Origin: Clostridia bacterium
Lineage (GTDB): Bacteria; Bacillota; Clostridia; Oscillospirales; Acutalibacteraceae
Direction: 5' to 3'
DNA: 64,000 bases
Assembly (NCBI GenBank): GCA_017613735.1
Contig: JAGADF010000008.1
Location: forward strand, 124,001 to 188,000
Shown here: one piece after another, positions 1-64,000 of the stretch
Layout of the letters: each line of letters opens with the position of its first letter
Numbering within the stretch: position 1 is the first letter of the stretch
Program-made: the position numbers and the translations under genes
Notes under the pieces: generated by a model
Databases searched by the model: none
What the model was told of the DNA's origin: nothing
Seen by the model: only the letters and a program-made list of their open reading frames with translations

Positions 1-192
1 TATGAAAATATGACCTTCGTCGGGAAAATAGATTCCCGCTATCATATTCATAAGAGTCGTCTTGCCGCTTCCGTTTTCACCGAGGATTGAAAGAATCTCG
101 CCGCGGTTTACGGTGATATCAACATCCTTATTGGCAATTATATGCCCGAAGGTTTTTGTGATACCCTTTAATTCAATTGCAGGGGTACTCAT
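1..192 (-). CDS. ABC transporter ATP-binding protein, N-terminal fragment (runs off the left edge)
   Basis: The 64 visible residues are the start of an ABC ATPase, with Walker A GENGSGKT at residues 38-45. The ATG at 192 follows a strong AAGGGGAGG site. It lies 144 bp downstream of a BMP-family lipoprotein gene on the same strand, the usual order for nucleoside/simple-sugar importers (lipoprotein, duplicated ATPase, two permeases). It probably energises uptake of the ligand bound by that lipoprotein. The Q-loop, signature motif and Walker B lie outside the window. Confidence 0.9.
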   Translation of the reverse strand, partial: MSTPAIELKGITKTFGHIIANKDVDITVNRGEILSILGENGSGKTTLMNMIAGIYFPDEGHIFI

Positions 193-264
193 TACGATAC
201 CTCCCCTTTCTCAGCGTTCATAAACGGATTTTCGGGTGAAAATACATTTATCAAGGCTGAGCGT

Positions 265-302
265 TAAAAAGAAAATTCAGCGGGGCAAACTGGGTTGCCC
301 CG
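265..302 (-). terminator. Intercistronic terminator/attenuator between lipoprotein and ATPase genes
   Basis: On the minus strand an 8-bp GC-rich hairpin (CGGGGCAA paired with TTGCCCCG) is followed by AATTTTCTTTTT. It lies between the binding-protein gene and its ATPase gene. Partial termination here would make much more lipoprotein than ATPase, as is common for importers. That role is inferred from position. Confidence 0.65.
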
Positions 303-336
303 CCGTTATTCACTTTAAAATGAAGAATTCGAAGGA

Positions 337-1569
337 TTAGTACTTCTCGTTGAGGAGCTTAATGCCGTCAATTCTCAGATCAAAGTAAGGAGCCGAACGG
401 AAGTTGGACTCAAGGAACTCACCGTCTTTGATAACTTCTGTGTCGGGTGTGTAGTCAGCGTCGGAATCAACGTCTGCCTTATAGCTGTCGAGAGCTTTGC
501 CGTCAACTGTGAATGCAGATGTGTCGAATACCTTGACTGTGCCTGCTTCGATAGCAGCCTTAACTTCGTCAATCTTAGCCTGTGTGCCTTCAGCGGCAGC
601 CTTTTCATTTACAGGTGTAAGAGCAACAGAACCGGTAGCGATAGTGCCTGTCCAGTCAGTGTCAATAGCTTTGCCGTCGTTGATGCAGCCGATAATGTAC
701 TCGAAATAGGGTTCCCAGTCGATTCTTGAAGAAACGATGAAGGTGTTCGGGCACTGCTCGGCGGTGCTTCCGTTGTAAGAAATGTCAGGAACGCCTGCAG
801 TCTCACAAGCTGTGGGAGCGCCCATTGAGTCAGCGTGCTGGCTGATAAGGTTACAACCGTCGTTGATAAGAAGAGTAGCAGCCTCTTTTTCAGCTGTCTC
901 GTCATACCATGAACCGGTGAACTGAACTTCCATTGTAACGGTCGGGCAAATTGAGCGAGCGCCAAGGAAGAAAGATGTGTAACCGGAAATAACCTCTGCA
1001 TAGGTGAAAGCGCCTACATAACCGATTTTAGCGTTATCAGCAGTAACAACTGTACCGTTGATTTCAGTGCCTTTTTCGATCATTTCGTTGAGCTTCATGC
1101 CTGCAGCAACGCCTGCAAGATATCTGCCTTCATAGATTGAAGCGAAAGCATTGTGATAGTTTGCAAGTCCTTCAGTGTGAGCCTTTGTGCCGGTAGCGTG
1201 GCAGAACTGAACGTCAGTAAACTCTTTTGCAGCCTGAATCATGAAATCTTCATGGCCGAAGGAGTCTGCGAAGACGATTTTGCAGCCCTGGTCAGCAAGG
1301 TCAGCGGCAGTCTCATAGCACTCGCTGCTCTCGGGGATGTTTGTCTTGATGATAGCTTCAACACCGAGTTTTTCGCAAGCTGCTTTAGCGCCGTTGATGA
1401 AGTTAAGGTCGTAAGTTGAGTTTTCATCATGAAGCATAATGAAACCGATCTTAAGCTTCTCAGCCGTCTCAGGCTCATTTGTGGGTTCTTTCTTAGTGCA
1501 AGCTGCGAATACGCCGACAGCAAGAGCAACTACAAGAAGAACCGCAAGGATTTTTGTAGCCTTTTTCAT
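337..1569 (-). CDS. BMP family substrate-binding lipoprotein (probable nucleoside importer component)
   Basis: 410 aa. A lipoprotein signal peptide ends in the lipobox VFAAC, with Cys24 as the lipidation site. The mature part is a type-1 periplasmic-binding fold of the Bmp/PnrA/Med class, with the family-typical region GRYLAGVAAG near residue 150. The ATG at 1569 has a GGAGG site. The family binds purine nucleosides or related small ligands and delivers them to an ABC importer. Here the gene lies 61 bp after xpt (xanthine salvage) and before the ABC ATPase, which supports a purine-related ligand. The ligand itself cannot be read from the sequence. Confidence 0.9.
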   Translation of the reverse strand: MKKATKILAVLLVVALAVGVFAACTKKEPTNEPETAEKLKIGFIMLHDENSTYDLNFINGAKAACEKLGVEAIIKTNIPESSECYETAADLADQGCKIVFADSFGHEDFMIQAAKEFTDVQFCHATGTKAHTEGLANYHNAFASIYEGRYLAGVAAGMKLNEMIEKGTEINGTVVTADNAKIGYVGAFTYAEVISGYTSFFLGARSICPTVTMEVQFTGSWYDETAEKEAATLLINDGCNLISQHADSMGAPTACETAGVPDISYNGSTAEQCPNTFIVSSRIDWEPYFEYIIGCINDGKAIDTDWTGTIATGSVALTPVNEKAAAEGTQAKIDEVKAAIEAGTVKVFDTSAFTVDGKALDSYKADVDSDADYTPDTEVIKDGEFLESNFRSAPYFDLRIDGIKLLNEKY

Positions 1570-1583
1570 TGTGTTTGACCTCC

Positions 1584-1601
1584 AACAAAAATATTTTTGT
1601 T
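1584..1601 (-). promoter_or_regulatory. Perfect palindrome abutting the lipoprotein gene's ribosome site
   Basis: AACAAAAATATTTTTGTT is an 18-nt perfect palindrome directly upstream of the GGAGG of the BMP lipoprotein gene. A second palindrome, GGGGTTCCCC, lies a few bases further upstream near 1610-1620. In RNA both could fold just 5' of the Shine-Dalgarno sequence. They may protect a processed 5' end or mark the end of the xpt transcript. The role is not known. Confidence 0.4.
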
Positions 1602-1630
1602 ATATAAATGGGGTTCCCCCCAAGCTAACC

Positions 1631-2206
1631 TCAGTCACGGAATGTAAGAGAAGTATCGCTCATTGAATCGATAATTGCGAGAGATTCAACTCTTATTCCC
1701 CTGCTTCTGATTAAATCGCCGCCGGGCTGAAAGCCCTTTTCGATAACAATACCCGCGCCGACAAGAGTCGCGCCCGACTGATTAACGATACTGATAAGAC
1801 CTTCAAGCGCGCTTCCGTTGGCAAGAAAGTCGTCTATAATCAGGACGCGGTCACCCTCGTTAAGATAAGACTTCGAAACGACAACGTCGGTTTCGTTACC
1901 GTGAGTGAAGGAGACGACGCGGCTTGTATAGACGTCGTCAGAAATGTTTTTCGTCTTGCTCTTCTTGGCGAAAACGACGGGAATATTATTAAAAGACTGC
2001 GCCGTTACACAGGCGATTCCTATGCCGGAAGCCTCGATAGTCAAAATCTTCGTAACGTTACAGTCTTTAAAGCGGTTATAGAATTCTTTGCCGATTTCGG
2101 TAAAAAGGGCAACGTCCATCTGGTGATTGAGGAAGCTGTCAACCTTAAGGACGTTTCCTGCCTTCACCACACCGTCTTTTAAAATTTTCTGCTTTAACAA
2201 TTCCAT
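1631..2206 (-). CDS. xpt: Xanthine phosphoribosyltransferase
   Basis: 191 aa, the usual Xpt length. The N-terminus resembles Bacillus Xpt closely (KVDSFLNHQMD at residues 21-31), and the PRPP-binding loop is VLIIDDFLANGSAL at 121-134. The enzyme converts xanthine plus PRPP to XMP in cytoplasmic purine salvage. The ATG at 2206 has a GAGG about 10 nt upstream. It is followed by a BMP-type importer, giving a salvage-plus-uptake unit. Unlike many Firmicute xpt genes it shows no guanine riboswitch in its short leader. No pbuX follows. Confidence 0.93.
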   Translation of the reverse strand: MELLKQKILKDGVVKAGNVLKVDSFLNHQMDVALFTEIGKEFYNRFKDCNVTKILTIEASGIGIACVTAQSFNNIPVVFAKKSKTKNISDDVYTSRVVSFTHGNETDVVVSKSYLNEGDRVLIIDDFLANGSALEGLISIVNQSGATLVGAGIVIEKGFQPGGDLIRSRGIRVESLAIIDSMSDTSLTFRD

Positions 2207-2249
2207 TTCAAAAGCGCCTCAAAACAATTTACTAAAAACGACAAAATAA

Positions 2250-2284
2250 TCATACTATATTATCGACATGTTTTCAATTGTCAA
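2250..2284 (-). promoter_or_regulatory. Probable sigma-A promoter of xpt
   Basis: On the minus strand TTGACA (2279-2284) is followed by an AT-rich -10 region TAATATAGT about 16-19 nt downstream, in the xpt-pgcA gap. The exact -10 is ambiguous. The leader downstream is only about 40-50 nt, too short for a purine aptamer. Confidence 0.55.
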
Positions 2285-2342
2285 AACTGCTAACAATATT
2301 TATATTAAAAAGCAAAAAAATAGCATTTTGACAAAATTAGCG

Positions 2343-2416
2343 AAAAATCCCCACCATATAGTTGTAAAATCAGGTTCCGATACAACTTATTGTGGCGGGG
2401 TTTTCGTCTTTTTTAT
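2343..2416. terminator. Bidirectional-looking terminator downstream of pgcA
   Basis: A long imperfect hairpin (CCCC..CCA..AGTTGTA paired with TACAACT..TGG..GGGG, 2349-2400) has T-rich tracts on both sides: GATTTTT on the minus strand and TTTTCGTCTTTTTT on the plus strand. It follows the pgcA stop codon on the minus strand and isolates xpt from pgcA. Confidence 0.75.
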
Positions 2417-2421
2417 TGAAA

Positions 2422-4071
2422 TCAGCCGTTGACAACGCTGTCGAATACGGCTTTAATGCTTTCAAGCCTTGCCTTTGCCGACGGCTCGTTTTCACCGCGG
2501 ATTGAGAAATAAACCTTTAATTTCGGCTCGGTTCCCGACGGGCGCACGGCCGCAAAGCTTTTATCTTTAAAATAGAACTTGAGCACATTTTCGGGCGGAA
2601 GTCCGTTGAAGCCGTCGAGGTAATCCTCGATATAATCGACATCCGCGAAAAGGGATTTGCTGTCGGCTCTGAACGAGCGCATAAGCGACTGGATTTTCTC
2701 GGCTCCGTCCTTGCCCTTGAGCACAAAGGTTTCAAGCGAATCGAGGCAGAAACCGTATTCGGAATAAATCTCGTCGAGAGCGTCGACAAGAGTCATTCCC
2801 ATGTCCTTATAATATGCCGTCATTTCGGCGACGAGAAGGCTCGAAACCACCGCGTCCTTATCTCTTGCGTGAGAACCGACGAGGTAACCGTAGCTTTCCT
2901 CATAGCCCATTACAAATTCGTTTTCGCCTGTTTTTTCGTAGTCCTCGATTCTTCCGCAGATGTTTTTGAAGCCTGTCAGAACGAACTCGACCTTGAGCCC
3001 GTAGCTCTTTGCGATTTCCGCACCGAGAGGGCTTGTGACTATTGTTGTGACGAGAGTGCTTTTTTCGTTTAGCAGTCCCCTCTCCTTTTTACGGGAAAGA
3101 ACGAATTTCGCGAGCAGAGCGCCGACCTGATTGCCCGTTATAAGCGGGTATTCGCCGTTATGACGGACGGAAATGCCTATTCTGTCGCTGTCGGGGTCAG
3201 TGCCGATAACAAGGTCCGCCTTCTCCCTTTTAGCCTGTTCAATGGCAAGTGTAAGCGCGTCCTTTTCCTCGGGATTCGGGGAACGGACGGTAGAGAAATT
3301 CCCGTCGGGCAATTCCTGCTCTTTAACTACGGAAACGTCAAAGCCCTCAAGTATTCTTCTTACGGGAATATTGCCCGTGCCGTGAAGAGGCGTATAGACG
3401 ATTTTAAGGTCGCTCTTTGCGTCATAAAGGCTCTGGGTTTTAACCTCGGAAATAAACGCGTCAAGAACGTCGCCGCCCATATATTCAAAAAGTCCGCTCT
3501 TTACCGCTTCGTCCTTTTCGGTATGGTCTATTCCCTTCAAATCGGTAACGGCGTTTACAAATTTGATTACGTCGTTCGCCTCGTAAACGCTCAGCTGACA
3601 GCCGAGACGGTTATAAACCTTATAGCCGTTGTATTCCTTCGGGTTATGACTTGCGGTCAGGACTATGCCCGCGTCGCAGTTTTTATACCTTACGGCAAAA
3701 GACAGTACGGGAGTGGGCATAACCGTATCGAAAACATAGGTTTTAATGCCGTTGGCATTGAGAACCGACGCGGCGGTATGAGCGAAAAACGAGGAATTGT
3801 TTCTTACGTCATAGCCTATTGCGACGGACATCCTTTTACCGTCCGATTTATCGAGAAGATAATCGGCAAGTCCCTTGGTAGCCTTGCTTACGGTGTAATA
3901 ATTCATTCTGTTCGCGCCCGCGCCCATAATGCCGCGAAGCCCGCCTGTTCCAAACGCAAGGTCCTTATAGAACCTGTCCTCAATCTCCTTTTCGTCGGTA
4001 ATGCCGATAAGCTCTTCCCTTGTTTTTTCGTCAAAGTCGAGCCACTGTAAATATCTTTCCTTACAGTCCAT
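2422..4071 (-). CDS. pgcA: Phosphoglucomutase (alpha-D-phosphohexomutase, PgcA type)
   Basis: 549 aa. It carries the phosphoserine loop TASHNPKEYNGYK, with catalytic Ser141, the Mg-binding loop TDPDSDR (residues 291-297) and the C-terminal phosphate-binding RPSGTEPK. The whole-length pattern fits Bacillus PgcA. It interconverts glucose-1-phosphate and glucose-6-phosphate for UDP-glucose, cell-envelope sugars and glycogen. The ATG at 4071 has a GGAGGTG site. It is monocistronic, with its own promoter and a terminator downstream, and lies divergently from an alpha-galactosidase. Confidence 0.93.
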   Translation of the reverse strand: MDCKERYLQWLDFDEKTREELIGITDEKEIEDRFYKDLAFGTGGLRGIMGAGANRMNYYTVSKATKGLADYLLDKSDGKRMSVAIGYDVRNNSSFFAHTAASVLNANGIKTYVFDTVMPTPVLSFAVRYKNCDAGIVLTASHNPKEYNGYKVYNRLGCQLSVYEANDVIKFVNAVTDLKGIDHTEKDEAVKSGLFEYMGGDVLDAFISEVKTQSLYDAKSDLKIVYTPLHGTGNIPVRRILEGFDVSVVKEQELPDGNFSTVRSPNPEEKDALTLAIEQAKREKADLVIGTDPDSDRIGISVRHNGEYPLITGNQVGALLAKFVLSRKKERGLLNEKSTLVTTIVTSPLGAEIAKSYGLKVEFVLTGFKNICGRIEDYEKTGENEFVMGYEESYGYLVGSHARDKDAVVSSLLVAEMTAYYKDMGMTLVDALDEIYSEYGFCLDSLETFVLKGKDGAEKIQSLMRSFRADSKSLFADVDYIEDYLDGFNGLPPENVLKFYFKDKSFAAVRPSGTEPKLKVYFSIRGENEPSAKARLESIKAVFDSVVNG

Positions 4072-4095
4072 AAAAACACCTCCGATAACAAAAAA

Positions 4096-4124
4096 ATTTT
4101 ACCATATTATACAAAGATAGTCAA
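4096..4124 (-). promoter_or_regulatory. Sigma-A promoter of pgcA
   Basis: On the minus strand TTGACT (4119-4124), a 17-bp spacer and TAAAAT (4096-4101) lie about 25 bp upstream of the pgcA start. Confidence 0.7.
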
Positions 4125-4231
4125 CGAAGTTTGGATGAAAAATGAATATCTTTTCACCATCTTTTATGATATGATTTATTAGTAAAATAGGAAAAGTATG
4201 TCGGCGTTTCGACGGCATAAAGGAGGACACT

Positions 4232-5866
4232 ATGGAAAAATTCAAATTAAGAATGGAATACAAGGCTGACGGCAAGATTTTCATCACAAATCAGTTCGAG
4301 ACCGAGCATTTTTCGATGGATATCAAGTCCGCAACCGACCACGTAAAGCTCGTCATCAATCCCAAAACTCAGATGACAATAGATGACCTTACGGTCACCT
4401 TCCCCGTCGACATTAACGCTGACAGCAGAATATTCACAAACGGTTATCAGTCCTGGACCGACTGCCGCGAGTATTTTACAAACGAGCTTCAGAACGCGGC
4501 GGGCTTCAGGTACAACCCGCTCGCTCACAACACAAGAGTCGGCGTTGCGGGCGACTATTCGTTTACCTCCTATTCGGGCGACAAGGGCATTTTCCAGGGC
4601 TATTCCTACGCATATATTAGAAACGGCGGCGTATTTAATCTTGTCGGTTCAATCGACGAGAGAAGCGGTTACACGTTTATCACCGTCGACGCGAACAAGA
4701 AAGAGGTTTCGGCGAAGAAAGACCTTGAGGGCGTAATAATCGACCATCCCTATCCGGTAATGGACATTATTAACTTCGTCGGCGAAGAAAACGAGGTATT
4801 CGACAAATACTTCGCGGTAATGGGCATTGAGAAGCCGAGAGTTCAAAAATCAACCGGCTACACAACCTGGTACAACTACTACTCAAAGGTCACGCAGAAA
4901 ATCGTTGAGGACGACCTTAAGGCTATGTCCGACCTCAACCTCAATATTGATTTCTTCCAGATAGACGACGGCTACCAGACCGCTGTCGGCGACTGGCTTT
5001 CAACCATTGAAGAGAAATTCCCCGACGGTATGAAGCACTGCGCGGACGAAATTCACGCCAAGGGAATGAAGGCAGGTCTGTGGCTCGCTCCGTTGGGCGC
5101 GCAGTACAATTCAAAGCTGCGCAAAGAGCATCCCGACTGGATTATAAAGAATAAGTACGGCAGGCAGCAGCTTGCGGGCATTAACTGGGGCACGTTCTAC
5201 GCTCTGGATATCGAGAACGAGGAATGCGCCGACTACATCCGCCACTGCTTCGACGTAATCCTCAACGAATGGGGCTTCGATATGGTCAAGCTCGACTTCC
5301 TTTATGCGGCTTGTATTATTCCGAGAAACGGCAAGTCGAGAGGTCAGCTTATGTGCGAAGCTATGGACTTTTTACGCGACTGCGTAGGCGATAAACTGAT
5401 TCTCGGCTGCGGCGTTCCGCTGTGGCCCGCATTCGGCAAGGTCGATTTCTGCAGAATCGGCGCCGATATGGGACTTAAGTGGAAGGACATCCATTTCATC
5501 CGCGAGTTCGTTTCAACCGAATACACGCTCGCAAATTCAATCTTCCGCCGTCAGCTTGACAACCGCGCTTTCTGTAACGACCCGGACGTATTCCTGCTTC
5601 GCGACAACAATATCAAGCTCAACGAGGAACAGAAGAGAATAATCGCTACAATCAATAACGTTTTCGGCTCGCTTTTGTTTGTATCGGACAACGTTTCGAA
5701 CTACACGCCCGAGCAGATGGAACTGTTCAAATGGGTTGTTTCAAAGAGCGATATAAAAGTTATCAACGCCGAATTTGTTAAACAGGACGTAATCAGAGTC
5801 GATTACACGGACGGCGGCGAAAAGAAATCGCTTTCATTTGATATCAGAAAAGGCGTTCTCGCTTAA
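4232..5866 (+). CDS. Alpha-galactosidase-like glycoside hydrolase, GH36/clan GH-D
   Basis: 544 aa. The N-terminal beta-rich domain (about 1-200) precedes a TIM barrel with FFQIDDGYQ (241-249), GLWLAPLGAQ (282-291), nucleophile Asp355 in MVKLDFLYAA, and the acid/base candidate Asp412 in RIGADMG. It is expected to release alpha-linked galactose from raffinose-type oligosaccharides. No signal peptide is present, so it acts in the cytoplasm on imported sugars. The ATG at 4232 has an AAAGGAGGA site. It is a single gene with its own terminator. Related barrels act on other alpha-sugars, so substrate is less certain than fold. Confidence 0.85.
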   Translation: MEKFKLRMEYKADGKIFITNQFETEHFSMDIKSATDHVKLVINPKTQMTIDDLTVTFPVDINADSRIFTNGYQSWTDCREYFTNELQNAAGFRYNPLAHNTRVGVAGDYSFTSYSGDKGIFQGYSYAYIRNGGVFNLVGSIDERSGYTFITVDANKKEVSAKKDLEGVIIDHPYPVMDIINFVGEENEVFDKYFAVMGIEKPRVQKSTGYTTWYNYYSKVTQKIVEDDLKAMSDLNLNIDFFQIDDGYQTAVGDWLSTIEEKFPDGMKHCADEIHAKGMKAGLWLAPLGAQYNSKLRKEHPDWIIKNKYGRQQLAGINWGTFYALDIENEECADYIRHCFDVILNEWGFDMVKLDFLYAACIIPRNGKSRGQLMCEAMDFLRDCVGDKLILGCGVPLWPAFGKVDFCRIGADMGLKWKDIHFIREFVSTEYTLANSIFRRQLDNRAFCNDPDVFLLRDNNIKLNEEQKRIIATINNVFGSLLFVSDNVSNYTPEQMELFKWVVSKSDIKVINAEFVKQDVIRVDYTDGGEKKSLSFDIRKGVLA

Positions 5867-5880
5867 ATCGGACATAATAA

Positions 5881-5914
5881 AAACTGCTTGGTTAAACACC
5901 AAGCAGTTTTTTAT
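5881..5914. terminator. Convergent terminator between the GH36 gene and the wall-binding protein gene
   Basis: AACTGCTTGG pairs with CCAAGCAGTT around a 7-nt loop. T runs on the plus strand and A runs (T on the minus strand) flank it. It lies between convergent genes and can serve both. Confidence 0.85.
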
Positions 5915-5915
5915 T

Positions 5916-7247
5916 TTACCCTCCCGCGCATTTACTGCAGGGAGTTAGTCCTTTTTCCTTTGCCTCGAGAAGAGTTACCGCGTATGCCGACGAGCCGCCG
6001 CAGGCTTTATTAAAATGATACTTTTTACCCGTCGGGGTTATATAGACCTTTTTAAGCAGCGGCGAATCGGGAAAAACGTAATGACCGTCCTTTGTGAAAT
6101 ACTGCGTCTTGCCGTCAATGGAAACCTTGCCCGTAACCATTATTCCGTTTGATTTGAAATAATAGGTGTAGGTACTGCCTCCGGAAAGCTTTATCTTCTG
6201 CCAGCCTTTTCTCATAACGCCGTCGGTTCCGAAATAGTACTTATGATAAACGCCGTCGGCGTCCTTTATATTACGCCAGCCCTTTCGCATAATACAGTCA
6301 GAGCCGAAGTAATATTTCTTCCCGTCAAGGGACGCGAACTTTGACTTATAGGCAATACAGTCCTTGCCAATATAATACTTGTTGTTATTGACTGAAATAA
6401 GACGGCTTTTATACGCGACGCCGTCGGAGCCGAAATAATACCTGTTCGAATTAATCGAAGCAAGACGGCTTTTATAGGCTATGCAGTCTTTTCCGAGATA
6501 ATACTTCTTTCCGTCAAGCGAGATAAGTCGGCTTTTGTACGCCGCGCCGTCCTTGCCGAGATAGTATTTATTGTTGTTTACGGAAATCATACGGCTTTTA
6601 TACATTACGCCGTCTTTTCCGAAATAGTATTTCTTTCCGCCAATGGTTTTAAGCGTGCTTTTAACCGCTTTTCCGTTTTCGAAATAATAGTATTTCCCGC
6701 CGGAAATATGCCAGCCGTTGTCAACGCTGTTCAAATCCGAAACTGTTGTAAGAGTCAGCGAGTGAGACGAAATATAATCAGCTGCGTAAGAGCCTTTTAC
6801 CGCAAGGTACTCGACGCCCTCAACCTCGGGCAGAGCCTCGTCATCAATATACACAAGGCTTTCGGGCAGGACAATTCTTTTTATATTATCGCAGCCGAAG
6901 AACGCGTGCTCCCTTATTTCCTTTATCCCTTCGCTTAAAACGACGCATTCAAGATAATCAAGACGGTTGAACGCAAACTTGTTTACGGTTGATACCTTAT
7001 GAGTTTCGCCCTGATAAACAAGTTTAGACGGAACGGTGATATTCTTCGTTTCCTCACCGAGATATGCGGTAAAATCGAACAATCCCGAGCTTATCGAAGC
7101 CGAGCCGTCCTCATACAGCTGAAAACGCCAGATGTTATCGTCGCTTATATACGTAGCCGACGGTTCCTCCGCCGAAATGACAATACAAAGCGTTAAAACC
7201 GCCGTCAACGCAAAAACGGCTGCCAAAAGCCATTTTATCCTTTTCAT
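5916..7247 (-). CDS. Secreted leucine-rich-repeat protein with wall-binding repeats
   Basis: 443 aa from the ATG at 7247, which has a GGGGG site 8 nt upstream; a longer reading frame opens at a TTG at 7262 without a ribosome site. A signal peptide is followed by a short BspA-like LRR_5 segment (LSEGIKEIREHAFFGCDN) and then about ten aromatic repeats of 21 residues (KYYLGKDGAAYKSRLIS type). These resemble choline/cell-wall-binding repeats. The C-terminal tail has HFNKACGG and CSKCAGG, a possible metal-binding knuckle. It lies just downstream of a paralog with the same repeats, probably in one operon. The ligand of the repeats is unknown. Confidence 0.8.
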   Translation of the reverse strand: MKRIKWLLAAVFALTAVLTLCIVISAEEPSATYISDDNIWRFQLYEDGSASISSGLFDFTAYLGEETKNITVPSKLVYQGETHKVSTVNKFAFNRLDYLECVVLSEGIKEIREHAFFGCDNIKRIVLPESLVYIDDEALPEVEGVEYLAVKGSYAADYISSHSLTLTTVSDLNSVDNGWHISGGKYYYFENGKAVKSTLKTIGGKKYYFGKDGVMYKSRMISVNNNKYYLGKDGAAYKSRLISLDGKKYYLGKDCIAYKSRLASINSNRYYFGSDGVAYKSRLISVNNNKYYIGKDCIAYKSKFASLDGKKYYFGSDCIMRKGWRNIKDADGVYHKYYFGTDGVMRKGWQKIKLSGGSTYTYYFKSNGIMVTGKVSIDGKTQYFTKDGHYVFPDSPLLKKVYITPTGKKYHFNKACGGSSAYAVTLLEAKEKGLTPCSKCAGG

Positions 7248-7270
7248 TTTCATTTCCCCCAAAAAATGCG

Positions 7271-8734
7271 CTAACCGATAAGCTCTATCGCGCCGTCGGT
7301 ATAACCTATGCTCTGAAGATAGGCTTTTGCGAACGACCTGTCGACAATGACCTTGCCGCTGACCGAATGCGAATAGGAAGCGACGCCGTTGTCGCCCGGA
7401 TTAGTTATTCCGAGAATAGCGGAATAAGTAGCGTAATCGTCATTCGGACCTTTTCCCGAATTGCCGATTACAAGACAGCCTGCCGAGCTAATCTGCTCAT
7501 CCGCGGATTTGGCAACGTAATTTCTGTTGCGGCGGTGGATGTTTATCGAAGAGCTTGTTGAGCTGTAATAGTCGGTACGGTTATAGTGGCGTACAACCTT
7601 CGCGCCCTCTACGTTAAGTCCCGCGCACTGGGTAGTGGCGCTTGAATGATATATCGTATGGAATCCGTAGATTCCCGATTTAAGCGTAGGCATCGGCGTC
7701 CCGTAATTGCGTGACGGGTCAAACGGGCAGTCGGGAAGAGTGGAACAGTTTTTGTTCATATACTTTATCTTATGGTTTTTCACAAGAACTCCGAGAGCGT
7801 TTTTCCTTAAAGAAATATCGTCCGTTCTCCCCGCCCCTTCCATAAGGAAAAGAAGAGTCCCGCTCTTTGACGAATCCGAAAGCTTTTCGGAATACTTACT
7901 GTTAATCTTAATAAGGGCAAGGAAGGATTTACTGTCGGTTTTTATTGAATACTGCTCGCAGGCGGATTTAATCTGAGACGGCGAGAATACCGCATTTTCG
8001 GTTACCCAACCCGCATAGAATCTTCCGTTCTGTCTTAAATAATAGGATTTACTGCCAATGGTGATAAATCCTGTCGCCATGGTTCCGTCCGACCTGAAAT
8101 AGTATTTATACTGATTGCCGTCGGAAAGAGTAATATTTCTCCAGCGGGTTCTCATAACGCCGTCGGAACCGAAATAATACTTATGATAAACGCCGTTACC
8201 GTCCTTGATATTGCGCCAGCCCGTGCGCATTATGCAATCCGAGCCGAAATAGTATTTTTTACCGTCAAGGGACGCGAATTTAGACTTGTACGCGACGCAG
8301 TCCTTTCCTATGTAATACTTTTTGTTATTCACTGATATAAGACGGCTTTTATAAGCTATACCGTCCTTGCCGAGATAGTATTTTTTGCCGTCAAGCGAAA
8401 TAAGGCGTTTCGTATACGCCGCGCCGTCTTTTCCGAGATAGTATTTATTGTTGTTTACGGAAATCAGGCGGCTTACATACATAGCCCCGTCCTTGCCGAA
8501 ATAATACTTTTTGCCGTATATTTCAACAAGACTGCTTTTAACCATATTGCCGTCCGAATCGTAATAGTATTTCTTTCCGTCGACTGTTTTAAAACCTGTG
8601 AAAACGGGCTCGGTTTCGGTTATTTCCTCAGCCGCAGTTTCGCCCGAACCGTTGGCAAAATAAGCCGTATCAAGCGTAAAAAACACGGCGGTAACGAGAA
8701 GTATTAAAATTGTAACGGTTAAAAAGCGTTTCAT
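7271..8734 (-). CDS. Secreted wall-binding-repeat protein with L,D-transpeptidase-like C-terminal domain
   Basis: 487 aa. An N-terminal membrane/signal segment is followed by about eight aromatic wall-binding repeats (residues about 50-245) nearly identical to those of the next gene. The C-terminal half holds SINIHRRNRN and then SSAGCLVIG, a His followed by an SxGC motif. This recalls the HG..SxGC active site of YkuD-like transpeptidases and of some phage wall-lysis domains. A peptidoglycan-acting enzyme held to the wall by its repeats is therefore likely but not proven. The ATG at 8734 has an AAAGGG site. Confidence 0.75.
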   Translation of the reverse strand: MKRFLTVTILILLVTAVFFTLDTAYFANGSGETAAEEITETEPVFTGFKTVDGKKYYYDSDGNMVKSSLVEIYGKKYYFGKDGAMYVSRLISVNNNKYYLGKDGAAYTKRLISLDGKKYYLGKDGIAYKSRLISVNNKKYYIGKDCVAYKSKFASLDGKKYYFGSDCIMRTGWRNIKDGNGVYHKYYFGSDGVMRTRWRNITLSDGNQYKYYFRSDGTMATGFITIGSKSYYLRQNGRFYAGWVTENAVFSPSQIKSACEQYSIKTDSKSFLALIKINSKYSEKLSDSSKSGTLLFLMEGAGRTDDISLRKNALGVLVKNHKIKYMNKNCSTLPDCPFDPSRNYGTPMPTLKSGIYGFHTIYHSSATTQCAGLNVEGAKVVRHYNRTDYYSSTSSSINIHRRNRNYVAKSADEQISSAGCLVIGNSGKGPNDDYATYSAILGITNPGDNGVASYSHSVSGKVIVDRSFAKAYLQSIGYTDGAIELIG

Positions 8735-8766
8735 AACATTACCCTTTTAAAATCATAATAAAGCAA

Positions 8767-8798
8767 CAAAACGACAGTTCCGACGAACTGTCGTTTTT
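8767..8798. terminator. Terminator downstream of upp
   Basis: The stem ACGACAGTTC/GAACTGTCGT with a CGAC loop has T-rich tails on both strands. It separates upp from the wall-binding genes. Confidence 0.85.
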
Positions 8799-8815
8799 GT
8801 CTGAAATAATAAGTG

Positions 8816-9445
8816 TTATTTTGTACCGAAAATTCTGTCGCCCGCGTCGCCGAGACCGGGAACAATGTAGCCGTGGTCGTTGAGGTGGTCGTCAAGAGCG
8901 GATACAAAAATATCAACGTCGGGATGAGCCTCGGAAAGAGCCTTGATTCCCTCGGGAGCGGCGATAATGCCCATAAATTTGATTGACTTGGGATTAAATT
9001 CCTTAATCTTGTCAACAGCGTCGATAGCCGAGCCGCCCGTTGCGAGCATCGGGTCGATAACAAATACTTCACGCTCGGAAATATCGGCGGGAAGCTTGCA
9101 GTAATAGGTAACGGGTTTAAGCGTTTCGGGGTCTCTGTAAAGACCGATATGACCGACCTTTGCAGACGGGACAAGCTCAAGAACCGCGTCAAGCATACCC
9201 GTACCGGCTCTGAGAATCGGTACGAAAGCGAGCTTTTTGCCGGCGATAACCTTTGTGTCGGCAACGTCAACGGGAGTCTTGACCTTTTTGGGCTCAAGGG
9301 GAAGGTCACGGGTAGCTTCGTAGCAGAGAAGCATCGTAATTTCGCCTATAAGGGCTCTGAATTCCTTTGTGCCTGTTCTTTCGTCCCTGAGAATTGAAAG
9401 CTTGTGCTGAATAAGCGGATGGTCCGCGATAAATACTTTTGCCAT
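8816..9445 (-). CDS. upp: Uracil phosphoribosyltransferase
   Basis: 209 aa, exactly the family length. The PRPP loop [10 protein letters not shown] is at residues 131-140 and the C-terminal uracil-binding region [11 protein letters not shown] is present. It makes UMP from uracil and PRPP in pyrimidine salvage. The ATG at 9445 has an AGAGGAA site. The gene lies downstream of rpiB, a common Firmicute arrangement, but also has its own promoter at 9479-9507. Confidence 0.97.
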
Positions 9446-9478
9446 TTTTTATAATTCCTCTCTTAAGAATTTAAAACT

Positions 9479-9507
9479 ATTATACGACTTTATTCTTCCT
9501 TTTTCAA
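9479..9507 (-). promoter_or_regulatory. Sigma-A promoter of upp
   Basis: On the minus strand TTGAAA (9502-9507), a 17-bp spacer and TATAAT (9479-9484) lie between rpiB and upp. Confidence 0.75.
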
Positions 9508-9509
9508 GG

Positions 9510-9950
9510 TCATTTTGAATTTTCTATCGCGGTAATCTGGTCAACTCTGCGCTGATGTCTGCCGCCCTCAAACTCGGTGTCGAGGAAAACGTCGACAAGC
9601 TCCATCGCAAGACCCGTTCCTACGACTCTTCCGCCCATACAAAGCGCATTGGCGTCATTGTGAAGCCTTGTGTATTTTGCGGAAAAATAATCCGAACAGC
9701 ACGCCGCGCGAATACCCTTTACCTTATTCGCCGCCATGGAAATACCTATGCCCGTTCCGCAGCAAAGTATAGCTTTCTCGCATTTGCCCGACGTAACCTT
9801 TTCGCAGGTTTTCTGAGCTATCGGCGCATAGTCGACCGACTCGTGCGAATAAGTGCCGCAGTCGACATATTCTATTCCCCTGTGTTCAAGATGCTTTTTG
9901 ATGGCTTCCTTTAATTCGTAGCCACCGTGGTCCGCTCCCAATGCAATCAT
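9510..9950 (-). CDS. rpiB: Ribose-5-phosphate isomerase B
   Basis: 146 aa. GADHGG (residues 6-11) and the CCGTGIGIS loop with catalytic Cys64 are typical of the RpiB/LacAB family. It interconverts ribose-5-P and ribulose-5-P in the pentose phosphate pathway and supplies ribose for PRPP, which upp consumes. Its ATG overlaps the tsaB stop codon by 4 nt, so translation is probably coupled. LacA/LacB subunits of galactose-6-P isomerase are similar, but they occur as pairs and only one copy is present here. Confidence 0.93.
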   Translation of the reverse strand: MIALGADHGGYELKEAIKKHLEHRGIEYVDCGTYSHESVDYAPIAQKTCEKVTSGKCEKAILCCGTGIGISMAANKVKGIRAACCSDYFSAKYTRLHNDANALCMGGRVVGTGLAMELVDVFLDTEFEGGRHQRRVDQITAIENSK

Positions 9951-10639
9951 TTTTTATCTTCCCTTTCTTTTTTATTATTCAACTCCCGCTGAGCCTGAGG
10001 AAGCCTCAGGTAGACGGGAACAATCTGCGAGTAAGGAACCGCCGTGTCGGCTCGTTTTTCGGCTATAAGAGCGACGGACGAGGCGTGCGGAAATTCGTTT
10101 TCGGGTTTCGCCCTTACGCAGTCGAGCCTGTCCTTTAACGAGTCGTAAACGAGCTTTGCGCCGTCGCCGACAAATACGGTTTTTTCGTTATATTCCTTTA
10201 AATCCGAGCACAGCTCTTCAATCAGAATAGCCTTGTCCTCAAAAAGCCTTTCGCCGTTTCTGAACGCCGCGCAATAGACCTGAGAGCACCTCGCGTCCAT
10301 TACGGCGCAGACGATATTTTCGCTGTCTCTGTACGGAAAAGCAATAGCTTCAAGGCTCGAAACGCCGACGCATTTTTTGTCCTTCGCCTGAGCCATGCCC
10401 TTTACCGCCGCCGCGCCGATACGAATACCCGTAAACGAACCGGGGCCCGTTGTCAGGGCGTAAATGTCGATATCGTCGGGCGAAGCCTTCGCGCTTTTAA
10501 GAGTGAACGAAATCATAGGCATAAGCGTTTCGCTGTGGGTAAGCCCGATATTCGCAAATGTTTCGCAAATCACCTTTCCGTCTTCAACAAGAGCGGCTGA
10601 CACGGATTTTGCAGAACTGTCAATCGCTAAAATTTTCAT
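9947..10639 (-). CDS. tsaB: tRNA t6A biosynthesis protein TsaB
   Basis: 230 aa from the ATG at 10639, chosen because MKILAIDSSAKSVSAALV is the conserved start and GGGGG lies 6 nt upstream. The open frame extends 15 codons further but without family similarity. TsaB is an ASKHA-fold partner of TsaD and TsaE in threonylcarbamoyl-adenosine formation at A37 of ANN-decoding tRNAs; TTGPGSFTGIR is the family signature. It overlaps tsaE upstream by 20 nt and rpiB downstream by 4 nt. tsaD is not in the window. Confidence 0.93.
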   Translation of the reverse strand: MKILAIDSSAKSVSAALVEDGKVICETFANIGLTHSETLMPMISFTLKSAKASPDDIDIYALTTGPGSFTGIRIGAAAVKGMAQAKDKKCVGVSSLEAIAFPYRDSENIVCAVMDARCSQVYCAAFRNGERLFEDKAILIEELCSDLKEYNEKTVFVGDGAKLVYDSLKDRLDCVRAKPENEFPHASSVALIAEKRADTAVPYSQIVPVYLRLPQAQRELNNKKEREDKK

Positions 10640-11057
10640 CCCTTGCCCCCGTAATAACAATTTTTCTGTCATTTTCGTTCTCAAGCTTTGAAATGGTAAT
10701 ACTTATACAGTCGTCGGGAAGAGCGTTGAGAATATTCTCGCTCCACTCAATGCAGATAATTCCGCCGTTTTCAAGATAATCGAAATAACCCGTTGACTCA
10801 AGGTCCTCCCAGGTTGTGACGCGGTACATATCAAAATGAATGAGCGGTATCTCGCCGCCGTAGTCATTTACAATAGCGAATGTCGGACTGTAAGCCTCAG
10901 AGCAGCCGAGTCCTTTTGAAATACCGCTGACAAACGCGGTTTTACCCGCGCCGAGGTCGCCGAAAAACGCGATTACGTCGCCGCTTTTCAGCGTTTTCGA
11001 AAACCTTTCCGCAAGAGAAACGGTTTCTTCTCTTGAATGAGTGATAAATACCGACAT
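10620..11057 (-). CDS. tsaE: tRNA t6A biosynthesis ATPase TsaE
   Basis: 145 aa. Walker A GDLGAGKT at residues 33-40 and the HFDMYR motif are typical of TsaE (YjeE/YdiB). It hydrolyses ATP in the TsaB-TsaD-TsaE complex that makes t6A. The ATG at 11057 follows AAAGGAA. It is the first gene of a tsaE-tsaB-rpiB unit. A -10 TATAAT about 20 bp upstream of the ribosome site probably drives the unit, but its -35 is weak. Confidence 0.95.
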   Translation of the reverse strand: MSVFITHSREETVSLAERFSKTLKSGDVIAFFGDLGAGKTAFVSGISKGLGCSEAYSPTFAIVNDYGGEIPLIHFDMYRVTTWEDLESTGYFDYLENGGIICIEWSENILNALPDDCISITISKLENENDRKIVITGARDENFSD

Positions 11058-11120
11058 TTTTATTTCCTTTCGACAGTTTAATCAATTATATCATAAAAAA
11101 ACAATAAGTTAAAGTAACTC

Positions 11121-11148
11121 TTGAATAAATTTTCAAAATATATATAAT
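11121..11148 (+). promoter_or_regulatory. Promoter placed for leaderless transcription of rodA
   Basis: TTGAAT (11121-11126), a 16-bp spacer and TATAAT (11143-11148). The rodA ATG begins only 7 nt after the -10, so transcription should start at or next to the A of the ATG. No Shine-Dalgarno sequence precedes the start. Confidence 0.7.
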
Positions 11149-11155
11149 AAAAAAT

Positions 11156-12331
11156 ATGAAAAAGATTTTTCCGATTATAAGAAACTTCATAAAGGAAACG
11201 GACAAGCTCTTATTGGGGCTTTGTTTTCTTGCGTCCGTTTACGGAGTTCTTATGGTTTACTCCGCCACGAGATTTAAGCTTGAGGAAGGTCAGTTTATAG
11301 CGCGCGACGCCGTGGTAATGGGGCTCGCGGTAATCGTCGGAATTGTTATCGCGCTTATAATTTCGGCTATAGACTATGAGGTTGTAGTTAAGCTCTGGCC
11401 TATTGTTGCGGGCGTTTCGGTTCTGCTTATGCTTCTTCTTTTTGTAATCGGCGTAGGCCCGAATGAAAGAAGCGACGCGAAAACCTGGATTCCGTTAGGT
11501 CCTATTTATTTTCAGCCGTCGGAGCTTCTGAAAATCGCGTTTATCATAACTTTTTCAATTCATCTCGACCTGAGAAAAGACAAAATAAACAAGATAAAAA
11601 GCATTGCGCTTCTCGGCGTTCACGCGTTAATCCCCATAGGGCTTGTCGCGGTTTCGGGCGACATGGGCTCGGCAGTCGTATTTGTAATAATGACCGCCGT
11701 AATGCTCTTTTCCGCAGGGCTTCACTGGGGCTATTTCGCGGGCGGTGCCGTGCTTGTGGCTGCTGCTTCGCCTCTTGTATGGCTGTACGGCTTTTCGACA
11801 ATTCAGCGCGAAAGATTTCTGGCTCTGATTTACCCCGACCTTTATCCCGATATCATTTATCAGCAGGAACGCGGCATGAACGCTTTAGGCTCGGGCGGAT
11901 TTTTCGGTCAGGGACTTTTTAAGGGCATTTACACTCAGGGCGGACTCGTTCCCGAACGCGAAAACGATATGATTTTCACCGTTATCGGCGAGGAATTAGG
12001 CTTCGCGGGTTGTATTGCGGCTCTTGTGCTTCTTGTATTGATTTCGATTGAAATATTACGAATCGGCAGGAAATCAAGAGACGACGCGACGAGATATATG
12101 TGCGCGGGTATGGCGGCGGTTATTATCGGTCAGGTCATTATAAATATCGGAATGGTGCTTAAGCTTTTACCCGTTATCGGCATTACGCTGCCGTTCTTCA
12201 GTGCGGGCGGCTCGTCGAACCTTTGTATATATATAGGCATCGGTCTGATACTGAGTATTTACAGATACAACCAGACAAGAGACGCGTATAATTTCACGCT
12301 GACAAGAGTTTCAACTCCGTTTTCGGAATAA
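11156..12331 (+). CDS. rodA: SEDS-family peptidoglycan glycosyltransferase, RodA type
   Basis: 391 aa with about ten membrane helices. YGVLMVYSA ends the first helix; FQPSELLKIAF and a PFFSAGGSS motif near the C-terminus mark the FtsW/RodA/SpoVE family. RodA polymerises lipid II glycan strands during wall elongation with a class B PBP. RodA is favoured over FtsW/SpoVE by length and by the WIPLGPIYFQPSE loop, but the three are hard to separate. The start cannot be moved to Met28, although GGAG precedes it, because that would remove helix 1. A terminator follows. Confidence 0.88.
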   Translation: MKKIFPIIRNFIKETDKLLLGLCFLASVYGVLMVYSATRFKLEEGQFIARDAVVMGLAVIVGIVIALIISAIDYEVVVKLWPIVAGVSVLLMLLLFVIGVGPNERSDAKTWIPLGPIYFQPSELLKIAFIITFSIHLDLRKDKINKIKSIALLGVHALIPIGLVAVSGDMGSAVVFVIMTAVMLFSAGLHWGYFAGGAVLVAAASPLVWLYGFSTIQRERFLALIYPDLYPDIIYQQERGMNALGSGGFFGQGLFKGIYTQGGLVPERENDMIFTVIGEELGFAGCIAALVLLVLISIEILRIGRKSRDDATRYMCAGMAAVIIGQVIINIGMVLKLLPVIGITLPFFSAGGSSNLCIYIGIGLILSIYRYNQTRDAYNFTLTRVSTPFSE

Positions 12332-12340
12332 TAATAAAAC

Positions 12341-12383
12341 AAAAAATAACGGCTTCCTGTTTTTACGGGAAGCCGTTATTTTT
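12341..12383. terminator. Convergent terminator between rodA and spo0A
   Basis: The stem AATAACGGCTTCC/GGGAAGCCGTTATT is followed by T on the plus strand and by T (from the A run) on the minus strand. It touches the spo0A stop codon. Confidence 0.85.
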
Positions 12384-13143
12384 ATGAAGATTTTAATTTA
12401 AGGCGAAGGCGGTCGCTTATCATGGCAATAAACTCGCTGTTTGTCGGTTTGCCGCGTGAATTCTGTATCGTATAGCCGAAATACGAGCTTAAAACGTCGA
12501 CGTCTCCCCTGTCCCACGCGACCTCGATAGCGTGGCGTATTGCCCTTTCAACTCTTGAGGCGGTTGTCGAATACTCCTTGGCGACAGTCGGGTAAAGAAT
12601 CTTCGTTACGGAATTCATTATCTCACCGTCGTTTACCGACATAATAATCGCGCTGCGCAGGTACTGATAGCCCGTTATATGGGCGGGCACGCCTATCTGG
12701 TGCATTATTTCGCTGACAAGCACCTGAAGGTCGGGCTCGCTTCTGTTAATTCTGTCGGCGCCCTTCTGCCAGCCGGTGAGAAGACGGATTCTCTCGGCAA
12801 GAATGTTGACGTCGAAGGGTTTAAGGAAATAGTAGTCCGCGCCCGCGTTTAATATCTCGCGTTCAAGGTCGGGGTTGTCCGACGAAGACATAACAAGAAC
12901 GGTTATCTTCTTGTTAAGCTTCATTTTATTAAGCTCCTTAAGTACCTCAAGCGCGTCAATTTTCGGCATAAAGGTATCCATAAGAAGCACGTCGGGCATA
13001 TCGGTTTTTATTCTCGAAAGCACCTTTTCGCCGTCTTTTTCGCAGAGCTTGACGTCAAAGCCGCCGCCTTTGAGCGTTGATGAAATCATCCGCGAAAACT
13101 GACTGCCGTCTTCGGCAAGCAGTAATTTGAGTGTTTTTTCCAT
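12382..13143 (-). CDS. spo0A: Sporulation master response regulator Spo0A
   Basis: 253 aa. The receiver domain (1-120) has acidic residues Glu11/Asp12, phospho-acceptor Asp56 (LLMDTFMP) and Lys108 (LKPFD). The C-terminal DNA-binding Spo0A_C domain (about 145-250) has the very conserved [17 protein letters not shown] helix and [10 protein letters not shown]. Phosphorylated Spo0A commits the cell to sporulation. The ATG at 13143 has GGGAGGA. It follows spoIVB as in Bacillus, but has its own promoter with a 0A box. Confidence 0.98.
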
Positions 13144-13174
13144 TTTTTATTCCTCCCGGTTTTATTTTTACCAT

Positions 13175-13203
13175 ATTTTACCATTTATGTAAATAATTGG
13201 CAA
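13175..13203 (-). promoter_or_regulatory. Sigma-A promoter of spo0A
   Basis: On the minus strand TTGCCA (13198-13203), a 17-bp spacer and TAAAAT (13175-13180) lie about 30 bp upstream of the spo0A start. This looks like a vegetative promoter. No convincing sigma-H elements are seen. Confidence 0.7.
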
Positions 13204-13206
13204 TAG

Positions 13207-13216
13207 TTTCGACAAA
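13207..13216 (-). promoter_or_regulatory. Spo0A-binding site (0A box) upstream of spo0A
   Basis: On the minus strand TTTGTCGAAA contains the 0A box core TGTCGAA. It ends 3 bp upstream of the -35 hexamer of the spo0A promoter, where bound Spo0A~P could touch RNA polymerase. This suggests autoregulation. The box identity rests on the known consensus; the regulatory sign is inferred. Confidence 0.7.
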
Positions 13217-13244
13217 AAAACAACTAAAATTTTTTTGAAAAACA

Positions 13245-13278
13245 AAAAAACGGCAGGGATGCGAAATCCTTGCCGTTC
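13245..13278 (-). terminator. Terminator downstream of spoIVB
   Basis: On the minus strand ACGGCAAGGATT pairs with ATCCCTGCCGT and is followed by seven T residues. It separates spoIVB from spo0A, so the two need not be cotranscribed. Confidence 0.85.
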
Positions 13279-13282
13279 TTTG

Positions 13283-14506
13283 TCAGGCAGCCGTTTTCAG
13301 TTTTTCGTTAAATTCTTCAGCTTCATTTATCATATTTTCCGCAAAAATGCCATAGCCCTGCAAAGGGTTATTGACGAATACGTGAGTTACCGCGCCGACA
13401 AGCTTATTATTCTGAATAATGGGAGAACCGCTCATTCCCTGAACAATTCCGCCCGTTTTTTCAATAAGTCTTTCATCGGTTACCTCTATAACCATATTTC
13501 TGAGATTCCCGTCGGACGATAAGTTGAGCTTAATGATATTTATATCAAAATACTCAGGTCCGTTTTCATCAACCGTCGCTTTTATCTGCGCTTTGCCCGT
13601 AGAAATTTCCTGCCTGAGCGCCACGGGTATTTTTTCATTATCTGAAGGTGTTTGACTTAACAGTCCGAATACTCCCCTGTCGCCGTTTTCAAATAAGTCG
13701 CCGAGCTTTTCTTCGGTAAAGGAACCGTAAAGCTCTCCCGCCGCCTGCCTTGTGCCCCTGATACAGCCGTTGATATCGGCTTTTACCGCTTCGCCGCCCG
13801 AAATGGGTACAGTCTGCCCCGTGTCAATATCCGTCACCGCGTGACCGAGTCCGCCGAAAACATTTTCATCGGTGTAAAAGGTCATTGTTCCTATTCCGGC
13901 GAAAGAATCCCTTATCCACATTCCCGCTTTAAGGACACCGCCGTCTGACCTGACGGGCGTAAAACTTACTTTTATCTCTTTCCCGTCTCTTTCAATTATC
14001 ATTTCAATACTTTTTCCTTTGCTGACCGCAATCGCATTGGTAACATCCGCGCTTGACGAAACGGGCTTTGAATTCATTTTTCTTATTATATCGCCCGTTT
14101 TCAGTCCCGCTTTTTTCGCAGGGCTTAAGGAGCCGTCCTCCGATACGGTTTCGTCGACGCTTACAATAAGAACGCCGTCGGAATAAAGCTTTAAACCGAA
14201 GGTCTGACCCGATGGGTAAACGTAGACCCGGTCGCTTCGCGTCACATTCACTTTTTTAACGGGGAAAATCCCGAGTAATGAATAAAAGGCGTTATCTTCG
14301 TTTTCTGTTTTTTCGGCGTCAAATGTCCGTACCTGCCCGTCGGAGGACACGGACTGAACCGTATAGATGACGTTTTTTGAATTGTCATTCCCGTTTCCGG
14401 TTACAATACTGTCGGGTAAAACGAAATAGCCGATTACCGACAAAGCTATAATCAAAAGGCAAAAGCAAAGGCAAAATGCGCTTATCATCTTAAAAACCAG
14501 CCGCAT
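13283..14506 (-). CDS. spoIVB: SpoIVB serine peptidase (S55), sporulation checkpoint protease
   Basis: 407 aa. An N-terminal membrane helix (7-28) precedes a PDZ domain (about 105-185) and an S55 peptidase domain with GHAVTD (His222) and GMSGSPI (predicted catalytic Ser359). In Bacillus, SpoIVB is made in the forespore and cleaves SpoIVFA across the intermembrane space, which triggers pro-sigma-K processing. It lies directly before spo0A, a conserved pairing. The ATG at 14506 has GGAGGTG with a small hairpin just upstream. I could not recognise a sigma-F/G promoter. Confidence 0.96.
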   Translation of the reverse strand: MRLVFKMISAFCLCFCLLIIALSVIGYFVLPDSIVTGNGNDNSKNVIYTVQSVSSDGQVRTFDAEKTENEDNAFYSLLGIFPVKKVNVTRSDRVYVYPSGQTFGLKLYSDGVLIVSVDETVSEDGSLSPAKKAGLKTGDIIRKMNSKPVSSSADVTNAIAVSKGKSIEMIIERDGKEIKVSFTPVRSDGGVLKAGMWIRDSFAGIGTMTFYTDENVFGGLGHAVTDIDTGQTVPISGGEAVKADINGCIRGTRQAAGELYGSFTEEKLGDLFENGDRGVFGLLSQTPSDNEKIPVALRQEISTGKAQIKATVDENGPEYFDINIIKLNLSSDGNLRNMVIEVTDERLIEKTGGIVQGMSGSPIIQNNKLVGAVTHVFVNNPLQGYGIFAENMINEAEEFNEKLKTAA

Positions 14507-14517
14507 TTTTCACCTCC

Positions 14518-14539
14518 GATGCAGTCAAAAACAACTGCA
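14518..14539 (-). promoter_or_regulatory. Short hairpin abutting the spoIVB ribosome site
   Basis: ATGCAGT and ACTGCAT pair around an 8-nt loop (TGTTTTTG) immediately 5' of the CGGAGGTG of spoIVB. There is no T tract, so it is not a terminator. It may be a leader structure affecting mRNA stability or translation. Confidence 0.4.
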
Positions 14540-14583
14540 TTTTCATTTTTGACAAAAACGCGGCTTTTATTTAAGGGAAAAAT

Positions 14584-14625
14584 TAATCCCCGCGTTATTT
14601 TCTGATAACGCAGGGATTTTTTTGT
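14584..14625. terminator. Terminator downstream of pfkA
   Basis: On the minus strand ATCCCTGCGTTATC pairs with ATAACGCGGGGAT and is followed by TAATTTTT. The plus strand shows a stronger T run. It lies between the pfkA stop codon and spoIVB. Confidence 0.75.
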
Positions 14626-14634
14626 TTTTGTTTT

Positions 14635-15597
14635 TTAAATTGAAATTTCGTGAGCCATATGATAGGTATCAAGATTAATGCTCTTTTTCATATTAAGCGC
14701 TTCGTAAATGTCAAAATCGACAATTTCGCCTTTCTGGGAAGCGACAACGCGGTTGCCGATTCCGTCAAGCAGAAGCTTGACAGCATAATTGCCCATTTCG
14801 CTTGCTACGACGCGGTCGCGTACTGTCGGCGAGCCGCCGCGCTGAACATGGCCGAGAACCGTAGCCCTTGTTTCAACGCCGGTCTGGGCTTCAATCTGTT
14901 TAGCCATTTCCGCAACGCCGCCGATACCCTCGGCAACAACTATAATAAAGTGCTTTTTATCGGTTTCCTGAGTTTTTCTCATTCTGTCGATAACGTCGCG
15001 CTGGAAATCAAATTCAACCTCGGGAATGAGAATTGACGTTGCGCCGACCGCAATACCCGCGTGAAGCGCAAGATAACCCGCGCGTCTTCCCATAACCTCA
15101 ATAACCGAGCAACGGTCGTGAGATTCGGTCGTGTCGCGGACTCTGTCAACCATCTGCATAATCGTATTCATAGCCGTATCATAGCCAATAGTGTAGTCGC
15201 AGCAGGCAATATCGTTATCAATAGTGCCGGGAATGCCTACGCAGTTGATACCGCGAAGAGACAAATCCCTCGCGCCCCTGAAAGAGCCGTCGCCGCCTAT
15301 AACGACGATACCTTCTATGCCGACCTGCTTGCAGACGTCCATAGCCTTTTTCATGCCCTCTTCGGTTTTGAATTCGGGACTTCTTGCAGTATAGAGCATT
15401 GTGCCGCCGCGATGAATAATGTCAGAAACGCTTCTCAAATTCATTTCAAACATATCGCCCGACATAAGCCCGTTATAACCTCTGCGAATACCCATAACGC
15501 GCATACCGTTCTGAACGCCGGTACGTACAACCGCGCGGATTGCCGCGTTCATACCCGGAGCGTCGCCGCCGCTGGTTAAAACACCTATAGTTCTCAT
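14635..15597 (-). CDS. pfkA: ATP-dependent 6-phosphofructokinase
   Basis: 320 aa from the ATG at 15597, which has GAGGTG 6 nt upstream and gives the standard start MRTIGVLTSGGDAPGMNA. A GTG nine bases earlier is open but not better. Motifs: GGDGSFRGA (ATP/Mg), PGTIDND (fructose-6-P binding, catalytic Asp) and MGRRAGYLA. It phosphorylates fructose-6-phosphate, the committing step of glycolysis. It has its own promoter after dnaE and a terminator downstream. Confidence 0.97.
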   Translation of the reverse strand: MRTIGVLTSGGDAPGMNAAIRAVVRTGVQNGMRVMGIRRGYNGLMSGDMFEMNLRSVSDIIHRGGTMLYTARSPEFKTEEGMKKAMDVCKQVGIEGIVVIGGDGSFRGARDLSLRGINCVGIPGTIDNDIACCDYTIGYDTAMNTIMQMVDRVRDTTESHDRCSVIEVMGRRAGYLALHAGIAVGATSILIPEVEFDFQRDVIDRMRKTQETDKKHFIIVVAEGIGGVAEMAKQIEAQTGVETRATVLGHVQRGGSPTVRDRVVASEMGNYAVKLLLDGIGNRVVASQKGEIVDFDIYEALNMKKSINLDTYHMAHEISI

Positions 15598-15648
15598 TTC
15601 ATTCACCTCAGGTTTATATACATTTAAATATAAATTGCTTGAGTAAAA

Positions 15649-15677
15649 ATAATATCAAATAATGACATAAAAGTCAA
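15649..15677 (-). promoter_or_regulatory. Sigma-A promoter of pfkA
   Basis: On the minus strand TTGACT (15672-15677), a 17-bp spacer and TATTAT (15649-15654) lie just after the dnaE stop codon. Confidence 0.7.
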
Positions 15678-15680
15678 TGA

Positions 15681-18600
15681 TTAATAATTAACGACAACGT
15701 TTTCCTCGCCGGCGACCGATTTAACGGCATCAATGCTCTTTTCGTCGGTTTCAATCATACCGACGTCAAATTCGTATCGCCTTTCGTCGTCGTAGAAAAA
15801 GCTTACGGGCATATCGCCCGACTGCATTTTACCAATAAGCAGTCTGAGCCTTTCAACCCTGTCGTCGTTAAACGAAGGCAGTCTAACGAATATTCCCCTT
15901 CTCGCCTTCTTTTTATTCGTTTCCGGCGAGGCCGCAGACTCGATTTCGTCAAGCACTATTTTCGGCGCCTCGTCCTCACGCAGGGAAAGTCTGCCCGAGA
16001 AGACGTAGATATTGCCCTCTCTTAGTTTTTCGACGTTCTGAGCGAAAATTTTCGGGAAAACAAGCATTTCCATCGAGCCCGTAACATCTTCGACCGTAAC
16101 GAAAGCCATCGTCGTATCGCTCTTTGTTATTTTGCGCTTTACCTTTGTTATTATTGCAAGCGTCTTTACGCGCTGACCGTCGAACAATTCGGTTCCCTCG
16201 TCAAGCATATCGCCTACGCTTACATAGCCTTTTTCCGCCGCCGCGGTCTGGTATTTAGCCGTGGGATGTCCCGAAATATACAGTCCCGTTGTTTCTTTTT
16301 CAAACGAAAGCAACTCGTTTTCGGAAAATTCATCCGCCTTTTTTATTTCAACCTCGTTTGACTTTTCGTCGCCGAGCATTTCAAAAAGACCTATCTGACC
16401 GTCAATGCTTCTTCGTTTTTCGTTTTCAATCGAAGAAACGACTTCGGGAAGGCTGAGCAGCATTTCGCGGCGGTTATTGCCGAGATTGTCGAGCGCGCCG
16501 CTCTTTATAAGGCTTTCAACCGCCCTTTTGTTAAACTGCGAGCCGTAAACGCGTTTGCAGAATAACGAAAACGAGGTAAACGTGCCGTTGAGCCTTCTTT
16601 CGTCAAGAATTGCCTGAATAAAGCCCGTTCCGAGATTTTTAATTGCAAGAAGTCCGAAGCGGATTGTTTTACCGTCGGATACGAAATTGTGAACGCTCTC
16701 GTTTACGTGAGGCGGCAGGACGCGGATATTGCGTTTCATACAGTCGTCAATGTATTTGACAACCTTGCTTTCATCGTCAAGAACGCTCGTAAGAAGCGCC
16801 GCCATAAATTCGCAGGGGTAATTCGCCTTTAGGTAAGCCGTTCTGTAAGAAACGACGGCGTAGGCGGCGGAATGGGACTTATTGAAAGCGTATGACGCGA
16901 ATGAAGTCATATCGTCGAAAATGCTGTTTGCGGTTTTTTCGTCTATGCCGTTTTTACCGCAACCGTCGATAAACGTCGTCCTTTCGCTCTCCATTACGTC
17001 GTGCTTTTTCTTGCTCATAGCGCGCCTTACGACGTCCGCACGTCCGAATGAATAGCCTGCGAGAGAACGGAATATTTCCATAACCTGCTCCTGATAAATC
17101 ATACAGCCGTAGGTTACGTCAAGAACAGGCTTTAACATTGGAGTTTTATATTTAATATGACTGCGGTTATGTCTGTTTTCGATATAAGCGTCAATCGAGT
17201 CCATGGGACCGGGGCGATAAAGGGAGATAACCGCTATAATATCTTCAATCGATTCGGGCTTAAGGCGTGTGAGAACGCTTTTGATTCCCGACGACTCGCA
17301 CTGGAAAACGCCGTCGGTGTCCCCTCTCGAATAGAGAGCGAAGGTCTTTTTATCGTTTTCGGGAATTGTTTCAATATCAAAGTTTGGTTCCTTTTCCCTA
17401 ATCATTTTTACCGCGTCGTCAATGACGGTAAGAGTGCGAAGCCCGAGAAAATCAATTTTGAGAAGTCCGAGGCGTTCAATAGCGGTCATTGTATACTGGG
17501 TGACAACCGACTCGTCGTTGAGAGCAAGCGGAACGTAGTCGCTTACGGGCAGGTCGGTTACAACGACGCCCGCCGCGTGAGTTGAGGTGTGACGCGGCAT
17601 GCCCTCAACGGACATAGCCGTGTCAATAAGCTCTTTAACCTGTCCGTCCGATTCATAAAGCTCTCTTAACTCGTCGCTCTTTTTAAGCGATTTTTCAATC
17701 GTTATATTAAGCTCTCTCGGAATAAGCTTTGAAACCTTGTCAACCGCCGCGTAGCTCATCCCCATAGCCCTGCCGACGTCGCGGATTGCTCCGCGCGCCG
17801 CCATTGTACCGAAGGTAACTATCTGGGCAACGTGGTCAGCGCCGTATTTTTCGATAACGTAATCGATAACCTCCTGACGTCTGACATAGCAAAAATCGAC
17901 GTCAATATCGGGCATTGAAACACGCTCGGGATTTAAAAATCTTTCAAAAAGAAGATTATATTTCAACGGGTCTATTCCCGTAATGTCGGAGCAGTAAGCG
18001 CAAAGGCTGCCCGCGCCCGAGCCTCTTCCGGGGCCTACGGGAATTCTTTTTGACTTTGCATATCTAATAAAATCGGAAACGATAAGGAAATAGTCGACAT
18101 AGCCCATCTTTTTAATGACGGACAGCTCGTATTCGAGACGGTCAATATATTCCTTATCGGGATTTTCGCCGATTTTTCTCTTCAGCCCGTCATAACACAT
18201 TGAACGGAAGAACTCATAGTGGTCCTCATTACCGGGCGTGTCGAAACGGGGAAGCTTTGTATTGCCGAATTCAAACGTGACGTTACACATATCGGCTATT
18301 TTTTGGGTATTTTCTATTGCTTCGGGAACGGACGGAAAAGCCTTTTTCATCTCTTCCTCGCTTTTAAGATAAAATTCCTCGGTCTCAAAGCCGATGTCGA
18401 TTTTTTCACCGAGAATATGTCCCGTAGCGATACACAGAAGTATGTTCTGTACCTTTGAATCCTCTTTTCTTACATAGTGAACGTCGTTTGTCGCGACAAG
18501 AGGAATGCCCGTATCCTGAGAAAGCTTAATGAGATAAGGCTCAATCTGTTTCTGCTCGGGCAGAAGATGATTTTGTAATTCAAGATAGAAATTGCCCTCG

Positions 18601-19097
18601 CCGAAGGTATCTCTGTACCAGAGGGCGGCTTCCTTCGCCTTGTCGTATTCGCCGTGGGAAAGATACCGCGGTATTTCGCCCGCAAGGCAGGCAGACAAAG
18701 CAATCAGCCCCTCGTGGTATTCCGCGAGAAGCTGTTTGTCGACTCTGGGCTTAGTGTAAAAGCCCTCTGTAAACGCCTTTGAAACGAGCTTTGCAAGGTT
18801 TCTGTAACCCTTGTTGTTTTTACAGAGAAGAACAAGATGGTTTCTTTCGCTGTCAAGAGCGTGATTTTTGTCAAACCTCGTTCTTTTCGCAACATAGACC
18901 TCACAGCCTATAATCGGCTTTATTCCCCTTTCAAGGGCGGCATTGTAAAAATCAATTGCGCCGTACATAACCCCGTGGTCGGTAATGGCAAGCGAGGTCT
19001 GACCGAGCTGTTTAGCATAATCGAGCAACTGCCCGATACGGCAGGCGCCGTCGAGCAGGCTGAACTCGGTATGTACGTGCAAATGAGTAAATGACAT
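15681..19097 (-). CDS. dnaE: DNA polymerase III subunit alpha (DnaE)
   Basis: 1138 aa, the normal DnaE length. It has an N-terminal PHP domain (HVHTEFSLLDGACR), a C-family polymerase core with GRGSGAGSL (358-365) and catalytic PDIDVDF (Asp397 and Asp399 region), helix-hairpin-helix elements and a C-terminal OB fold (about 990-1070). It replicates the chromosome, alone or beside PolC; no polC is in the window. Its ATG shares one base with the lysA stop (TAATG), so translation is coupled. It is last in the lon-ysxC-lysA-dnaE unit. Confidence 0.97.
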   Translation of the reverse strand: MSFTHLHVHTEFSLLDGACRIGQLLDYAKQLGQTSLAITDHGVMYGAIDFYNAALERGIKPIIGCEVYVAKRTRFDKNHALDSERNHLVLLCKNNKGYRNLAKLVSKAFTEGFYTKPRVDKQLLAEYHEGLIALSACLAGEIPRYLSHGEYDKAKEAALWYRDTFGEGNFYLELQNHLLPEQKQIEPYLIKLSQDTGIPLVATNDVHYVRKEDSKVQNILLCIATGHILGEKIDIGFETEEFYLKSEEEMKKAFPSVPEAIENTQKIADMCNVTFEFGNTKLPRFDTPGNEDHYEFFRSMCYDGLKRKIGENPDKEYIDRLEYELSVIKKMGYVDYFLIVSDFIRYAKSKRIPVGPGRGSGAGSLCAYCSDITGIDPLKYNLLFERFLNPERVSMPDIDVDFCYVRRQEVIDYVIEKYGADHVAQIVTFGTMAARGAIRDVGRAMGMSYAAVDKVSKLIPRELNITIEKSLKKSDELRELYESDGQVKELIDTAMSVEGMPRHTSTHAAGVVVTDLPVSDYVPLALNDESVVTQYTMTAIERLGLLKIDFLGLRTLTVIDDAVKMIREKEPNFDIETIPENDKKTFALYSRGDTDGVFQCESSGIKSVLTRLKPESIEDIIAVISLYRPGPMDSIDAYIENRHNRSHIKYKTPMLKPVLDVTYGCMIYQEQVMEIFRSLAGYSFGRADVVRRAMSKKKHDVMESERTTFIDGCGKNGIDEKTANSIFDDMTSFASYAFNKSHSAAYAVVSYRTAYLKANYPCEFMAALLTSVLDDESKVVKYIDDCMKRNIRVLPPHVNESVHNFVSDGKTIRFGLLAIKNLGTGFIQAILDERRLNGTFTSFSLFCKRVYGSQFNKRAVESLIKSGALDNLGNNRREMLLSLPEVVSSIENEKRRSIDGQIGLFEMLGDEKSNEVEIKKADEFSENELLSFEKETTGLYISGHPTAKYQTAAAEKGYVSVGDMLDEGTELFDGQRVKTLAIITKVKRKITKSDTTMAFVTVEDVTGSMEMLVFPKIFAQNVEKLREGNIYVFSGRLSLREDEAPKIVLDEIESAASPETNKKKARRGIFVRLPSFNDDRVERLRLLIGKMQSGDMPVSFFYDDERRYEFDVGMIETDEKSIDAVKSVAGEENVVVNY

Positions 19098-20395
19098 TAA
19101 ATATCGTTCCTTATAAGGTCAAGATAGGTTTCGCGTTTAATGATTTCACGCGGGACGCCGTCCTTTACCATAATGGCGCTCGGACGGGGAAGTCTGTTAT
19201 AGTTTGAAGCCATTGAATAGTTATAAGCGCCCGTTGAAAGAACCGCGATAATATCGCCGACGTGGACTCTCTGAATAGGCGCGTTCTCGGCAATAAGGTC
19301 GCCGCTTTCGCAGCACTTACCCGCAAGAGTGATGGCGCAGTCCTTTTCCCAGCCCGCCTTATTGGCGACCATTATTTCGTGCTCCGCCTGATAGAGAATA
19401 TAACGCGGGTTATCAGCCATACCGCCGTCAATTGAAACATAGGTGCGGATGTTCGGAATCTTCTTGATAACGCCCGCGGTGTAAAGAGTAATACCCTCCG
19501 CGCCGACTATTGAACGGCCGGGCTCAAAGAGAATGAAGGGAAGGTTTACGCCGTATTCCTCGCAGGAACGCTTAAGAACGACGGAAACGCACCTTACGTA
19601 TTCATAGAACTTTTCGGGATTGTCGGTGGTAAGATACTTTATGCCGAAGCCGCCGCCGAGGTTGAGTTCTTTCATTTCAACGCCGGTTTCATCCCTTATC
19701 TGACGGATGAATTTAACCATAACCGAGCCCGCAAGCTTAAACGGGTCGATTTCAAATACCTGAGAGCCGATATGACAGTGAAGTCCGCGAAGCTCAAGAT
19801 GCTTTGTGTTAAGGCACTGGGTAACCGCCTCGATAGCCTCGCCTGTTTCAAGCGCGAAGCCGAATTTCGAGTCGATCTGACCCGTCCTGATAAATTCGTG
19901 AGTATGTACCTCGATACCGGGCTTTATACGAAGAAGAACGGGTACTGTAATATTCTTTTCAGCCGCAATTTTTTCAAGCATTTCAAGCTCTGTAAAATTG
20001 TCGACTATAATTCTGCCTACGTTGTTCTGAACAGCCATAAGAAGCTCTTCATAGGTTTTGTTGTTGCCGTGGAAAATGACCTTGCCCATAGGAAAGCCCG
20101 CCTGAATAGCGGTGAAAAGCTCGCCGCCCGATACGACGTCAAGTCCCATTTTTTCCTCATCGCAGATACGGCACATCTGCATACAGCAGAAAGCCTTGCT
20201 CGCATAGCATACAAGACCGTTGCCGTCATAGTTTTCTTCGATTGAGGTTACGAATGCCTGACAGTTTTTTCTGATTTGGTTCTCATCAAAAACATAACAG
20301 GGCGTACCGAACTGTTCGGCAATTTCGACCGTATCGGCTCCGCCTATTGTCAGGTGTCCCTTTTCGTTTACGTTAAGCGCATCTGAAACAAACAT
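19097..20395 (-). CDS. lysA: Diaminopimelate decarboxylase
   Basis: 432 aa. The PLP lysine is Lys67 in CYASKAF; GLHCHIGSQ and the CCESGD active-site Cys motif from the partner subunit are present. It decarboxylates meso-DAP to L-lysine. The ATG at 20395 has GAAGGAGT and starts 5 nt after ysxC ends. No lysine riboswitch precedes it, because it lies inside an operon driven from lon. An amino-acid enzyme between a ribosome-assembly GTPase and a replicative polymerase is an unusual setting. Confidence 0.95.
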   Translation of the reverse strand: MFVSDALNVNEKGHLTIGGADTVEIAEQFGTPCYVFDENQIRKNCQAFVTSIEENYDGNGLVCYASKAFCCMQMCRICDEEKMGLDVVSGGELFTAIQAGFPMGKVIFHGNNKTYEELLMAVQNNVGRIIVDNFTELEMLEKIAAEKNITVPVLLRIKPGIEVHTHEFIRTGQIDSKFGFALETGEAIEAVTQCLNTKHLELRGLHCHIGSQVFEIDPFKLAGSVMVKFIRQIRDETGVEMKELNLGGGFGIKYLTTDNPEKFYEYVRCVSVVLKRSCEEYGVNLPFILFEPGRSIVGAEGITLYTAGVIKKIPNIRTYVSIDGGMADNPRYILYQAEHEIMVANKAGWEKDCAITLAGKCCESGDLIAENAPIQRVHVGDIIAVLSTGAYNYSMASNYNRLPRPSAIMVKDGVPREIIKRETYLDLIRNDI

Positions 20396-20400
20396 AATCC

Positions 20401-20985
20401 TTACTCCTTCGTATATTCATTGATAATTGCTTTTATTCTATCGAGTCCGTCGCCGTTCATGGCGGAAAACGGAATTATTCTTTCGCTTTCAATGCCGAGC
20501 TCGTTTCCGACAGACTCCATCCGCTGACTGAATTCGGTTTTGTTAAGCTTGTCCTTTTTAGTGAGAACGGCTATAAAGTCATAGCCTTTTTCCTTAAGGA
20601 AGTTGACCATTAGCATATCGTCCGCGCTCGGAGGTCTTCTGATATCAATAAGAAGAACGACAAGCCTTATGTCGCGGCCCGTATTGAAATAGCTTTCAAG
20701 CAAAAACGCCCAGCGGCGTTTGTCGCCCTTCGAGACCTTGGCGTAGCCGTAACCCGGTAAATCGACAAAACGAATCCCGTCAACCTTATAGAAATTAATT
20801 GTAGCGGTTTTACCCGGAACCGAGCTTACCCTCGCAAGATTTTTTCTGTTGAAAAGCTTATTAAGAAGCGAGGATTTGCCGACGTTTGACCTGCCCGCAA
20901 AGGCAATTTCAATCTGTCTGTCCGTCGGGATCTGCGAGGTCGTTCCGAAAGCGGTTTCAAACTCAGCCTTATTATAATTAATCAT
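20401..20985 (-). CDS. ysxC: Ribosome biogenesis GTPase YsxC/EngB (YihA)
   Basis: 194 aa from the ATG at 20985, chosen because GGAG lies 9 nt upstream and the length then matches the family. The open frame extends 30 codons into lon without family similarity. G1 is GRSNVGKS (31-38), G3 DLPGYG, G4 TKKD and G5 SAMNG. It assists 50S subunit assembly. It starts 4 nt after the lon stop codon; the lonA-ysxC pair is conserved in Bacillus. Confidence 0.95.
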   Translation of the reverse strand: MINYNKAEFETAFGTTSQIPTDRQIEIAFAGRSNVGKSSLLNKLFNRKNLARVSSVPGKTATINFYKVDGIRFVDLPGYGYAKVSKGDKRRWAFLLESYFNTGRDIRLVVLLIDIRRPPSADDMLMVNFLKEKGYDFIAVLTKKDKLNKTEFSQRMESVGNELGIESERIIPFSAMNGDGLDRIKAIINEYTKE

Positions 20986-20989
20986 AATT

Positions 20990-23407
20990 TCAGCTCCAGA
21001 GAGAATCTGTATTCCGTTTTTCAACGGGAATGTTCTCAAGTTTCTTTTCGCCTTTTTCCTTTTCCTTTCGGACAAGCGTATACTCTATGGCCTTTTCAAC
21101 GCGGCTTATGGGAACAAACTCAATATTCTCGAGCACCTTTTTATCAACCTCTTCAAGGTCTTTTTTATTGTCCTCGGGAATGAGAACGGTTTTCATTGAA
21201 TTTGTGTACGCCGCCATACTCTTTTCACGAAGTCCGCCGATGGCGAGAACCCTGCCCGTAAGAGTGACCTCGCCGGTCATGGCGACGTCGGCTTTTGCGG
21301 GAGCGCCCGTAAGCGCCGAAACAAGCGCAGTCGTAATGGTAACGCCCGCCGACGGACCGTCCTTCGGCACAGCGCCCTCGGGAACGTGAATGTGAATATC
21401 TTTGTCCTTATAAAAAGTCGGTGAAACGCCGAGATAATCCGCATAGGAACGTATATAGCTTATAGCCGCCTTTGCGCTCTCTTTCATTACGTCGCCGAGA
21501 GAACTGGTAAGCTCAACCTTGCCCGTGCCCTCCATTACGGCAACCTCAACCTTCAGCATTTCGCCGCCGACCGACGTCCAGGCAAGCCCGTTGACAACGC
21601 CGACCTCGTTCTGCTTTTCGGTTTTATCGTTCGTGTATTTTACCGCGCCGATATATTCGTGCAAATCGTTTGCCCTGATTGTAATCTTACCCTCAAAGCC
21701 GTTTGCAAATTTAATACAGGTTTTTCTTAAAACCTTACCGATAATTCTTTCGAGCTTTCTTACGCCCGCTTCACGGGTGTAGCCGTCGATAAGAAGATAT
21801 ATGGCGTCATCTTTTATGGTTACCATCTTTGAGGTAAGCCCGTTAGCCTTAAGCTGTTTTTTGACAAGATGTCTTTTGGCTATATTGAACTTTTCTTCGC
21901 GGGTGTAGCTGCGAAGCTCAATTACTTCCATTCTGTCAAGAAGAGGCTCGGGAACGGCGCTTAAATCGTTCGCAGTCGTTATGAAAAGAGCCTTGCTCAG
22001 ATCGAAGGGAATATCAATATAGTGGTCGGTGAAGGAATTATTCTGTTCACCGTCAAGAACCTCAAGAAGAGCCGCCGACGGGTCGCCCTTGTAATCCATA
22101 CCGAGCTTGTCGATTTCGTCAAGAAGAATCAGCGGATTGGCAGTGCCCGCCTTTTCAACCGCGTCAATAATTCTTCCGGGCATTGCGCCGATATATGTCT
22201 TTCTGTGACCGCGGATTTCGGCTTCGTCGTGAACGCCGCCGAGCGCAACGCGGACATATCTGCGGTTCATAGCCTTGGCAAGAGACCTGACTATTGAGGT
22301 TTTACCCGTGCCGGGAGGTCCGACAAGACAGATTACCTGACCTTTAACTCCGCCGGACATTTTAAGAACCGCAAGCAGTTCGATAATTCTGTCCTTTATT
22401 TCGTCAAGTCCGTAGTGGTCTCTGTCAAGCACCCTGCGGGCGTTTTCGAGATTAAGATTGTCCTTTGAATACTTATTCCACGGCAGGTCGACAACCCTGT
22501 CGAGATAGTTCCTTATAACATTCGCGTCGGGCGAAGATGACTGCATCTGCGAAAAGCGTTTTACCTCTTTAAGCAGTTTTTTCTCCTCATCCTCGGGAAA
22601 GCCTACGGCGAGAATTTTCTGCCTGTATTCCTCGGCTTCGCCCTGAACGTCCTCGCCCTCGTTAAGCTCAGCGGAAACGGCTTTGAGCTGTTCACGAAGA
22701 TAGTATTCGCGCTGATTGTCGTCAATCTGCTCGTTGACTTTCTGCCTTATGCCCTCTTCAATCGAAAGAAGCTCGTTTTCCTTTGTGAGAAGAACGCAGA
22801 GCTTTTCAATTCTCTTTAAGGGATTGAGCGTTTCAAGCACCGCCTGCTTGTCTTTATACTCAAGCGGAATACTGTATGCAATCCGGTCCGCAGTTTCGCC
22901 CGCGGTTTCGCATTTTTCAACGCCGATAATTATATCGGGCGGAACCTGCTCGTTCAATTCGAGAAAATCGGCAAAAAGCTCTTTCGCATTTCTGACGAAA
23001 GCCGTCTGCAAATCGGCGTCCTTTGAGGCTACGCTTTTTTCATAGAGCGGCTCGACAAACGCCGAATAGAAAAGCTTGTCGGTGACAATGGTGTCAACTC
23101 TGACCCTCTGCTTACCCTCGACATAAACGCGCATAACCTCGCTGTGGGGAAGCTTTACAGCCTGAATGACAGAGCAAAGCACGCCTACGGAATAAATATC
23201 GCTGCCCGTAGGATTATCAACCGCGGTGTCCTTCTGCGTGACAAGAAGCAAATCCTGCTTTTTAACAAGCGCAGTCTTAACCGCCGCTATTGTCTTTTTC
23301 CTGCCGACGTCAAAGTGCAACGACTCATTCGGGAACATAACCATACCCCGAAGAGGCACGGCGGGAACAAGAAGAATATTACCGTTTCTGACTAAATCTT
23401 CGTTCAA
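20990..23407 (-). CDS. lon: ATP-dependent protease La (Lon)
   Basis: 805 aa. LON substrate-binding N-domain (about 10-205), AAA+ module with Walker A GPPGTGKT (363-370), and a C-terminal protease domain with KDGPSAG (Ser of the Ser-Lys dyad, about residue 680). It is a cytosolic quality-control and regulatory protease. The start is a TTG at 23407: AGGAG lies 8 nt upstream, and the next Met (residue 22) would cut into the N-domain. It is first in the lon-ysxC-lysA-dnaE operon. Confidence 0.96.
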   Translation of the reverse strand: MNEDLVRNGNILLVPAVPLRGMVMFPNESLHFDVGRKKTIAAVKTALVKKQDLLLVTQKDTAVDNPTGSDIYSVGVLCSVIQAVKLPHSEVMRVYVEGKQRVRVDTIVTDKLFYSAFVEPLYEKSVASKDADLQTAFVRNAKELFADFLELNEQVPPDIIIGVEKCETAGETADRIAYSIPLEYKDKQAVLETLNPLKRIEKLCVLLTKENELLSIEEGIRQKVNEQIDDNQREYYLREQLKAVSAELNEGEDVQGEAEEYRQKILAVGFPEDEEKKLLKEVKRFSQMQSSSPDANVIRNYLDRVVDLPWNKYSKDNLNLENARRVLDRDHYGLDEIKDRIIELLAVLKMSGGVKGQVICLVGPPGTGKTSIVRSLAKAMNRRYVRVALGGVHDEAEIRGHRKTYIGAMPGRIIDAVEKAGTANPLILLDEIDKLGMDYKGDPSAALLEVLDGEQNNSFTDHYIDIPFDLSKALFITTANDLSAVPEPLLDRMEVIELRSYTREEKFNIAKRHLVKKQLKANGLTSKMVTIKDDAIYLLIDGYTREAGVRKLERIIGKVLRKTCIKFANGFEGKITIRANDLHEYIGAVKYTNDKTEKQNEVGVVNGLAWTSVGGEMLKVEVAVMEGTGKVELTSSLGDVMKESAKAAISYIRSYADYLGVSPTFYKDKDIHIHVPEGAVPKDGPSAGVTITTALVSALTGAPAKADVAMTGEVTLTGRVLAIGGLREKSMAAYTNSMKTVLIPEDNKKDLEEVDKKVLENIEFVPISRVEKAIEYTLVRKEKEKGEKKLENIPVEKRNTDSLWS

Positions 23408-23437
23408 TTTTATATCTCCTAAAAATATAATTGATTA

Positions 23438-23466
23438 ATTATACTATAAGTATTAACTTTTATCAA
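23438..23466 (-). promoter_or_regulatory. Sigma-A promoter of the lon operon
   Basis: On the minus strand TTGATA (23461-23466), a 17-bp spacer and TATAAT (23438-23443) lie about 30 bp upstream of the lon TTG start. No CIRCE or CtsR-like site is evident. Confidence 0.75.
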
Positions 23467-23502
23467 GAAAAAAATCGGACAGAATTGTTATCTGTCCGAT
23501 TT
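23466..23502 (-). terminator. Terminator downstream of spoIIID
   Basis: On the minus strand AATCGGACAG pairs with CTGTCCGATT and is followed by TTTTTTCTTG. The tail overlaps the -35 of the lon promoter. Confidence 0.85.
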
Positions 23503-23503
23503 A

Positions 23504-23758
23504 TCAGTCTTTTTTGTGAAGATATTTTTCCCTCGTGGCGATTCCGCCGCGTATGTGCCGCTGCGCTTTATTTACGTCGAGCACCTGCCTGACCTCAAGA
23601 AAAAGCGACGGATTAACCCTTTCAAGCCGTTTTGAAACGTCCATATGAACGGTGCTTTTGCTAACCCCGAATTTCTTTGCGGCGGCTCTTACGGTGGCTT
23701 TGTTTTCGACTATGTACTCGCCCAGCTCGACAGCCCTTTCTTCAACTATATCTTTCAA
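23504..23758 (-). CDS. spoIIID: Sporulation transcription factor SpoIIID
   Basis: 84 aa from a TTG at 23758, chosen because GGGAGG (23766-23771) lies 7 nt upstream. An in-frame ATG at 23779 has no ribosome site and lies at the expected transcription start. The helix-turn-helix AAAKKFGVSKSTVHMDVSKR and the basic C-terminal HIRGGIATREKYLHKK match Bacillus SpoIIID. It activates or represses mother-cell genes between the sigma-E and sigma-K stages. It lies downstream of a patatin-like gene and has its own terminator. Confidence 0.95.
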   Translation of the reverse strand: MKDIVEERAVELGEYIVENKATVRAAAKKFGVSKSTVHMDVSKRLERVNPSLFLEVRQVLDVNKAQRHIRGGIATREKYLHKKD

Positions 23759-23786
23759 AATAAAACCTCCCAAATACATATCGCTA

Positions 23787-23816
23787 ATAGATATGCTCCG
23801 GGAGGAATTTATATTA
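23787..23816 (-). promoter_or_regulatory. Candidate sigma-E promoter of spoIIID
   Basis: On the minus strand TAATATA (23810-23816), 14 bp and CATATCTAT (23787-23795) resemble sigma-E elements (ATATT and CATACAAT). The predicted start is close to 23780, giving a leader of about 20 nt to the TTG start. The -10 match is partial. The element overlaps the end of the upstream patatin gene region. Confidence 0.4.
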
Positions 23817-23819
23817 CTT

Positions 23820-25004
23820 TTATTCGGTTGTTTCTTCCTGCTTTATCTGTTCGGGAATCAGGCTTTCCTCAGGTTCGGCGGGAACTTCTTCGGGTTCCAT
23901 TCCCTCGGTCATTTCGTCGAGAAGGTCTATGGCAAATTTAAATTTATAATTCACCTTTTTGTCCTTTGAAAGAATCGCCTTTAAAACCTCCTTGCGCTCT
24001 TCCGAACGCGGAATTATCGTTCTGCCGAGCACCTGACGTACCTCGGTCTTTTCGCTCTTGCAGTTGACATATTCCTGCTTAAGAATTTCGACAAATTCCT
24101 TTGCATTATAGATTTTAAGGCGTTCCATACCCAGCGAGAAGCCAAGAAGCTCCATATCATTGGCGACTCTGAAGCCGTATTTCTGCTGAAGAATTCTGTA
24201 ATCCTTGGGCATAAAGTAGAAGCATCTGCCCGAAAGATAGCCGAAGGCTTTTTTGGTATCGAGATAGCCCATTTCTATTCGCATCTGATTTTTTTCTTTT
24301 TCAAATTCAAAGGGTTCGCCCAAATCCTTAGGCTCGTAAGGTCTTATGAAAATAATATCGGCGTTTGACAAATCCTGCCTGTGAGCCATGCCCTTCATAG
24401 CCGAAATATCGACTATTATAAGACGGTTTATGCCTCTGTCGCGCAGAACGCTTATGGGCGCGTTATCATAGACTCCGCCGTCAAAATAGCTCTGGTCGTC
24501 GGGGCCCTGATTGGCAAGTCCCGGAAAACGCGCGGACGCCATAAGGTAGTCGACAAGCTTGCCGTTTTCCATCTCGTCGACGAAAATTTCAACCGCCTTC
24601 ATACCCGAAAGGTTATATGTGACAAGACCTAAGGGCAAATTGCTTTCGCGTACTTTTTCCTCGTCTATATATTCGGCGATAAGCTCCTTCGCAGGTGTCG
24701 CGTCGACGCCGCCGTTCTTGATAACCTCCTTGACAATCTGAACCATATTGCTTTTTGAAAACAGATTGTTCGGGTCCTTTAATTCGCCCGTAAAGTTAAT
24801 GCCGTCGGCAACCTCGACCTTGTTCCAGAGCTCGACCGCCCTGTCATAATCGCCCTGAGCAATAAGCGCGCCGTTAATCGCGCCTATGGAAACGCCCGCA
24901 ATAGCTTCGATTTTAATACCCATCTCGCGCATAGCTTTCCAGGCGCCCATCTGATACGCGCCCTTTGCGCCGCCGCCCGCAAGAATAAGTCCGTATGGTT
25001 TCAT
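23820..25004 (-). CDS. Patatin-like phospholipase family protein
   Basis: 394 aa. Oxyanion-hole motif GGGAKGAYQMG (10-20), nucleophile Ser39 in GVSIG, and catalytic Asp175 in YFDGGVYDN form the patatin Ser-Asp dyad. Related to RssA/YlbK-type cytoplasmic lipid acyl hydrolases. There is no signal peptide. The C-terminal about 60 residues are acidic and Glu/Pro-rich. The ATG at 25004 has AAGGAGT. It ends 62 bp before the spoIIID start, so readthrough into spoIIID is possible. The substrate is unknown. Confidence 0.88.
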   Translation of the reverse strand: MKPYGLILAGGGAKGAYQMGAWKAMREMGIKIEAIAGVSIGAINGALIAQGDYDRAVELWNKVEVADGINFTGELKDPNNLFSKSNMVQIVKEVIKNGGVDATPAKELIAEYIDEEKVRESNLPLGLVTYNLSGMKAVEIFVDEMENGKLVDYLMASARFPGLANQGPDDQSYFDGGVYDNAPISVLRDRGINRLIIVDISAMKGMAHRQDLSNADIIFIRPYEPKDLGEPFEFEKEKNQMRIEMGYLDTKKAFGYLSGRCFYFMPKDYRILQQKYGFRVANDMELLGFSLGMERLKIYNAKEFVEILKQEYVNCKSEKTEVRQVLGRTIIPRSEERKEVLKAILSKDKKVNYKFKFAIDLLDEMTEGMEPEEVPAEPEESLIPEQIKQEETTE

Positions 25005-25055
25005 AAAAAGACTCCTTAAAAAAACTAAATATATTTTATCACTTTTGTCAAGTTA

Positions 25056-25084
25056 TTGCATTAAAAGAGTTTTTATTGTATAAT
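25056..25084 (+). promoter_or_regulatory. Sigma-A promoter of nagB
   Basis: TTGCAT (25056-25061), a 17-bp spacer and TATAAT (25079-25084), 20 bp upstream of the nagB start. Confidence 0.75.
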
Positions 25085-25104
25085 CTGTGAAAAGAGGTGA
25101 GAAT

Positions 25105-25827
25105 ATGGATGTACAGATTTTTGACAATGCGGAACAAATCGGAATAAAAGTCGGCTCGCAGTTAGCTTCGGCAATAAGGCATAATCCGAAAATAGTTTTA
25201 GGACTCGCTACGGGCGCGTCACCGATACCGACATACGACTATCTTTCAAAGTTATGCAGCGTCGGCGAGCTTAGTTTCAAGGACGTTACGACCTTTAATC
25301 TTGACGAATACTGTCACCTCCCCCGTGAGAACAAGAACAGCTATTATTCGTTTATGAACGAGCACCTTTTCTCAAAAACCGATATCAATCCCGATAACAT
25401 CCATTTTCTTGACGGCAACACGGAAAACGACGAAAAGGAATGCGAACGCTACAACAAAATGCTTGTTGACGCGGGGCTGGTCGATATTCAGCTTCTCGGC
25501 ATAGGCACAAACGGTCATATAGGCTTTAACGAGCCCGCCGAAAAATACACTAAAGGCGCGTTTAAAATTGCGCTGACCGAAAGCACGAGGACTTCCAATT
25601 CGGTTTATTTTGACGAAAACCCGATGCCCACTCACGCGCTGACTATGGGAATAGGAAACATAATGAGCGCAAAGAAAATCATTATGATTGCCACGGGCGA
25701 AAAAAAGCAGAAGGCGGTCAAAGCTATGATTGAGGGCGAGGTTACGCCAAAATGTCCCGCTTCAATACTTCAGTTTCATCCGTCCGTTACCGTCTATCTT
25801 GACAAAGCGGCGGCGGCGTTGTTATAG
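25105..25827 (+). CDS. nagB: Glucosamine-6-phosphate deaminase
   Basis: 240 aa from the ATG at 25105, which has AGAGGTG upstream; an in-frame GTG at 25087 would sit at the transcription start. Motifs: LATGASPIPTY (substrate phosphate), NLDEYCHL (catalytic Asp) and GIGTNGHIGFNEP. It converts glucosamine-6-P to fructose-6-P and ammonia, feeding amino sugars to glycolysis. No nagA is adjacent. A small zinc-ribbon gene follows after 28 bp. Confidence 0.95.
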   Translation: MDVQIFDNAEQIGIKVGSQLASAIRHNPKIVLGLATGASPIPTYDYLSKLCSVGELSFKDVTTFNLDEYCHLPRENKNSYYSFMNEHLFSKTDINPDNIHFLDGNTENDEKECERYNKMLVDAGLVDIQLLGIGTNGHIGFNEPAEKYTKGAFKIALTESTRTSNSVYFDENPMPTHALTMGIGNIMSAKKIIMIATGEKKQKAVKAMIEGEVTPKCPASILQFHPSVTVYLDKAAAALL

Positions 25828-25855
25828 TAATTATAAATAAGACGAGGTGCATATT

Positions 25856-26068
25856 ATGACGAAAATTGTTTACGAGGAATGTCCTTATTGCAAAAGCAAG
25901 GATTTAAGCTACGGCTATCAGGTCGGCGACGCCTGCCTCAAGCTCGGCGTCAGCGGAGTATTCGGCAGTAACATTATTCATACGATTTGTATGGAATGCG
26001 GCAGTATAATCCACTCCCGCGTTGAAAAGCCCGAAATGTTCAGGAATAACGCCGGCGAGCAGAAATAA
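25856..26068 (+). CDS. Small zinc-ribbon protein of unknown function
   Basis: 70 aa from the ATG at 25856, which has GAGGTG about 7 nt upstream; the open frame begins at a GTG three codons earlier. It has two knuckles, CPYCKSKD near residue 9 and CMECGS near residue 45, about 36 residues apart, enough for one treble-clef or ribbon zinc site. Similar short proteins are common in Clostridia and are often labelled TFIIB-type zinc ribbons. No function is known. It is probably cotranscribed with nagB. Confidence 0.75.
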   Translation: MTKIVYEECPYCKSKDLSYGYQVGDACLKLGVSGVFGSNIIHTICMECGSIIHSRVEKPEMFRNNAGEQK

Positions 26069-26087
26069 AAACGAATCCATAAAAAAA

Positions 26088-26122
26088 TAACCCCGATTCT
26101 TCAAAAAGAATCGGGGTTTTGT
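26088..26122. terminator. Convergent terminator, nagB unit / symporter gene
   Basis: CCCCGATTCTT and AGAATCGGGG form a strong stem with a CAAAA loop. T follows on the plus strand and T (from the A run) on the minus strand. Confidence 0.9.
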
Positions 26123-26133
26123 AATACCGGGAA

Positions 26134-27606
26134 TTATTCTTCCGATTTCGCTTCTCTTCTCTTCTGAAGCTCTTCGGCAATTTCCTGCTTTTTACTGCCG
26201 ACAATGTCATACTTGAACATCGGGATTATTGAAAGCAAAGCAAGAATTCCGGGAACTGCGGTATAAGCGAAGAAGACAATATTCTTCGTGCTTTCGCTGA
26301 AGCCCGTAGCCGTACCCGCGGCAATCTGAGCGACGGTATCTGAATAGTTTGAAAACTGAACGAAAACGAGACCGAGGGCAACGCCGAGCGCAAGGCAAAC
26401 CTTGATTGTAAGCGTAAGAATTGAATATGCGGCACCTTCCATACGCTTGCCCGTCTTGTATTCATAGTAATCAACGCAGTCCGCAGTCATAATCATAGGC
26501 ATAAGCGTTACCGCCGCAAACTGAAGACCGATAAGGAACAGGAACGCGTAGAAGAGTACCGTAAGGAAGGTATTATCGGGATTCTTGAACCAGAAATGAC
26601 CGACAACGAATGAAAGAATTGAAGCGACAAAGCCGTATACCGAAAGAAGAATATAGACCTTCTTTTCGCCGAGCTTTTTAATGAGCACGGGACAGATTGC
26701 CATTGAAATCATCGAGCCTATCGCAGTAACGATACCGAGTACGGCAACAAGGTTCTGGGAGCCGAGAAGAACGTTCGCAGCCTGAACCTGAATGCCCATT
26801 GACATCTGTCTGCCGAATCCGAGAAAATACGAAACAATAACGAGCATAAGGGGTTTATTATCCTTAAGCGCGTGAATCATATCTTTAAACGTGGTCTTTT
26901 CGCCCGACTGATAGGGAACTCTTTCTTTGTTTACAAGCGGAATCAGTGCAAAAAGAATACAGCCGAGAGCCGCCGTAAGAACGGCAGTCCAGAAGTATTC
27001 GCCCGCTATCATAGGCGTGTCCGTTTCGCCGCTTTTTACAAATACCTTTGAACCGTTGGGAATGAGAATACATACTACGGGAACAATTACAACGCAGGCA
27101 GAAAAACCAATCTGCTTGAACGTATTTGAAATAGAAACGACATTCGTTCTCTCCGTCGGGTTGGGCGTAAGAACAGAGGCTATTCCCTGAGACGGAACGT
27201 CGCCGAGCGTCATTGCGAGACTCCAGAGAAGATATGTACCGAAAATCCAGACGTATGTAACCATTCTGTTGGATTTGAACGGTACGTCAATGAATACGAC
27301 CGCGCTCATTACAAGAAGAGGGACAATCGACTTAAGAATCATTGACTTGAATTTTCCGTTTTTGCTCTTTGAACGGTCAATCATATTGCCGACTATCGGG
27401 TCAAAAACGGCGGACAATATCTTGGCGACGAGAATGAGTATGCCGACAACGGCGATATCCGCGCCGAGTATTGAGCCGTCAAACTCCGCCTGATAGGAAT
27501 TGAGAAGACCGACTATCGCCTGAAAGCCGAAAAGACCGAGCGAATAAGCGGCAATCTCCTTGAATTTCATATTTTTCTGATTTACTGCAGAAACCTGAGT
27601 ATCCAT
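26134..27606 (-). CDS. GPH-family (MelB-like) sugar:cation symporter
   Basis: 490 aa with about 12 membrane helices. The N-terminal pattern KEIAAYSLGLFGFQ and the DPIVGNMIDRSKSKNGKFK loop are typical of the glycoside-pentoside-hexuronide symporters of the major facilitator superfamily. It should import a sugar or glycoside with Na+ or H+. The ATG at 27606 has AAAGGGG. No sugar gene is directly linked, so the substrate is unknown; the cytoplasmic alpha- and beta-galactosidases in this window could use imported galactosides. Confidence 0.85.
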   Translation of the reverse strand: MDTQVSAVNQKNMKFKEIAAYSLGLFGFQAIVGLLNSYQAEFDGSILGADIAVVGILILVAKILSAVFDPIVGNMIDRSKSKNGKFKSMILKSIVPLLVMSAVVFIDVPFKSNRMVTYVWIFGTYLLWSLAMTLGDVPSQGIASVLTPNPTERTNVVSISNTFKQIGFSACVVIVPVVCILIPNGSKVFVKSGETDTPMIAGEYFWTAVLTAALGCILFALIPLVNKERVPYQSGEKTTFKDMIHALKDNKPLMLVIVSYFLGFGRQMSMGIQVQAANVLLGSQNLVAVLGIVTAIGSMISMAICPVLIKKLGEKKVYILLSVYGFVASILSFVVGHFWFKNPDNTFLTVLFYAFLFLIGLQFAAVTLMPMIMTADCVDYYEYKTGKRMEGAAYSILTLTIKVCLALGVALGLVFVQFSNYSDTVAQIAAGTATGFSESTKNIVFFAYTAVPGILALLSIIPMFKYDIVGSKKQEIAEELQKRREAKSEE

Positions 27607-27637
27607 ATAATTCCCCTTTCAAAAAAAACTAATAAAT

Positions 27638-27666
27638 ATCATAGCATTTTAAGTCGGATTATTCAA
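27638..27666 (-). promoter_or_regulatory. Sigma-A promoter of the GPH symporter gene
   Basis: On the minus strand TTGAAT (27661-27666), a 17-bp spacer and TATGAT (27638-27643). Confidence 0.65.
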
Positions 27667-27761
27667 TATGCAGATTACATTAATTTGAGCTTTTTGAATT
27701 AGCAAAAAGTACAACCGCACGTTTTCGGGACAGGTCAAATATACTGCTAAAGGGTGAGAAA

Positions 27762-28508
27762 ATGAACAACACCGCTTTGGCTTTTCTTATGTGCTTTCTC
27801 GCGGGCGTTTCAACTGTAATCGGCAGTATTATTTCGCTTTTCGCGAAAAGAACAAGCAAGGGCTTTCTGTCCTTCGCGCTGTCCTTTTCGGCGGGAGTTA
27901 TGATTTACGCGTCGCTGACCGAAATAATGAACAAAAGCGTAAATTCGTTTAACGAAAGCTTTACTCAAAAGCAGTCGTTTTTGTATTCGTGCCTTTGTTT
28001 TCTTTCGGGAATGCTAATAATTTTTCTTATTGAAAAGCTTTTGCCCGAAAACAAAAACAAGCTTAATAAAACGGGCGTTTATACCGCCGTGGCTATGGGA
28101 ATACACAATTTCCCCGAGGGACTTGCGACCTTTGTTTCGGCTCTTAAAAGCCCCGCGCTCGCAATTCCGATTACGGTCGCAATTGCCATTCACAATATAC
28201 CCGAAGGGATTGCGGTTTCGGTTCCGATTTACTTTTCGACAGGAAACAGAAAAAAGGCGTTTTTTATTTCTTTTCTGTCGGGAATAGCCGAGCCCGCGGG
28301 AGCTTTAATCGGCTATCTTCTTTTAAGAAAACGCCTTAACGAAACCGTTTTCGGTATTCTTTTCGGACTGGTGGCGGGAATAATGACCTTTATTTCCTTA
28401 ACCGAACTCATACCCTCTTCGGTCGAAGATAAAAGCAACGACAAATCGGTATCGGGTATAATTTCGGGCATGGCGGTTATGGCGCTGAGCCTTTACCTTT
28501 TCAAATAA
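27762..28508 (+). CDS. ZIP family metal transporter (ZupT-like)
   Basis: 248 aa with about eight helices. The two metal-site motifs HNFPEGLATF and HNIPEGIAVS are the hallmark of ZIP transporters, and ELIPSS lies near the C-terminus. It should import zinc or other divalent metals. The ATG at 27762 has AAAGGGTGAG. It ends 9 bp before a convergent gene with no clear terminator between. No Zur-like operator is obvious upstream. Confidence 0.92.
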   Translation: MNNTALAFLMCFLAGVSTVIGSIISLFAKRTSKGFLSFALSFSAGVMIYASLTEIMNKSVNSFNESFTQKQSFLYSCLCFLSGMLIIFLIEKLLPENKNKLNKTGVYTAVAMGIHNFPEGLATFVSALKSPALAIPITVAIAIHNIPEGIAVSVPIYFSTGNRKKAFFISFLSGIAEPAGALIGYLLLRKRLNETVFGILFGLVAGIMTFISLTELIPSSVEDKSNDKSVSGIISGMAVMALSLYLFK

Positions 28509-28517
28509 ACAGGCGTA

Positions 28518-29456
28518 TTATTCGGTTACCTCAAGTCCCGTAAGGAACGAGATGTTTCCGGTGACCTCGTAACCCGTTTTTTCGCCTCTGACGATTTCGT
28601 CGAAGCCTTTAATCAGTTCAATTGCGTCGGGCTTTGCCTTTTCAAAAAGGTCTTCAAAGCTTTCGGCGCTTTTTTCTTTAGAATACGGCGAAACCCATTC
28701 GTGATGCCATCTGTTCGCATACCTGTCGCAAAGCAGAAGATTGGTCGGCTTGATGGACGCCGAGGGCTTGAAATAATGGGCGACAGGTCCCAGAGGCGTT
28801 TCAATCGCCTTCGCGATTTTTACCGCCCTGCCTTTTTTGTCGGAAAGCACCTTCTGAAGATTGGCGGTGTCCGTTGCGGCTCTTCTCGCCTCGGAAAAAG
28901 CAATATCTTTATTGAAGCATTTTTTGACGACGAACTGCATTACCGAGCCGATTTCGTCAAGCTCGGTTTCATCCGTGGTAAGGGTTTCTTCCGGACTGAA
29001 AAGCGACGGAGGATAAATGCCCTTTCTTTTATTGAGAAGATAGGTGTCGACCGCGTGTTCAACCTGATTATGGGCGGCGAGCGGATGAATGTGTTTATTC
29101 GTTTCGGTTATCATATCCTGATAAGCGTAGACGAAGGGATGACAGTTTCTGTCAAGCGCGTAGTGAAGAATAAATCCGTAAATAAAGGAACGCGCGATAT
29201 GGGGATTGGGACTCGCCTTAAGGTATTCGGCAAAGGCCTCGAAAAGCTCGGCAGGCTTTCCCCTGTGAAGCTGTGAAGCTACGCCGAAAAGCGATTTGTA
29301 AACCGCAACCGGCGGCCAGAGTCTGTGAAAAATGAATATGTCAGGTCCCTGAGTCCCGACTCCGGCGACCTTATAATCGAGCGTAAAGCCGGTCTGTTTT
29401 TCAATTTCGTCCTTTAATTCCTCAAGAAAAATATAATGCGTCGCAAATGCAGGCAT
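28518..29456 (-). CDS. Zinc-dependent phospholipase C-like protein
   Basis: 312 aa. His/Asp residues spaced as in the S1/P1 nuclease-phospholipase C fold: ATHYIF (5-10), GPDIFIFHR (about 35-43), FILHYALDRNCHP (about 98-110) and HNQVEHAVDTYL. Family members (Zn_dep_PLPC) are widespread in Clostridia. It has no signal peptide, unlike secreted toxins, so an intracellular metal-dependent phosphohydrolase is more likely. The ATG at 29456 has GAGGTGA. It ends up just before pcrA, which starts upstream on the same strand. Confidence 0.8.
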   Translation of the reverse strand: MPAFATHYIFLEELKDEIEKQTGFTLDYKVAGVGTQGPDIFIFHRLWPPVAVYKSLFGVASQLHRGKPAELFEAFAEYLKASPNPHIARSFIYGFILHYALDRNCHPFVYAYQDMITETNKHIHPLAAHNQVEHAVDTYLLNKRKGIYPPSLFSPEETLTTDETELDEIGSVMQFVVKKCFNKDIAFSEARRAATDTANLQKVLSDKKGRAVKIAKAIETPLGPVAHYFKPSASIKPTNLLLCDRYANRWHHEWVSPYSKEKSAESFEDLFEKAKPDAIELIKGFDEIVRGEKTGYEVTGNISFLTGLEVTE

Positions 29457-29472
29457 ATTATCACCTCATAAA

Positions 29473-31845
29473 CTAAACTTTTTCAAGCTTCGCCATACGG
29501 CTCATAAGCTTTTTCGTGCCGACGGTTTCAAACGCGATTTCAAGCAGCGCGTCATTACCCATCGGCGAAACCTTTGTAATCATACCTACGCCGAAAACCT
29601 TATGTTTAACCGTGTCGCCGACCTTATAGTCGACAAGAGGTTCCGACGAAGACATACGCGTCGAAGCGATACCGAAACCCCTGTTTATTGCAGCCTTGTT
29701 CTTTTCAACCTCGTTCTGAGCCTTTTCAATTGTGCGCCTGAACGCGATATCGGCAATTGTCGGCTCCTTCTTGCCCTCGGTATAAACGTCGGGTATTTCG
29801 TCAATAAATCTTGACGGACGGCAATATGCGGTCGAGCCGAAAAGCATTCTCGATTTCGCATTTATCAGATGAAGTTTCGTCTTCGCCCTTGTAATACCGA
29901 CATAGCAAAGGCGGCGTTCTTCCTCAAGCTCCGACGACGAATAGGTCGACTGAGCGGACGGGAAAATTCCCTCTTCTACTCCCGCGATAAACACAACGGG
30001 AAATTCAAGTCCCTTTGCGGAATGCAGCGTCATAAGAACAACCGCGTCGCTGTCCTCGCTCAAGGTGTCAAGGTCGGTATAGAGCGCGACCTCTTCAAGA
30101 TATCCCGTAAGGTCGCCCTCGGGATTTTCCTCGGTGTACCTTGCAAGATTGGACTGCAATTCAAGTATATTTGAGAGCCTGTCGTCGTATGTAACCTTGT
30201 CGAGCGCGAGATGTTCTTTATACCCTACCGTGTCGACGATATATGTGAAAAGCTTTTCGAGTTCGTTTTCCTCGTTGAACTGCTGAAAATCCTCAATCAT
30301 CGCGGCAAATGCCTTAAGCTTTTCAGCCGCGCGTTTAATCGGCGCGTATTCGTCGGCAGTTTTCATTACCTCGAACTGCGAAATGCCCAGAGCCGAAGAA
30401 ACGGCGGCGACATTTTCCATCGTAGTATCGCCTATTCCCCTTCTGGGAACATTGATAATCCTGTTAAGGCGCACCGCGTCGTTAGGATTTGCAATAACGG
30501 CAAGGTAAGCGAGAATGTCCTTAACCTCTTTACGTTCATAGAACTTAGTACCGATAAGCTTATATGGAATGCTCTGCCTTAAGAACGCGCGTTCAATCGT
30601 ATTCGACTGCGAATTCATTCTGTAAAGCACGGCGTGGTCAGACCATTTCATACCCTTTGAAACGTCGCTTAAAACGGTATCGACAATATAATCCGCCTCG
30701 CTGTATTCGTCGGGAACGGTTTTTACGGTAATCTTTTCTCCGTCGCCCTTATCGGTCCAGAGATTTTTTCCCTTTCTCGCGTTATTGTTCTTTATAACCT
30801 CATTTGCCGCCGAAAGAATATTGCCCGTTGAACGGTAATTCTGTTCAAGCCTGATTACCTTTGCGGACGGGTAATTGTCCTCAAACTGAAGAATGTTTTC
30901 TATCGTCGCGCCGCGGAAAGCATAGATACTCTGGTCATCGTCGCCTACAACGCAGAGATTTTCGTATTTCCCCGCGAGAATATGAGTCAGCTGATACTGA
31001 ACTATATTCGTGTCCTGATACTCGTCGACCATAACGTAGTGATAGCGGTTCTGATAGTATTCCCTTGCGACTTCGTTTTCCTCAAGAAGCTTAACCGCGT
31101 TGACAAGCAGGTCGTCAAAATCCATAGCGTCGGCTTTTTTAAGCTCTTTCTGATATTCGAGGTAAATCTGCGCTATGGTTTTATCCATCGGATTGGAGCT
31201 TACCGAGGACACAAATTCCTCGGGCATTATGTTCTTGTTTTTAAGCGAAGAAATCGCATTCTGAACATACTTCGGCTGAAAAATCTTTTCGTTTATGTCA
31301 AGTCTTTCAAGGCATTTTTTTATTACCCTTTTCGAGTCGTCGGTGTCGTAAATCGTGAAATGCGTCGTATAGCCCAGACTCTCGCCGAAACGCCTTAAAA
31401 ACCGTACGCACGCCGAATGGAAGGTGCAGGCGGTAATCTCATCCGCGCCCTCGGGAACTACAAGCGAAATCCTCGTTTTTAATTCGTCCGCCGCTTTGTT
31501 CGTAAAGGTTATTGCCAATATCTGCCAGGGCTTCGGGGCGTTGACCTTTAAAAGGTCCTTTATATCGTCATAAACCGATTTGTCGCCGTCAAGATAAGCC
31601 TGAAGAAGCGCTTCGTCGCCCTCCTGCGGGGTGCGTTCAAAATAATCGGAATGATACGCCTCGCCGTATTTTAAAAGCGCGGCGATACGGTTGACTATAA
31701 CAGTCGTTTTTCCGCTTCCCGCGCCCGCAAGAATTAAAAGCGGCCCTTTTGCATTAAAGACCGCTTCTTTTTGCATATTATTCAGAGAAGAAAAATCATT
31801 TTCGATAATTCTTTTCCTTAATTGAACTAACTTTCCGGAATCCAT
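29473..31845 (-). CDS. pcrA: ATP-dependent DNA helicase PcrA/UvrD
   Basis: 790 aa, SF1A helicase. Walker A AGAGSGKT (40-47), DEYQDTN (motif II), VGDDDQSIYAFRGA (motif III), EQNYRST (motif IV) and TLHSAKGLEFP (motif V) are all intact. The C-terminal extension ends in the PcrA-type beta domain (KVGDTVKHKVFGVG). It removes proteins and recombination intermediates from DNA and works in repair. The start codon directly follows the stop of a DivIVA-like gene, without a gap, with GGAAGG at the end of that gene as ribosome site. Confidence 0.96.
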   Translation of the reverse strand: MDSGKLVQLRKRIIENDFSSLNNMQKEAVFNAKGPLLILAGAGSGKTTVIVNRIAALLKYGEAYHSDYFERTPQEGDEALLQAYLDGDKSVYDDIKDLLKVNAPKPWQILAITFTNKAADELKTRISLVVPEGADEITACTFHSACVRFLRRFGESLGYTTHFTIYDTDDSKRVIKKCLERLDINEKIFQPKYVQNAISSLKNKNIMPEEFVSSVSSNPMDKTIAQIYLEYQKELKKADAMDFDDLLVNAVKLLEENEVAREYYQNRYHYVMVDEYQDTNIVQYQLTHILAGKYENLCVVGDDDQSIYAFRGATIENILQFEDNYPSAKVIRLEQNYRSTGNILSAANEVIKNNNARKGKNLWTDKGDGEKITVKTVPDEYSEADYIVDTVLSDVSKGMKWSDHAVLYRMNSQSNTIERAFLRQSIPYKLIGTKFYERKEVKDILAYLAVIANPNDAVRLNRIINVPRRGIGDTTMENVAAVSSALGISQFEVMKTADEYAPIKRAAEKLKAFAAMIEDFQQFNEENELEKLFTYIVDTVGYKEHLALDKVTYDDRLSNILELQSNLARYTEENPEGDLTGYLEEVALYTDLDTLSEDSDAVVLMTLHSAKGLEFPVVFIAGVEEGIFPSAQSTYSSSELEEERRLCYVGITRAKTKLHLINAKSRMLFGSTAYCRPSRFIDEIPDVYTEGKKEPTIADIAFRRTIEKAQNEVEKNKAAINRGFGIASTRMSSSEPLVDYKVGDTVKHKVFGVGMITKVSPMGNDALLEIAFETVGTKKLMSRMAKLEKV

Positions 31846-32613
31846 TTAAAAGCCTTCCGCCTCAGCCGCTTCGCCCGTGTCAAAATCGTCGGGCTGGAAA
31901 TTGAGGTCATCGTTGAAGTTTGTGTTGGGCTCGTAAGAAACGAAGGTCATACCCGTTTTTTCGTCCTTTTCGACGCTGACAACGTCGTCGGTCTTATCGA
32001 AGCCCATCTCCTTAAGAGCGTCAAAATCAACTCTGGGTTTGAAGGACGGTTCGGCCTCGGTCTTGACAAGAGTGACCGCAACAGCACTCATTTTACCCGA
32101 AAGGTCGGAAATGCTTCTTGAAAGAGCTTCCATCTTCTGGCGCATATCGAGGGTGAGCTTTTCAGCCTCGGACGCAACCTGACGAATCTGGTCCGCCTTA
32201 TTGGCTATATCTTCGCTTGCCTGCTTGGAGACGTCTGAAGCGCGGTCCCTTGCAGCCGTGATTATTTCATCGGAATAACGGCGCGCGTCGACAAAAGCCG
32301 CGCCGAGCTGTGCTTCGGCAGCCTTTACCTTTTCATATTCGTCCTTAGCCTTCTGCTGACCTGCCTGAAGAGTTTCGACCTGAGAGAGAAGCTGAGCGTT
32401 CTGCTGTTCAACCTGCTCTTTATCCGCAAGTTTTTCTTCAAGGGCGGGAATCTTTGCCAGTTCCTGCTGAGCGAGAGAATACTCTTTCTTAATCTCGTTC
32501 ATCTGAATTTTAAGTCCGTTAAGCTCATTCTGCAGCTGCTCGATATAAGCCATAACGTCCTGCTTATTAAAGCCGCCGAAAACAGAGCTTCTGAAATTCT
32601 TGCCGTTTTCCAT
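31846..32613 (-). CDS. DivIVA-domain coiled-coil protein
   Basis: 255 aa from the ATG at 32613, with AGGGG 8 nt upstream; a TTG two codons earlier is open but too close to that site. The N-terminus FGGFNKQDVMAYIEQLQNEL is a DivIVA membrane/curvature-binding segment. It is followed by a long Gln/Glu/Ala-rich coiled coil to about residue 185 and an acidic, disordered C-terminus. DivIVA proteins mark cell poles or septa and recruit division or wall factors. The partner here is unknown. Confidence 0.8.
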   Translation of the reverse strand: MENGKNFRSSVFGGFNKQDVMAYIEQLQNELNGLKIQMNEIKKEYSLAQQELAKIPALEEKLADKEQVEQQNAQLLSQVETLQAGQQKAKDEYEKVKAAEAQLGAAFVDARRYSDEIITAARDRASDVSKQASEDIANKADQIRQVASEAEKLTLDMRQKMEALSRSISDLSGKMSAVAVTLVKTEAEPSFKPRVDFDALKEMGFDKTDDVVSVEKDEKTGMTFVSYEPNTNFNDDLNFQPDDFDTGEAAEAEGF

Positions 32614-32643
32614 ATCCAATACCCCTTTTCTTAAGGTTTTACT

Positions 32644-32672
32644 ATTATATCAAATATTTTTTGCAAAAACAA
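32644..32672 (-). promoter_or_regulatory. Sigma-A promoter of the divIVA-like/pcrA unit
   Basis: On the minus strand TTGTTT (32667-32672), a 17-bp spacer and TATAAT (32644-32649). Confidence 0.65.
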
Positions 32673-32716
32673 CCCAAAAAACAACAAAATTATATTCTTT
32701 TATTAATTGTTATTTA

Positions 32717-32745
32717 TTGACTATGTATTTTTGCTGGTGTATAAT
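32717..32745 (+). promoter_or_regulatory. Sigma-A promoter of the alpha/beta hydrolase gene
   Basis: TTGACT (32717-32722), a 17-bp spacer and TATAAT (32740-32745), about 30 bp upstream of the start. Confidence 0.75.
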
Positions 32746-32773
32746 AATTTTATCAACTTAAGGAGTGTTTCTT

Positions 32774-33757
32774 ATGAAAAAAGATATTTCCAACGGCAAA
32801 CATTTTCCCGTGCCGCTTAAAGTAATAGTTGTAAGCGCTGCTACGGGAGCCGCTGTTTACGCTATAGCGGCAAACGCATTTTACAGCATGAACCTTAAAA
32901 GACAGGGCCTCGAAGGCGCCCTCAGACAGAAGATTTACGATAAAGTCGCGGGCGACGAATACGACGAGCTCCCGATTTTTAAAGAGGGTATCGACTGGTT
33001 CAACGAGCACGAAAAGAAAAAGGTTACAATCGTCTCTCCCGACGGAGGCAACCTTTATGCCGACGTTCTTCCCGCAAAGAAGCCCACAAACATCTGGGTA
33101 ATCTGTATTCACGGCTACACCTCGGCGCCTATGTATATGGGTATGTACGCAAAAGTTTTCAACGGCGAGTTTGATTACAACGTTCTCATGCCCAGCCTTA
33201 ACGGTCACGCCGACAGCGAGAACGATAAGGTTACAATGGGCTGGGACGACAGACTTATCATCGTTGAATGGATTAAATATCTCGTCAACGAATATCCGGA
33301 CTGTCAGATAGTTCTTCACGGCGTTTCAATGGGCGCGGCTACGGTTATGATGACCTGCGGCGAAGAGCTTCCCGACAACGTTAAATGCGCCGTTGAGGAC
33401 TGCGGTTACACATCAGTCTGGGATATTTTCGATTACCTTATCAAGAACGTAACCAAGGTTCCGAAATCAATGCTTACATACAGCATCGATATCGTCACAA
33501 AGCTTCGCAGCAAGTATGATTTCAAGGACGCTTCGTGCATTGAACAGCTTAAGAAGAGCAAGACTCCTATGCTTTTCATCCACGGCGAAGAGGACGATTT
33601 CGTTCCCTATCATATGCTTGACCAGGTTTATGAAGCCTGCCCGACGGAGAAGGAAAAGCTTTCCGTTCCGGACGCTATTCACGCAAGAAGCTGCTGCTAT
33701 CATTCGGAAATATACTGGCCGGCAATCAAGTCCTTTATTGAAAAGTACACGAAATAA
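32774..33757 (+). CDS. Membrane-anchored alpha/beta hydrolase
   Basis: 327 aa from the ATG at 32774 (AAGGAG 8 nt upstream; an earlier GTG overlaps that site). A single N-terminal helix (about 15-40) anchors it, with the catalytic domain probably outside. HGYTSAP gives the oxyanion region, GVSMGA the nucleophile Ser, GEEDDFVP the Asp, and AIHARS the His. It resembles the YqkD/BAAT-like serine hydrolases of Firmicutes. It is monocistronic and ends just before the ribU promoter. The substrate is unknown. Confidence 0.82.
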   Translation: MKKDISNGKHFPVPLKVIVVSAATGAAVYAIAANAFYSMNLKRQGLEGALRQKIYDKVAGDEYDELPIFKEGIDWFNEHEKKKVTIVSPDGGNLYADVLPAKKPTNIWVICIHGYTSAPMYMGMYAKVFNGEFDYNVLMPSLNGHADSENDKVTMGWDDRLIIVEWIKYLVNEYPDCQIVLHGVSMGAATVMMTCGEELPDNVKCAVEDCGYTSVWDIFDYLIKNVTKVPKSMLTYSIDIVTKLRSKYDFKDASCIEQLKKSKTPMLFIHGEEDDFVPYHMLDQVYEACPTEKEKLSVPDAIHARSCCYHSEIYWPAIKSFIEKYTK

Positions 33758-33761
33758 TCCG

Positions 33762-33790
33762 TTGACAATTAACTGTCGCGGGAATATAAT
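33762..33790 (+). promoter_or_regulatory. Consensus sigma-A promoter of the FMN riboswitch-ribU transcript
   Basis: TTGACA (33762-33767), a 17-bp spacer and TATAAT (33785-33790), a perfect consensus, directly upstream of the FMN aptamer. Confidence 0.9.
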
Positions 33791-33805
33791 AATAACACAA
33801 TAAAA

Positions 33806-33931
33806 CTGTATTCGGGGCGGGGTGAGATTCCCCACCGGCAGTAAAGTCTGCGAACCTTAACGGGTTGATTCGGTGAAATTCCGAAACCGACGGTAATTGA
33901 CGTTTGTCTTAAGTCCGGATGAGAGAATCAG
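33806..33931 (+). promoter_or_regulatory. FMN riboswitch (RFN element)
   Basis: It contains the conserved RFN blocks GGGGCGGGGTGAGATTCCCC, ACCGGCAGTAAAGTCTGCGA, GGTGAAATTCC, AAACCGACGGT and GTCCGGATGAGAGAA, in order, closed by a P1 pairing CTGTATTC/GAATCAG. It senses FMN and controls the riboflavin importer gene ribU through the terminator that follows. Confidence 0.97.
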
Positions 33932-33952
33932 AAAAGCTCTTTAAGAAATCAC

Positions 33953-33984
33953 GCCCTGACGTTTTGTCAGGGCTTTTCTTTTCC
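33953..33984 (+). terminator. Riboswitch-controlled terminator before ribU
   Basis: GCCCTGAC/GTCAGGGC stem with a GTTTT loop, followed by TTTTCTTTT. It is the expression platform of the FMN riboswitch: FMN binding should favour termination. Confidence 0.9.
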
Positions 33985-34004
33985 CCGAAGGAAAAGGAGA
34001 AATT

Positions 34005-34682
34005 ATGCAAAAAGAAAAAAAGCTTCAGTTAAAGAATTTTGTAACCATGGCAATGCTTTGCGCGCTCGCCGTAGTTGCGGATATGTTTTTAAGAATCCCC
34101 GGCATAGGCGGATTTCTGACCTATGAGCCGAAGGACGTCATACTGACCGTATCCGCATTTATTTTCGGACCCATAGCGGGTATTATTATGTCGCTTGTCG
34201 TCTGCCTTATTGAAATGGTCACCGTAAGCTCGACCGGCATTATCGGTCTTCTTATGAATTTCATTTCTTCGGCAGTATTCATCGGAGTAGCGAGCTTTAT
34301 TTATTCAAGAAAAAAGACGCTTTCGCGCGCAGTTATCGGTCTTGCTGCGGCTTCGCTTGCAATGACGGCGGTAATGCTTTTGTGGAATTACATTATAACG
34401 CCCGTCTATATGCATGTTGAACGCTCCGTAGTTCTCGGTATGATTTTACCGCTTCTGCTGCCGTTCAATCTGCTCAAAGCAGGTCTTAACTCGACGCTGA
34501 CAATGTTCCTTTACAAGGGAATTGTCACTGCGCTTAGAAAATCAAAGCTCATTCCCCAGAGCGAAAATTCAGACACGAAAAAGTCCGTTTCGACAACTGT
34601 TCTTATTGTTGTAACCTCGGCTTTTCTTGCGGTTACGCTGTTGCTTGTAATTCTTATTTTTGCAGGCAAAATTCAGTTATAA
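34005..34682 (+). CDS. ribU: Riboflavin ECF transporter S component RibU
   Basis: 225 aa with about six membrane helices. The N-terminal ALAVVADMFLRIPGIGG region and the helix-rich plan match RibU of the ECF-type vitamin importers. The assignment is strongly supported by the FMN riboswitch in its leader. It binds riboflavin and docks with the shared EcfT/EcfA energising module, which is not in the window. The ATG at 34005 has AAAAGGAG. The C-terminus has an extra final helix after a polar stretch. Confidence 0.95.
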   Translation: MQKEKKLQLKNFVTMAMLCALAVVADMFLRIPGIGGFLTYEPKDVILTVSAFIFGPIAGIIMSLVVCLIEMVTVSSTGIIGLLMNFISSAVFIGVASFIYSRKKTLSRAVIGLAAASLAMTAVMLLWNYIITPVYMHVERSVVLGMILPLLLPFNLLKAGLNSTLTMFLYKGIVTALRKSKLIPQSENSDTKKSVSTTVLIVVTSAFLAVTLLLVILIFAGKIQL

Positions 34683-34706
34683 AAGCGGTGTCTTTCTTCT
34701 TTTGTA

Positions 34707-34735
34707 TTGACAAAAGCTGCTTTTGGTAGTATCAT
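34707..34735 (+). promoter_or_regulatory. Sigma-A promoter of the SAM riboswitch-metK transcript
   Basis: TTGACA (34707-34712), a 17-bp spacer and TATCAT (34730-34735), about 28 bp before the SAM aptamer. Confidence 0.8.
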
Positions 34736-34762
34736 TAGATTGACAAAAAATTAAATACCTTT

Positions 34763-34859
34763 CCTTATAAAGAGCGGCGGAGGGACAGGCCCTTTGAAAC
34801 CGCGGCAACCTGCAATACTGCAAGGTGCTAAATCCTGCGGCGCAAGCCGAGAGATAAGG
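34763..34859 (+). promoter_or_regulatory. SAM-I riboswitch (S box)
   Basis: P1 CCTTAT/ATAAGG closes an aptamer with the S-box blocks AGAGCGGCGGAGGGACAGGC, CCTTTGAAACCGCGGCAACC, AAGGTGCTAAATCCTGC and GCCGAGAGATAAGG. It senses S-adenosylmethionine and controls metK. AAGGTG at its 3' end can pair with CACCTT of the terminator, giving the antiterminator. Confidence 0.97.
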
Positions 34860-34866
34860 TGTTTTT

Positions 34867-34896
34867 TAAGCACCTTTTCGGGTGCTTAATTTTTTG
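34867..34896 (+). terminator. Riboswitch-controlled terminator before metK
   Basis: AAGCACC and GGGTGCTT form a stem around TTTTC, followed by AATTTTTT. It is the expression platform of the SAM-I riboswitch; high SAM should stop transcription here. Confidence 0.9.
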
Positions 34897-34924
34897 CGAA
34901 ATTCTTAAAAACGAGGTATAAAAA

Positions 34925-36115
34925 ATGGCAAAACATCTTTTCACATCCGAATCCGTAACGGAAGGTCATCCCGATAAAATCTGCGATATGATTTCGGATT
35001 CCGTCCTTGACGCGATTTTAAGCCAGGACAAATTCGGCAGAGTAGCGTGCGAAACCGCCTGCACAACCGGTCAGGTTCTCGTTATGGGCGAAATTTCCAC
35101 GACAGCCGACATTGATATTGAGTCAATAGCAAGGAAAACTATTTGTGAAATAGGCTACGACGACGAAAGCAAATTCTTCGACGGAAACACCTGTAAAATA
35201 ATTACATTAATCGACAGTCAGTCGCCCGATATCGCGCTCGGCGTAGATAAAAGCCTTGAGGTTAAAGAGGGCGAGGACGAAGCCTATAACCTTAACGGCG
35301 CAGGCGACCAGGGTATGATGTTCGGCTTCGCGTGCAACGAAACCGAAGAGCTTATGCCGCTTCCGATTTCTCTTGCTCACAAGCTTGTTTTAAGGCTTAC
35401 CGAGGTCAGAAAGAACGGCACTCTCCCCTATCTTCGTCCCGACGGAAAAAGTCAGGTTACGGTTGAATATGACGACGACAACAATCCGGTAAGAATTGAT
35501 ACTATCGTCATTTCTTCCCAGCACAGCGCGGACGTTTCACTCGATAGAATCAGAAAAGACATCGTCGAAAACGTTATCAAGCCTATTATTCCCGCCAATC
35601 TTTTGGACGACGACACGGTAATTTATGTAAATCCCACGGGAAGATTCGTCGTAGGCGGTCCCGCAGGCGACAGCGGACTTACGGGCAGAAAGATTATCGT
35701 CGATACTTACGGCGGCTACTCGCGCCACGGCGGCGGCGCATTCTCGGGCAAAGACCCGACAAAGGTTGACCGCTCGGCGGCTTACGCGGCGAGATACGTC
35801 GCCAAAAACATTGTAGCGGCGGGCCTTGCCGACAAATGCGAAATACAGCTTGCCTACGCAATAGGCGTTGCAAGACCGGTTTCGGTAATGGTCGACACCT
35901 TTGGCACGGGCGTTCTTTCGGACGATACGCTTTCCTCAATCGTAACCGAGGTATTCGACCTTCGTCCCGCGGCGATTATAGACAAGCTTGATTTGAGAAG
36001 ACCTATTTACAAAAAGACCGCCGCATACGGTCATATGGGCAGAAACGACGCCGATTTCACCTGGGAGAAAACCGATAAGGTTGACGAACTGAAAAAGGCG
36101 GCAGGAATAATCTGA
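34925..36115 (+). CDS. metK: S-adenosylmethionine synthetase
   Basis: 396 aa, the family length. Signatures GHPDKICD (ATP/Mg), [10 protein letters not shown] and [16 protein letters not shown] are intact. It makes SAM from methionine and ATP. Its leader carries a SAM-I riboswitch, so the product represses its own synthesis. The ATG at 34925 has ACGAGGT. A small membrane protein gene follows after 51 bp. Confidence 0.98.
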
Positions 36116-36166
36116 AACATTCCGTCAATACTATCCTTGTGAACGCAAACACAAGGAGTGAATTTG

Positions 36167-36379
36167 ATGCTTGACAGAATTTCTCTGATACTTGTTATTA
36201 TCGGCGCGCTCAACTGGGGCTCAATAGGGCTTTTCAGGTTTGACATAGTCGGTTGGCTCTTCGGCGGCCAGGGAGCGATAATAAGCAGGATTATTTACAC
36301 ATTAGTCGCTCTCGCAGGTATCTGGTGCATTTCACTGCTGTTCAGGGAGAACGAGGTTCTCGCCTCGGACGAACAGTAA
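36167..36379 (+). CDS. DUF378 family small membrane protein (YuzA-like)
   Basis: 70 aa from the ATG at 36167 (AAGGAG 8 nt upstream; an open GTG lies three codons earlier, on the ribosome site). Two helices (about 4-25 and 38-58) and the family motif GALNWGSIGLF identify DUF378. The function is unknown. It may be cotranscribed with metK but has a separate ribosome site. A terminator follows the stop codon. Confidence 0.85.
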   Translation: MLDRISLILVIIGALNWGSIGLFRFDIVGWLFGGQGAIISRIIYTLVALAGIWCISLLFRENEVLASDEQ

Positions 36380-36381
36380 AA

Positions 36382-36417
36382 AAACGGGTAACGAAATATC
36401 GTTACCCGTTTTTTATT
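36382..36417. terminator. Convergent terminator, metK unit / alaS operon
   Basis: ACGGGTAACG and CGTTACCCGT form a strong stem, with T6 on the plus strand and A7 (T on the minus strand) on the other side. It ends both the metK side and the long minus-strand alaS-rnmV operon. Confidence 0.9.
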
Positions 36418-36995
36418 TCATCAATTACCTGCCTGTATTCGTCATAGGTCATAAACGTATTTATAAGCTTTAAAAGCGAATTCGTCGACAGCCTTTCGGG
36501 AAGGTCGAGTTTTTTAAGAAACAGAGCTTTTTTTGACTTACTGTTTTTATTGCCCGTAATTCCGTCTTCGTATAAATCGATTTTCGTTACCGGCTTTCTG
36601 TCGGTTTTTTCGGTCTTTTCGCAGGTGACTCCTGCGCGGTCAAGCGACTGCATAATAATTTCGGCAGTCATACCCTCGACGCCTAATTTGTTTTCCTTTG
36701 AAGGCTTGTCCTTGCGTTTTTCCTTGCCTAAAACGTCTGGAATATAGGCGTGAATTATCTTCTCGGGAGGGACAATCGAGCCTAAAAACGAGCGGATTTT
36801 AAAGCCCGCGGTATCGCTGTCGGTAAGAACGACAATTCCTCTTGTATCGGCTAAACGGCGTATGAGCGCCTGCTTTTCCTTGTTTTTGAAAATTGCAAAG
36901 CCGTCGGTCTCGATTATTAGCGTATCAAGTATGTTTTCGACCTTTTTTCTGTCATACCTGCCCTCGACGATGACCGCCTGTCTGATTTTAATCAT
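36402..36995 (-). CDS. rnmV: Ribonuclease M5
   Basis: 197 aa. The N-terminal TOPRIM domain has VEGRYD (residues 10-15) and LTDSDTAGFKIR (acidic Mg site); the C-terminal half is the RnmV-specific DUF4093 region. RNase M5 matures the 5S rRNA precursor with L18. The ATG at 36995 has AGGTAG. It is the last gene of the alaS-HIT-comEC-holA-rnmV cluster and begins 4 bp after holA ends. Confidence 0.92.
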   Translation of the reverse strand: MIKIRQAVIVEGRYDRKKVENILDTLIIETDGFAIFKNKEKQALIRRLADTRGIVVLTDSDTAGFKIRSFLGSIVPPEKIIHAYIPDVLGKEKRKDKPSKENKLGVEGMTAEIIMQSLDRAGVTCEKTEKTDRKPVTKIDLYEDGITGNKNSKSKKALFLKKLDLPERLSTNSLLKLINTFMTYDEYRQVIDEIKNG

Positions 36996-36999
36996 AATT

Positions 37000-38031
37000 C
37001 TACCTGTTAGATATTACCGCAAGCGAAACGAGAAGCTGTTCAAGAGCAAGCCTGTTATCGCCCGCAGTGGATTTTATTACCGCGTCCGCCCTGTCGAGCT
37101 CCATAAGGCAATCCCTTAACTGCTCGACCGAAATGTTTGACGCGTACGACGCGCCGTTTTTAAGCCTGAAGGATGTATTTCCGTAACTGAAATCTGGCGC
37201 GAGAGCCTCGCTGCCCTCACCCGATGAAAGCGAAACCTTTGCGCGGTACATATCAACGTAAGCGGTAATGATTTCATTGAGTATAACGGTAGGCTCCATC
37301 TTCTGTTCAAAGAAAACGTTGAGTATTTCAAACGCGCGGTTGAGATTATTCGAAGAAACGGCCTTAGTCAGTTCAAACGCCTTTACGGTAACGGTTCTTG
37401 TCGAAACGGTATTAATCGCGTTTCTGTCGATAACGCCGTTTTCGCAGTAGGCGCAAAGCTTATTCGTTTCGTTCTCAAGCACGTTAAGGTCGTCGCCTAC
37501 GGTGTCTATAAGATAGTACGCGTCGCTTTGGGAAATCTGTCTGTCCTGCTTTCCCGCGATACCGATAACAAATTTTGAAAGGTAGTTTTTGTCCTTTTTC
37601 TCAAACTCAACGGCGTGACCGTGTTTTTCAAAAAGGGAAACTATCTTTTTCCATTTATTGTCCTTTTTAGGATTGAACTTAATCGCGTCAAGCCAGAAAA
37701 GAATAACCGTGCTTTCGGGAACGTCCTCCATAAACGCGGAAAACTGCTCGTTTTCTTCAGAAGAAAGCTTTGACAAATCAAAATCCCTTACAAGAACGAC
37801 AACTCTGTCGCTCATCATAGGCAGCATCTGCGCCGCGTCGATAAAATCGTTCATTTCGGCGCTCTCGCCGTCGTATTTATGAAGATTAAAGCCCTCAAAA
37901 CCGGGATTTACGCACCTTTTGAGAACCCGATTGACATAGAGCTCCTTAAGATAATCCTCCTCGCCGTAGAACAGATATGCCCCGGACAAAGTATTCTCTT
38001 TAATTTGCTGTTTCAAGCCTTGCTCGTCCAT
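37000..38031 (-). CDS. holA: DNA polymerase III subunit delta (clamp-loader wrench)
   Basis: 343 aa. The N-terminal AYLFYGEEDYLKE and the middle DLNVLENETNKLCAYC block are typical of HolA (YqeN). It opens the sliding clamp within the clamp loader. The ATG at 38031 has GGAGG 9 nt upstream and lies inside comEC, a 32-nt overlap. comEC-holA is a conserved pair in Firmicutes (comEC-yqeN). Confidence 0.93.
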   Translation of the reverse strand: MDEQGLKQQIKENTLSGAYLFYGEEDYLKELYVNRVLKRCVNPGFEGFNLHKYDGESAEMNDFIDAAQMLPMMSDRVVVLVRDFDLSKLSSEENEQFSAFMEDVPESTVILFWLDAIKFNPKKDNKWKKIVSLFEKHGHAVEFEKKDKNYLSKFVIGIAGKQDRQISQSDAYYLIDTVGDDLNVLENETNKLCAYCENGVIDRNAINTVSTRTVTVKAFELTKAVSSNNLNRAFEILNVFFEQKMEPTVILNEIITAYVDMYRAKVSLSSGEGSEALAPDFSYGNTSFRLKNGASYASNISVEQLRDCLMELDRADAVIKSTAGDNRLALEQLLVSLAVISNR

Positions 38032-40132
38032 TCTGTTCCGCCTCCAGATACATTATTTCGTCGCCCGCGTATATCAAATCACTGCTGTCGCCCTTTTTAT
38101 CGGTTACGACGATAACGGAAGAAAAACCGTCCTTTTTATAATTAACCGGTTCGCTTCCCCTGACAAAAAGATAATCAGCCGAAGAATACTCTTCGGGCAA
38201 AAGAGCAGCGTTATAATCGGGATTAAAAAGTATAAGCGCCGTAACGCCTTTGCAACTGATGTAAGCAAAGTCTACGCGGCATTCAACGCTTACGCCGTCA
38301 TCGAGCTTTACAAGACCGTATTCGCATTCCTTAATCATATCAATATCAAAGCCGTTTCGCAGTTCGTCAAAAAACGAATAGACGAACCTGTCGTTTGTCG
38401 GCGCGAAAAGAAAATCAAGCTTTGCGACGCCCTCTTTTTTCATTATATCACAAACCGATGAATATGCAAAGAAATTTCCGCCGCAGCCTATCAGGGAAGC
38501 GCTATTGCCGTAAACAAGAGCGACGCTCATACCGTCGCCCACGGCGGGAATATAAATCCTGACGCGTTTTCTTTCGGTCAAGACTCCGAAAACGGAAATA
38601 AAAACAAACGATACGGCAATTGCGGTTGAAACGATTTTTATTAAACGTTCCTTGTTTCTTTTCTTCAAAAAGTAAACCGAGAACACAAAAAAGGGCGTAA
38701 GTAACGCGAAAATCTTTAAAGGCAGAAAATCCGTTGAAAGCGTTATATACGGCAGTTTCGAAAGAAATGCCGCAAAGTCGGAAATAACCTTTGCAAGAAA
38801 TGACGAAGCAAAGAAAAGCGGGTATGCCGCAAAGGCAAGCTTTAAAGCGAAAAGCAGTACCGCAAATCCCGAAAGAAGCATTGCAAACGAGGTTATTTCA
38901 ATAAGCACAAGATTTGCAATAGGCGTTACAAGCGAAAAGCGGTCGAAGAAAAGAACTGTCAGCGGCAGAGTGAAAACCGTTACCGAAAGACTTACCGCAA
39001 AGCTCTGAAGAGAAAATGTTTTTATAAATTCAAGTAACCTGTTCTTAAGCTCTTTTTTATTCATTACCGCGTAAATCCTGCCCGAAACAAGAATAATGCC
39101 GAGCGCGGCGAAGACAGAAAGCCACAGACTTTTTGAAAGGGCGGAAAACGGATTGAACACAACGAGAAGCGTTACCGCAAAGCCGATGGAATTAATGCTG
39201 TCGGCTTCTCTGTCGGACAACCGCCCCGCAAAGACGAAGAACATTAAAACGCCCGCTCTTACTACCGGCGGATTAAAACCCGTAAGCGCCATAAAGAACA
39301 GTATAAAAAGAATCGGCAAAGAATTGCAAAGCTTTCTTTTAAGCTTTAACGCCCTTAAAAACGAATACACAAAACCCGTCCATACGGTTATATGCAAGCC
39401 CGAAACGGCTAAAAGATGGTACGAGCCAATAAGCGAAAAGGCGTTGAGCGTTTTTTCGCTGACTCTTCCCTTTTCGCCGAGAAGAAAGCCCGTAAGCAGT
39501 CCGCCGTATTCGTTGGGAACGCACAGCGAAACCGTATCAATGACAAACTGCTTCGCCTTAAGAACATAATACATAGGATGAAAGCCGATTTTTCCCGTTA
39601 TTATGAGGTTTTCGGTTTTATCTGTATACCCTCCGAGGAAGAGTCCCTTTGAACAGTAGTAGGTTTCTGTTTCGCTTGAAAAAGCGCCGAGCTTGTAAGT
39701 ATGAAAATCGCCCTCAAGTCTGTCAAACGGCTCGGCGTTAAGATACTCCTTAAAAGAAAGACGCATTTTCTGAACATTCGGCTTGCCGTCAATCTCTTCG
39801 GTCTTAACGGTGTAGTAAACCCTGCCGTTATCGGCGACGGGAAGACTTATAATCTGACATATTAAATGATGAGTTTTCCCCCTGTCGTCAAGAGCGCACG
39901 TCTTTTTCTCAACGGAAAAGCCGTAAAAAGCAAAAACAACGCAGCAGACGCAAACCGTCGCCGCTATAACGGGAAGAGCCGCGTGTGACCTCGTCTTTTT
40001 AATAATAAGCGAAATAAATAAAACGACAAAGGCGGTTATGAAAACTGCCTTTGCCGTAAATGTATTAACTGAAGTCAGAGCGCACATTGTCAAAAGCGCA
40101 GCGGCGCCGATACAAGCAAATGTACGCTTCAT
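38000..40132 (-). CDS. comEC: ComEC/Rec2 competence-type membrane channel protein with degenerate MBL domain
   Basis: 710 aa. A small N-terminal OB-like domain (about 80-165) precedes the multi-helix Competence domain with GLLTGFLLGEKG and YHLLAVSGLHIT, the ComEC signature (about 200-250). ComEC forms the inner-membrane channel for transforming DNA. The C-terminal region (from about 545) aligns with the metallo-beta-lactamase domain but lacks its metal ligands: the VGQGD-like motif is VGDGM and no HxHxDH is present. It starts 1 nt after the HIT gene stop. No other competence gene is in the window. Confidence 0.9.
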   Translation of the reverse strand: MKRTFACIGAAALLTMCALTSVNTFTAKAVFITAFVVLFISLIIKKTRSHAALPVIAATVCVCCVVFAFYGFSVEKKTCALDDRGKTHHLICQIISLPVADNGRVYYTVKTEEIDGKPNVQKMRLSFKEYLNAEPFDRLEGDFHTYKLGAFSSETETYYCSKGLFLGGYTDKTENLIITGKIGFHPMYYVLKAKQFVIDTVSLCVPNEYGGLLTGFLLGEKGRVSEKTLNAFSLIGSYHLLAVSGLHITVWTGFVYSFLRALKLKRKLCNSLPILFILFFMALTGFNPPVVRAGVLMFFVFAGRLSDREADSINSIGFAVTLLVVFNPFSALSKSLWLSVFAALGIILVSGRIYAVMNKKELKNRLLEFIKTFSLQSFAVSLSVTVFTLPLTVLFFDRFSLVTPIANLVLIEITSFAMLLSGFAVLLFALKLAFAAYPLFFASSFLAKVISDFAAFLSKLPYITLSTDFLPLKIFALLTPFFVFSVYFLKKRNKERLIKIVSTAIAVSFVFISVFGVLTERKRVRIYIPAVGDGMSVALVYGNSASLIGCGGNFFAYSSVCDIMKKEGVAKLDFLFAPTNDRFVYSFFDELRNGFDIDMIKECEYGLVKLDDGVSVECRVDFAYISCKGVTALILFNPDYNAALLPEEYSSADYLFVRGSEPVNYKKDGFSSVIVVTDKKGDSSDLIYAGDEIMYLEAEQNGRARLETAN

Positions 40133-40133
40133 T

Positions 40134-40469
40134 TTAAACGAGTCTTTCGCCTAAATTTTCGCCGCTTAAAATATGGAAATGCAGGTGCATTACCGTCTGA
40201 CCCGCCTTTTCGCCGCAGTTGTTTATAATGCGGTAAAATTCAAGCCCCTCCTGCGCGGCAATCTTCGGGATTACCTCAAAGATATGAGCGACAAGAGAAG
40301 AATTCGTTTCGTCAATCCTGTTCGCGCAGCAGATATGCTCCTTCGGAATAACAAGAATATGTCTGTCGCTCTGGGGATTAATGTCGTTGAAGGCATAAAC
40401 CTTATCGTCCTCATAAACCTTTGACGAAGGGATTTCGCCGTTAACTATCTTACAAAAAATGCAGTCCAT
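40134..40469 (-). CDS. HIT family nucleotide-binding hydrolase (HinT-like)
   Basis: 111 aa. The zinc-type start CIFCKIVNGEIPS and the histidine triad HLHFH near residue 98 define the HINT branch of the HIT superfamily. These enzymes cleave AMP-linked phosphoramidates, including aminoacyl-adenylates, which is notable next to alaS. The ATG at 40469 has AAGGAGA. It begins 10 bp after alaS and ends 1 nt before comEC. Confidence 0.93.
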   Translation of the reverse strand: MDCIFCKIVNGEIPSSKVYEDDKVYAFNDINPQSDRHILVIPKEHICCANRIDETNSSLVAHIFEVIPKIAAQEGLEFYRIINNCGEKAGQTVMHLHFHILSGENLGERLV

Positions 40470-40479
40470 TTTAATCTCC

Positions 40480-43107
40480 TTATTTAATCATTGATTTGAC
40501 TATTTCTTCAGTCGCTTTAATGGCTTCGTCGACCTTTGAAATGTCCTTGCCGCCCGCCATCGCGAAATCGGGCTTGCCGCCGCCGTTACCGCCCGCAATC
40601 TGAGCGACCTGACGGACAACGTTACCCGCAAGAACGCCTGATGCAACAGCATTCTTTCCGCAGGCGCAGACGAAGGTGCAGGTGCCCTTTTCGTTATTTA
40701 CGGACGAAAGAACGACAACTCTGTTTTCGTTCTCGTCACGGATTGTTTCCGCAAGTGAACGGATGTCAACCGAAGAATCGACATTACCGTTGGCAATAAG
40801 CTCAATGCTGCCTATTTCAACCGAATCAAACTGCTTCGCCTTCTGGGAATTGATTTCGCAATTAAGGCGTTCGATTTCCCTGTCCTTTTCCTTTAATTCA
40901 GCCGCAAGAGCGGTTGTTTTAACGGCAAGGTCGGCGGTATTTGTAACCTTCAGGGAAGCGCAGGCTTCGTTAATAAGAGCGTTGTTCTTATTGATATAGT
41001 CCATTACGTTAAAGCCCGTAACGGCTGTTATTCTGCGTACTCCCGAAGCAACGGAGGACTCGGAAAGAATCTTGAACAGACCGATATTGCCCGTATTCTT
41101 AACGTGAGTGCCGCCGCAAAGCTCGGTCGAGAAATCGCCCGCTTTTACGACTCTGACTATATCGCCGTACTTTTCGCCGAAAAGTGCCATCGCACCGAGT
41201 TTCTTAGCCTCGTCAATGGGCATTTCCATCGTTTCGACGGGAACCGATTCAAGAATTATTCTGTTAACCTCGTTTTCAACCTCGGTAATTTCTTCAGCCG
41301 TAAGAGCCGAGAAATGAGTGAAGTCGAAACGCGTTTCAAGGTTATTTACAAGCTGTCCCGCCTGCTCAACATGAGAGCCGAGAACCTTTCTGAGAGCCGC
41401 CTGAAGAAGATGAGCCGCGGTATGGCTTCTCATTGTGGCGTTTCTCTTTTCCGCGTCAACCTCAGCAGTTACCTTATCACCCGTCTTAAGCGACTCGCCG
41501 TCGGTAAGAACGCCGTGATGAAGAATAACGCCCTCGTGAGTCTTGGTCGTATTTTCAACCTCGAAAGTGAAACCGTCGCCTCTGATAACGCCGGTGTCGC
41601 CCGCCTGTCCGCCGCTTTCGGCGTAGAAGGAGGTTTCGTCGAGGACAAGAGTAATGCTTTCGTCTGATGAAGCGAAATCCTTTCTCTCACCGTTAACAAT
41701 AATCGCCTTTACGGTTGCCTCGTTTTTAAGCTGTTCATAACCTACAAACACGGTTTTTTCAATATCGTTTACAGCGCTGCCCGTTGCTTTCCAGGCTTCG
41801 GCGCCTGCGCCCTTATGCGCGGCTCTCGCCCGAAGCTTCTGTTCATTGACAAGTTCTCTGAACCTTTCCTCGTCGACTGAAAGTCCCTTTTCTTCAAGCA
41901 GTTCCTTGGTTAAATCAATCGGGAAGCCGTATGTGTCCGAAAGCTTGAAAGCGTCCTCGCCCGAAAGGCGGTCGCCGTCAAGATTTTCAATCATCTGATT
42001 AAAAATAGCAAGTCCCGTGTCGATTGTCTTTGCGAAGGATTCTTCTTCAGCCTTGATTACGTTTATTATAAAATCGTGCTTTTCAACAAGATTCGGATAC
42101 GCGGACTTGTTTTCATTAATAACGGTTTCGGCAACGTCCGAAAGGAACGTGTCCTCAATGCCCAAAAGTCTTCCGTGTCTTGCGGCGCGTCTTAACAGAC
42201 GGCGGAGAACATAACCCCTGCCCTCGTTTGAAGGCATAACGCCGTCGCCAATCATCATTGTCGTACTTCTTATATGGTCGGTAATAACGCGAAGCGAAAC
42301 GTCTTTTTGCGCGTCCTTGTGATACTCGACGTTCGCAATTTTCATAATGTGCTTCATTATGTTCTGGACGGTATCGACCTCAAAGATATTATCGACATTC
42401 TGCATTACGCAGGCAAGTCTTTCAAGTCCCATACCCGTATCGATATTCTTGTTCTTTAACTCCGTGTAGTTACCCTCGCCGTCATTGTCGAACTGGCTGA
42501 AAACCAGGTTCCAGATTTCGATAACGCGGTCGCAGTCGCTCGCCTGTTCGAAATTTTCAAACGGGCCGTAAGCCTCGCCGCGGTCAAAGTGTATCTCCGA
42601 GCAAGGTCCGCACGGGCCTGAGCCGTGTTCCCAGAAATTGTCCTTCTTGCCAAGACGGATTATTCTTTCGTGAGGGATGCCGATATTTTTCTCCCAAATC
42701 TGTTCCGCCTCGTCGTCGCTCTCATAAATTGTTATCCAAAGACGGTCTGCGGGTATTTCAAGCTCCTTTGTCAGAAACTCCCAAGCCCAAGCTATCGCGT
42801 CGGGCTTGAAATAGTCGCCGAAGGAGAAATTGCCGAGCATTTCAAAGTATGTGCCGTGGCGCGCCGTCTTGCCGACAGACTCGATATCGGGCGTGCGGAT
42901 ACACTTCTGGCACGTTGTAACCCTTTTTCTCGGCGGAGTTATTTCACCCGTGAAGTATTTCTTCATAGGCGCCATACCCGAATTTATAAGCAAAAGGCTT
43001 TTGTCATTCTGCGGTATGAGCGAAAAGCTCGGCAGTCTGAGATGGCCTTTGCTTTCAAAAAACGATAAGTATTTTTCTCTTAACTCGTTAAGGGATGTCC
43101 ATTCCAT
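40480..43107 (-). CDS. alaS: Alanyl-tRNA synthetase
   Basis: 875 aa, full length. A class II core (1-240), tRNA-recognition domain, editing domain with HTAAHLLQAAL and CGGTHV zinc-site motifs (about 565-675), and a C-Ala domain (from about 750, ending GGNGGGKPDFAMAGGKD). It charges tRNA-Ala. The ATG at 43107 has AAAGGAAAC. It leads a five-gene operon. The 89-bp upstream gap is too short for a T-box; instead it holds a consensus promoter within a palindrome. Confidence 0.98.
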   Translation of the reverse strand: MEWTSLNELREKYLSFFESKGHLRLPSFSLIPQNDKSLLLINSGMAPMKKYFTGEITPPRKRVTTCQKCIRTPDIESVGKTARHGTYFEMLGNFSFGDYFKPDAIAWAWEFLTKELEIPADRLWITIYESDDEAEQIWEKNIGIPHERIIRLGKKDNFWEHGSGPCGPCSEIHFDRGEAYGPFENFEQASDCDRVIEIWNLVFSQFDNDGEGNYTELKNKNIDTGMGLERLACVMQNVDNIFEVDTVQNIMKHIMKIANVEYHKDAQKDVSLRVITDHIRSTTMMIGDGVMPSNEGRGYVLRRLLRRAARHGRLLGIEDTFLSDVAETVINENKSAYPNLVEKHDFIINVIKAEEESFAKTIDTGLAIFNQMIENLDGDRLSGEDAFKLSDTYGFPIDLTKELLEEKGLSVDEERFRELVNEQKLRARAAHKGAGAEAWKATGSAVNDIEKTVFVGYEQLKNEATVKAIIVNGERKDFASSDESITLVLDETSFYAESGGQAGDTGVIRGDGFTFEVENTTKTHEGVILHHGVLTDGESLKTGDKVTAEVDAEKRNATMRSHTAAHLLQAALRKVLGSHVEQAGQLVNNLETRFDFTHFSALTAEEITEVENEVNRIILESVPVETMEMPIDEAKKLGAMALFGEKYGDIVRVVKAGDFSTELCGGTHVKNTGNIGLFKILSESSVASGVRRITAVTGFNVMDYINKNNALINEACASLKVTNTADLAVKTTALAAELKEKDREIERLNCEINSQKAKQFDSVEIGSIELIANGNVDSSVDIRSLAETIRDENENRVVVLSSVNNEKGTCTFVCACGKNAVASGVLAGNVVRQVAQIAGGNGGGKPDFAMAGGKDISKVDEAIKATEEIVKSMIK

Positions 43108-43142
43108 AAATTAGGTTTCCTTTTCTAAAAATAATCTTATAA

Positions 43143-43171
43143 ATTATACGCTCAAAACCTTGATATGTCAA
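43143..43171 (-). promoter_or_regulatory. Consensus promoter of the alaS operon
   Basis: On the minus strand TTGACA (43166-43171), a 17-bp spacer and TATAAT (43143-43148). The spacer contains AAGGTTTTGAG, also found in the rpsL promoter. Confidence 0.85.
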
Positions 43172-43182
43172 GATTTTGAGCG
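43149..43182. repeat. 34-bp palindrome spanning the alaS promoter spacer and -35
   Basis: CGCTCAAAA..TTGA..TCAA..TTTTGAGCG, with 13 of 15 arm positions paired around TATG. It starts directly after the -10 on the minus strand and covers the -35. It may be an operator, or the weak terminator of the upstream Cys-rich protein gene. Confidence 0.6.
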
Positions 43183-43195
43183 TCTTTTGGATATG

Positions 43196-43378
43196 TTAAT
43201 TCTGTTTTCTTACTATGCCGTACTCGTCGTATCTGTTAAAATACGGGCACGCATAGTTTGAATAGGTAAGAAACCTCTGCATTTCGTCTTCGTCAAGGTC
43301 GATATCGCAGCACCAGCAGTCGGCCTCTTCGTCATAATAATAATTCGCGCAGTCCTCGCAATTTGTTTTATTCGGCAT
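43196..43378 (-). CDS. Small Cys-rich protein (DUF6472-like)
   Basis: 60 aa from the ATG at 43378 (GGTG about 6 nt upstream; a GTG three codons earlier lacks a site). Cys-rich pattern CEDCANY..CWCCDIDLDEDE..CPYF suggests a zinc site. Short clostridial proteins with this pattern fall in DUF6472 as far as I recall; the function is unknown. It overlaps the end of the EEP-family gene by 11 nt, so the two are probably coupled. Confidence 0.65.
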   Translation of the reverse strand: MPNKTNCEDCANYYYDEEADCWCCDIDLDEDEMQRFLTYSNYACPYFNRYDEYGIVRKQN

Positions 43379-44303
43379 CCTTTTCACCGTTTTCGAGGTT
43401 AAATTTCATAACAATCGGGAAATGGTCGGACGGATAAGCGCCGTCATAGGTATCGGTTACAACCTTGTATTCGTTGACCTTTATACCCGTCTTTGAAATC
43501 ATAAAGTAATCTATGTTTTCGTCGTCAAGCTGTTCGCCGAAGCACTGATAAGTACAGCTCTTCATAGTGTTTTCGGTCTGGTATTTCGCGTCGAGAAAAT
43601 CCTTTGTTACGTTTTCGTATGTAACCGAGCTTTCGTCGGCGTTGAAGTCGCCCATAATAATACTCGGAAGCGAACCGAACTGAGCGATTTTATCAAGCAC
43701 GACGCCTATGCCCTTAATTCTCGCCTCATCGCTGACGTGGTCAAGATGAGTATTGAATACGACGAACTGTTTTCCCGTTTCAAGCTCTTCAAGAATGACG
43801 TAGCTGCATATTCTGTAGCACGCCGCGCCCCAGTCCTTGGACATTTTTTCGGGAGTTTCCGAAAGCCAGAAGGAGCCCTTGTCAACGAGCTTATACATAT
43901 CGGTTCTGTAGAAAACGGGGCAGCTTTCGGTATTGACGGCGGTATCTCTGAATTCAAAGACGGAGTCAAAGCCGACAAGAACGTCCTTCATATAGTTATA
44001 CTGCCACTTCGTAGCCTCCTGAAAGCCGATAATCGACGGCTTGTTGTTCTCTATATTCTTAACAATCAAATCAGCCCTGTAGAACCAGCTTCTTTTACCC
44101 TTGTCGCCGGGATTGATACAGCGCAGATTACTGCTCATAATCGTAATTTCGTCATCAGTATTCACTTCCGACGTATAGGTTACGGGCTTTTTATTCTGCT
44201 TATAGTGTGGGTAGTAGAAGAAAAGGTTTGCCGTCATAATTAAAATCACCGCCAATATAACGCATATTATCGCAAGAATAAGTCTTTTAATGATTTTTTT
44301 CAT
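43368..44303 (-). CDS. Membrane-anchored endonuclease/exonuclease/phosphatase-family protein
   Basis: 311 aa from the ATG at 44303 (AAAGGTGA upstream; an open GTG precedes it). One N-terminal helix (about 3-28) anchors it. The EEP/DNase I-like fold is shown by SNLRC, GFQEA (Glu metal ligand), FNTHLDHV, IMGDFNAD and SDHFPI. Members cleave phosphodiesters in nucleic acids, phospholipids or inositol phosphates. The external anchor favours a lipid or sugar-phosphate substrate, but this is inference. Confidence 0.85.
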   Translation of the reverse strand: MKKIIKRLILAIICVILAVILIMTANLFFYYPHYKQNKKPVTYTSEVNTDDEITIMSSNLRCINPGDKGKRSWFYRADLIVKNIENNKPSIIGFQEATKWQYNYMKDVLVGFDSVFEFRDTAVNTESCPVFYRTDMYKLVDKGSFWLSETPEKMSKDWGAACYRICSYVILEELETGKQFVVFNTHLDHVSDEARIKGIGVVLDKIAQFGSLPSIIMGDFNADESSVTYENVTKDFLDAKYQTENTMKSCTYQCFGEQLDDENIDYFMISKTGIKVNEYKVVTDTYDGAYPSDHFPIVMKFNLENGEKDAE

Positions 44304-44328
44304 ATTAATCACCTTTCAATAATAAAAA

Positions 44329-44402
44329 CGTGCCCGGCCGGATTCGAACCGGCGGCCTTCAGAGTCGGAGTCTGACGCTCTATCCAGCTGGGCTACGGGC
44401 AC
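44329..44402 (-). tRNA. tRNA-Arg (anticodon CCG)
   Basis: Full cloverleaf on the minus strand: acceptor GTGCCCG/CGGGCAC, D arm GCCC/GAGC, anticodon stem TCAGA/TCTGA with loop CTCCGAC (anticodon CCG), and T arm GCCGG-TTCGAAT-CCGGC. It reads CGG codons. CCA is not encoded, consistent with the cca gene at 54959. It lies alone between ychF and the EEP gene; a small GGGGA/TCCCC hairpin sits 5' of it. Confidence 0.97.
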
Positions 44403-44423
44403 ACGCAGGGGATTTCTCCCCTT

Positions 44424-45518
44424 TTATACATTGAATCTGAACAGTACTATGTCGCCGTCCTGCATAACATAATCCTTGCCCTCGGAACGGATTTTGCCGT
44501 TCTCCTTGGCAGCCTGCATTGAGCCGTACTGCATAAGCTCGTCAAAGCCTATAACCTCCGCCCTGATAAAGCCGCGTTCAAAATCGGAGTGGATTTTGCC
44601 CGCCGCCTGCGGAGCCTTTGTTCCTTTCTTAATCGTCCACGCCCTGACCTCGGGCTGACCTGCGGTAAGGAACGAAATAAGGCCTAAAAGGCTGTATGAA
44701 CGCTGGATGAGTAAATCCAGACCGCCCTGACTGACGCCCATGTCGTCGAGGAACATCTGCTTGTCTTCCTTCGAAAGAGAAGAAATCTGAGCCTCAAATT
44801 CGGCGCAGATGGGAAGCACCTCGGCGCCCTCTTTTTCAGCTATTTCGCAGACAGCCTTATATCTTTCATTGTTCTCAATACCCGATGCAAAATCCTCTTC
44901 GCTCATATTACACGCATAGATAACGGGCTTCGCGGAGAGCAGAGCGACCGTATCGAGAACGGCCTTTTCATCGTCGTTCATTTCGACCGCGCGGGCGTTG
45001 ATTCCGTTATCAAGAGCCTCTCTTACGCGTTTCAAAAAATCAACCGACGAAGCAAGCGATTTGTCGCCCTTCATAGCCTTTGTGTCCTTATCGATTCTTC
45101 GGTCAAGAATCTCGGCGTCGGAGAGTATCAGCTCAAGGTTAATCGTCTCAATGTCTCTTTTCGGGTCAACAGTGCCGTCGACGTGCATAATATCGTCGTT
45201 GTCGAAGCATCTTACAACGTGGATTATCGCGTCGACCTCGCGTATATGGGAAAGGAACTTATTACCGAGTCCCTCGCCCTTTGAGGCGCCCTTTACAAGC
45301 CCCGCAATATCGACAAATTCAATCGTCGCGGGAGTAAACTTGACGGGATTATACATCTCGGCAAGCTTATCGAGTCTGTAATCGGGTACGGCGACAACGC
45401 CGACGTTCGGTTCAATAGTGCAGAACGCGTAGTTCGCCGCCTGCGCGCCCGCGTTTGTTATAGCGTTAAAAAGCGTACTCTTGCCGACGTTCGGCAAGCC
45501 TACAATACCTAATTTCAT
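44424..45518 (-). CDS. ychF: Redox-regulated ATPase/GTPase YchF (Obg-like)
   Basis: 364 aa. P-loop GLPNVGKST (7-15), DIAGLVKGASKGEGLGN switch region, NMSEEDF in place of the GTPase NKxD motif (which explains ATP preference), and a C-terminal TGS domain. It associates with ribosomes and stress responses. The ATG at 45518 has AAGGAAG. It follows a DUF2804 gene by 22 bp. Confidence 0.97.
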   Translation of the reverse strand: MKLGIVGLPNVGKSTLFNAITNAGAQAANYAFCTIEPNVGVVAVPDYRLDKLAEMYNPVKFTPATIEFVDIAGLVKGASKGEGLGNKFLSHIREVDAIIHVVRCFDNDDIMHVDGTVDPKRDIETINLELILSDAEILDRRIDKDTKAMKGDKSLASSVDFLKRVREALDNGINARAVEMNDDEKAVLDTVALLSAKPVIYACNMSEEDFASGIENNERYKAVCEIAEKEGAEVLPICAEFEAQISSLSKEDKQMFLDDMGVSQGGLDLLIQRSYSLLGLISFLTAGQPEVRAWTIKKGTKAPQAAGKIHSDFERGFIRAEVIGFDELMQYGSMQAAKENGKIRSEGKDYVMQDGDIVLFRFNV

Positions 45519-45540
45519 TTATATCTTCCTTAAAAAATAA

Positions 45541-46614
45541 TTACCAGCGGTTTTCGACATATTCGCAGAACGCGTACATATCTTTAATCTCAAGAACCGT
45601 TCCGTCGTCGAGAGTAACCGTGCCGTTCCACTTGCCGTGAACCTGATGCGAATGCATACGCATTGCAAGAACGTTCAGGTCGGAATGGTGGTCGAAAAAC
45701 GGAGTCATGGTAAGGTTAAATCTGCCGTCCTCGGAAACAAATACCCAGTCGTCCATATACTTATCGGGCTTCGGGAAGGTTTCGACGTCGACCGCGCCGA
45801 ACTTGTGAGCCTTGCCGTCATAGAAAATACAGGTTTCGGTAGCGTTTTTCTCGTTGCCGATGCCCCAGGTGATTTCAAAGCCGAAAATGTGCTTTTCGCC
45901 CTTTTCGTCGATAAGATATGTCGAGCCGTTGCCCCAGTACCAGACAAGGCTGTAAGGAGTGCATACCCTGCCCCAGTCGAGAATGCAGAACGTATCGTCC
46001 TTTGAGAATTCATAAACCGTATCGCCTTTGCGGAACGTGCCTTCGCAGGGCATTGAATTCTGCTTCGTGGTCATAAAATACCTGTCGGGATAGCCGTCAA
46101 ACGGAAGAACGGTTGTAATATTTTCAAGCCCTTCCATAATGTCCATTTCAAAATGACATTCGACATCCTTCATTTTGAAATAAAGAGTACGGCTTGTTTC
46201 TTTTGTATCGAATTCAAATTCCGCCTCGCCGATGTTGAATTTTACGTTATTGGGAACATCGCCCTTTGCGGGAAGAACGTATTTATCCTTTCCGCCGACG
46301 AACGGAGCCATCTGTGAAGCGACGGTTTTACCCTCAATAAGGTCGACAAGCACCGCAGAAACGTAACCGCCCAGCGAAATATTAGCGAAGCTTATCTGAA
46401 CCATCATTTTGCCGTTTGAAAGCTGATAAAAATCCCATTCCTTTCGGCGCATAACCTTAAGAACCTTATTTCTTTCATAATCAAAGACGTTATGTCTTGC
46501 CCAGCCCTTGGGAATAAGCGTACCGTCAGCCGCAAGCAGCTTGACGGGAGAGGTGTATTCCTTCTGTTCGCTCTTGAAGTCCCAGTCCTTAAAGCCGAGA
46601 TATGTTTTTTCCAT
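45541..46614 (-). CDS. DUF2804 family protein
   Basis: 357 aa, no signal peptide or membrane helix. It is rich in beta-strand-like aromatic stretches (KEWDFYQLSNGKMMVQISFA), and the overall pattern fits DUF2804, a family of uncharacterised large beta-proteins. The ATG at 46614 has AAGGAGGA. It lies head-to-head with a GH2 beta-galactosidase gene and 22 bp before ychF. A link to galactoside use is possible from the divergent arrangement but not shown. Confidence 0.75.
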   Translation of the reverse strand: MEKTYLGFKDWDFKSEQKEYTSPVKLLAADGTLIPKGWARHNVFDYERNKVLKVMRRKEWDFYQLSNGKMMVQISFANISLGGYVSAVLVDLIEGKTVASQMAPFVGGKDKYVLPAKGDVPNNVKFNIGEAEFEFDTKETSRTLYFKMKDVECHFEMDIMEGLENITTVLPFDGYPDRYFMTTKQNSMPCEGTFRKGDTVYEFSKDDTFCILDWGRVCTPYSLVWYWGNGSTYLIDEKGEKHIFGFEITWGIGNEKNATETCIFYDGKAHKFGAVDVETFPKPDKYMDDWVFVSEDGRFNLTMTPFFDHHSDLNVLAMRMHSHQVHGKWNGTVTLDDGTVLEIKDMYAFCEYVENRW

Positions 46615-46664
46615 AATAATCCTCCTTATTTCGGGAATTATAAAAATTTACATAAATATAATAG

Positions 46665-46683
46665 CATATTTTTTCGAAATATG
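46665..46683. promoter_or_regulatory. Palindrome between DUF2804 and beta-galactosidase genes
   Basis: CATATTT-TTTCG-AAATATG, 7-bp perfect arms, lies midway in the 111-bp divergent gap and overlaps the likely promoter zones (TATAGT and TAAAAT lie nearby on the plus strand). Candidate operator for both genes. Confidence 0.4.
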
Positions 46684-46707
46684 GTATAGTTAAAATAGAA
46701 TTTTTAA

Positions 46708-49749
<3,042 letters not shown>

Positions 49750-49770
49750 TAAATAACTAAAAAGAAAAAA

Positions 49771-49815
49771 CACCCGGAGCATAGGAAAGCCTTATGCTTC
49801 GGGCGTTTTAGTTAT
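49771..49815. terminator. Terminator between lacZ and the DUF1294 gene
   Basis: CACCCGGAGCATA and TTATGCTTCGGGCG form a long stem; GTTTTAGTT follows on the plus strand and a T-rich tract on the minus strand. It serves the convergent genes. Confidence 0.8.
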
Positions 49816-49820
49816 TAAAC

Positions 49821-50105
49821 CTATTTAAATGCAAGAACCGCAAAGAAGATAAAAAGTACAAGATGAACAAACGTAAGCACGGGAAGATAAACCATAAACT
49901 TTTTCACACGCGTTTTATGGTGAATCAGTTTCATAGTCAGGTACATCATCCCCGCTCCGCCGAGAACGCCTACCCAGAGCATGGCGTTTTCGGGTATGCG
50001 GCGTTTGCGCTTTAATGCGCGCGACTTGTCAAACACGGTAAGCGCCGCCGCATAAAGGGACAAAAATATGTAGTAAATGATAATAAAAATAAAGAAATCT
50101 TTCAT
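49821..50105 (-). CDS. DUF1294 family membrane protein
   Basis: 94 aa, two or three helices. The family pattern FDKSRALKRKRRIPE, LGGAGMMY and HHKTRVKKF identifies DUF1294. The function is unknown. The start at 50105 has no Shine-Dalgarno sequence. A perfect TTGACA/TATAAT promoter ends 7 nt before the ATG, so a leaderless mRNA is predicted. Confidence 0.85.
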   Translation of the reverse strand: MKDFFIFIIIYYIFLSLYAAALTVFDKSRALKRKRRIPENAMLWVGVLGGAGMMYLTMKLIHHKTRVKKFMVYLPVLTFVHLVLFIFFAVLAFK

Positions 50106-50112
50106 AATTAAT

Positions 50113-50140
50113 ATTATAAGTGATTTTTATTATTTGTCAA
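50113..50140 (-). promoter_or_regulatory. Consensus promoter placed for leaderless transcription of the DUF1294 gene
   Basis: On the minus strand TTGACA (50135-50140), a 16-bp spacer and TATAAT (50113-50118); the ATG starts 7 nt later, the same geometry as rodA. The -35 touches the ribosome-site region of the divergent lipoprotein gene. Confidence 0.8.
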
Positions 50141-50152
50141 CCGGAGGGAAAA

Positions 50153-51340
50153 ATGAGGAAGATTATCGCCCTGATTATTGTCGTTTCGCTTTTGCTTTGT
50201 TCGTGTGAAAACGGTAATTTTGCTTACATAAATCCCGAAGAAAAAAGCGAAATATCGGCTGAAGAAAACGAATTTATAAAGGCGGTATGGCTTTCGTATA
50301 TCGAGATTTCAGAGCTTTGCAAAAACCTGACCGAAAGGCAGTTCAGGGAAAGGCTCGTTGACCTTACCGCCAATCTTCTTTCGCTTAAAATCAACGTCCT
50401 TATCGTTCACGCAGTCGCAAACTGCGATTCGTTTTACGAAAGCGAAATTCTTCCAAAAAGCAGGTACATAAATACAGACGGAGAATATGACGTTTTTTCG
50501 GTTATCTGCGAAATGTGCGCGTCCGTCGGGATTGAAATTCAGGCGTGGATTAACCCGTACAGAGTTTCTTCGGAAAGGGATTTGTCCGTTCTCGAAAAAA
50601 ATAAGGCGGTCAAAAAACTGTATTCGGAAAACAAAGATAATATTCTTATATGCGAAAGCGGGATTTACCTTAATCCCGCCGAATCTGAAGTACAAAAACA
50701 TATTCTTGACAGGGCGAGAGAGATTATCGCAGCCTATCCCGTTGACGCAATACATATTGACGACTATTTTTATCCCGATATGGCGGAAAACGCCGACGAA
50801 AACAGCTATAAAAAATACAAAGAGAATAACGGCGTTTTGTCCGTTGACTCGTGGAGGCGGGAAAACGTAAACGCGCTTATTTCCTCTCTTCACCTGCTTC
50901 TGAATGCCAACGGGAAAAAGCTTGTCATAAGCCCTGCGGCGGACATTGAAAAAAACTATGAAAATAAGTATGCCGACATTCGTCTGTGGCTCGAAAACGA
51001 ATGGGCGGACGAGATTGTTCCGCAGATATATTTCGGCTTTGAAAATGAAACCGCGCCTTTTGAAAGGACGCTCGAAAGCTGGATTAAGGAAACCGAAAAC
51101 AAAAAGACAAAGCTGATTATCGGGCTCGCGTTTTATAAATGCGGAAACGAGGATTTGTTCGCGGGAAGCGGTAAAAACGAATGGCTCGAAAACTGCGATA
51201 TAATCAAACGCCAGATAAGCCTGATTAAGTCAAAAAACACAATATGTGGCGTTGCTTTTTTCTCTTATTCCCATATTTTCGGCAAAAATATTAAAAAAAT
51301 TGCAAAAAAAGAGTTACAAAACGCGAAAACTGTGATATAA
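50153..51340 (+). CDS. Lipoprotein with family-10-like glycosyl hydrolase domain (GHL10/DUF187)
   Basis: 395 aa from the ATG at 50153 (GGAGGG upstream; the open frame starts 11 codons earlier at a GTG). Signal peptide with lipobox LLCSC, lipidated Cys18. The body is a TIM barrel of the GHL10/YngK class: AVWLSYIEISEL, EIQAWINPYRVSS, DAIHIDDYFYP and EIVPQIYFGF. These proteins are thought to act on wall or surface polysaccharides. It precedes the dockerin-bearing glucosaminidase gene by 114 bp, in a surface-related block. Confidence 0.87.
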   Translation: MRKIIALIIVVSLLLCSCENGNFAYINPEEKSEISAEENEFIKAVWLSYIEISELCKNLTERQFRERLVDLTANLLSLKINVLIVHAVANCDSFYESEILPKSRYINTDGEYDVFSVICEMCASVGIEIQAWINPYRVSSERDLSVLEKNKAVKKLYSENKDNILICESGIYLNPAESEVQKHILDRAREIIAAYPVDAIHIDDYFYPDMAENADENSYKKYKENNGVLSVDSWRRENVNALISSLHLLLNANGKKLVISPAADIEKNYENKYADIRLWLENEWADEIVPQIYFGFENETAPFERTLESWIKETENKKTKLIIGLAFYKCGNEDLFAGSGKNEWLENCDIIKRQISLIKSKNTICGVAFFSYSHIFGKNIKKIAKKELQNAKTVI

Positions 51341-51404
51341 TGCTATTATATATTGTATAATGCGTTATTATGCATATTTTTACTTTTAAGGAAAAAATCT
51401 TGAA

Positions 51405-51433
51405 TTGAAATATCATTCGTTTGTTTTTATAAT
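51405..51433 (+). promoter_or_regulatory. Sigma-A promoter of the dockerin-cohesin operon
   Basis: TTGAAA (51405-51410), a 17-bp spacer and TATAAT (51428-51433), 21 bp before the start codon. It gives a leader of about 15 nt with AAGGA near its 5' end. Confidence 0.75.
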
Positions 51434-51454
51434 CGGATTAAGGATGTGAAAGCT

Positions 51455-53557
51455 ATGAAAAATCATCTGAAACGCGCGCTGAGCATAGTCCTGGCGCTGC
51501 TGATTGTCGTTTCAATTTTCACAATAATACCCCCTGTAAGAACAGAAGCTGCTTCAAGCCAGTATGTTTCGAGCACTATTCCCGATATTTACAAAACATA
51601 TATTACCGCGCTGAAAAAGGCTCACCCGAAATGGAAATTCGAATTCTTCTATACGGGACTTGAATGGAAAGATGTCATAGCTAAGGAAACGGACCCGAAC
51701 GTACCCGCCAGAAGTCTTATTTCATACGTTTTCCCGAAGTCGTACCGCTCGATAGTTTCCAAATCATACGACGGCTCGACGGATACATATACATCCTATG
51801 ACGCGGGCGGCTGGTATATGGCTGCCGCCGAAACGGTTTCATATTATATGGACCCGCGTAACTTCTTCACGGACGTCGATATGTTCCAGTTTGAAAAGCT
51901 TTCATACGACTCCGAAATTCACACCATAGACGGCGTCAAGGCTATTCTCAAGGGCTCGTTTATGGACGGTAAAAAGATTAAGAACAATTCAGGCAAGGAC
52001 GTCCTTTACGCCCAGGCTTATATCGACGCTGCGAAAAAACATAAGGTAAGCCCCTACCACCTTGCCGCGCGTACAATTCAGGAGGTCGGCAAGAACGGAA
52101 GCGGCTCGACAAGCGGAACAAACTCAACTTATCCAGGCATTTATAACTTTTATAATATAGGCGCGTATTCCGGCTCTTCACCGATAACAAGCGGGCTCAG
52201 CTGGGCTTCGCAAACCATTTCGGAACCTTCTAAAAGATACGGCAGACCGTGGAATTCGCAGTACAAATCAATAGTCGGCGGCGCCGAATACATAGGCGCA
52301 GGCTATATAAACAATAAGCAGAATACGCTTTACCTTGAAAAGTTTGACGTCGTAGGCGAGTACAATAACACCTCGCTTTACACCCATCAGTATATGGGCA
52401 ACATTACAGCCGCATATACAGAGGGACGTTCGGTTTATGAGACGTACAAGAACTTAAAGGCTCTTGAAAACGCGTTTACGTTTGTTATTCCCGTTTACAA
52501 CAATATGCCTAAGACGATAAGTCCAATACCCATTACTGCGGACAGTCCGTGGAGCTGGCTTAAATCGTTAAAGGTCGATACATATAAAATCAGCCCTTCG
52601 AGCACAATGCAGGTCAGCACGAACAATTTCAAGGTAACCGTTCCCAATAACGTAAAGAAGGTTACGATTTCGGCTGTGCCTTATAACTCGAAGGCAACGG
52701 TTTCGGGCATTCCGGTCACGACGACAACTACCGAAAGCGATACGGGCAAGGTCAAGGTTGAATCGTCCCTGAAGGTGCGTACAAGCGCGGGAGTAAGCTC
52801 ACCCGACGAAAACGCGAACAGGCTTAAATACAACGGCGAGTACGTTAATCTTAAAAACGGAGCGGAGATAAAGAAACTCGGCGAACAGACAGTCGGCAAA
52901 TACGTATGGTTTAAAATCAGCTTTACCTACAGCGGCAAAACCCTGACGGGCTGGGTTAGAAGCGATTATATTGTAATGGATTCAACCACTACCTCAAGCT
53001 ACGGCAAGGTTAAGCTCGACGTCGGCAAAAACACCTTTAACATAAAGGTTACCAACAACGGCAATTCGAGAACCTATGTTCTTACGATAACCCGCGAGGC
53101 GGCTGAAGAAACGACCACGACGACAACTACCGAGCCGCAGGTAAACGAAAACGACCTATTCAAGACGACATATAAGGTCGACGACGCGAAGAAAACAATT
53201 TCAGCCGTTCCCAAGGGCACGTCATATAAAACCTTCATCAAAACCCTCGGTATGAAGAACGATACCACCGCCACGGTTTCCAAAGGCAAGAACCAGATTA
53301 CAAGCGGAAATATGGCTACGGGTATGGTACTGACGGCTGTAAACGGCGGAATAGAATACACTTATACAATTTCGGTTATCGGCGACACAAACGGCGACGG
53401 CGACGTCAACGTTTTCGATATCATCAAAGCGAGAAACCATATTCTTAAAACCGCCAAACTCAAGGATGTTTTATTCCTTTCGGGCGACGTCGATTCAAAC
53501 GGCGAAATCAATATTTTCGACCTTGTTAAAATCAGGAATATTATACTCGGTAAGTAA
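51455..53557 (+). CDS. Secreted N-acetylglucosaminidase-type peptidoglycan hydrolase with SH3 and dockerin domains
   Basis: 700 aa from the ATG at 51455 (AAGGATG upstream; an open GTG lies three codons earlier). Signal peptide to about residue 33. A LytB/LytD-like glucosaminidase domain follows (about 70-340), with VSPYHLAARTIQEVG carrying the likely catalytic Glu. Next comes a cadherin-like beta domain interrupted by Thr-rich linkers and an SH3 domain (VKVESSLKVRTSAG to GWVRSDYIV), and a further small beta domain. The last 60 residues are a type I dockerin, with two calcium loops (DTNGDGDVNVFD and DVDSNGEINIFD). The next gene encodes a membrane-anchored cohesin, the likely docking partner. 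Confidence 0.9.
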   Translation: MKNHLKRALSIVLALLIVVSIFTIIPPVRTEAASSQYVSSTIPDIYKTYITALKKAHPKWKFEFFYTGLEWKDVIAKETDPNVPARSLISYVFPKSYRSIVSKSYDGSTDTYTSYDAGGWYMAAAETVSYYMDPRNFFTDVDMFQFEKLSYDSEIHTIDGVKAILKGSFMDGKKIKNNSGKDVLYAQAYIDAAKKHKVSPYHLAARTIQEVGKNGSGSTSGTNSTYPGIYNFYNIGAYSGSSPITSGLSWASQTISEPSKRYGRPWNSQYKSIVGGAEYIGAGYINNKQNTLYLEKFDVVGEYNNTSLYTHQYMGNITAAYTEGRSVYETYKNLKALENAFTFVIPVYNNMPKTISPIPITADSPWSWLKSLKVDTYKISPSSTMQVSTNNFKVTVPNNVKKVTISAVPYNSKATVSGIPVTTTTTESDTGKVKVESSLKVRTSAGVSSPDENANRLKYNGEYVNLKNGAEIKKLGEQTVGKYVWFKISFTYSGKTLTGWVRSDYIVMDSTTTSSYGKVKLDVGKNTFNIKVTNNGNSRTYVLTITREAAEETTTTTTTEPQVNENDLFKTTYKVDDAKKTISAVPKGTSYKTFIKTLGMKNDTTATVSKGKNQITSGNMATGMVLTAVNGGIEYTYTISVIGDTNGDGDVNVFDIIKARNHILKTAKLKDVLFLSGDVDSNGEINIFDLVKIRNIILGK

Positions 53558-53573
53558 TTAACGGAGGCTTAAA

Positions 53574-54851
53574 ATGAAAAAATCAAGAATCGTTCTTTCA
53601 GTTATTATTGCAGTTGTTCTCTGTTTCCAGATTGCCGTAATGTCGTTTGCGGCAAGCACTATTATATCTTTTTCAAGCAATAACGTTACCATCGGCGATA
53701 CGGTCACGGTTAACGTCACTTTCTCGGGAAGAGATATAGCGGGCGTTCAGTTCAGTATCAGCTACGACTCGAGCATTCTTTCCTATAAAAGCTGTTCGGG
53801 CGCAAGCTACAGCGGCGGAACAGCCGTATGGTATGACGAAAGCTCGTCTTCCTCAAGCCACACCGTAAGCTTTACCTTTAAGGCTAACAAAACGGGCTCG
53901 ACGACAATTCAGGTAAGCGGAGTAAGCGTTTCGAACAACAACGGCGACCCGATAAGCGGTTTTTCGGGCGCGGCGGCTACAATGACGGTAAAGTCAGCCG
54001 AAACAACGACAAAGGCTCCCGAAACCACTACCAAAGCCCCGACTACTACAAAGGCTCCCGAGGCCACAACGAGAAGGCAGGAAACCACAACAAGAAAAGA
54101 GGAAACAACCTCCGAAACAACTACCGAAAAGCCGAAGAATGACGAAATCACATTGGGCGGCAAGACATATAAGTTAGTCGACGATTCGGCGTTTGTAGAC
54201 GCTCCCGACGGCTTCGACGAAACCTATTCCGATTACAAGGGCGATAAGATTTTAACATACACATCAAAGGATAAGTCACAGCAGATTGTCTGCCTTGAGG
54301 GCGAGGACGGCAAGAAGATTTTTGCGCTGTTTAACGACGAAAAGGATTCGTTCAGCGAGTATATCAAAATCAAGTCGGAATCCCTTCCCCTTGTTCTTAT
54401 ACCTGTAAAGGACGGTATGATTCCCGCGACATACAAGCCCGTCAACGTAAAGATTAACGACAAAGAGGTCGCCGCCTATCAGGACGAGGAATTCAAGGCA
54501 AAGGGACTCCACCTTATCTATGCGCTTAATCTCAACGACGGCAAAGCGGGTCTTTACGTATACGACAGCAACGACAAGACGATTCAGAAGTATTACGGCT
54601 TAAGCGTTATTGAGCAGGAGCCGGAAACGACAACCGAGCCGACAACGGAAGAAAAGACAACAGACGAAATTCCGCTTGAAAAAGCGACGATGATTAAATT
54701 AATCTGCGCTCTGGGCGTTCTTCTTCTCGCTTCGCTTATTGCGGTTATAACCCTTGCAATCAAGCTTCGAAAAAAGGCTGACAGCTTCGACGATATGGAT
54801 TTCCGTATAATCGAAGAGGACGACGACGATAAGCCGTATTTCACGGAGTAA
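53574..54851 (+). CDS. Membrane-anchored cohesin-domain surface protein
   Basis: 425 aa. Signal peptide (to about residue 27), then a single cohesin domain (about 28-142: VTIGDTVTVNVTFSG, VQFSISYDSSIL), a Thr/Pro/Glu-rich linker (143-190), an unrecognised domain (about 195-350), a second Thr-rich linker, one membrane helix (about 376-398) and a short, very acidic cytoplasmic tail. It should hold dockerin proteins at the cell surface without sortase or S-layer modules. It starts 16 bp after the dockerin-bearing hydrolase gene (GGAGG site), so the two are one operon. Confidence 0.88.
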   Translation: MKKSRIVLSVIIAVVLCFQIAVMSFAASTIISFSSNNVTIGDTVTVNVTFSGRDIAGVQFSISYDSSILSYKSCSGASYSGGTAVWYDESSSSSSHTVSFTFKANKTGSTTIQVSGVSVSNNNGDPISGFSGAAATMTVKSAETTTKAPETTTKAPTTTKAPEATTRRQETTTRKEETTSETTTEKPKNDEITLGGKTYKLVDDSAFVDAPDGFDETYSDYKGDKILTYTSKDKSQQIVCLEGEDGKKIFALFNDEKDSFSEYIKIKSESLPLVLIPVKDGMIPATYKPVNVKINDKEVAAYQDEEFKAKGLHLIYALNLNDGKAGLYVYDSNDKTIQKYYGLSVIEQEPETTTEPTTEEKTTDEIPLEKATMIKLICALGVLLLASLIAVITLAIKLRKKADSFDDMDFRIIEEDDDDKPYFTE

Positions 54852-54864
54852 ATAATTATTAATC

Positions 54865-54899
54865 AGCCGACCTTGTTTTTATACAAGGCCGGCTTTTTT
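54865..54899 (+). terminator. Terminator of the dockerin-cohesin operon
   Basis: AGCCGACCTTG and CAAGGCCGGCT form an 11-bp stem with one mismatch, followed by TTTTT. Confidence 0.9.
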
Positions 54900-54902
54900 A
54901 TA

Positions 54903-54931
54903 TTGATTATTACTGCGATTTTTGATATTAT
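54903..54931 (+). promoter_or_regulatory. Sigma-A promoter of cca
   Basis: TTGATT (54903-54908), a 17-bp spacer and TATTAT (54926-54931), 27 bp before the start. Confidence 0.65.
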
Positions 54932-54958
54932 AATAAAGATAATGTTCAGAGGTGCGTT

Positions 54959-56269
54959 ATGGTTATCAAGCTTCCCGCACAGGTGAATAAAGCAATCAGC
55001 CTGCTTAACAAAGCGGGCTTTGAGGCGTTTGTCGTCGGCGGATGCGTAAGGGATTCGCTTTTAGGGCTTTCCCCTTCCGACTGGGACGTAACAACCTCTG
55101 CTACTCCCGAGGAAACCGAAAAGGTCTTTGACGGTTATCGCATTATCGAAACGGGACTTCAACACGGCACAGTCACCGTTCTTATTGACAAAATGCCGCT
55201 TGAGATAACGACATACCGCGTTGACGGCAAATACTCGGATAACCGCCATCCCGACTCGGTTTCGTTTACAAGGAACCTTAAAGACGACCTCTCAAGGCGT
55301 GATTTTACGGTCAACGCGCTCGCATATAACGACGAAAAAGGTCTTGTCGACTGCTTCGGCGGGCAGGATGATTTAAAGAATAAAATCATACGCTGCGTAG
55401 GCAACGCCGACGAGCGTTTTAACGAGGACGCTTTGAGGATTTTAAGGGCGATAAGGTTTTCTTCAACCCTTGGCTTTAAAATCGAAAACAAGACGTCAGA
55501 GAGCGTTTTTTCGAATAAAGAACTGCTTAATAATATTGCGAGAGAGCGAATCCGCGTCGAATTAGTCAAATTACTTAACGGAAAGGACGTTAAACGCGTC
55601 CTGCTTGATTACAGAGATATTATAGCGGTATTTATTCCCGAGCTCATACCGACCTTTGATTACCCGCAGAATACGCCGTATCACTGCTTCGACGTCTATA
55701 CGCATACCGCATACACCGTTGAAGCCGCGCCCGAGGAATTCAAGGTCGCGATGCTTCTGCACGATATTGCAAAGCCCGAATGTAAAACGACTGACGAAAA
55801 CGGAGTTGACCATTTCAAAGGGCATCCGATACTTGGCTCGGAAATTGCATTTAAAATACTTAAACGGCTGACATTTGACAACGTTACAATAAACAGGTCG
55901 GTTAAATTTATTGCCGTTCACGACGAAAAGCTGCCGCATAATCTTACCGAGGCGTTAAAGCTTATGAAGCGTATCGGCGAGGACGGATACGATTATTTAA
56001 TTACCGCAAAATACGCCGATAATCAGGGAAAAGCAGATACTCACAGCGGCGAGAATCTACTTGAAGATATGAAAAAATATCAAAAAGAAGTTAAGGAAAA
56101 GAATCTTTGCTATTCAATAAAACAACTCAACGTAACGGGAAATGATTTAATTAATGCAGGTATTCCCGAGGGTAAGCAGTTAGGCAATACGCTCGATATG
56201 CTTGTTGACGCAGTAATTGACGGCAAATGCGAAAATATTAAATCGGAATTGCTAAAATATATCAGATAA
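54959..56269 (+). CDS. cca: CCA tRNA nucleotidyltransferase
   Basis: 436 aa. The class II nucleotidyltransferase head has GGCVRDSLLG and the catalytic DWDVTTSA. RRDFTVNALAY, the RFNEDALRILRAIRF motif and a C-terminal HD domain (LLHDIAKP) follow. It adds or repairs the 3' CCA of tRNAs, which is needed here because the tRNA-Arg in the window lacks encoded CCA. The HD domain may add phosphohydrolase activity, as in E. coli. The ATG at 54959 has AGAGGTG. Confidence 0.94.
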   Translation: MVIKLPAQVNKAISLLNKAGFEAFVVGGCVRDSLLGLSPSDWDVTTSATPEETEKVFDGYRIIETGLQHGTVTVLIDKMPLEITTYRVDGKYSDNRHPDSVSFTRNLKDDLSRRDFTVNALAYNDEKGLVDCFGGQDDLKNKIIRCVGNADERFNEDALRILRAIRFSSTLGFKIENKTSESVFSNKELLNNIARERIRVELVKLLNGKDVKRVLLDYRDIIAVFIPELIPTFDYPQNTPYHCFDVYTHTAYTVEAAPEEFKVAMLLHDIAKPECKTTDENGVDHFKGHPILGSEIAFKILKRLTFDNVTINRSVKFIAVHDEKLPHNLTEALKLMKRIGEDGYDYLITAKYADNQGKADTHSGENLLEDMKKYQKEVKEKNLCYSIKQLNVTGNDLINAGIPEGKQLGNTLDMLVDAVIDGKCENIKSELLKYIR

Positions 56270-56277
56270 GAAATGCC

Positions 56278-56308
56278 GGGGCGGATATCATCCGCCCTCT
56301 TTTTTTAT
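56278..56308 (+). terminator. Terminator of cca
   Basis: GGGCGGAT/ATCCGCCC with a 3-nt loop, followed by CTTTTTTT. Confidence 0.9.
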
Positions 56309-56316
56309 AAAAACTC

Positions 56317-56345
56317 TTGACAAGTTTACTTGGCAGTGATATAAT
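56317..56345 (+). promoter_or_regulatory. Perfect consensus promoter of the DUF6442/XRE operon
   Basis: TTGACA (56317-56322), a 17-bp spacer and TATAAT (56340-56345). The spacer contains the first operator repeat. Confidence 0.9.
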
Positions 56346-56368
56346 AAAAATGCAAAGTTAACTTGGCA
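56322..56368 (+). promoter_or_regulatory. Tandem operator repeats over the DUF6442/XRE promoter
   Basis: AAGTTTACTTGGCA (56322-56335) and AAGTTAACTTGGCA (56355-56368) agree in 13 of 14 bases. Each contains a short inverted repeat (AAGT..ACTT). They lie 33 bp apart, about three helical turns, one between -35 and -10 and one just after the transcription start. This is the expected layout for autorepression by the XRE protein of the operon. Confidence 0.7.
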
Positions 56369-56389
56369 TATTTCTTTGGAGGTGTTTTT

Positions 56390-56713
56390 ATGAATAAAGA
56401 AGAAATCCTTGCTAAAAACAGAGAAGATAATAAGAATCAGGACGAGATGGAAAAGAACGCATTTTCAAATGCGGGCAGAACCGCATGTGCGGTCGGCGGA
56501 ATTCTTTGTATGGTAATTCTCCTTCTCGAAGTTATACTTACCGATAACGGTCCTTCCTTGAGCCTGTGGGCGATTTATCTTTCAATGACGGGAACGATGC
56601 TTCTTGTTAAATATAAGTCTCTCAGGAAGACGCACGAGCTTATTTTCGGGCTTATTCAGCTTGCCCTTGCCGTTGTGTTCCTTGTTCTTCATATTATGAG
56701 GATTGTGAGGTAA
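56390..56713 (+). CDS. DUF6442 family membrane protein
   Basis: 107 aa from the ATG at 56390 (TTGGAGGTG upstream; the open frame begins nine codons earlier without a site). A charged N-terminal 40 residues precede three helices (about 38-55, 62-76 and 87-103). It is always seen next to small XRE regulators in gut Firmicutes as far as I recall; the function is unknown. The XRE gene follows after 3 bp. Confidence 0.75.
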   Translation: MNKEEILAKNREDNKNQDEMEKNAFSNAGRTACAVGGILCMVILLLEVILTDNGPSLSLWAIYLSMTGTMLLVKYKSLRKTHELIFGLIQLALAVVFLVLHIMRIVR

Positions 56714-56716
56714 AAA

Positions 56717-56923
56717 ATGGACGATAAGCTTATACTAAAAAACAATTTAAAGGAAATACGTTCACAAAGGGGCTTGTCACAATCTCAGCTCGCCGAAACG
56801 GTCGGAGTTTCAAGAAATACGATAAGCTCAATAGAAACAGGACAATACAGTCCGACGGCAAAGCTGGCTTTGGTGCTTTGTGTCGCACTTGATGTAAAGT
56901 TTGAAGAATTATTCTATTTTTAA
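56717..56923 (+). CDS. XRE-family transcriptional regulator (minimal helix-turn-helix)
   Basis: 68 aa, a single HTH_3 domain: LKEIRSQRGLSQSQLAETVG with recognition helix SRNTISSIETGQYSPT, and the C-terminal ALDVKFEELF typical of the YozG/Xre_MbcA short class. It probably represses its own operon through the repeated sites at 56322-56368. The ATG at 56717 follows GTGAGGT at the end of the DUF6442 gene. Confidence 0.9.
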   Translation: MDDKLILKNNLKEIRSQRGLSQSQLAETVGVSRNTISSIETGQYSPTAKLALVLCVALDVKFEELFYF

Positions 56924-57235
56924 CGGCGGCACCAAAGCTCCACTGCCAAGGGGAGCTGTCGAGTGCAACGAGACTGAGGGGTTTAAACCTCTCCACCGCC
57001 TGAACGGCGGTCCCCCTCTCCTTAACAGGAGAGGTTGTTAATAGGTTGAGATTATTCGCTTACGCCCAGAATGACATTTTATTTGCAGGACGTCGGAGGT
57101 TACGGCTTTGCCATTACCCTTTTGTCTGCTTCGCAGACATTTCCCCTATCAGGGGAATCACGCCGTCCCCTACGGCACCTCATCCGTCGCATAAATTCAC
57201 CGCCTTTTCCTCAAGGTGAAGGCAAATAAAAAATA
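56924..57235. repeat. Non-coding mosaic of short palindromes between XRE gene and tuf
   Basis: About 310 bp without a credible gene. It holds a series of hairpin-forming pairs: AGCTCC/GGAGCT, ACCGCC/GGCGGT, CCTCTCC/GGAGAGG, GTCTGC/GCAGAC, TTCCCC/GGGGAA, GCCGT/ACGGC and TTCACC/GGTGAA. Such composition suggests a decayed, repeated intergenic element (or two). No transposase or clear terminal repeats are seen. Confidence 0.5.
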
Positions 57236-57262
57236 ACCCCGTACCAAACGGTACGGGGAATT
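57222..57262 (-). terminator. Terminator of tuf
   Basis: On the minus strand CCCCGTACC and GGTACGGGG form a strong stem (57237-57258) with a GTTT loop, followed by TTATTTTTTATTT. Confidence 0.9.
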
Positions 57263-57281
57263 TTTAGTTTCTAATTATAAA

Positions 57282-58484
57282 TTAGTCACCAACGATAGCT
57301 GTAACAACGCCTGAACCTACTGTTCTGCCGCCTTCACGGATAGCAAAACGAAGGCCTTCTTCGATAGCGATAGGAGTAATAAGCTCAACGCTCATTTCAA
57401 CGTTATCGCCGGGCATGCACATCTCTGTTCCTTCGGGAAGAGAAATGATACCTGTAACGTCAGTAGTTCTGAAATAGAACTGGGGACGATAGTTGTTGAA
57501 GAAAGGTGTATGACGGCCACCCTCGTCCTTAGTCAGAACGTAAACCTGACCCTTGAACTTTGTGTGGGGATGAATTGAACCGGGCTTGGAAAGAACCTGA
57601 CCGCGTTCAATTTCTGTTCTCTGGATACCACGAAGAAGAGCACCGATGTTGTCGCCTGCTTCAGCATAGTCGAGGATCTTTCTGAACATTTCGATACCGG
57701 TAACAACTGTCTTCATCTTCTCGTCCTTAAGGCCGACGATTTCAACTTCTTCGCCTGTTCTGAGCTGTCCACGCTCAACACGGCCTGTAGCAACTGTACC
57801 ACGACCTGTGATTGTGAAAACGTCCTCTACGGGCATAAGGAAAGGCTGGTCTGCCTTACGGTCAGGAGTAGGAATATAGCTGTCGATAGCGTCCATGAGT
57901 TCCCAGATGGGAGCGAGTTCGGGAGCATTGATGTCGCCGCCGTTGTACTCAAGAGCCTTAAGAGCAGAACCCTTGATAATCGGGCAGTTGGGATCAAAGC
58001 CGTACTCTTCAAGAGTTTCCTGAACTTCCATCTCTACGAGTTCAAGGAGCTCCGGATCGTCGAGTTGATCAGTCTTGTTAAGGAAAACGATAATCTTCGG
58101 TACGCCAACCTGACGGGCAAGAAGAAGGTGTTCCTTAGTCTGAGCCATGGGGCCGTCTGTAGCAGCGATAACAAGAACAGCACCGTCCATCTGAGCAGCA
58201 CCTGTGATCATGTTCTTGATATAGTCAGCATGGCCGGGGCAGTCAACGTGAGCATAGTGACGAGCGTCAGTTTCATACTCAACGTGAGCTGTATTGATTG
58301 TGATACCACGCTCTCTCTCTTCGGGAGCCTTATCGATCATATCATATGCTTCGAACTTAGCGTAACCCTTCATTGCAAGAGCCTTTGTAATAGCAGCGGT
58401 AAGAGTTGTCTTACCGTGGTCAACGTGACCGATTGTACCAATGTTTACATGAGGTTTGGTACGGTTAAAATGTTCTTTTGCCAT
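57282..58484 (-). CDS. tuf: Elongation factor Tu
   Basis: 400 aa. G1 GHVDHGKT (19-26), [13 protein letters not shown] and SALKALE are intact; domains 2 and 3 follow. It delivers aminoacyl-tRNA to the ribosome. The ATG at 58484 has AAAGGAGGA. It has its own promoter 101 bp after fusA, as well as possible readthrough from the str operon. Confidence 0.99.
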
Positions 58485-58498
58485 TGAGAAATTCCTCC

Positions 58499-58518
58499 TT
58501 TAATGTGGAAAAACATTA
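58499..58518 (-). promoter_or_regulatory. Short hairpin abutting the tuf ribosome site
   Basis: TTAATG and CATTAA pair around TTTTTCCA, directly 5' of AGGAGG. Similar structures precede the ribosome sites of spoIVB and the BMP lipoprotein gene. Confidence 0.4.
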
Positions 58519-58539
58519 ATTGTTTTGTTGCCGTATGAT

Positions 58540-58568
58540 ATTTTACCAAAACTTTGGGAAAAAATCAA
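58540..58568 (-). promoter_or_regulatory. Sigma-A promoter of tuf
   Basis: On the minus strand TTGATT (58563-58568), a 17-bp spacer and TAAAAT (58540-58545). The spacer carries AAAGTTTTGG next to the -10. Confidence 0.7.
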
Positions 58569-58585
58569 TACTTTTAATAGAATTA

Positions 58586-60667
58586 TCAGTCTTTTTTGGA
58601 TTTGTCGCTGATAATCTTTTCGGAAATTGACTTGGGTACTTCCTTGTAACCGTCGGGTTCCATAACGTACTGGCCTCTGCCCTGCGTCTTGGAACGAAGG
58701 TCGGTTGCGTAACCGAACATTTCCGAAAGCGGAACGCGCGCGTTAATCTGCTTGATTCCGCCGCTTCTGTCGTCGAAGCCCTGAATGTCGCCTCGACGGG
58801 AATTGAGGTCACCGATAACGTCGCCCATATAATCCTCGGGAACGATAACAACTACCTTCATAATCGGCTCAAGAAGTACGGGGTCCGCCCTCTTGGCAGC
58901 GTCCTTGAGAGCCATTGAACCGGCAATCTTAAACGCCATTTCGGACGAGTCAACCTCATGATATGAACCGTCATAAAGAGTGACCTTAATGTCGACCATA
59001 TTGTAGCCTGCAAGTACGCCGGACTGCATTGCGCCCTGAATACCCTGATTGACAGGCTCGATATATTCCTTGGGAATAGCGCCGCCGACAATTTTGTTTA
59101 CGAACTCATAGCCCTGACCGGGATTGGGTTCAATAGTAATCTTACAATGACCGTACTGACCTTTACCGCCTGACTGACGTGCATACTTCGTATCGGATGA
59201 AGATTCCTTGCGGATTGTTTCGCGGTAAGCAACCTGCGGCTTACCTACGTTAGCCTCAACCTTAAATTCACGAAGCATTCTGTCAACGATAATCTCAAGG
59301 TGTAATTCACCCATACCGGCGATAATTGTCTGACCTGTTTCTTCGTCAGTGTAGCACTTGAAGGTGGGGTCTTCTTCAGCAAGCTTCTGAAGAGCGATAC
59401 CCATCTTTTCCTGACCGGCTTTGGTCTTGGGCTCAATAGCTACGCGGATAACAGGCTCCGGGAAATTCATTGATTCAAGAATTACGGGATGCTTTTCGTT
59501 ACAGAGCGTGTCGCCCGTCGTGGTGTTTTTAAGACCTACGGCAGCCGCGATATCGCCCGCGTAAACGGTTTCGATATCCTCTCTGTGATTAGCGTGCATC
59601 TGCAGAATACGACCGAGTCTTTCACGGTTGTCCTTACAAGCGTTAAGAACCGAATCGCCTGCGTTAACTGTACCCGAATAAACGCGGAAGAAGCAAAGCT
59701 TACCTACATAGGGGTCGGTAGCAATCTTGAACGCAAGAGCCGCGAAAGGCTCGTCGTCCGAAGAATGTCTGACTTCTTCTTTGTCGTTATTGGGATTAAT
59801 GCCCTTTATAGCCTCGACGTCGGTCGGAGCGGGCATATAGTCAACAATTGCGTCAAGCAACGGCTGAACGCCCTTGTTGCGGTATGATGTACCGCAGGTG
59901 ATGGGAACCATCTTGTTGGCGAGCGTTGCCTTACGGATTGTCGCTTTGATTTCCTCAACGGTGATTTCTTCGCCGTTGAAGTATTTTTCCATAAGAGCGT
60001 CATCCTGGTCGGCAATAGCCTCGATGAGCTTCTCACGGTATTCATTGGCAAGGTCAGCCATATCCTCGGGGATAGGCTCGTGTCTTACGTCCTTGCCAAG
60101 GTCATCATAATAAACTTCGGCGTCCATGGCAACCAGGTCGATAATGCCCTTGAATGTGGCTTCAGCGCCTATCGGCAGCTGAATCGGAACGGGGTTGCAG
60201 TTGAAACGCTCTTCAACCATGTTGAGAACTCTGAAAAAGTCCGCGCCCATAATGTCCATCTTATTGACGTAAATCATACGGGGAACATGGTATTCGTCAG
60301 CCTGACGCCAGACGGTCTCAGACTGAGGCTCGACGCCGCCCTTTGCGCAGAGAACGGTTACGGAACCGTCAAGTACGCGAAGCGAACGCTGAACTTCTAC
60401 GGTGAAGTCAACGTGACCGGGAGTGTCGATTATATTAATACGATGGTCCTTCCAAAAACAAGTAGTAGCGGCGGAGGTGATTGTAATACCTCTCTCCTGC
60501 TCCTGAGCCATCCAGTCCATAACGGCGTCGCCGTCATGAGTCTCACCGATTTTGTGAGTCCTACCGGTATAGAAAAGTATTCTTTCGGTAGTGGTGGTCT
60601 TACCTGCGTCTATGTGGGCCATAATACCAATATTTCTGGTTTTCTCTAAAGATACCTTACGTGGCAT
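58586..60667 (-). CDS. fusA: Elongation factor G
   Basis: 693 aa from the ATG at 60667 (TTGGAGGA upstream; an open TTG four codons earlier lies on the ribosome site). G1 [20 protein letters not shown] and NKMD are intact, followed by domains II-V. It drives ribosomal translocation and, with RRF, recycling. It belongs to the str operon, 35 bp after rpsG. Confidence 0.99.
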
Positions 60668-60702
60668 ACAGTCCTCCAATTAGGTTAAAAATCCAGATAG
60701 AA

Positions 60703-61173
60703 TTAATATCTGAAGTGTGCAAAAGCCTTGTTCGCTTCTGCCATTTTGTGAGTGTCTTCACGCTTCTTGAAAGCAGAACCTGTCTCGTTGACAGCATCCA
60801 TGATTTCGTTAGCAAGGCGCTCTTTCATCGTTCTTTCGGAACGCTGACGGGCATAAAGGGTTATCCAGCGAAGACCGAGAGTTTCTCTTCTTTCGGGACG
60901 AACCTCAAGCGGAACCTGATAGGTAGCTCCGCCTACACGGCGAGCCTTAACCTCAAGAACCGGCATAACGTTTTCCATAGCTGCGTCAAAAACCTCCAAC
61001 GGTTCCTTGCCTGTCTTTTCAGAGATAATCTCAAATGCATCGTAAACGATTTTCTGAGCTACACCCTTTTTACCGTCAAGCATAACACTGTTGATAAGGC
61101 GTGTGACACGTTTTGAATTGTAAAGTGGATCGGGCAAAACATCACGTTTTGCGATCTGGCCTCTTCTTGGCAC
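60703..61173 (-). CDS. rpsG: 30S ribosomal protein S7
   Basis: 156 aa from a GTG at 61173. It is chosen because GAAGGAGG lies 8 nt upstream and [19 protein letters not shown] is the conserved start; the length then equals typical S7. The longer frame has no similarity. S7 binds 16S rRNA at the exit site and is a str-operon translational regulator in E. coli. Confidence 0.97.
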
Positions 61174-61319
61174 AGCACTTCCCTCCTTCATATTGATGAT
61201 ATCATAGGTACTCGGTGACAAAACCCGTGGTGTCAAGGCAAGGCGCATACTATATATAATATAACACCAATAGCTTTGACTTTTGATGATAGATTCTGTC
61301 TTAATTTTTCAGCTTCAAA

Positions 61320-61742
61320 TTACTTTGCAGCTTTCTTCGGCCTCTTTGCGCCGTACTTCGAACGGCTCTGCATTCTGCCTGTTACGCCCTGCGTATCAAG
61401 CGTACCGCGAATAATGTGGTAACGAACGCCGGGTAAATCCTTAACACGTCCGCCCCTGATGAGAACAACGCTGTGCTCCTGAAGGTTGTGGCCGACGCCG
61501 GGGATGTATGCAGAAACCTCAATACCGTTTGTCAGACGAACTCTGGCAAGCTTACGAAGTGCAGAGTTAGGCTTCTTGGGGGTATCTGTCTTAACGACTG
61601 TGCAGACGCCTCTCTTCTGGGGAGAGTTCTTATCTGTCATAACGTTTTTCTTAGAGTTGAAACCCTTACCGAGAGCCGGAGCCTTTGACTTCTTCTCAAC
61701 GGTCTGTCTGCCGTTGCGTACAAGCTGATTAAAGGTTGGCAA
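61320..61742 (-). CDS. rpsL: 30S ribosomal protein S12
   Basis: 140 aa from a TTG at 61742, chosen because AAAGGAGGA lies 9 nt upstream and [12 protein letters not shown] is the conserved start. The longer frame upstream has no similarity. KKPNSALRK and [11 protein letters not shown] are the decoding-centre loops, with wild-type (streptomycin-sensitive type) residues. It heads rpsL-rpsG-fusA with its own promoter. Confidence 0.97.
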
Positions 61743-61821
61743 GTTCAGTTTCCTCCTTTTCTTTAATATTATGAAAACAGATTTCTCTGTAAACACCTGA
61801 ATTGCGGATTCGCAGACCCGC

Positions 61822-61858
61822 ACAAGCTAAGATTTTAACACTCAAAACCTTAGCTTGT
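61822..61858. repeat. Palindrome overlapping the rpsL promoter
   Basis: ACAAGCTAAG (61822-61831) and CTTAGCTTGT (61849-61858) are perfect inverted arms, with inner TTTT/AAAA able to extend the pairing. They flank the promoter spacer, covering the -10 and part of the -35. No T tract follows on the minus strand, so it is not an obvious rpoC terminator. Confidence 0.6.
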
Positions 61859-61861
61859 CAA
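61832..61861 (-). promoter_or_regulatory. Promoter of the str operon (rpsL-rpsG-fusA)
   Basis: On the minus strand TTGACA (61856-61861), an 18-bp spacer and TAAAAT (61832-61837), with a leader of about 80 nt to the rpsL TTG. The spacer block AAGGTTTTGAG is identical to that in the alaS promoter. Confidence 0.75.
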
Positions 61862-61872
61862 GTCTTTTTTTA

Positions 61873-64000
61873 TTACATATTTGCTAATGAGTTAAGAGCC
61901 TCTGCGGAAAGCACGGGTTCAATGTCAACATCGCTGTAGCATTCCATACCCGTTCCCGAAGGAAGAAGCTTACCGATAATAACGTTTTCCTTAAGTCCGA
62001 GCAACGGGTCTTTCTTACCCTTTGACGCGGCGTCGGTGAGGACTCTCGTCGTCTCCTGGAAGGAAGCCGCCGACAGGAACGAATCGGTAGCAAGCGAAGC
62101 CTTGGTAATACCGAGAAGTACGGGAGCGACTGTCGGATAAACGACCGTCTCGCCTTCTTTTTCAAGAGCTTCAAGTCTTGTGACTTCTTTGTCATAATCC
62201 TGCTTTTCAATTGTTGCGCCGGGAAGGAATTCGCTTGTTCCCTCTTCAACTACTCTGAGCTTTCTCATCATCTGGCGGACGATAACCTCGATATGCTTAT
62301 CGTTGATATCAACGCCCTGGAGACGGTAAACTCTCTGTACCTCACGGATGAGGTAATTCCTGACTGCGTCAACGCCGAGAACTGCGAGAACGTCGTGCGG
62401 GCTGAGCGAGCCTTCGGTGATAAGTCCGCCCTTTTCAATCTTCTGGCCCTCTGTGACGCGAAGTCTTGAGCCGTAAGGAATGAGGTAGCTTCTCTCATCG
62501 CCGTCGTCGGATGTAACGACAACGTGTTCGCTGTTCTTAATCATACGGATTGAAACAGTACCGTCGATTTCGGAAATAATTGCAAGTACCTTCGGTTTTC
62601 TCGCTTCGAAAAGTTCTTCGACTCTGGGAAGACCCTGGGTAATATCGGCTGAAGATGTAACGCCGCCTGTGTGGAACGTTCTCATCGTAAGCTGTGTACC
62701 GGGCTCACCGATTGACTGAGCGGCGATAATACCGACCGCCTCGCCTACCGTTACGGGCTGGCTTGTGGCAAGGTTGGAGCCGTAGCACTTAATGCATACG
62801 CCATGCTCGGATTTACAGGTAAGAAGCGAACGGATTGTAACCTTTGTGATGCCCGCGTCAACTATGCGCTGAGCGTCTTCCTCGGTCATCATTCTGTCGT
62901 TTGACATAATGACTTCGCCCGTCTTTTCATCAACAATCGGGTTAAGGAGATATCTGCCTACAAGTCTTTCCGAAAGAGGCTCAATCATTTCCTTGCCGTC
63001 AGTGATGTCGTAAATCTCGATGCCTTCCTTACAACAGCAATCCTCCTCGCGGATGATAACATCCTGCGAAACGTCGACAAGACGTCTGGTCAGATAACCG
63101 GAGTCGGCTGTACGAAGAGCCGTATCTGCAAGTCCCTTACGCGCACCACGCGAAGAAATGAAGTACTCAAGTACGTTAAGTCCTTCACGGTAGTTGGCGC
63201 GGATGGGGATTTCGATTGTTTTACCTGCGGTGTTGGCGATAAGTCCGCGCATACCTGCAAGCTGTCTTAACTGGCTTTCCGAACCACGGGCGCCCGAATC
63301 AACCATCATATAAATCGGGTTGTCGTGGTCGAGGTTCTTGGTAAGTTCTGCGGAAACCTTGTTCGTGCATTCTTCCCAGACCTTGATAACGGCTCTTGAA
63401 CGCTCGTTATCGCTGATAAGACCGAAGTTATATTCGTTTGTGATTTCGTCGATTTTTTCCTCAGCCGCTGCAATAAGTTCCTTCTTCTGGGGAGGAATTG
63501 TGGCGTCGGAAACTGCTACGGTAATACCGCTGCGGGTAGAGTATCTGTAGCCCTGAGCCTTGATTTCGTCAAGAACTCTTGAAGCTACGGAAGTACCGTG
63601 AACCTTGATACAACGGTCAACAATCTTACCGAGCATCTTTTTATTGACAAGGAACTCAACCTCAAACTTGAAAGCGTTTTCGGGGTCGCTTCTGTCAACA
63701 AAGCCGAGGTCCTGAGGAATAGGATTGTTGAAGATAACTCTTCCGAGAGTTGTGTCAACAAGCTTTGTAACCTGCTCGCCGTTGATTTCCTTTGTCATTC
63801 TGATTTTAATCTTTGAATGAAGACCGATATAGCCTTCGTCATAAGCCATTGTAGCTTCGTTTACGTCGCGGAAAACCTTGCCCTCACCGGGTTCGCCGTC
63901 GCGCATAAGCGTAAGGTAGTACGAACCGAGAACCATATCCTGAGTGGGAACGGTAACGGGCTTGCCGTCAGCGGGTTTGAGAAGGTTGTTTGCCGCAAGC
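61873..64000 (-). CDS. rpoC: RNA polymerase beta' subunit, C-terminal part (cut by right edge)
   Basis: About 708 residues are visible. The first ones ([20 protein letters not shown]) lie just after the catalytic NADFDGD motif, which is outside the window. The bridge-helix/trigger-loop region ([35 protein letters not shown]) and the second zinc site ([11 protein letters not shown]) are present. The frame reads through 63936 to 64000, so the Met there is internal. It is the core catalytic subunit of RNA polymerase, upstream of the str operon as usual. Confidence 0.98.

Follow-up and report, generated by a model that had tools for sequence, protein, structure and literature searches.

A conserved operon of a dockerin-bearing SagB-like glucosaminidase and a cohesin protein with a predicted membrane helix in clostridial bacteria

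Background

What could a dockerin and a cohesin, encoded side by side, do for a bacterium that builds no cellulosome? To our knowledge, there is no agreed role for lone dockerins and cohesins in bacteria without cellulosomes. The question is raised by two neighboring genes in the window, by which we mean the whole 64,000-nucleotide stretch of DNA from a Clostridia bacterium that was analyzed; the first encodes a hydrolase ending in a dockerin, and the second a cohesin protein (hereafter, the partner).

Cohesin and dockerin are in use outside classical cellulosomes, as illustrated by the cohesin of NagJ (GH84) of Clostridium perfringens (PMC12997984). R. albus strains 7 and SY3 are described as having one cohesin protein and dozens of dockerins (PMC4081043). 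For a ruminococcal cellulosome, the account in PMC6403190 includes dockerin-bearing cell wall hydrolases, which are said to join a scaffoldin, and proposes a 'lyticome'. In Staphylococcus aureus, SagB is reported to be scaffolded by its membrane partner SpdC, a homologue of CAAX proteases (PMC10581084).

Results

The hydrolase gene (51455..53557, + strand), predicted to encode a secreted SagB-like glucosaminidase with a C-terminal dockerin, lies in an open reading frame of 703 aa that begins with GTG (51446-53557); the in-frame ATG at 51455 is the likely start, since AAGGA is better placed for it than for GTG 51446. The partner gene (53574..54851, + strand; 425 aa), encoding the cohesin protein with a membrane helix, follows after a gap of 16 bp (53558-53573). 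The initial annotation had given the same gap and had assigned one promoter and one terminator to both genes, and the pair is indeed framed by a sigma-70-type promoter-like site, TTGAAA-17-TATAAT (51405..51433, + strand; 11 of 12 consensus positions), and by a terminator-like stem-loop followed by a T-run (54871..54888, + strand). Promoter-like matches in the scanned region were above those in shuffles (15 vs 8.6, sd 2.9); terminator-like matches were not (10 vs 7.9, sd 2.6), and thus the terminator rests on position. The housekeeping type of the promoter-like site does not favor sporulation, which had been listed among the possible roles of the pair.

Both proteins have a hydrophobic N-terminal segment by hydropathy, in agreement with the signal peptides annotated previously. 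In the hydrolase, the signal peptide is followed by the glucosaminidase region, weak cadherin-like and SH3 segments, and the C-terminal dockerin. The NCBIfam SagB model (NF052642) matches aa 101-345 (51746..52480, + strand) with E=1.7e-14 and 53.7 bits, compared with a curated cut-off of 425, and thus the protein is SagB-like but not SagB. It also matches Autolysin E (E=1.4e-8, phmmer), and the Pfam Glucosaminidase model gave no match even at E=1. Residue E213 (codon 52082..52084, + strand) aligns with a Glu of Autolysin E whose place is taken by Ala in another entry for that protein; we take this Glu to be the catalytic residue and the Ala entry to be its mutant. E213 is invariant in alignments A1 (10 sequences) and A4 (23 sequences), both of which include the window protein.

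The dockerin (aa 646-700; 53381..53545, + strand) is of type I with two calcium loops. Pfam Dockerin_1 scored 25 bits over aa 646-700 (cut-off 22.9) and 28.4 bits in the search of the bacterium's own genome; together with the SagB match, this bears out the earlier description of a glucosaminidase-type wall hydrolase with a complete two-loop type I dockerin at its end. Asp residues 647, 651, 658, 681, and 692, invariant in A1 (10 sequences), form the two calcium-loop pattern. The two repeats are nearly identical at the recognition sites (VFRN and IFRN, that is, VF/RN and IF/RN at what we presume to be the recognition positions). Among 30 of the 32 proteins, recognition residues agree in 83% of cases between the repeats of one dockerin and in 21% between proteins, compared with 43% and 22% at control sites, and 0 of 10,000 permutations gave a symmetry as strong. 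Recognition residues that are symmetric yet fast-changing, as seen here, are those of a functional type I dockerin, and their retained symmetry in dockerin-bearing proteins suggests selection on docking.

The partner consists of a signal peptide, a cohesin domain (about aa 28-141; 53655..53996), a Thr-rich linker (about aa 142-188; 53997..54137), a conserved ectodomain of unknown fold (about aa 191-344; 54144..54605), a single C-terminal membrane helix predicted by hydropathy (about aa 376-394; 54699..54755), and a short acidic tail, all on the + strand. The Pfam Cohesin model scored 22.7 bits by hmmscan, below its cut-off of 24.1, but reached 25.8 bits, above it, when the bacterium's own genome was searched. 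Profiles of the partner family match solved cohesins, the best for profile A5 being NagJ (E=8.3e-8) and that for A2 the ScaB adaptor scaffoldin (2e-7), and thus the domain is a real cohesin relative. Domain searches and hydropathy therefore agree with the single cohesin, Thr-rich linker, and C-terminal membrane helix reported before. NagJ shares with the partner a non-cellulosomal cohesin; however, NagJ is itself an enzyme, whereas Pfam detected no catalytic domain in the partner, nor any CAAX-protease-like match as in SpdC. Over the ectodomain, the searches run gave neither a Pfam match above the cut-off nor a PDB sequence match, and the pattern used gave no LPXTG-like match in the partner.

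The gene order of the window recurs in 11 of the 12 further family loci read (one in the same genus and 10 in other genera). When the search started from the partner, a dockerin-bearing gene was directly upstream in 14 of the 15 loci listed for the family (11 shared with the hydrolase-first set) and in 14 of the 15 listed for the class (two being the window and a family locus); these counts refer, among the matches listed (at most 30 per search), to loci with both cohesin and ectodomain and with the upstream side in view, and the class search favors the dockerin-bearing type because the A5 profile was built from such loci. Named genomes were scanned for the best 80 of 584 relatives, so that the frequencies describe top-scoring loci, with a bias toward Lachnospiraceae; a same-strand gene at most 800 bp away with a match to the cohesin or ectodomain profile was counted as a partner. 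In these best 80, a partner was downstream of 23 of the 30 dockerin-bearing hydrolases with enough flank, at a distance of at most 52 bp in 22 of the 23 and of 297 bp in the other; without the dockerin, gaps reached 618 bp. Four of the other seven dockerin-bearing loci, which lacked a downstream partner by profile, have a cohesin-like membrane neighbor (two by weak profile signal and two by likeness).

In 11 of the 23 named genomes tested that have both dockerin and partner, the hydrolase carries the sole dockerin match, and in 7 of these 11 the next gene supplies the sole Pfam cohesin match, the other four having no Pfam cohesin (counts at E<=0.001; genome completeness not stated). One dockerin match was found in 33 of 120 family genomes; among the 28 followed, it lay on the hydrolase in six, with the partner adjacent in five. 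Chance adjacency of the two genes was rejected on the strength of such conservation: the dockerin hydrolase and the cohesin partner form a conserved operon.

The genome that contains the window (about 91% complete) has 12 dockerins, namely, that of the hydrolase and 11 others, and one Pfam cohesin. A second cohesin-like protein, L170, has a weak, single domain and a sortase-like SPNTG tail, and no scaffoldin with repeated cohesins was found in this genome. Domains over the cut-off on the 11 other dockerin proteins are LRR (three), beta-helix (one), and transglutaminase (one); the rest have weak LRR (one), weak abhydrolase (one), or no clear enzyme domain (four). No plant-polysaccharide hydrolase domain over the cut-off was found among all 11 proteins scanned. 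A fiber-digesting cellulosome was rejected on the absence of a scaffoldin array and of such hydrolases. The genome search proposed in the initial annotation thus gave a divided answer: scaffoldins do not abound, but 11 other dockerins exist.

With 12 dockerins facing one Pfam cohesin, the partner might be a general surface socket for all of them in a minimal cell-surface display system, for which R. albus 7 and SY3, as described in PMC4081043, offer a precedent. However, the other 11 dockerins are unlike VF/RN and IF/RN, ten having a loop of the D(A/G)FD type and one being divergent; moreover, L170 is a second cohesin-like protein, and the 11 named genomes with a sole dockerin match have no other dockerin match to serve. 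We regard this possibility as very unlikely. Since 11 other dockerins are present, the exclusivity of the window cohesin for the hydrolase dockerin is one that we infer from their differing recognition residues.

Distances between dockerins co-vary with distances between the adjacent cohesins when those of the glucosaminidase are taken into account (partial r=0.303, p=0.0002), compared with r=0.114 (p=0.12) for the control of dockerin and ectodomain. With near-copies and odd rows removed, the correlation was lower (r=0.226 with p=0.008, and r=0.210 with p=0.03); in the named subset it was r=0.372, and there the ectodomain control was also correlated (r=0.251, p=0.02). Dockerin divergence follows the adjacent cohesin beyond the catalytic domain, though only modestly without near-copies.

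Among the best 80 of 584 relatives, a partner was found beside 33 of 42 dockerin-less hydrolases, compared with 23 of 30 dockerin-bearing ones (Fisher p=1), which gives no support to dependence of the partner on the dockerin; 21 of the 27 genomes tested from those 33 have no dockerin match. The Pfam cohesin was found in 10 of 22 partners beside dockerin hydrolases and in 9 of 28 beside dockerin-less ones (p=0.39; the comparison took in 22 of the 23 and 28 of the 33 partners), and thus loss of the cohesin upon loss of the dockerin is unsupported in the named set. In one genus of family f46 (seven loci, not independent), the hydrolases lack the dockerin and the local profile does not recognize the cohesin, a combination that fits the loss of a docking constraint. 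In the family genome G055, a full-length partner is present with no hydrolase or dockerin in the 427 bp of upstream sequence in view, and the genome has no dockerin match. Since the partner is kept beside dockerin-less hydrolases, and once with no hydrolase in view beside it, its role goes beyond that of a passive socket and probably beyond docking. Locus L075 was counted as dockerin-less, but its tail resembles a dockerin that has diverged.

One possible explanation for the persistence of the partner is that its essential contact is not through the cohesin, the ectodomain binding the catalytic region or peptidoglycan to regulate or orient the enzyme, with docking as an accessory in some lineages. 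The counts at dockerin-less loci and in their genomes favor this idea, and once the dockerin is removed from the comparison, glucosaminidase distances still correlate with those of both ectodomain and cohesin (r about 0.46), as shared descent alone would also give. However, dockerin-bearing proteins keep their recognition residues symmetric, and in the f46 genus, which lacks the dockerin, the local profile fails to recognize the cohesin; we consider this explanation unlikely.

L085 and L086, the nearest relatives in the tree that belong to another genus, have neither dockerin nor partner and end in S-layer-homology repeats; the presence of these repeats in the dockerin's place suggests that the slot serves anchoring. 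A quick hydrolase tree, with a midpoint root used for drawing only, implies at least eight dockerin changes, four of them forced by well-supported branches. It is plausible that the dockerin is ancestral in this hydrolase lineage. A much bolder and rather doubtful extension is that the coupling of a wall glucosaminidase to a membrane receptor by cohesin and dockerin goes far back in Bacillota (Clostridia and Bacilli) as a housekeeping device, that it was repeatedly lost or replaced (by an SLH tail or SH3 arrays), and that cellulosomes are a later use of a link which originally served the cell's own wall.

Discussion

Considering domain anatomy, gene order, conservation, recognition symmetry, and co-variation, all read from the sequence, we think it likely that the hydrolase is docked via its dockerin and the cohesin at the bacterium's own membrane, with the partner as a dedicated receptor or scaffold for the cuts needed in growth or division. 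The glucosaminidase would be secreted and act on peptidoglycan, probably trimming the cell's own wall. Its C-terminal dockerin would dock, presumably in a calcium-dependent manner, into the partner's cohesin; a single helix would fix the partner in the membrane with the cohesin on the outer face, and the enzyme is probably kept at the membrane by this plug and socket. The partner could thereby position the enzyme so that nascent or septal glycan strands near the membrane are cut during growth or division, comparable to the scaffolding of SagB by SpdC in S. aureus. The dedicated tether pair proposed initially is thus partly supported, by the conserved operon, the symmetric recognition residues, and the co-variation; however, the partner persists without the dockerin and cannot be a mere socket.

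In PMC10581084, as here, a related glucosaminidase has a dedicated membrane partner as its scaffold; however, SpdC is described there as a CAAX-protease homologue, whereas the window partner is a one-helix cohesin protein, and the hydrolase is far below the SagB cut-off. With type I pairs of cellulosomes (e.g., of Clostridium thermocellum), the locus shares the domain families, the two-loop dockerin, the symmetric recognition sites, and the combination of a secreted enzyme with a non-catalytic cohesin protein. In contrast to cellulosomes, the operon encodes a single enzyme and a single cohesin with no scaffoldin array, the predicted substrate is peptidoglycan rather than plant fiber, and a membrane helix takes the place of an SLH or sortase anchor.

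The operon suggests a concrete job for one lone dockerin-cohesin set, namely, holding a peptidoglycan glucosaminidase at a membrane receptor of its own. If this is true, the plug-and-socket system extends from fiber digestion to wall growth and division, and many clostridial bacteria own a counterpart of SagB/SpdC made of different components. Loci that keep the partner without a dockerin would be a natural experiment separating docking from the other function of the partner.

An alternative possibility could be a cellulosome-type or prey-directed lytic complex, in which the hydrolase attacks the walls of other bacteria. The 'lyticome' of PMC6403190 likewise involves wall hydrolases with dockerins, reported there for a ruminococcal cellulosome. 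However, the window operon provides a private membrane partner and not a scaffoldin, and the pair occurs in genomes with a single dockerin match, as in the 11 of 23 named genomes above. The predicted membrane anchoring and the housekeeping-type promoter-like site also argue against prey, and we judge this reading highly improbable. A further point against it is the gene for a GHL10 glycosyl-hydrolase-like lipoprotein upstream of the pair (50120..51340, + strand; PF02638, E=6e-41), a neighbor outside the bicistron that is a possible functional associate; of the 92 other loci searched, 5 likewise have such a gene upstream, one of them with an intervening amidase gene.

The hydrolase and its partner

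The hydrolase gene lies at 51455-53557 (open reading frame from 51446, 703 aa), and its product has an N-terminal signal peptide, a SagB-like glucosaminidase region at aa 101-345 (NCBIfam, E=1.7e-14), a weakly matching SH3 segment and, at aa 646-700, a complete two-loop dockerin (25 bits; cut-off, 22.9); signal peptide, enzyme type and dockerin are as the initial annotation had claimed. It also matches Autolysin E (E=1.4e-8); E213, invariant across the aligned relatives, is aligned with the Glu of Autolysin E that we take to be catalytic. The partner gene (53574-54851) starts 16 bp downstream and encodes, in order, a signal peptide, one cohesin, a Thr-rich linker, a conserved ectodomain, one membrane helix and a tail of about 31 residues; its signal peptide, cohesin, linker and helix agree with the earlier reading of this protein. 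The cohesin is a borderline Pfam match, scoring 22.7 and 25.8 bits around a cut-off of 24.1, and is firmly matched when family profiles are compared with solved cohesins. No LPXTG-like motif was matched in the partner with the pattern used. The proposal of a single promoter and terminator for both genes agrees with a promoter-like site close to consensus (51405-51433) ahead of them and a stem resembling a terminator (54871-54888) behind.

Conservation of the pair

The two-gene system is real and conserved. Of 120 family genomes, 22 (the window's own among them) gave a match when searched with one sequence. In 12 further family loci with a full-length partner, read with their flanks, a dockerin-ending gene was directly upstream in 11 (one from the same genus and ten from other genera); for the twelfth (L037/L186, genome G055), 427 bp of upstream sequence were in view and contained neither dockerin nor hydrolase, and this genome gave zero dockerin matches. 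When the search was started from the partner, at least 16 family loci had both cohesin and ectodomain, with a dockerin-bearing gene directly upstream in 14 (11 of them the same as those read earlier); the other two were the G055 locus, lacking such a gene upstream, and one cut inside the partner. At class level, at least 15 such loci were found, 14 of them (counting the window and a family locus) with a dockerin-bearing gene upstream, and the fifteenth, L216, has a partner-like fragment upstream at the contig edge.

Among the best 80 of 584 hydrolase relatives kept from the named genomes, 33 carried a dockerin by the local profile; the partner was downstream in 23 of these and not seen there by profile in seven, and three lay at an edge. 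Four of the seven loci have a cohesin-like neighbour, divergently transcribed in L073, L080 and L091 and downstream in L109. The neighbour in the first three has a signal peptide, a cohesin-like segment, a Thr-rich linker and a helix, and the L109 gene is alike. Pfam found no cohesin in these four neighbours; a profile signal was obtained only in L091 (E=7e-5) and L109 (0.009), and L073 and L080 were judged by their likeness to L091.

From these sequences, the partner is probably a membrane-anchored receptor or scaffold for a peptidoglycan glucosaminidase, coupled to it by a dedicated cohesin-dockerin pair. For 30 of 32 paired proteins (two with a degenerate second repeat were left out), agreement of dockerin repeats at the recognition positions 10, 11, 17 and 18 was 83% when both came from one protein and 21% when they came from different proteins, compared with 43% and 22% at control positions of our choice. 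After removal of catalytic-domain distances, dockerin distances were correlated with those of the adjacent cohesin, with a partial r of 0.303 (p=0.0002); those of the partner ectodomain were not correlated with them (r=0.114, p=0.12). The cohesin value was 0.226 (p=0.008) without near-copies and 0.210 (p=0.03) when three odd rows were also removed. In the 22 named pairs it was 0.372, but the ectodomain control also rose (0.251, p=0.02). Co-variation of dockerin and cohesin is thus moderately supported, and both results would suit a working interface.

Dockerins and cohesins elsewhere in the genomes

Twenty-three named genomes have a dockerin-bearing hydrolase with a partner; in 11 of them the hydrolase has the only dockerin match, and in seven of the 11 Pfam matches no cohesin besides the adjacent partner, the other four having no Pfam cohesin (E<=0.001; genomes of unstated completeness). 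A single dockerin match was found in 33 of 120 family genomes, of which 28 were followed and five with several cohesins were left out. The sole dockerin was on the hydrolase in six of the 28, with the partner adjacent in five and as the only Pfam cohesin match in four of these five; in the remaining 22, the stretch examined held no match to this hydrolase.

Other arrangements were also seen. In L157, L159 and L161 (genomes G026, G007 and G038, in each of which dockerin and cohesin have a single match at E<=0.001), a cohesin-bearing gene directly follows that of an LRR protein with a dockerin, another type of one-to-one adjacent pair. The only dockerin match in G041 is just before the SpoIIP domain of a SpoIIP-family protein (L146:178-2583; PF07454, E=4e-63), so that a further type of wall hydrolase carries a dockerin. 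L071:4491-5921, directly upstream of a dockerin-bearing hydrolase with a slight overlap, has cohesin and dockerin matches (local profile) in one protein, like an adaptor scaffoldin.

In the window's genome (1.65 Mb in 16 contigs, with a completeness of about 91%), Dockerin_1 is matched 12 times and the Pfam cohesin once, by the partner. The view of the pair as a one-enzyme system is therefore qualified by 11 other dockerins, but it retains the point that there is only one Pfam cohesin and one weak cohesin-like protein (E=1.9e-9 with the partner-family profile). The latter (L170:8498-9205, on contig C15; 235 aa) gave no match in a Pfam scan; it has a signal peptide, and its SPNTG followed by a C-terminal helix looks like a sortase-type tail. 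It may act as a socket for the 11 dockerins not on the hydrolase. Ten of these, including L051, have a D(A/G)FD-type loop and L053 is divergent, whereas the recognition residues of the hydrolase dockerin are VF/RN and IF/RN; by these residues, most of the 11 are of a second recognition type. The 11 proteins have LRR (three), beta-helix (one) and transglutaminase (one) domains over the cut-off, and weak LRR (one) and abhydrolase (one) matches; four lack a clear enzyme domain.

Partners beside dockerin-less hydrolases

Among the same best 80 of 584 relatives, 47 hydrolases lack the dockerin, and the partner is kept at 33 of the 42 such loci with flank, the same rate as with the dockerin (Fisher p=1). 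Pfam detects the partner cohesin about equally often in both groups, and 21 of 27 tested genomes (of 33) with a dockerin-less hydrolase and a partner had no dockerin match. Because the partner persists at these loci, it probably has either a dockerin-independent role with the glucosaminidase or, for its cohesin-like domain, another ligand there. Hence the membrane tether proposed initially is favoured by the conserved dockerin/cohesin pairs, but a simple tether does not account for partners being equally common without the dockerin. SH3_3 was clear in eight of 12 named dockerin-less hydrolases scanned with Pfam, with two or more stretches in six. In L209-L215 (another family, one genus), the hydrolase has no dockerin, and the N-terminal domain of the partner is no longer called cohesin by the local profile, the ectodomain still being recognised.

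Evolution and possible role in the wall

A quick catalytic-domain tree with an arbitrary root gave at least eight changes of dockerin state. Its dockerin-bearing rows are labelled as clostridial families, Erysipelotrichaceae and Bacilli; two more are MAGs labelled Thermoflexaceae and Muribaculaceae, labels that may be wrong. Among rows from other genera, the two nearest to the window hydrolase (L085:5698-8382 and L086:2-2593) have neither dockerin nor partner and instead end in S-layer-homology repeats, which suggests that the C-terminal slot of the hydrolase serves anchoring.

A ruminococcal cellulosome that includes wall hydrolases with dockerins, and the idea of a 'lyticome', have been published (PMC6403190). 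In the accessible parts of the literature compared (also PMC12997984, PMC5814915, PMC5817068, PMC10581084, PMC4081043, PMC5301203, PMC3573020, PMC2914790 and PMC12288456), with subscription papers mostly outside, we found no description of an operon of a hydrolase-dockerin and a membrane cohesin.

Upstream of the operon, a GHL10 glycosyl-hydrolase-like lipoprotein is encoded at window positions 50120-51340. DigH is a GHL10-type enzyme. In E. coli, DigH degrades denuded septal glycans (PMC12288456); by analogy, this neighbour favours a role of the system in remodelling of the cell's own wall. GHL10-like genes are upstream in five of 92 other loci (L035, L039, L040, L054 and L085; by Pfam for four), and in L085 an Amidase_3 gene lies between the GHL10 gene and the hydrolase.
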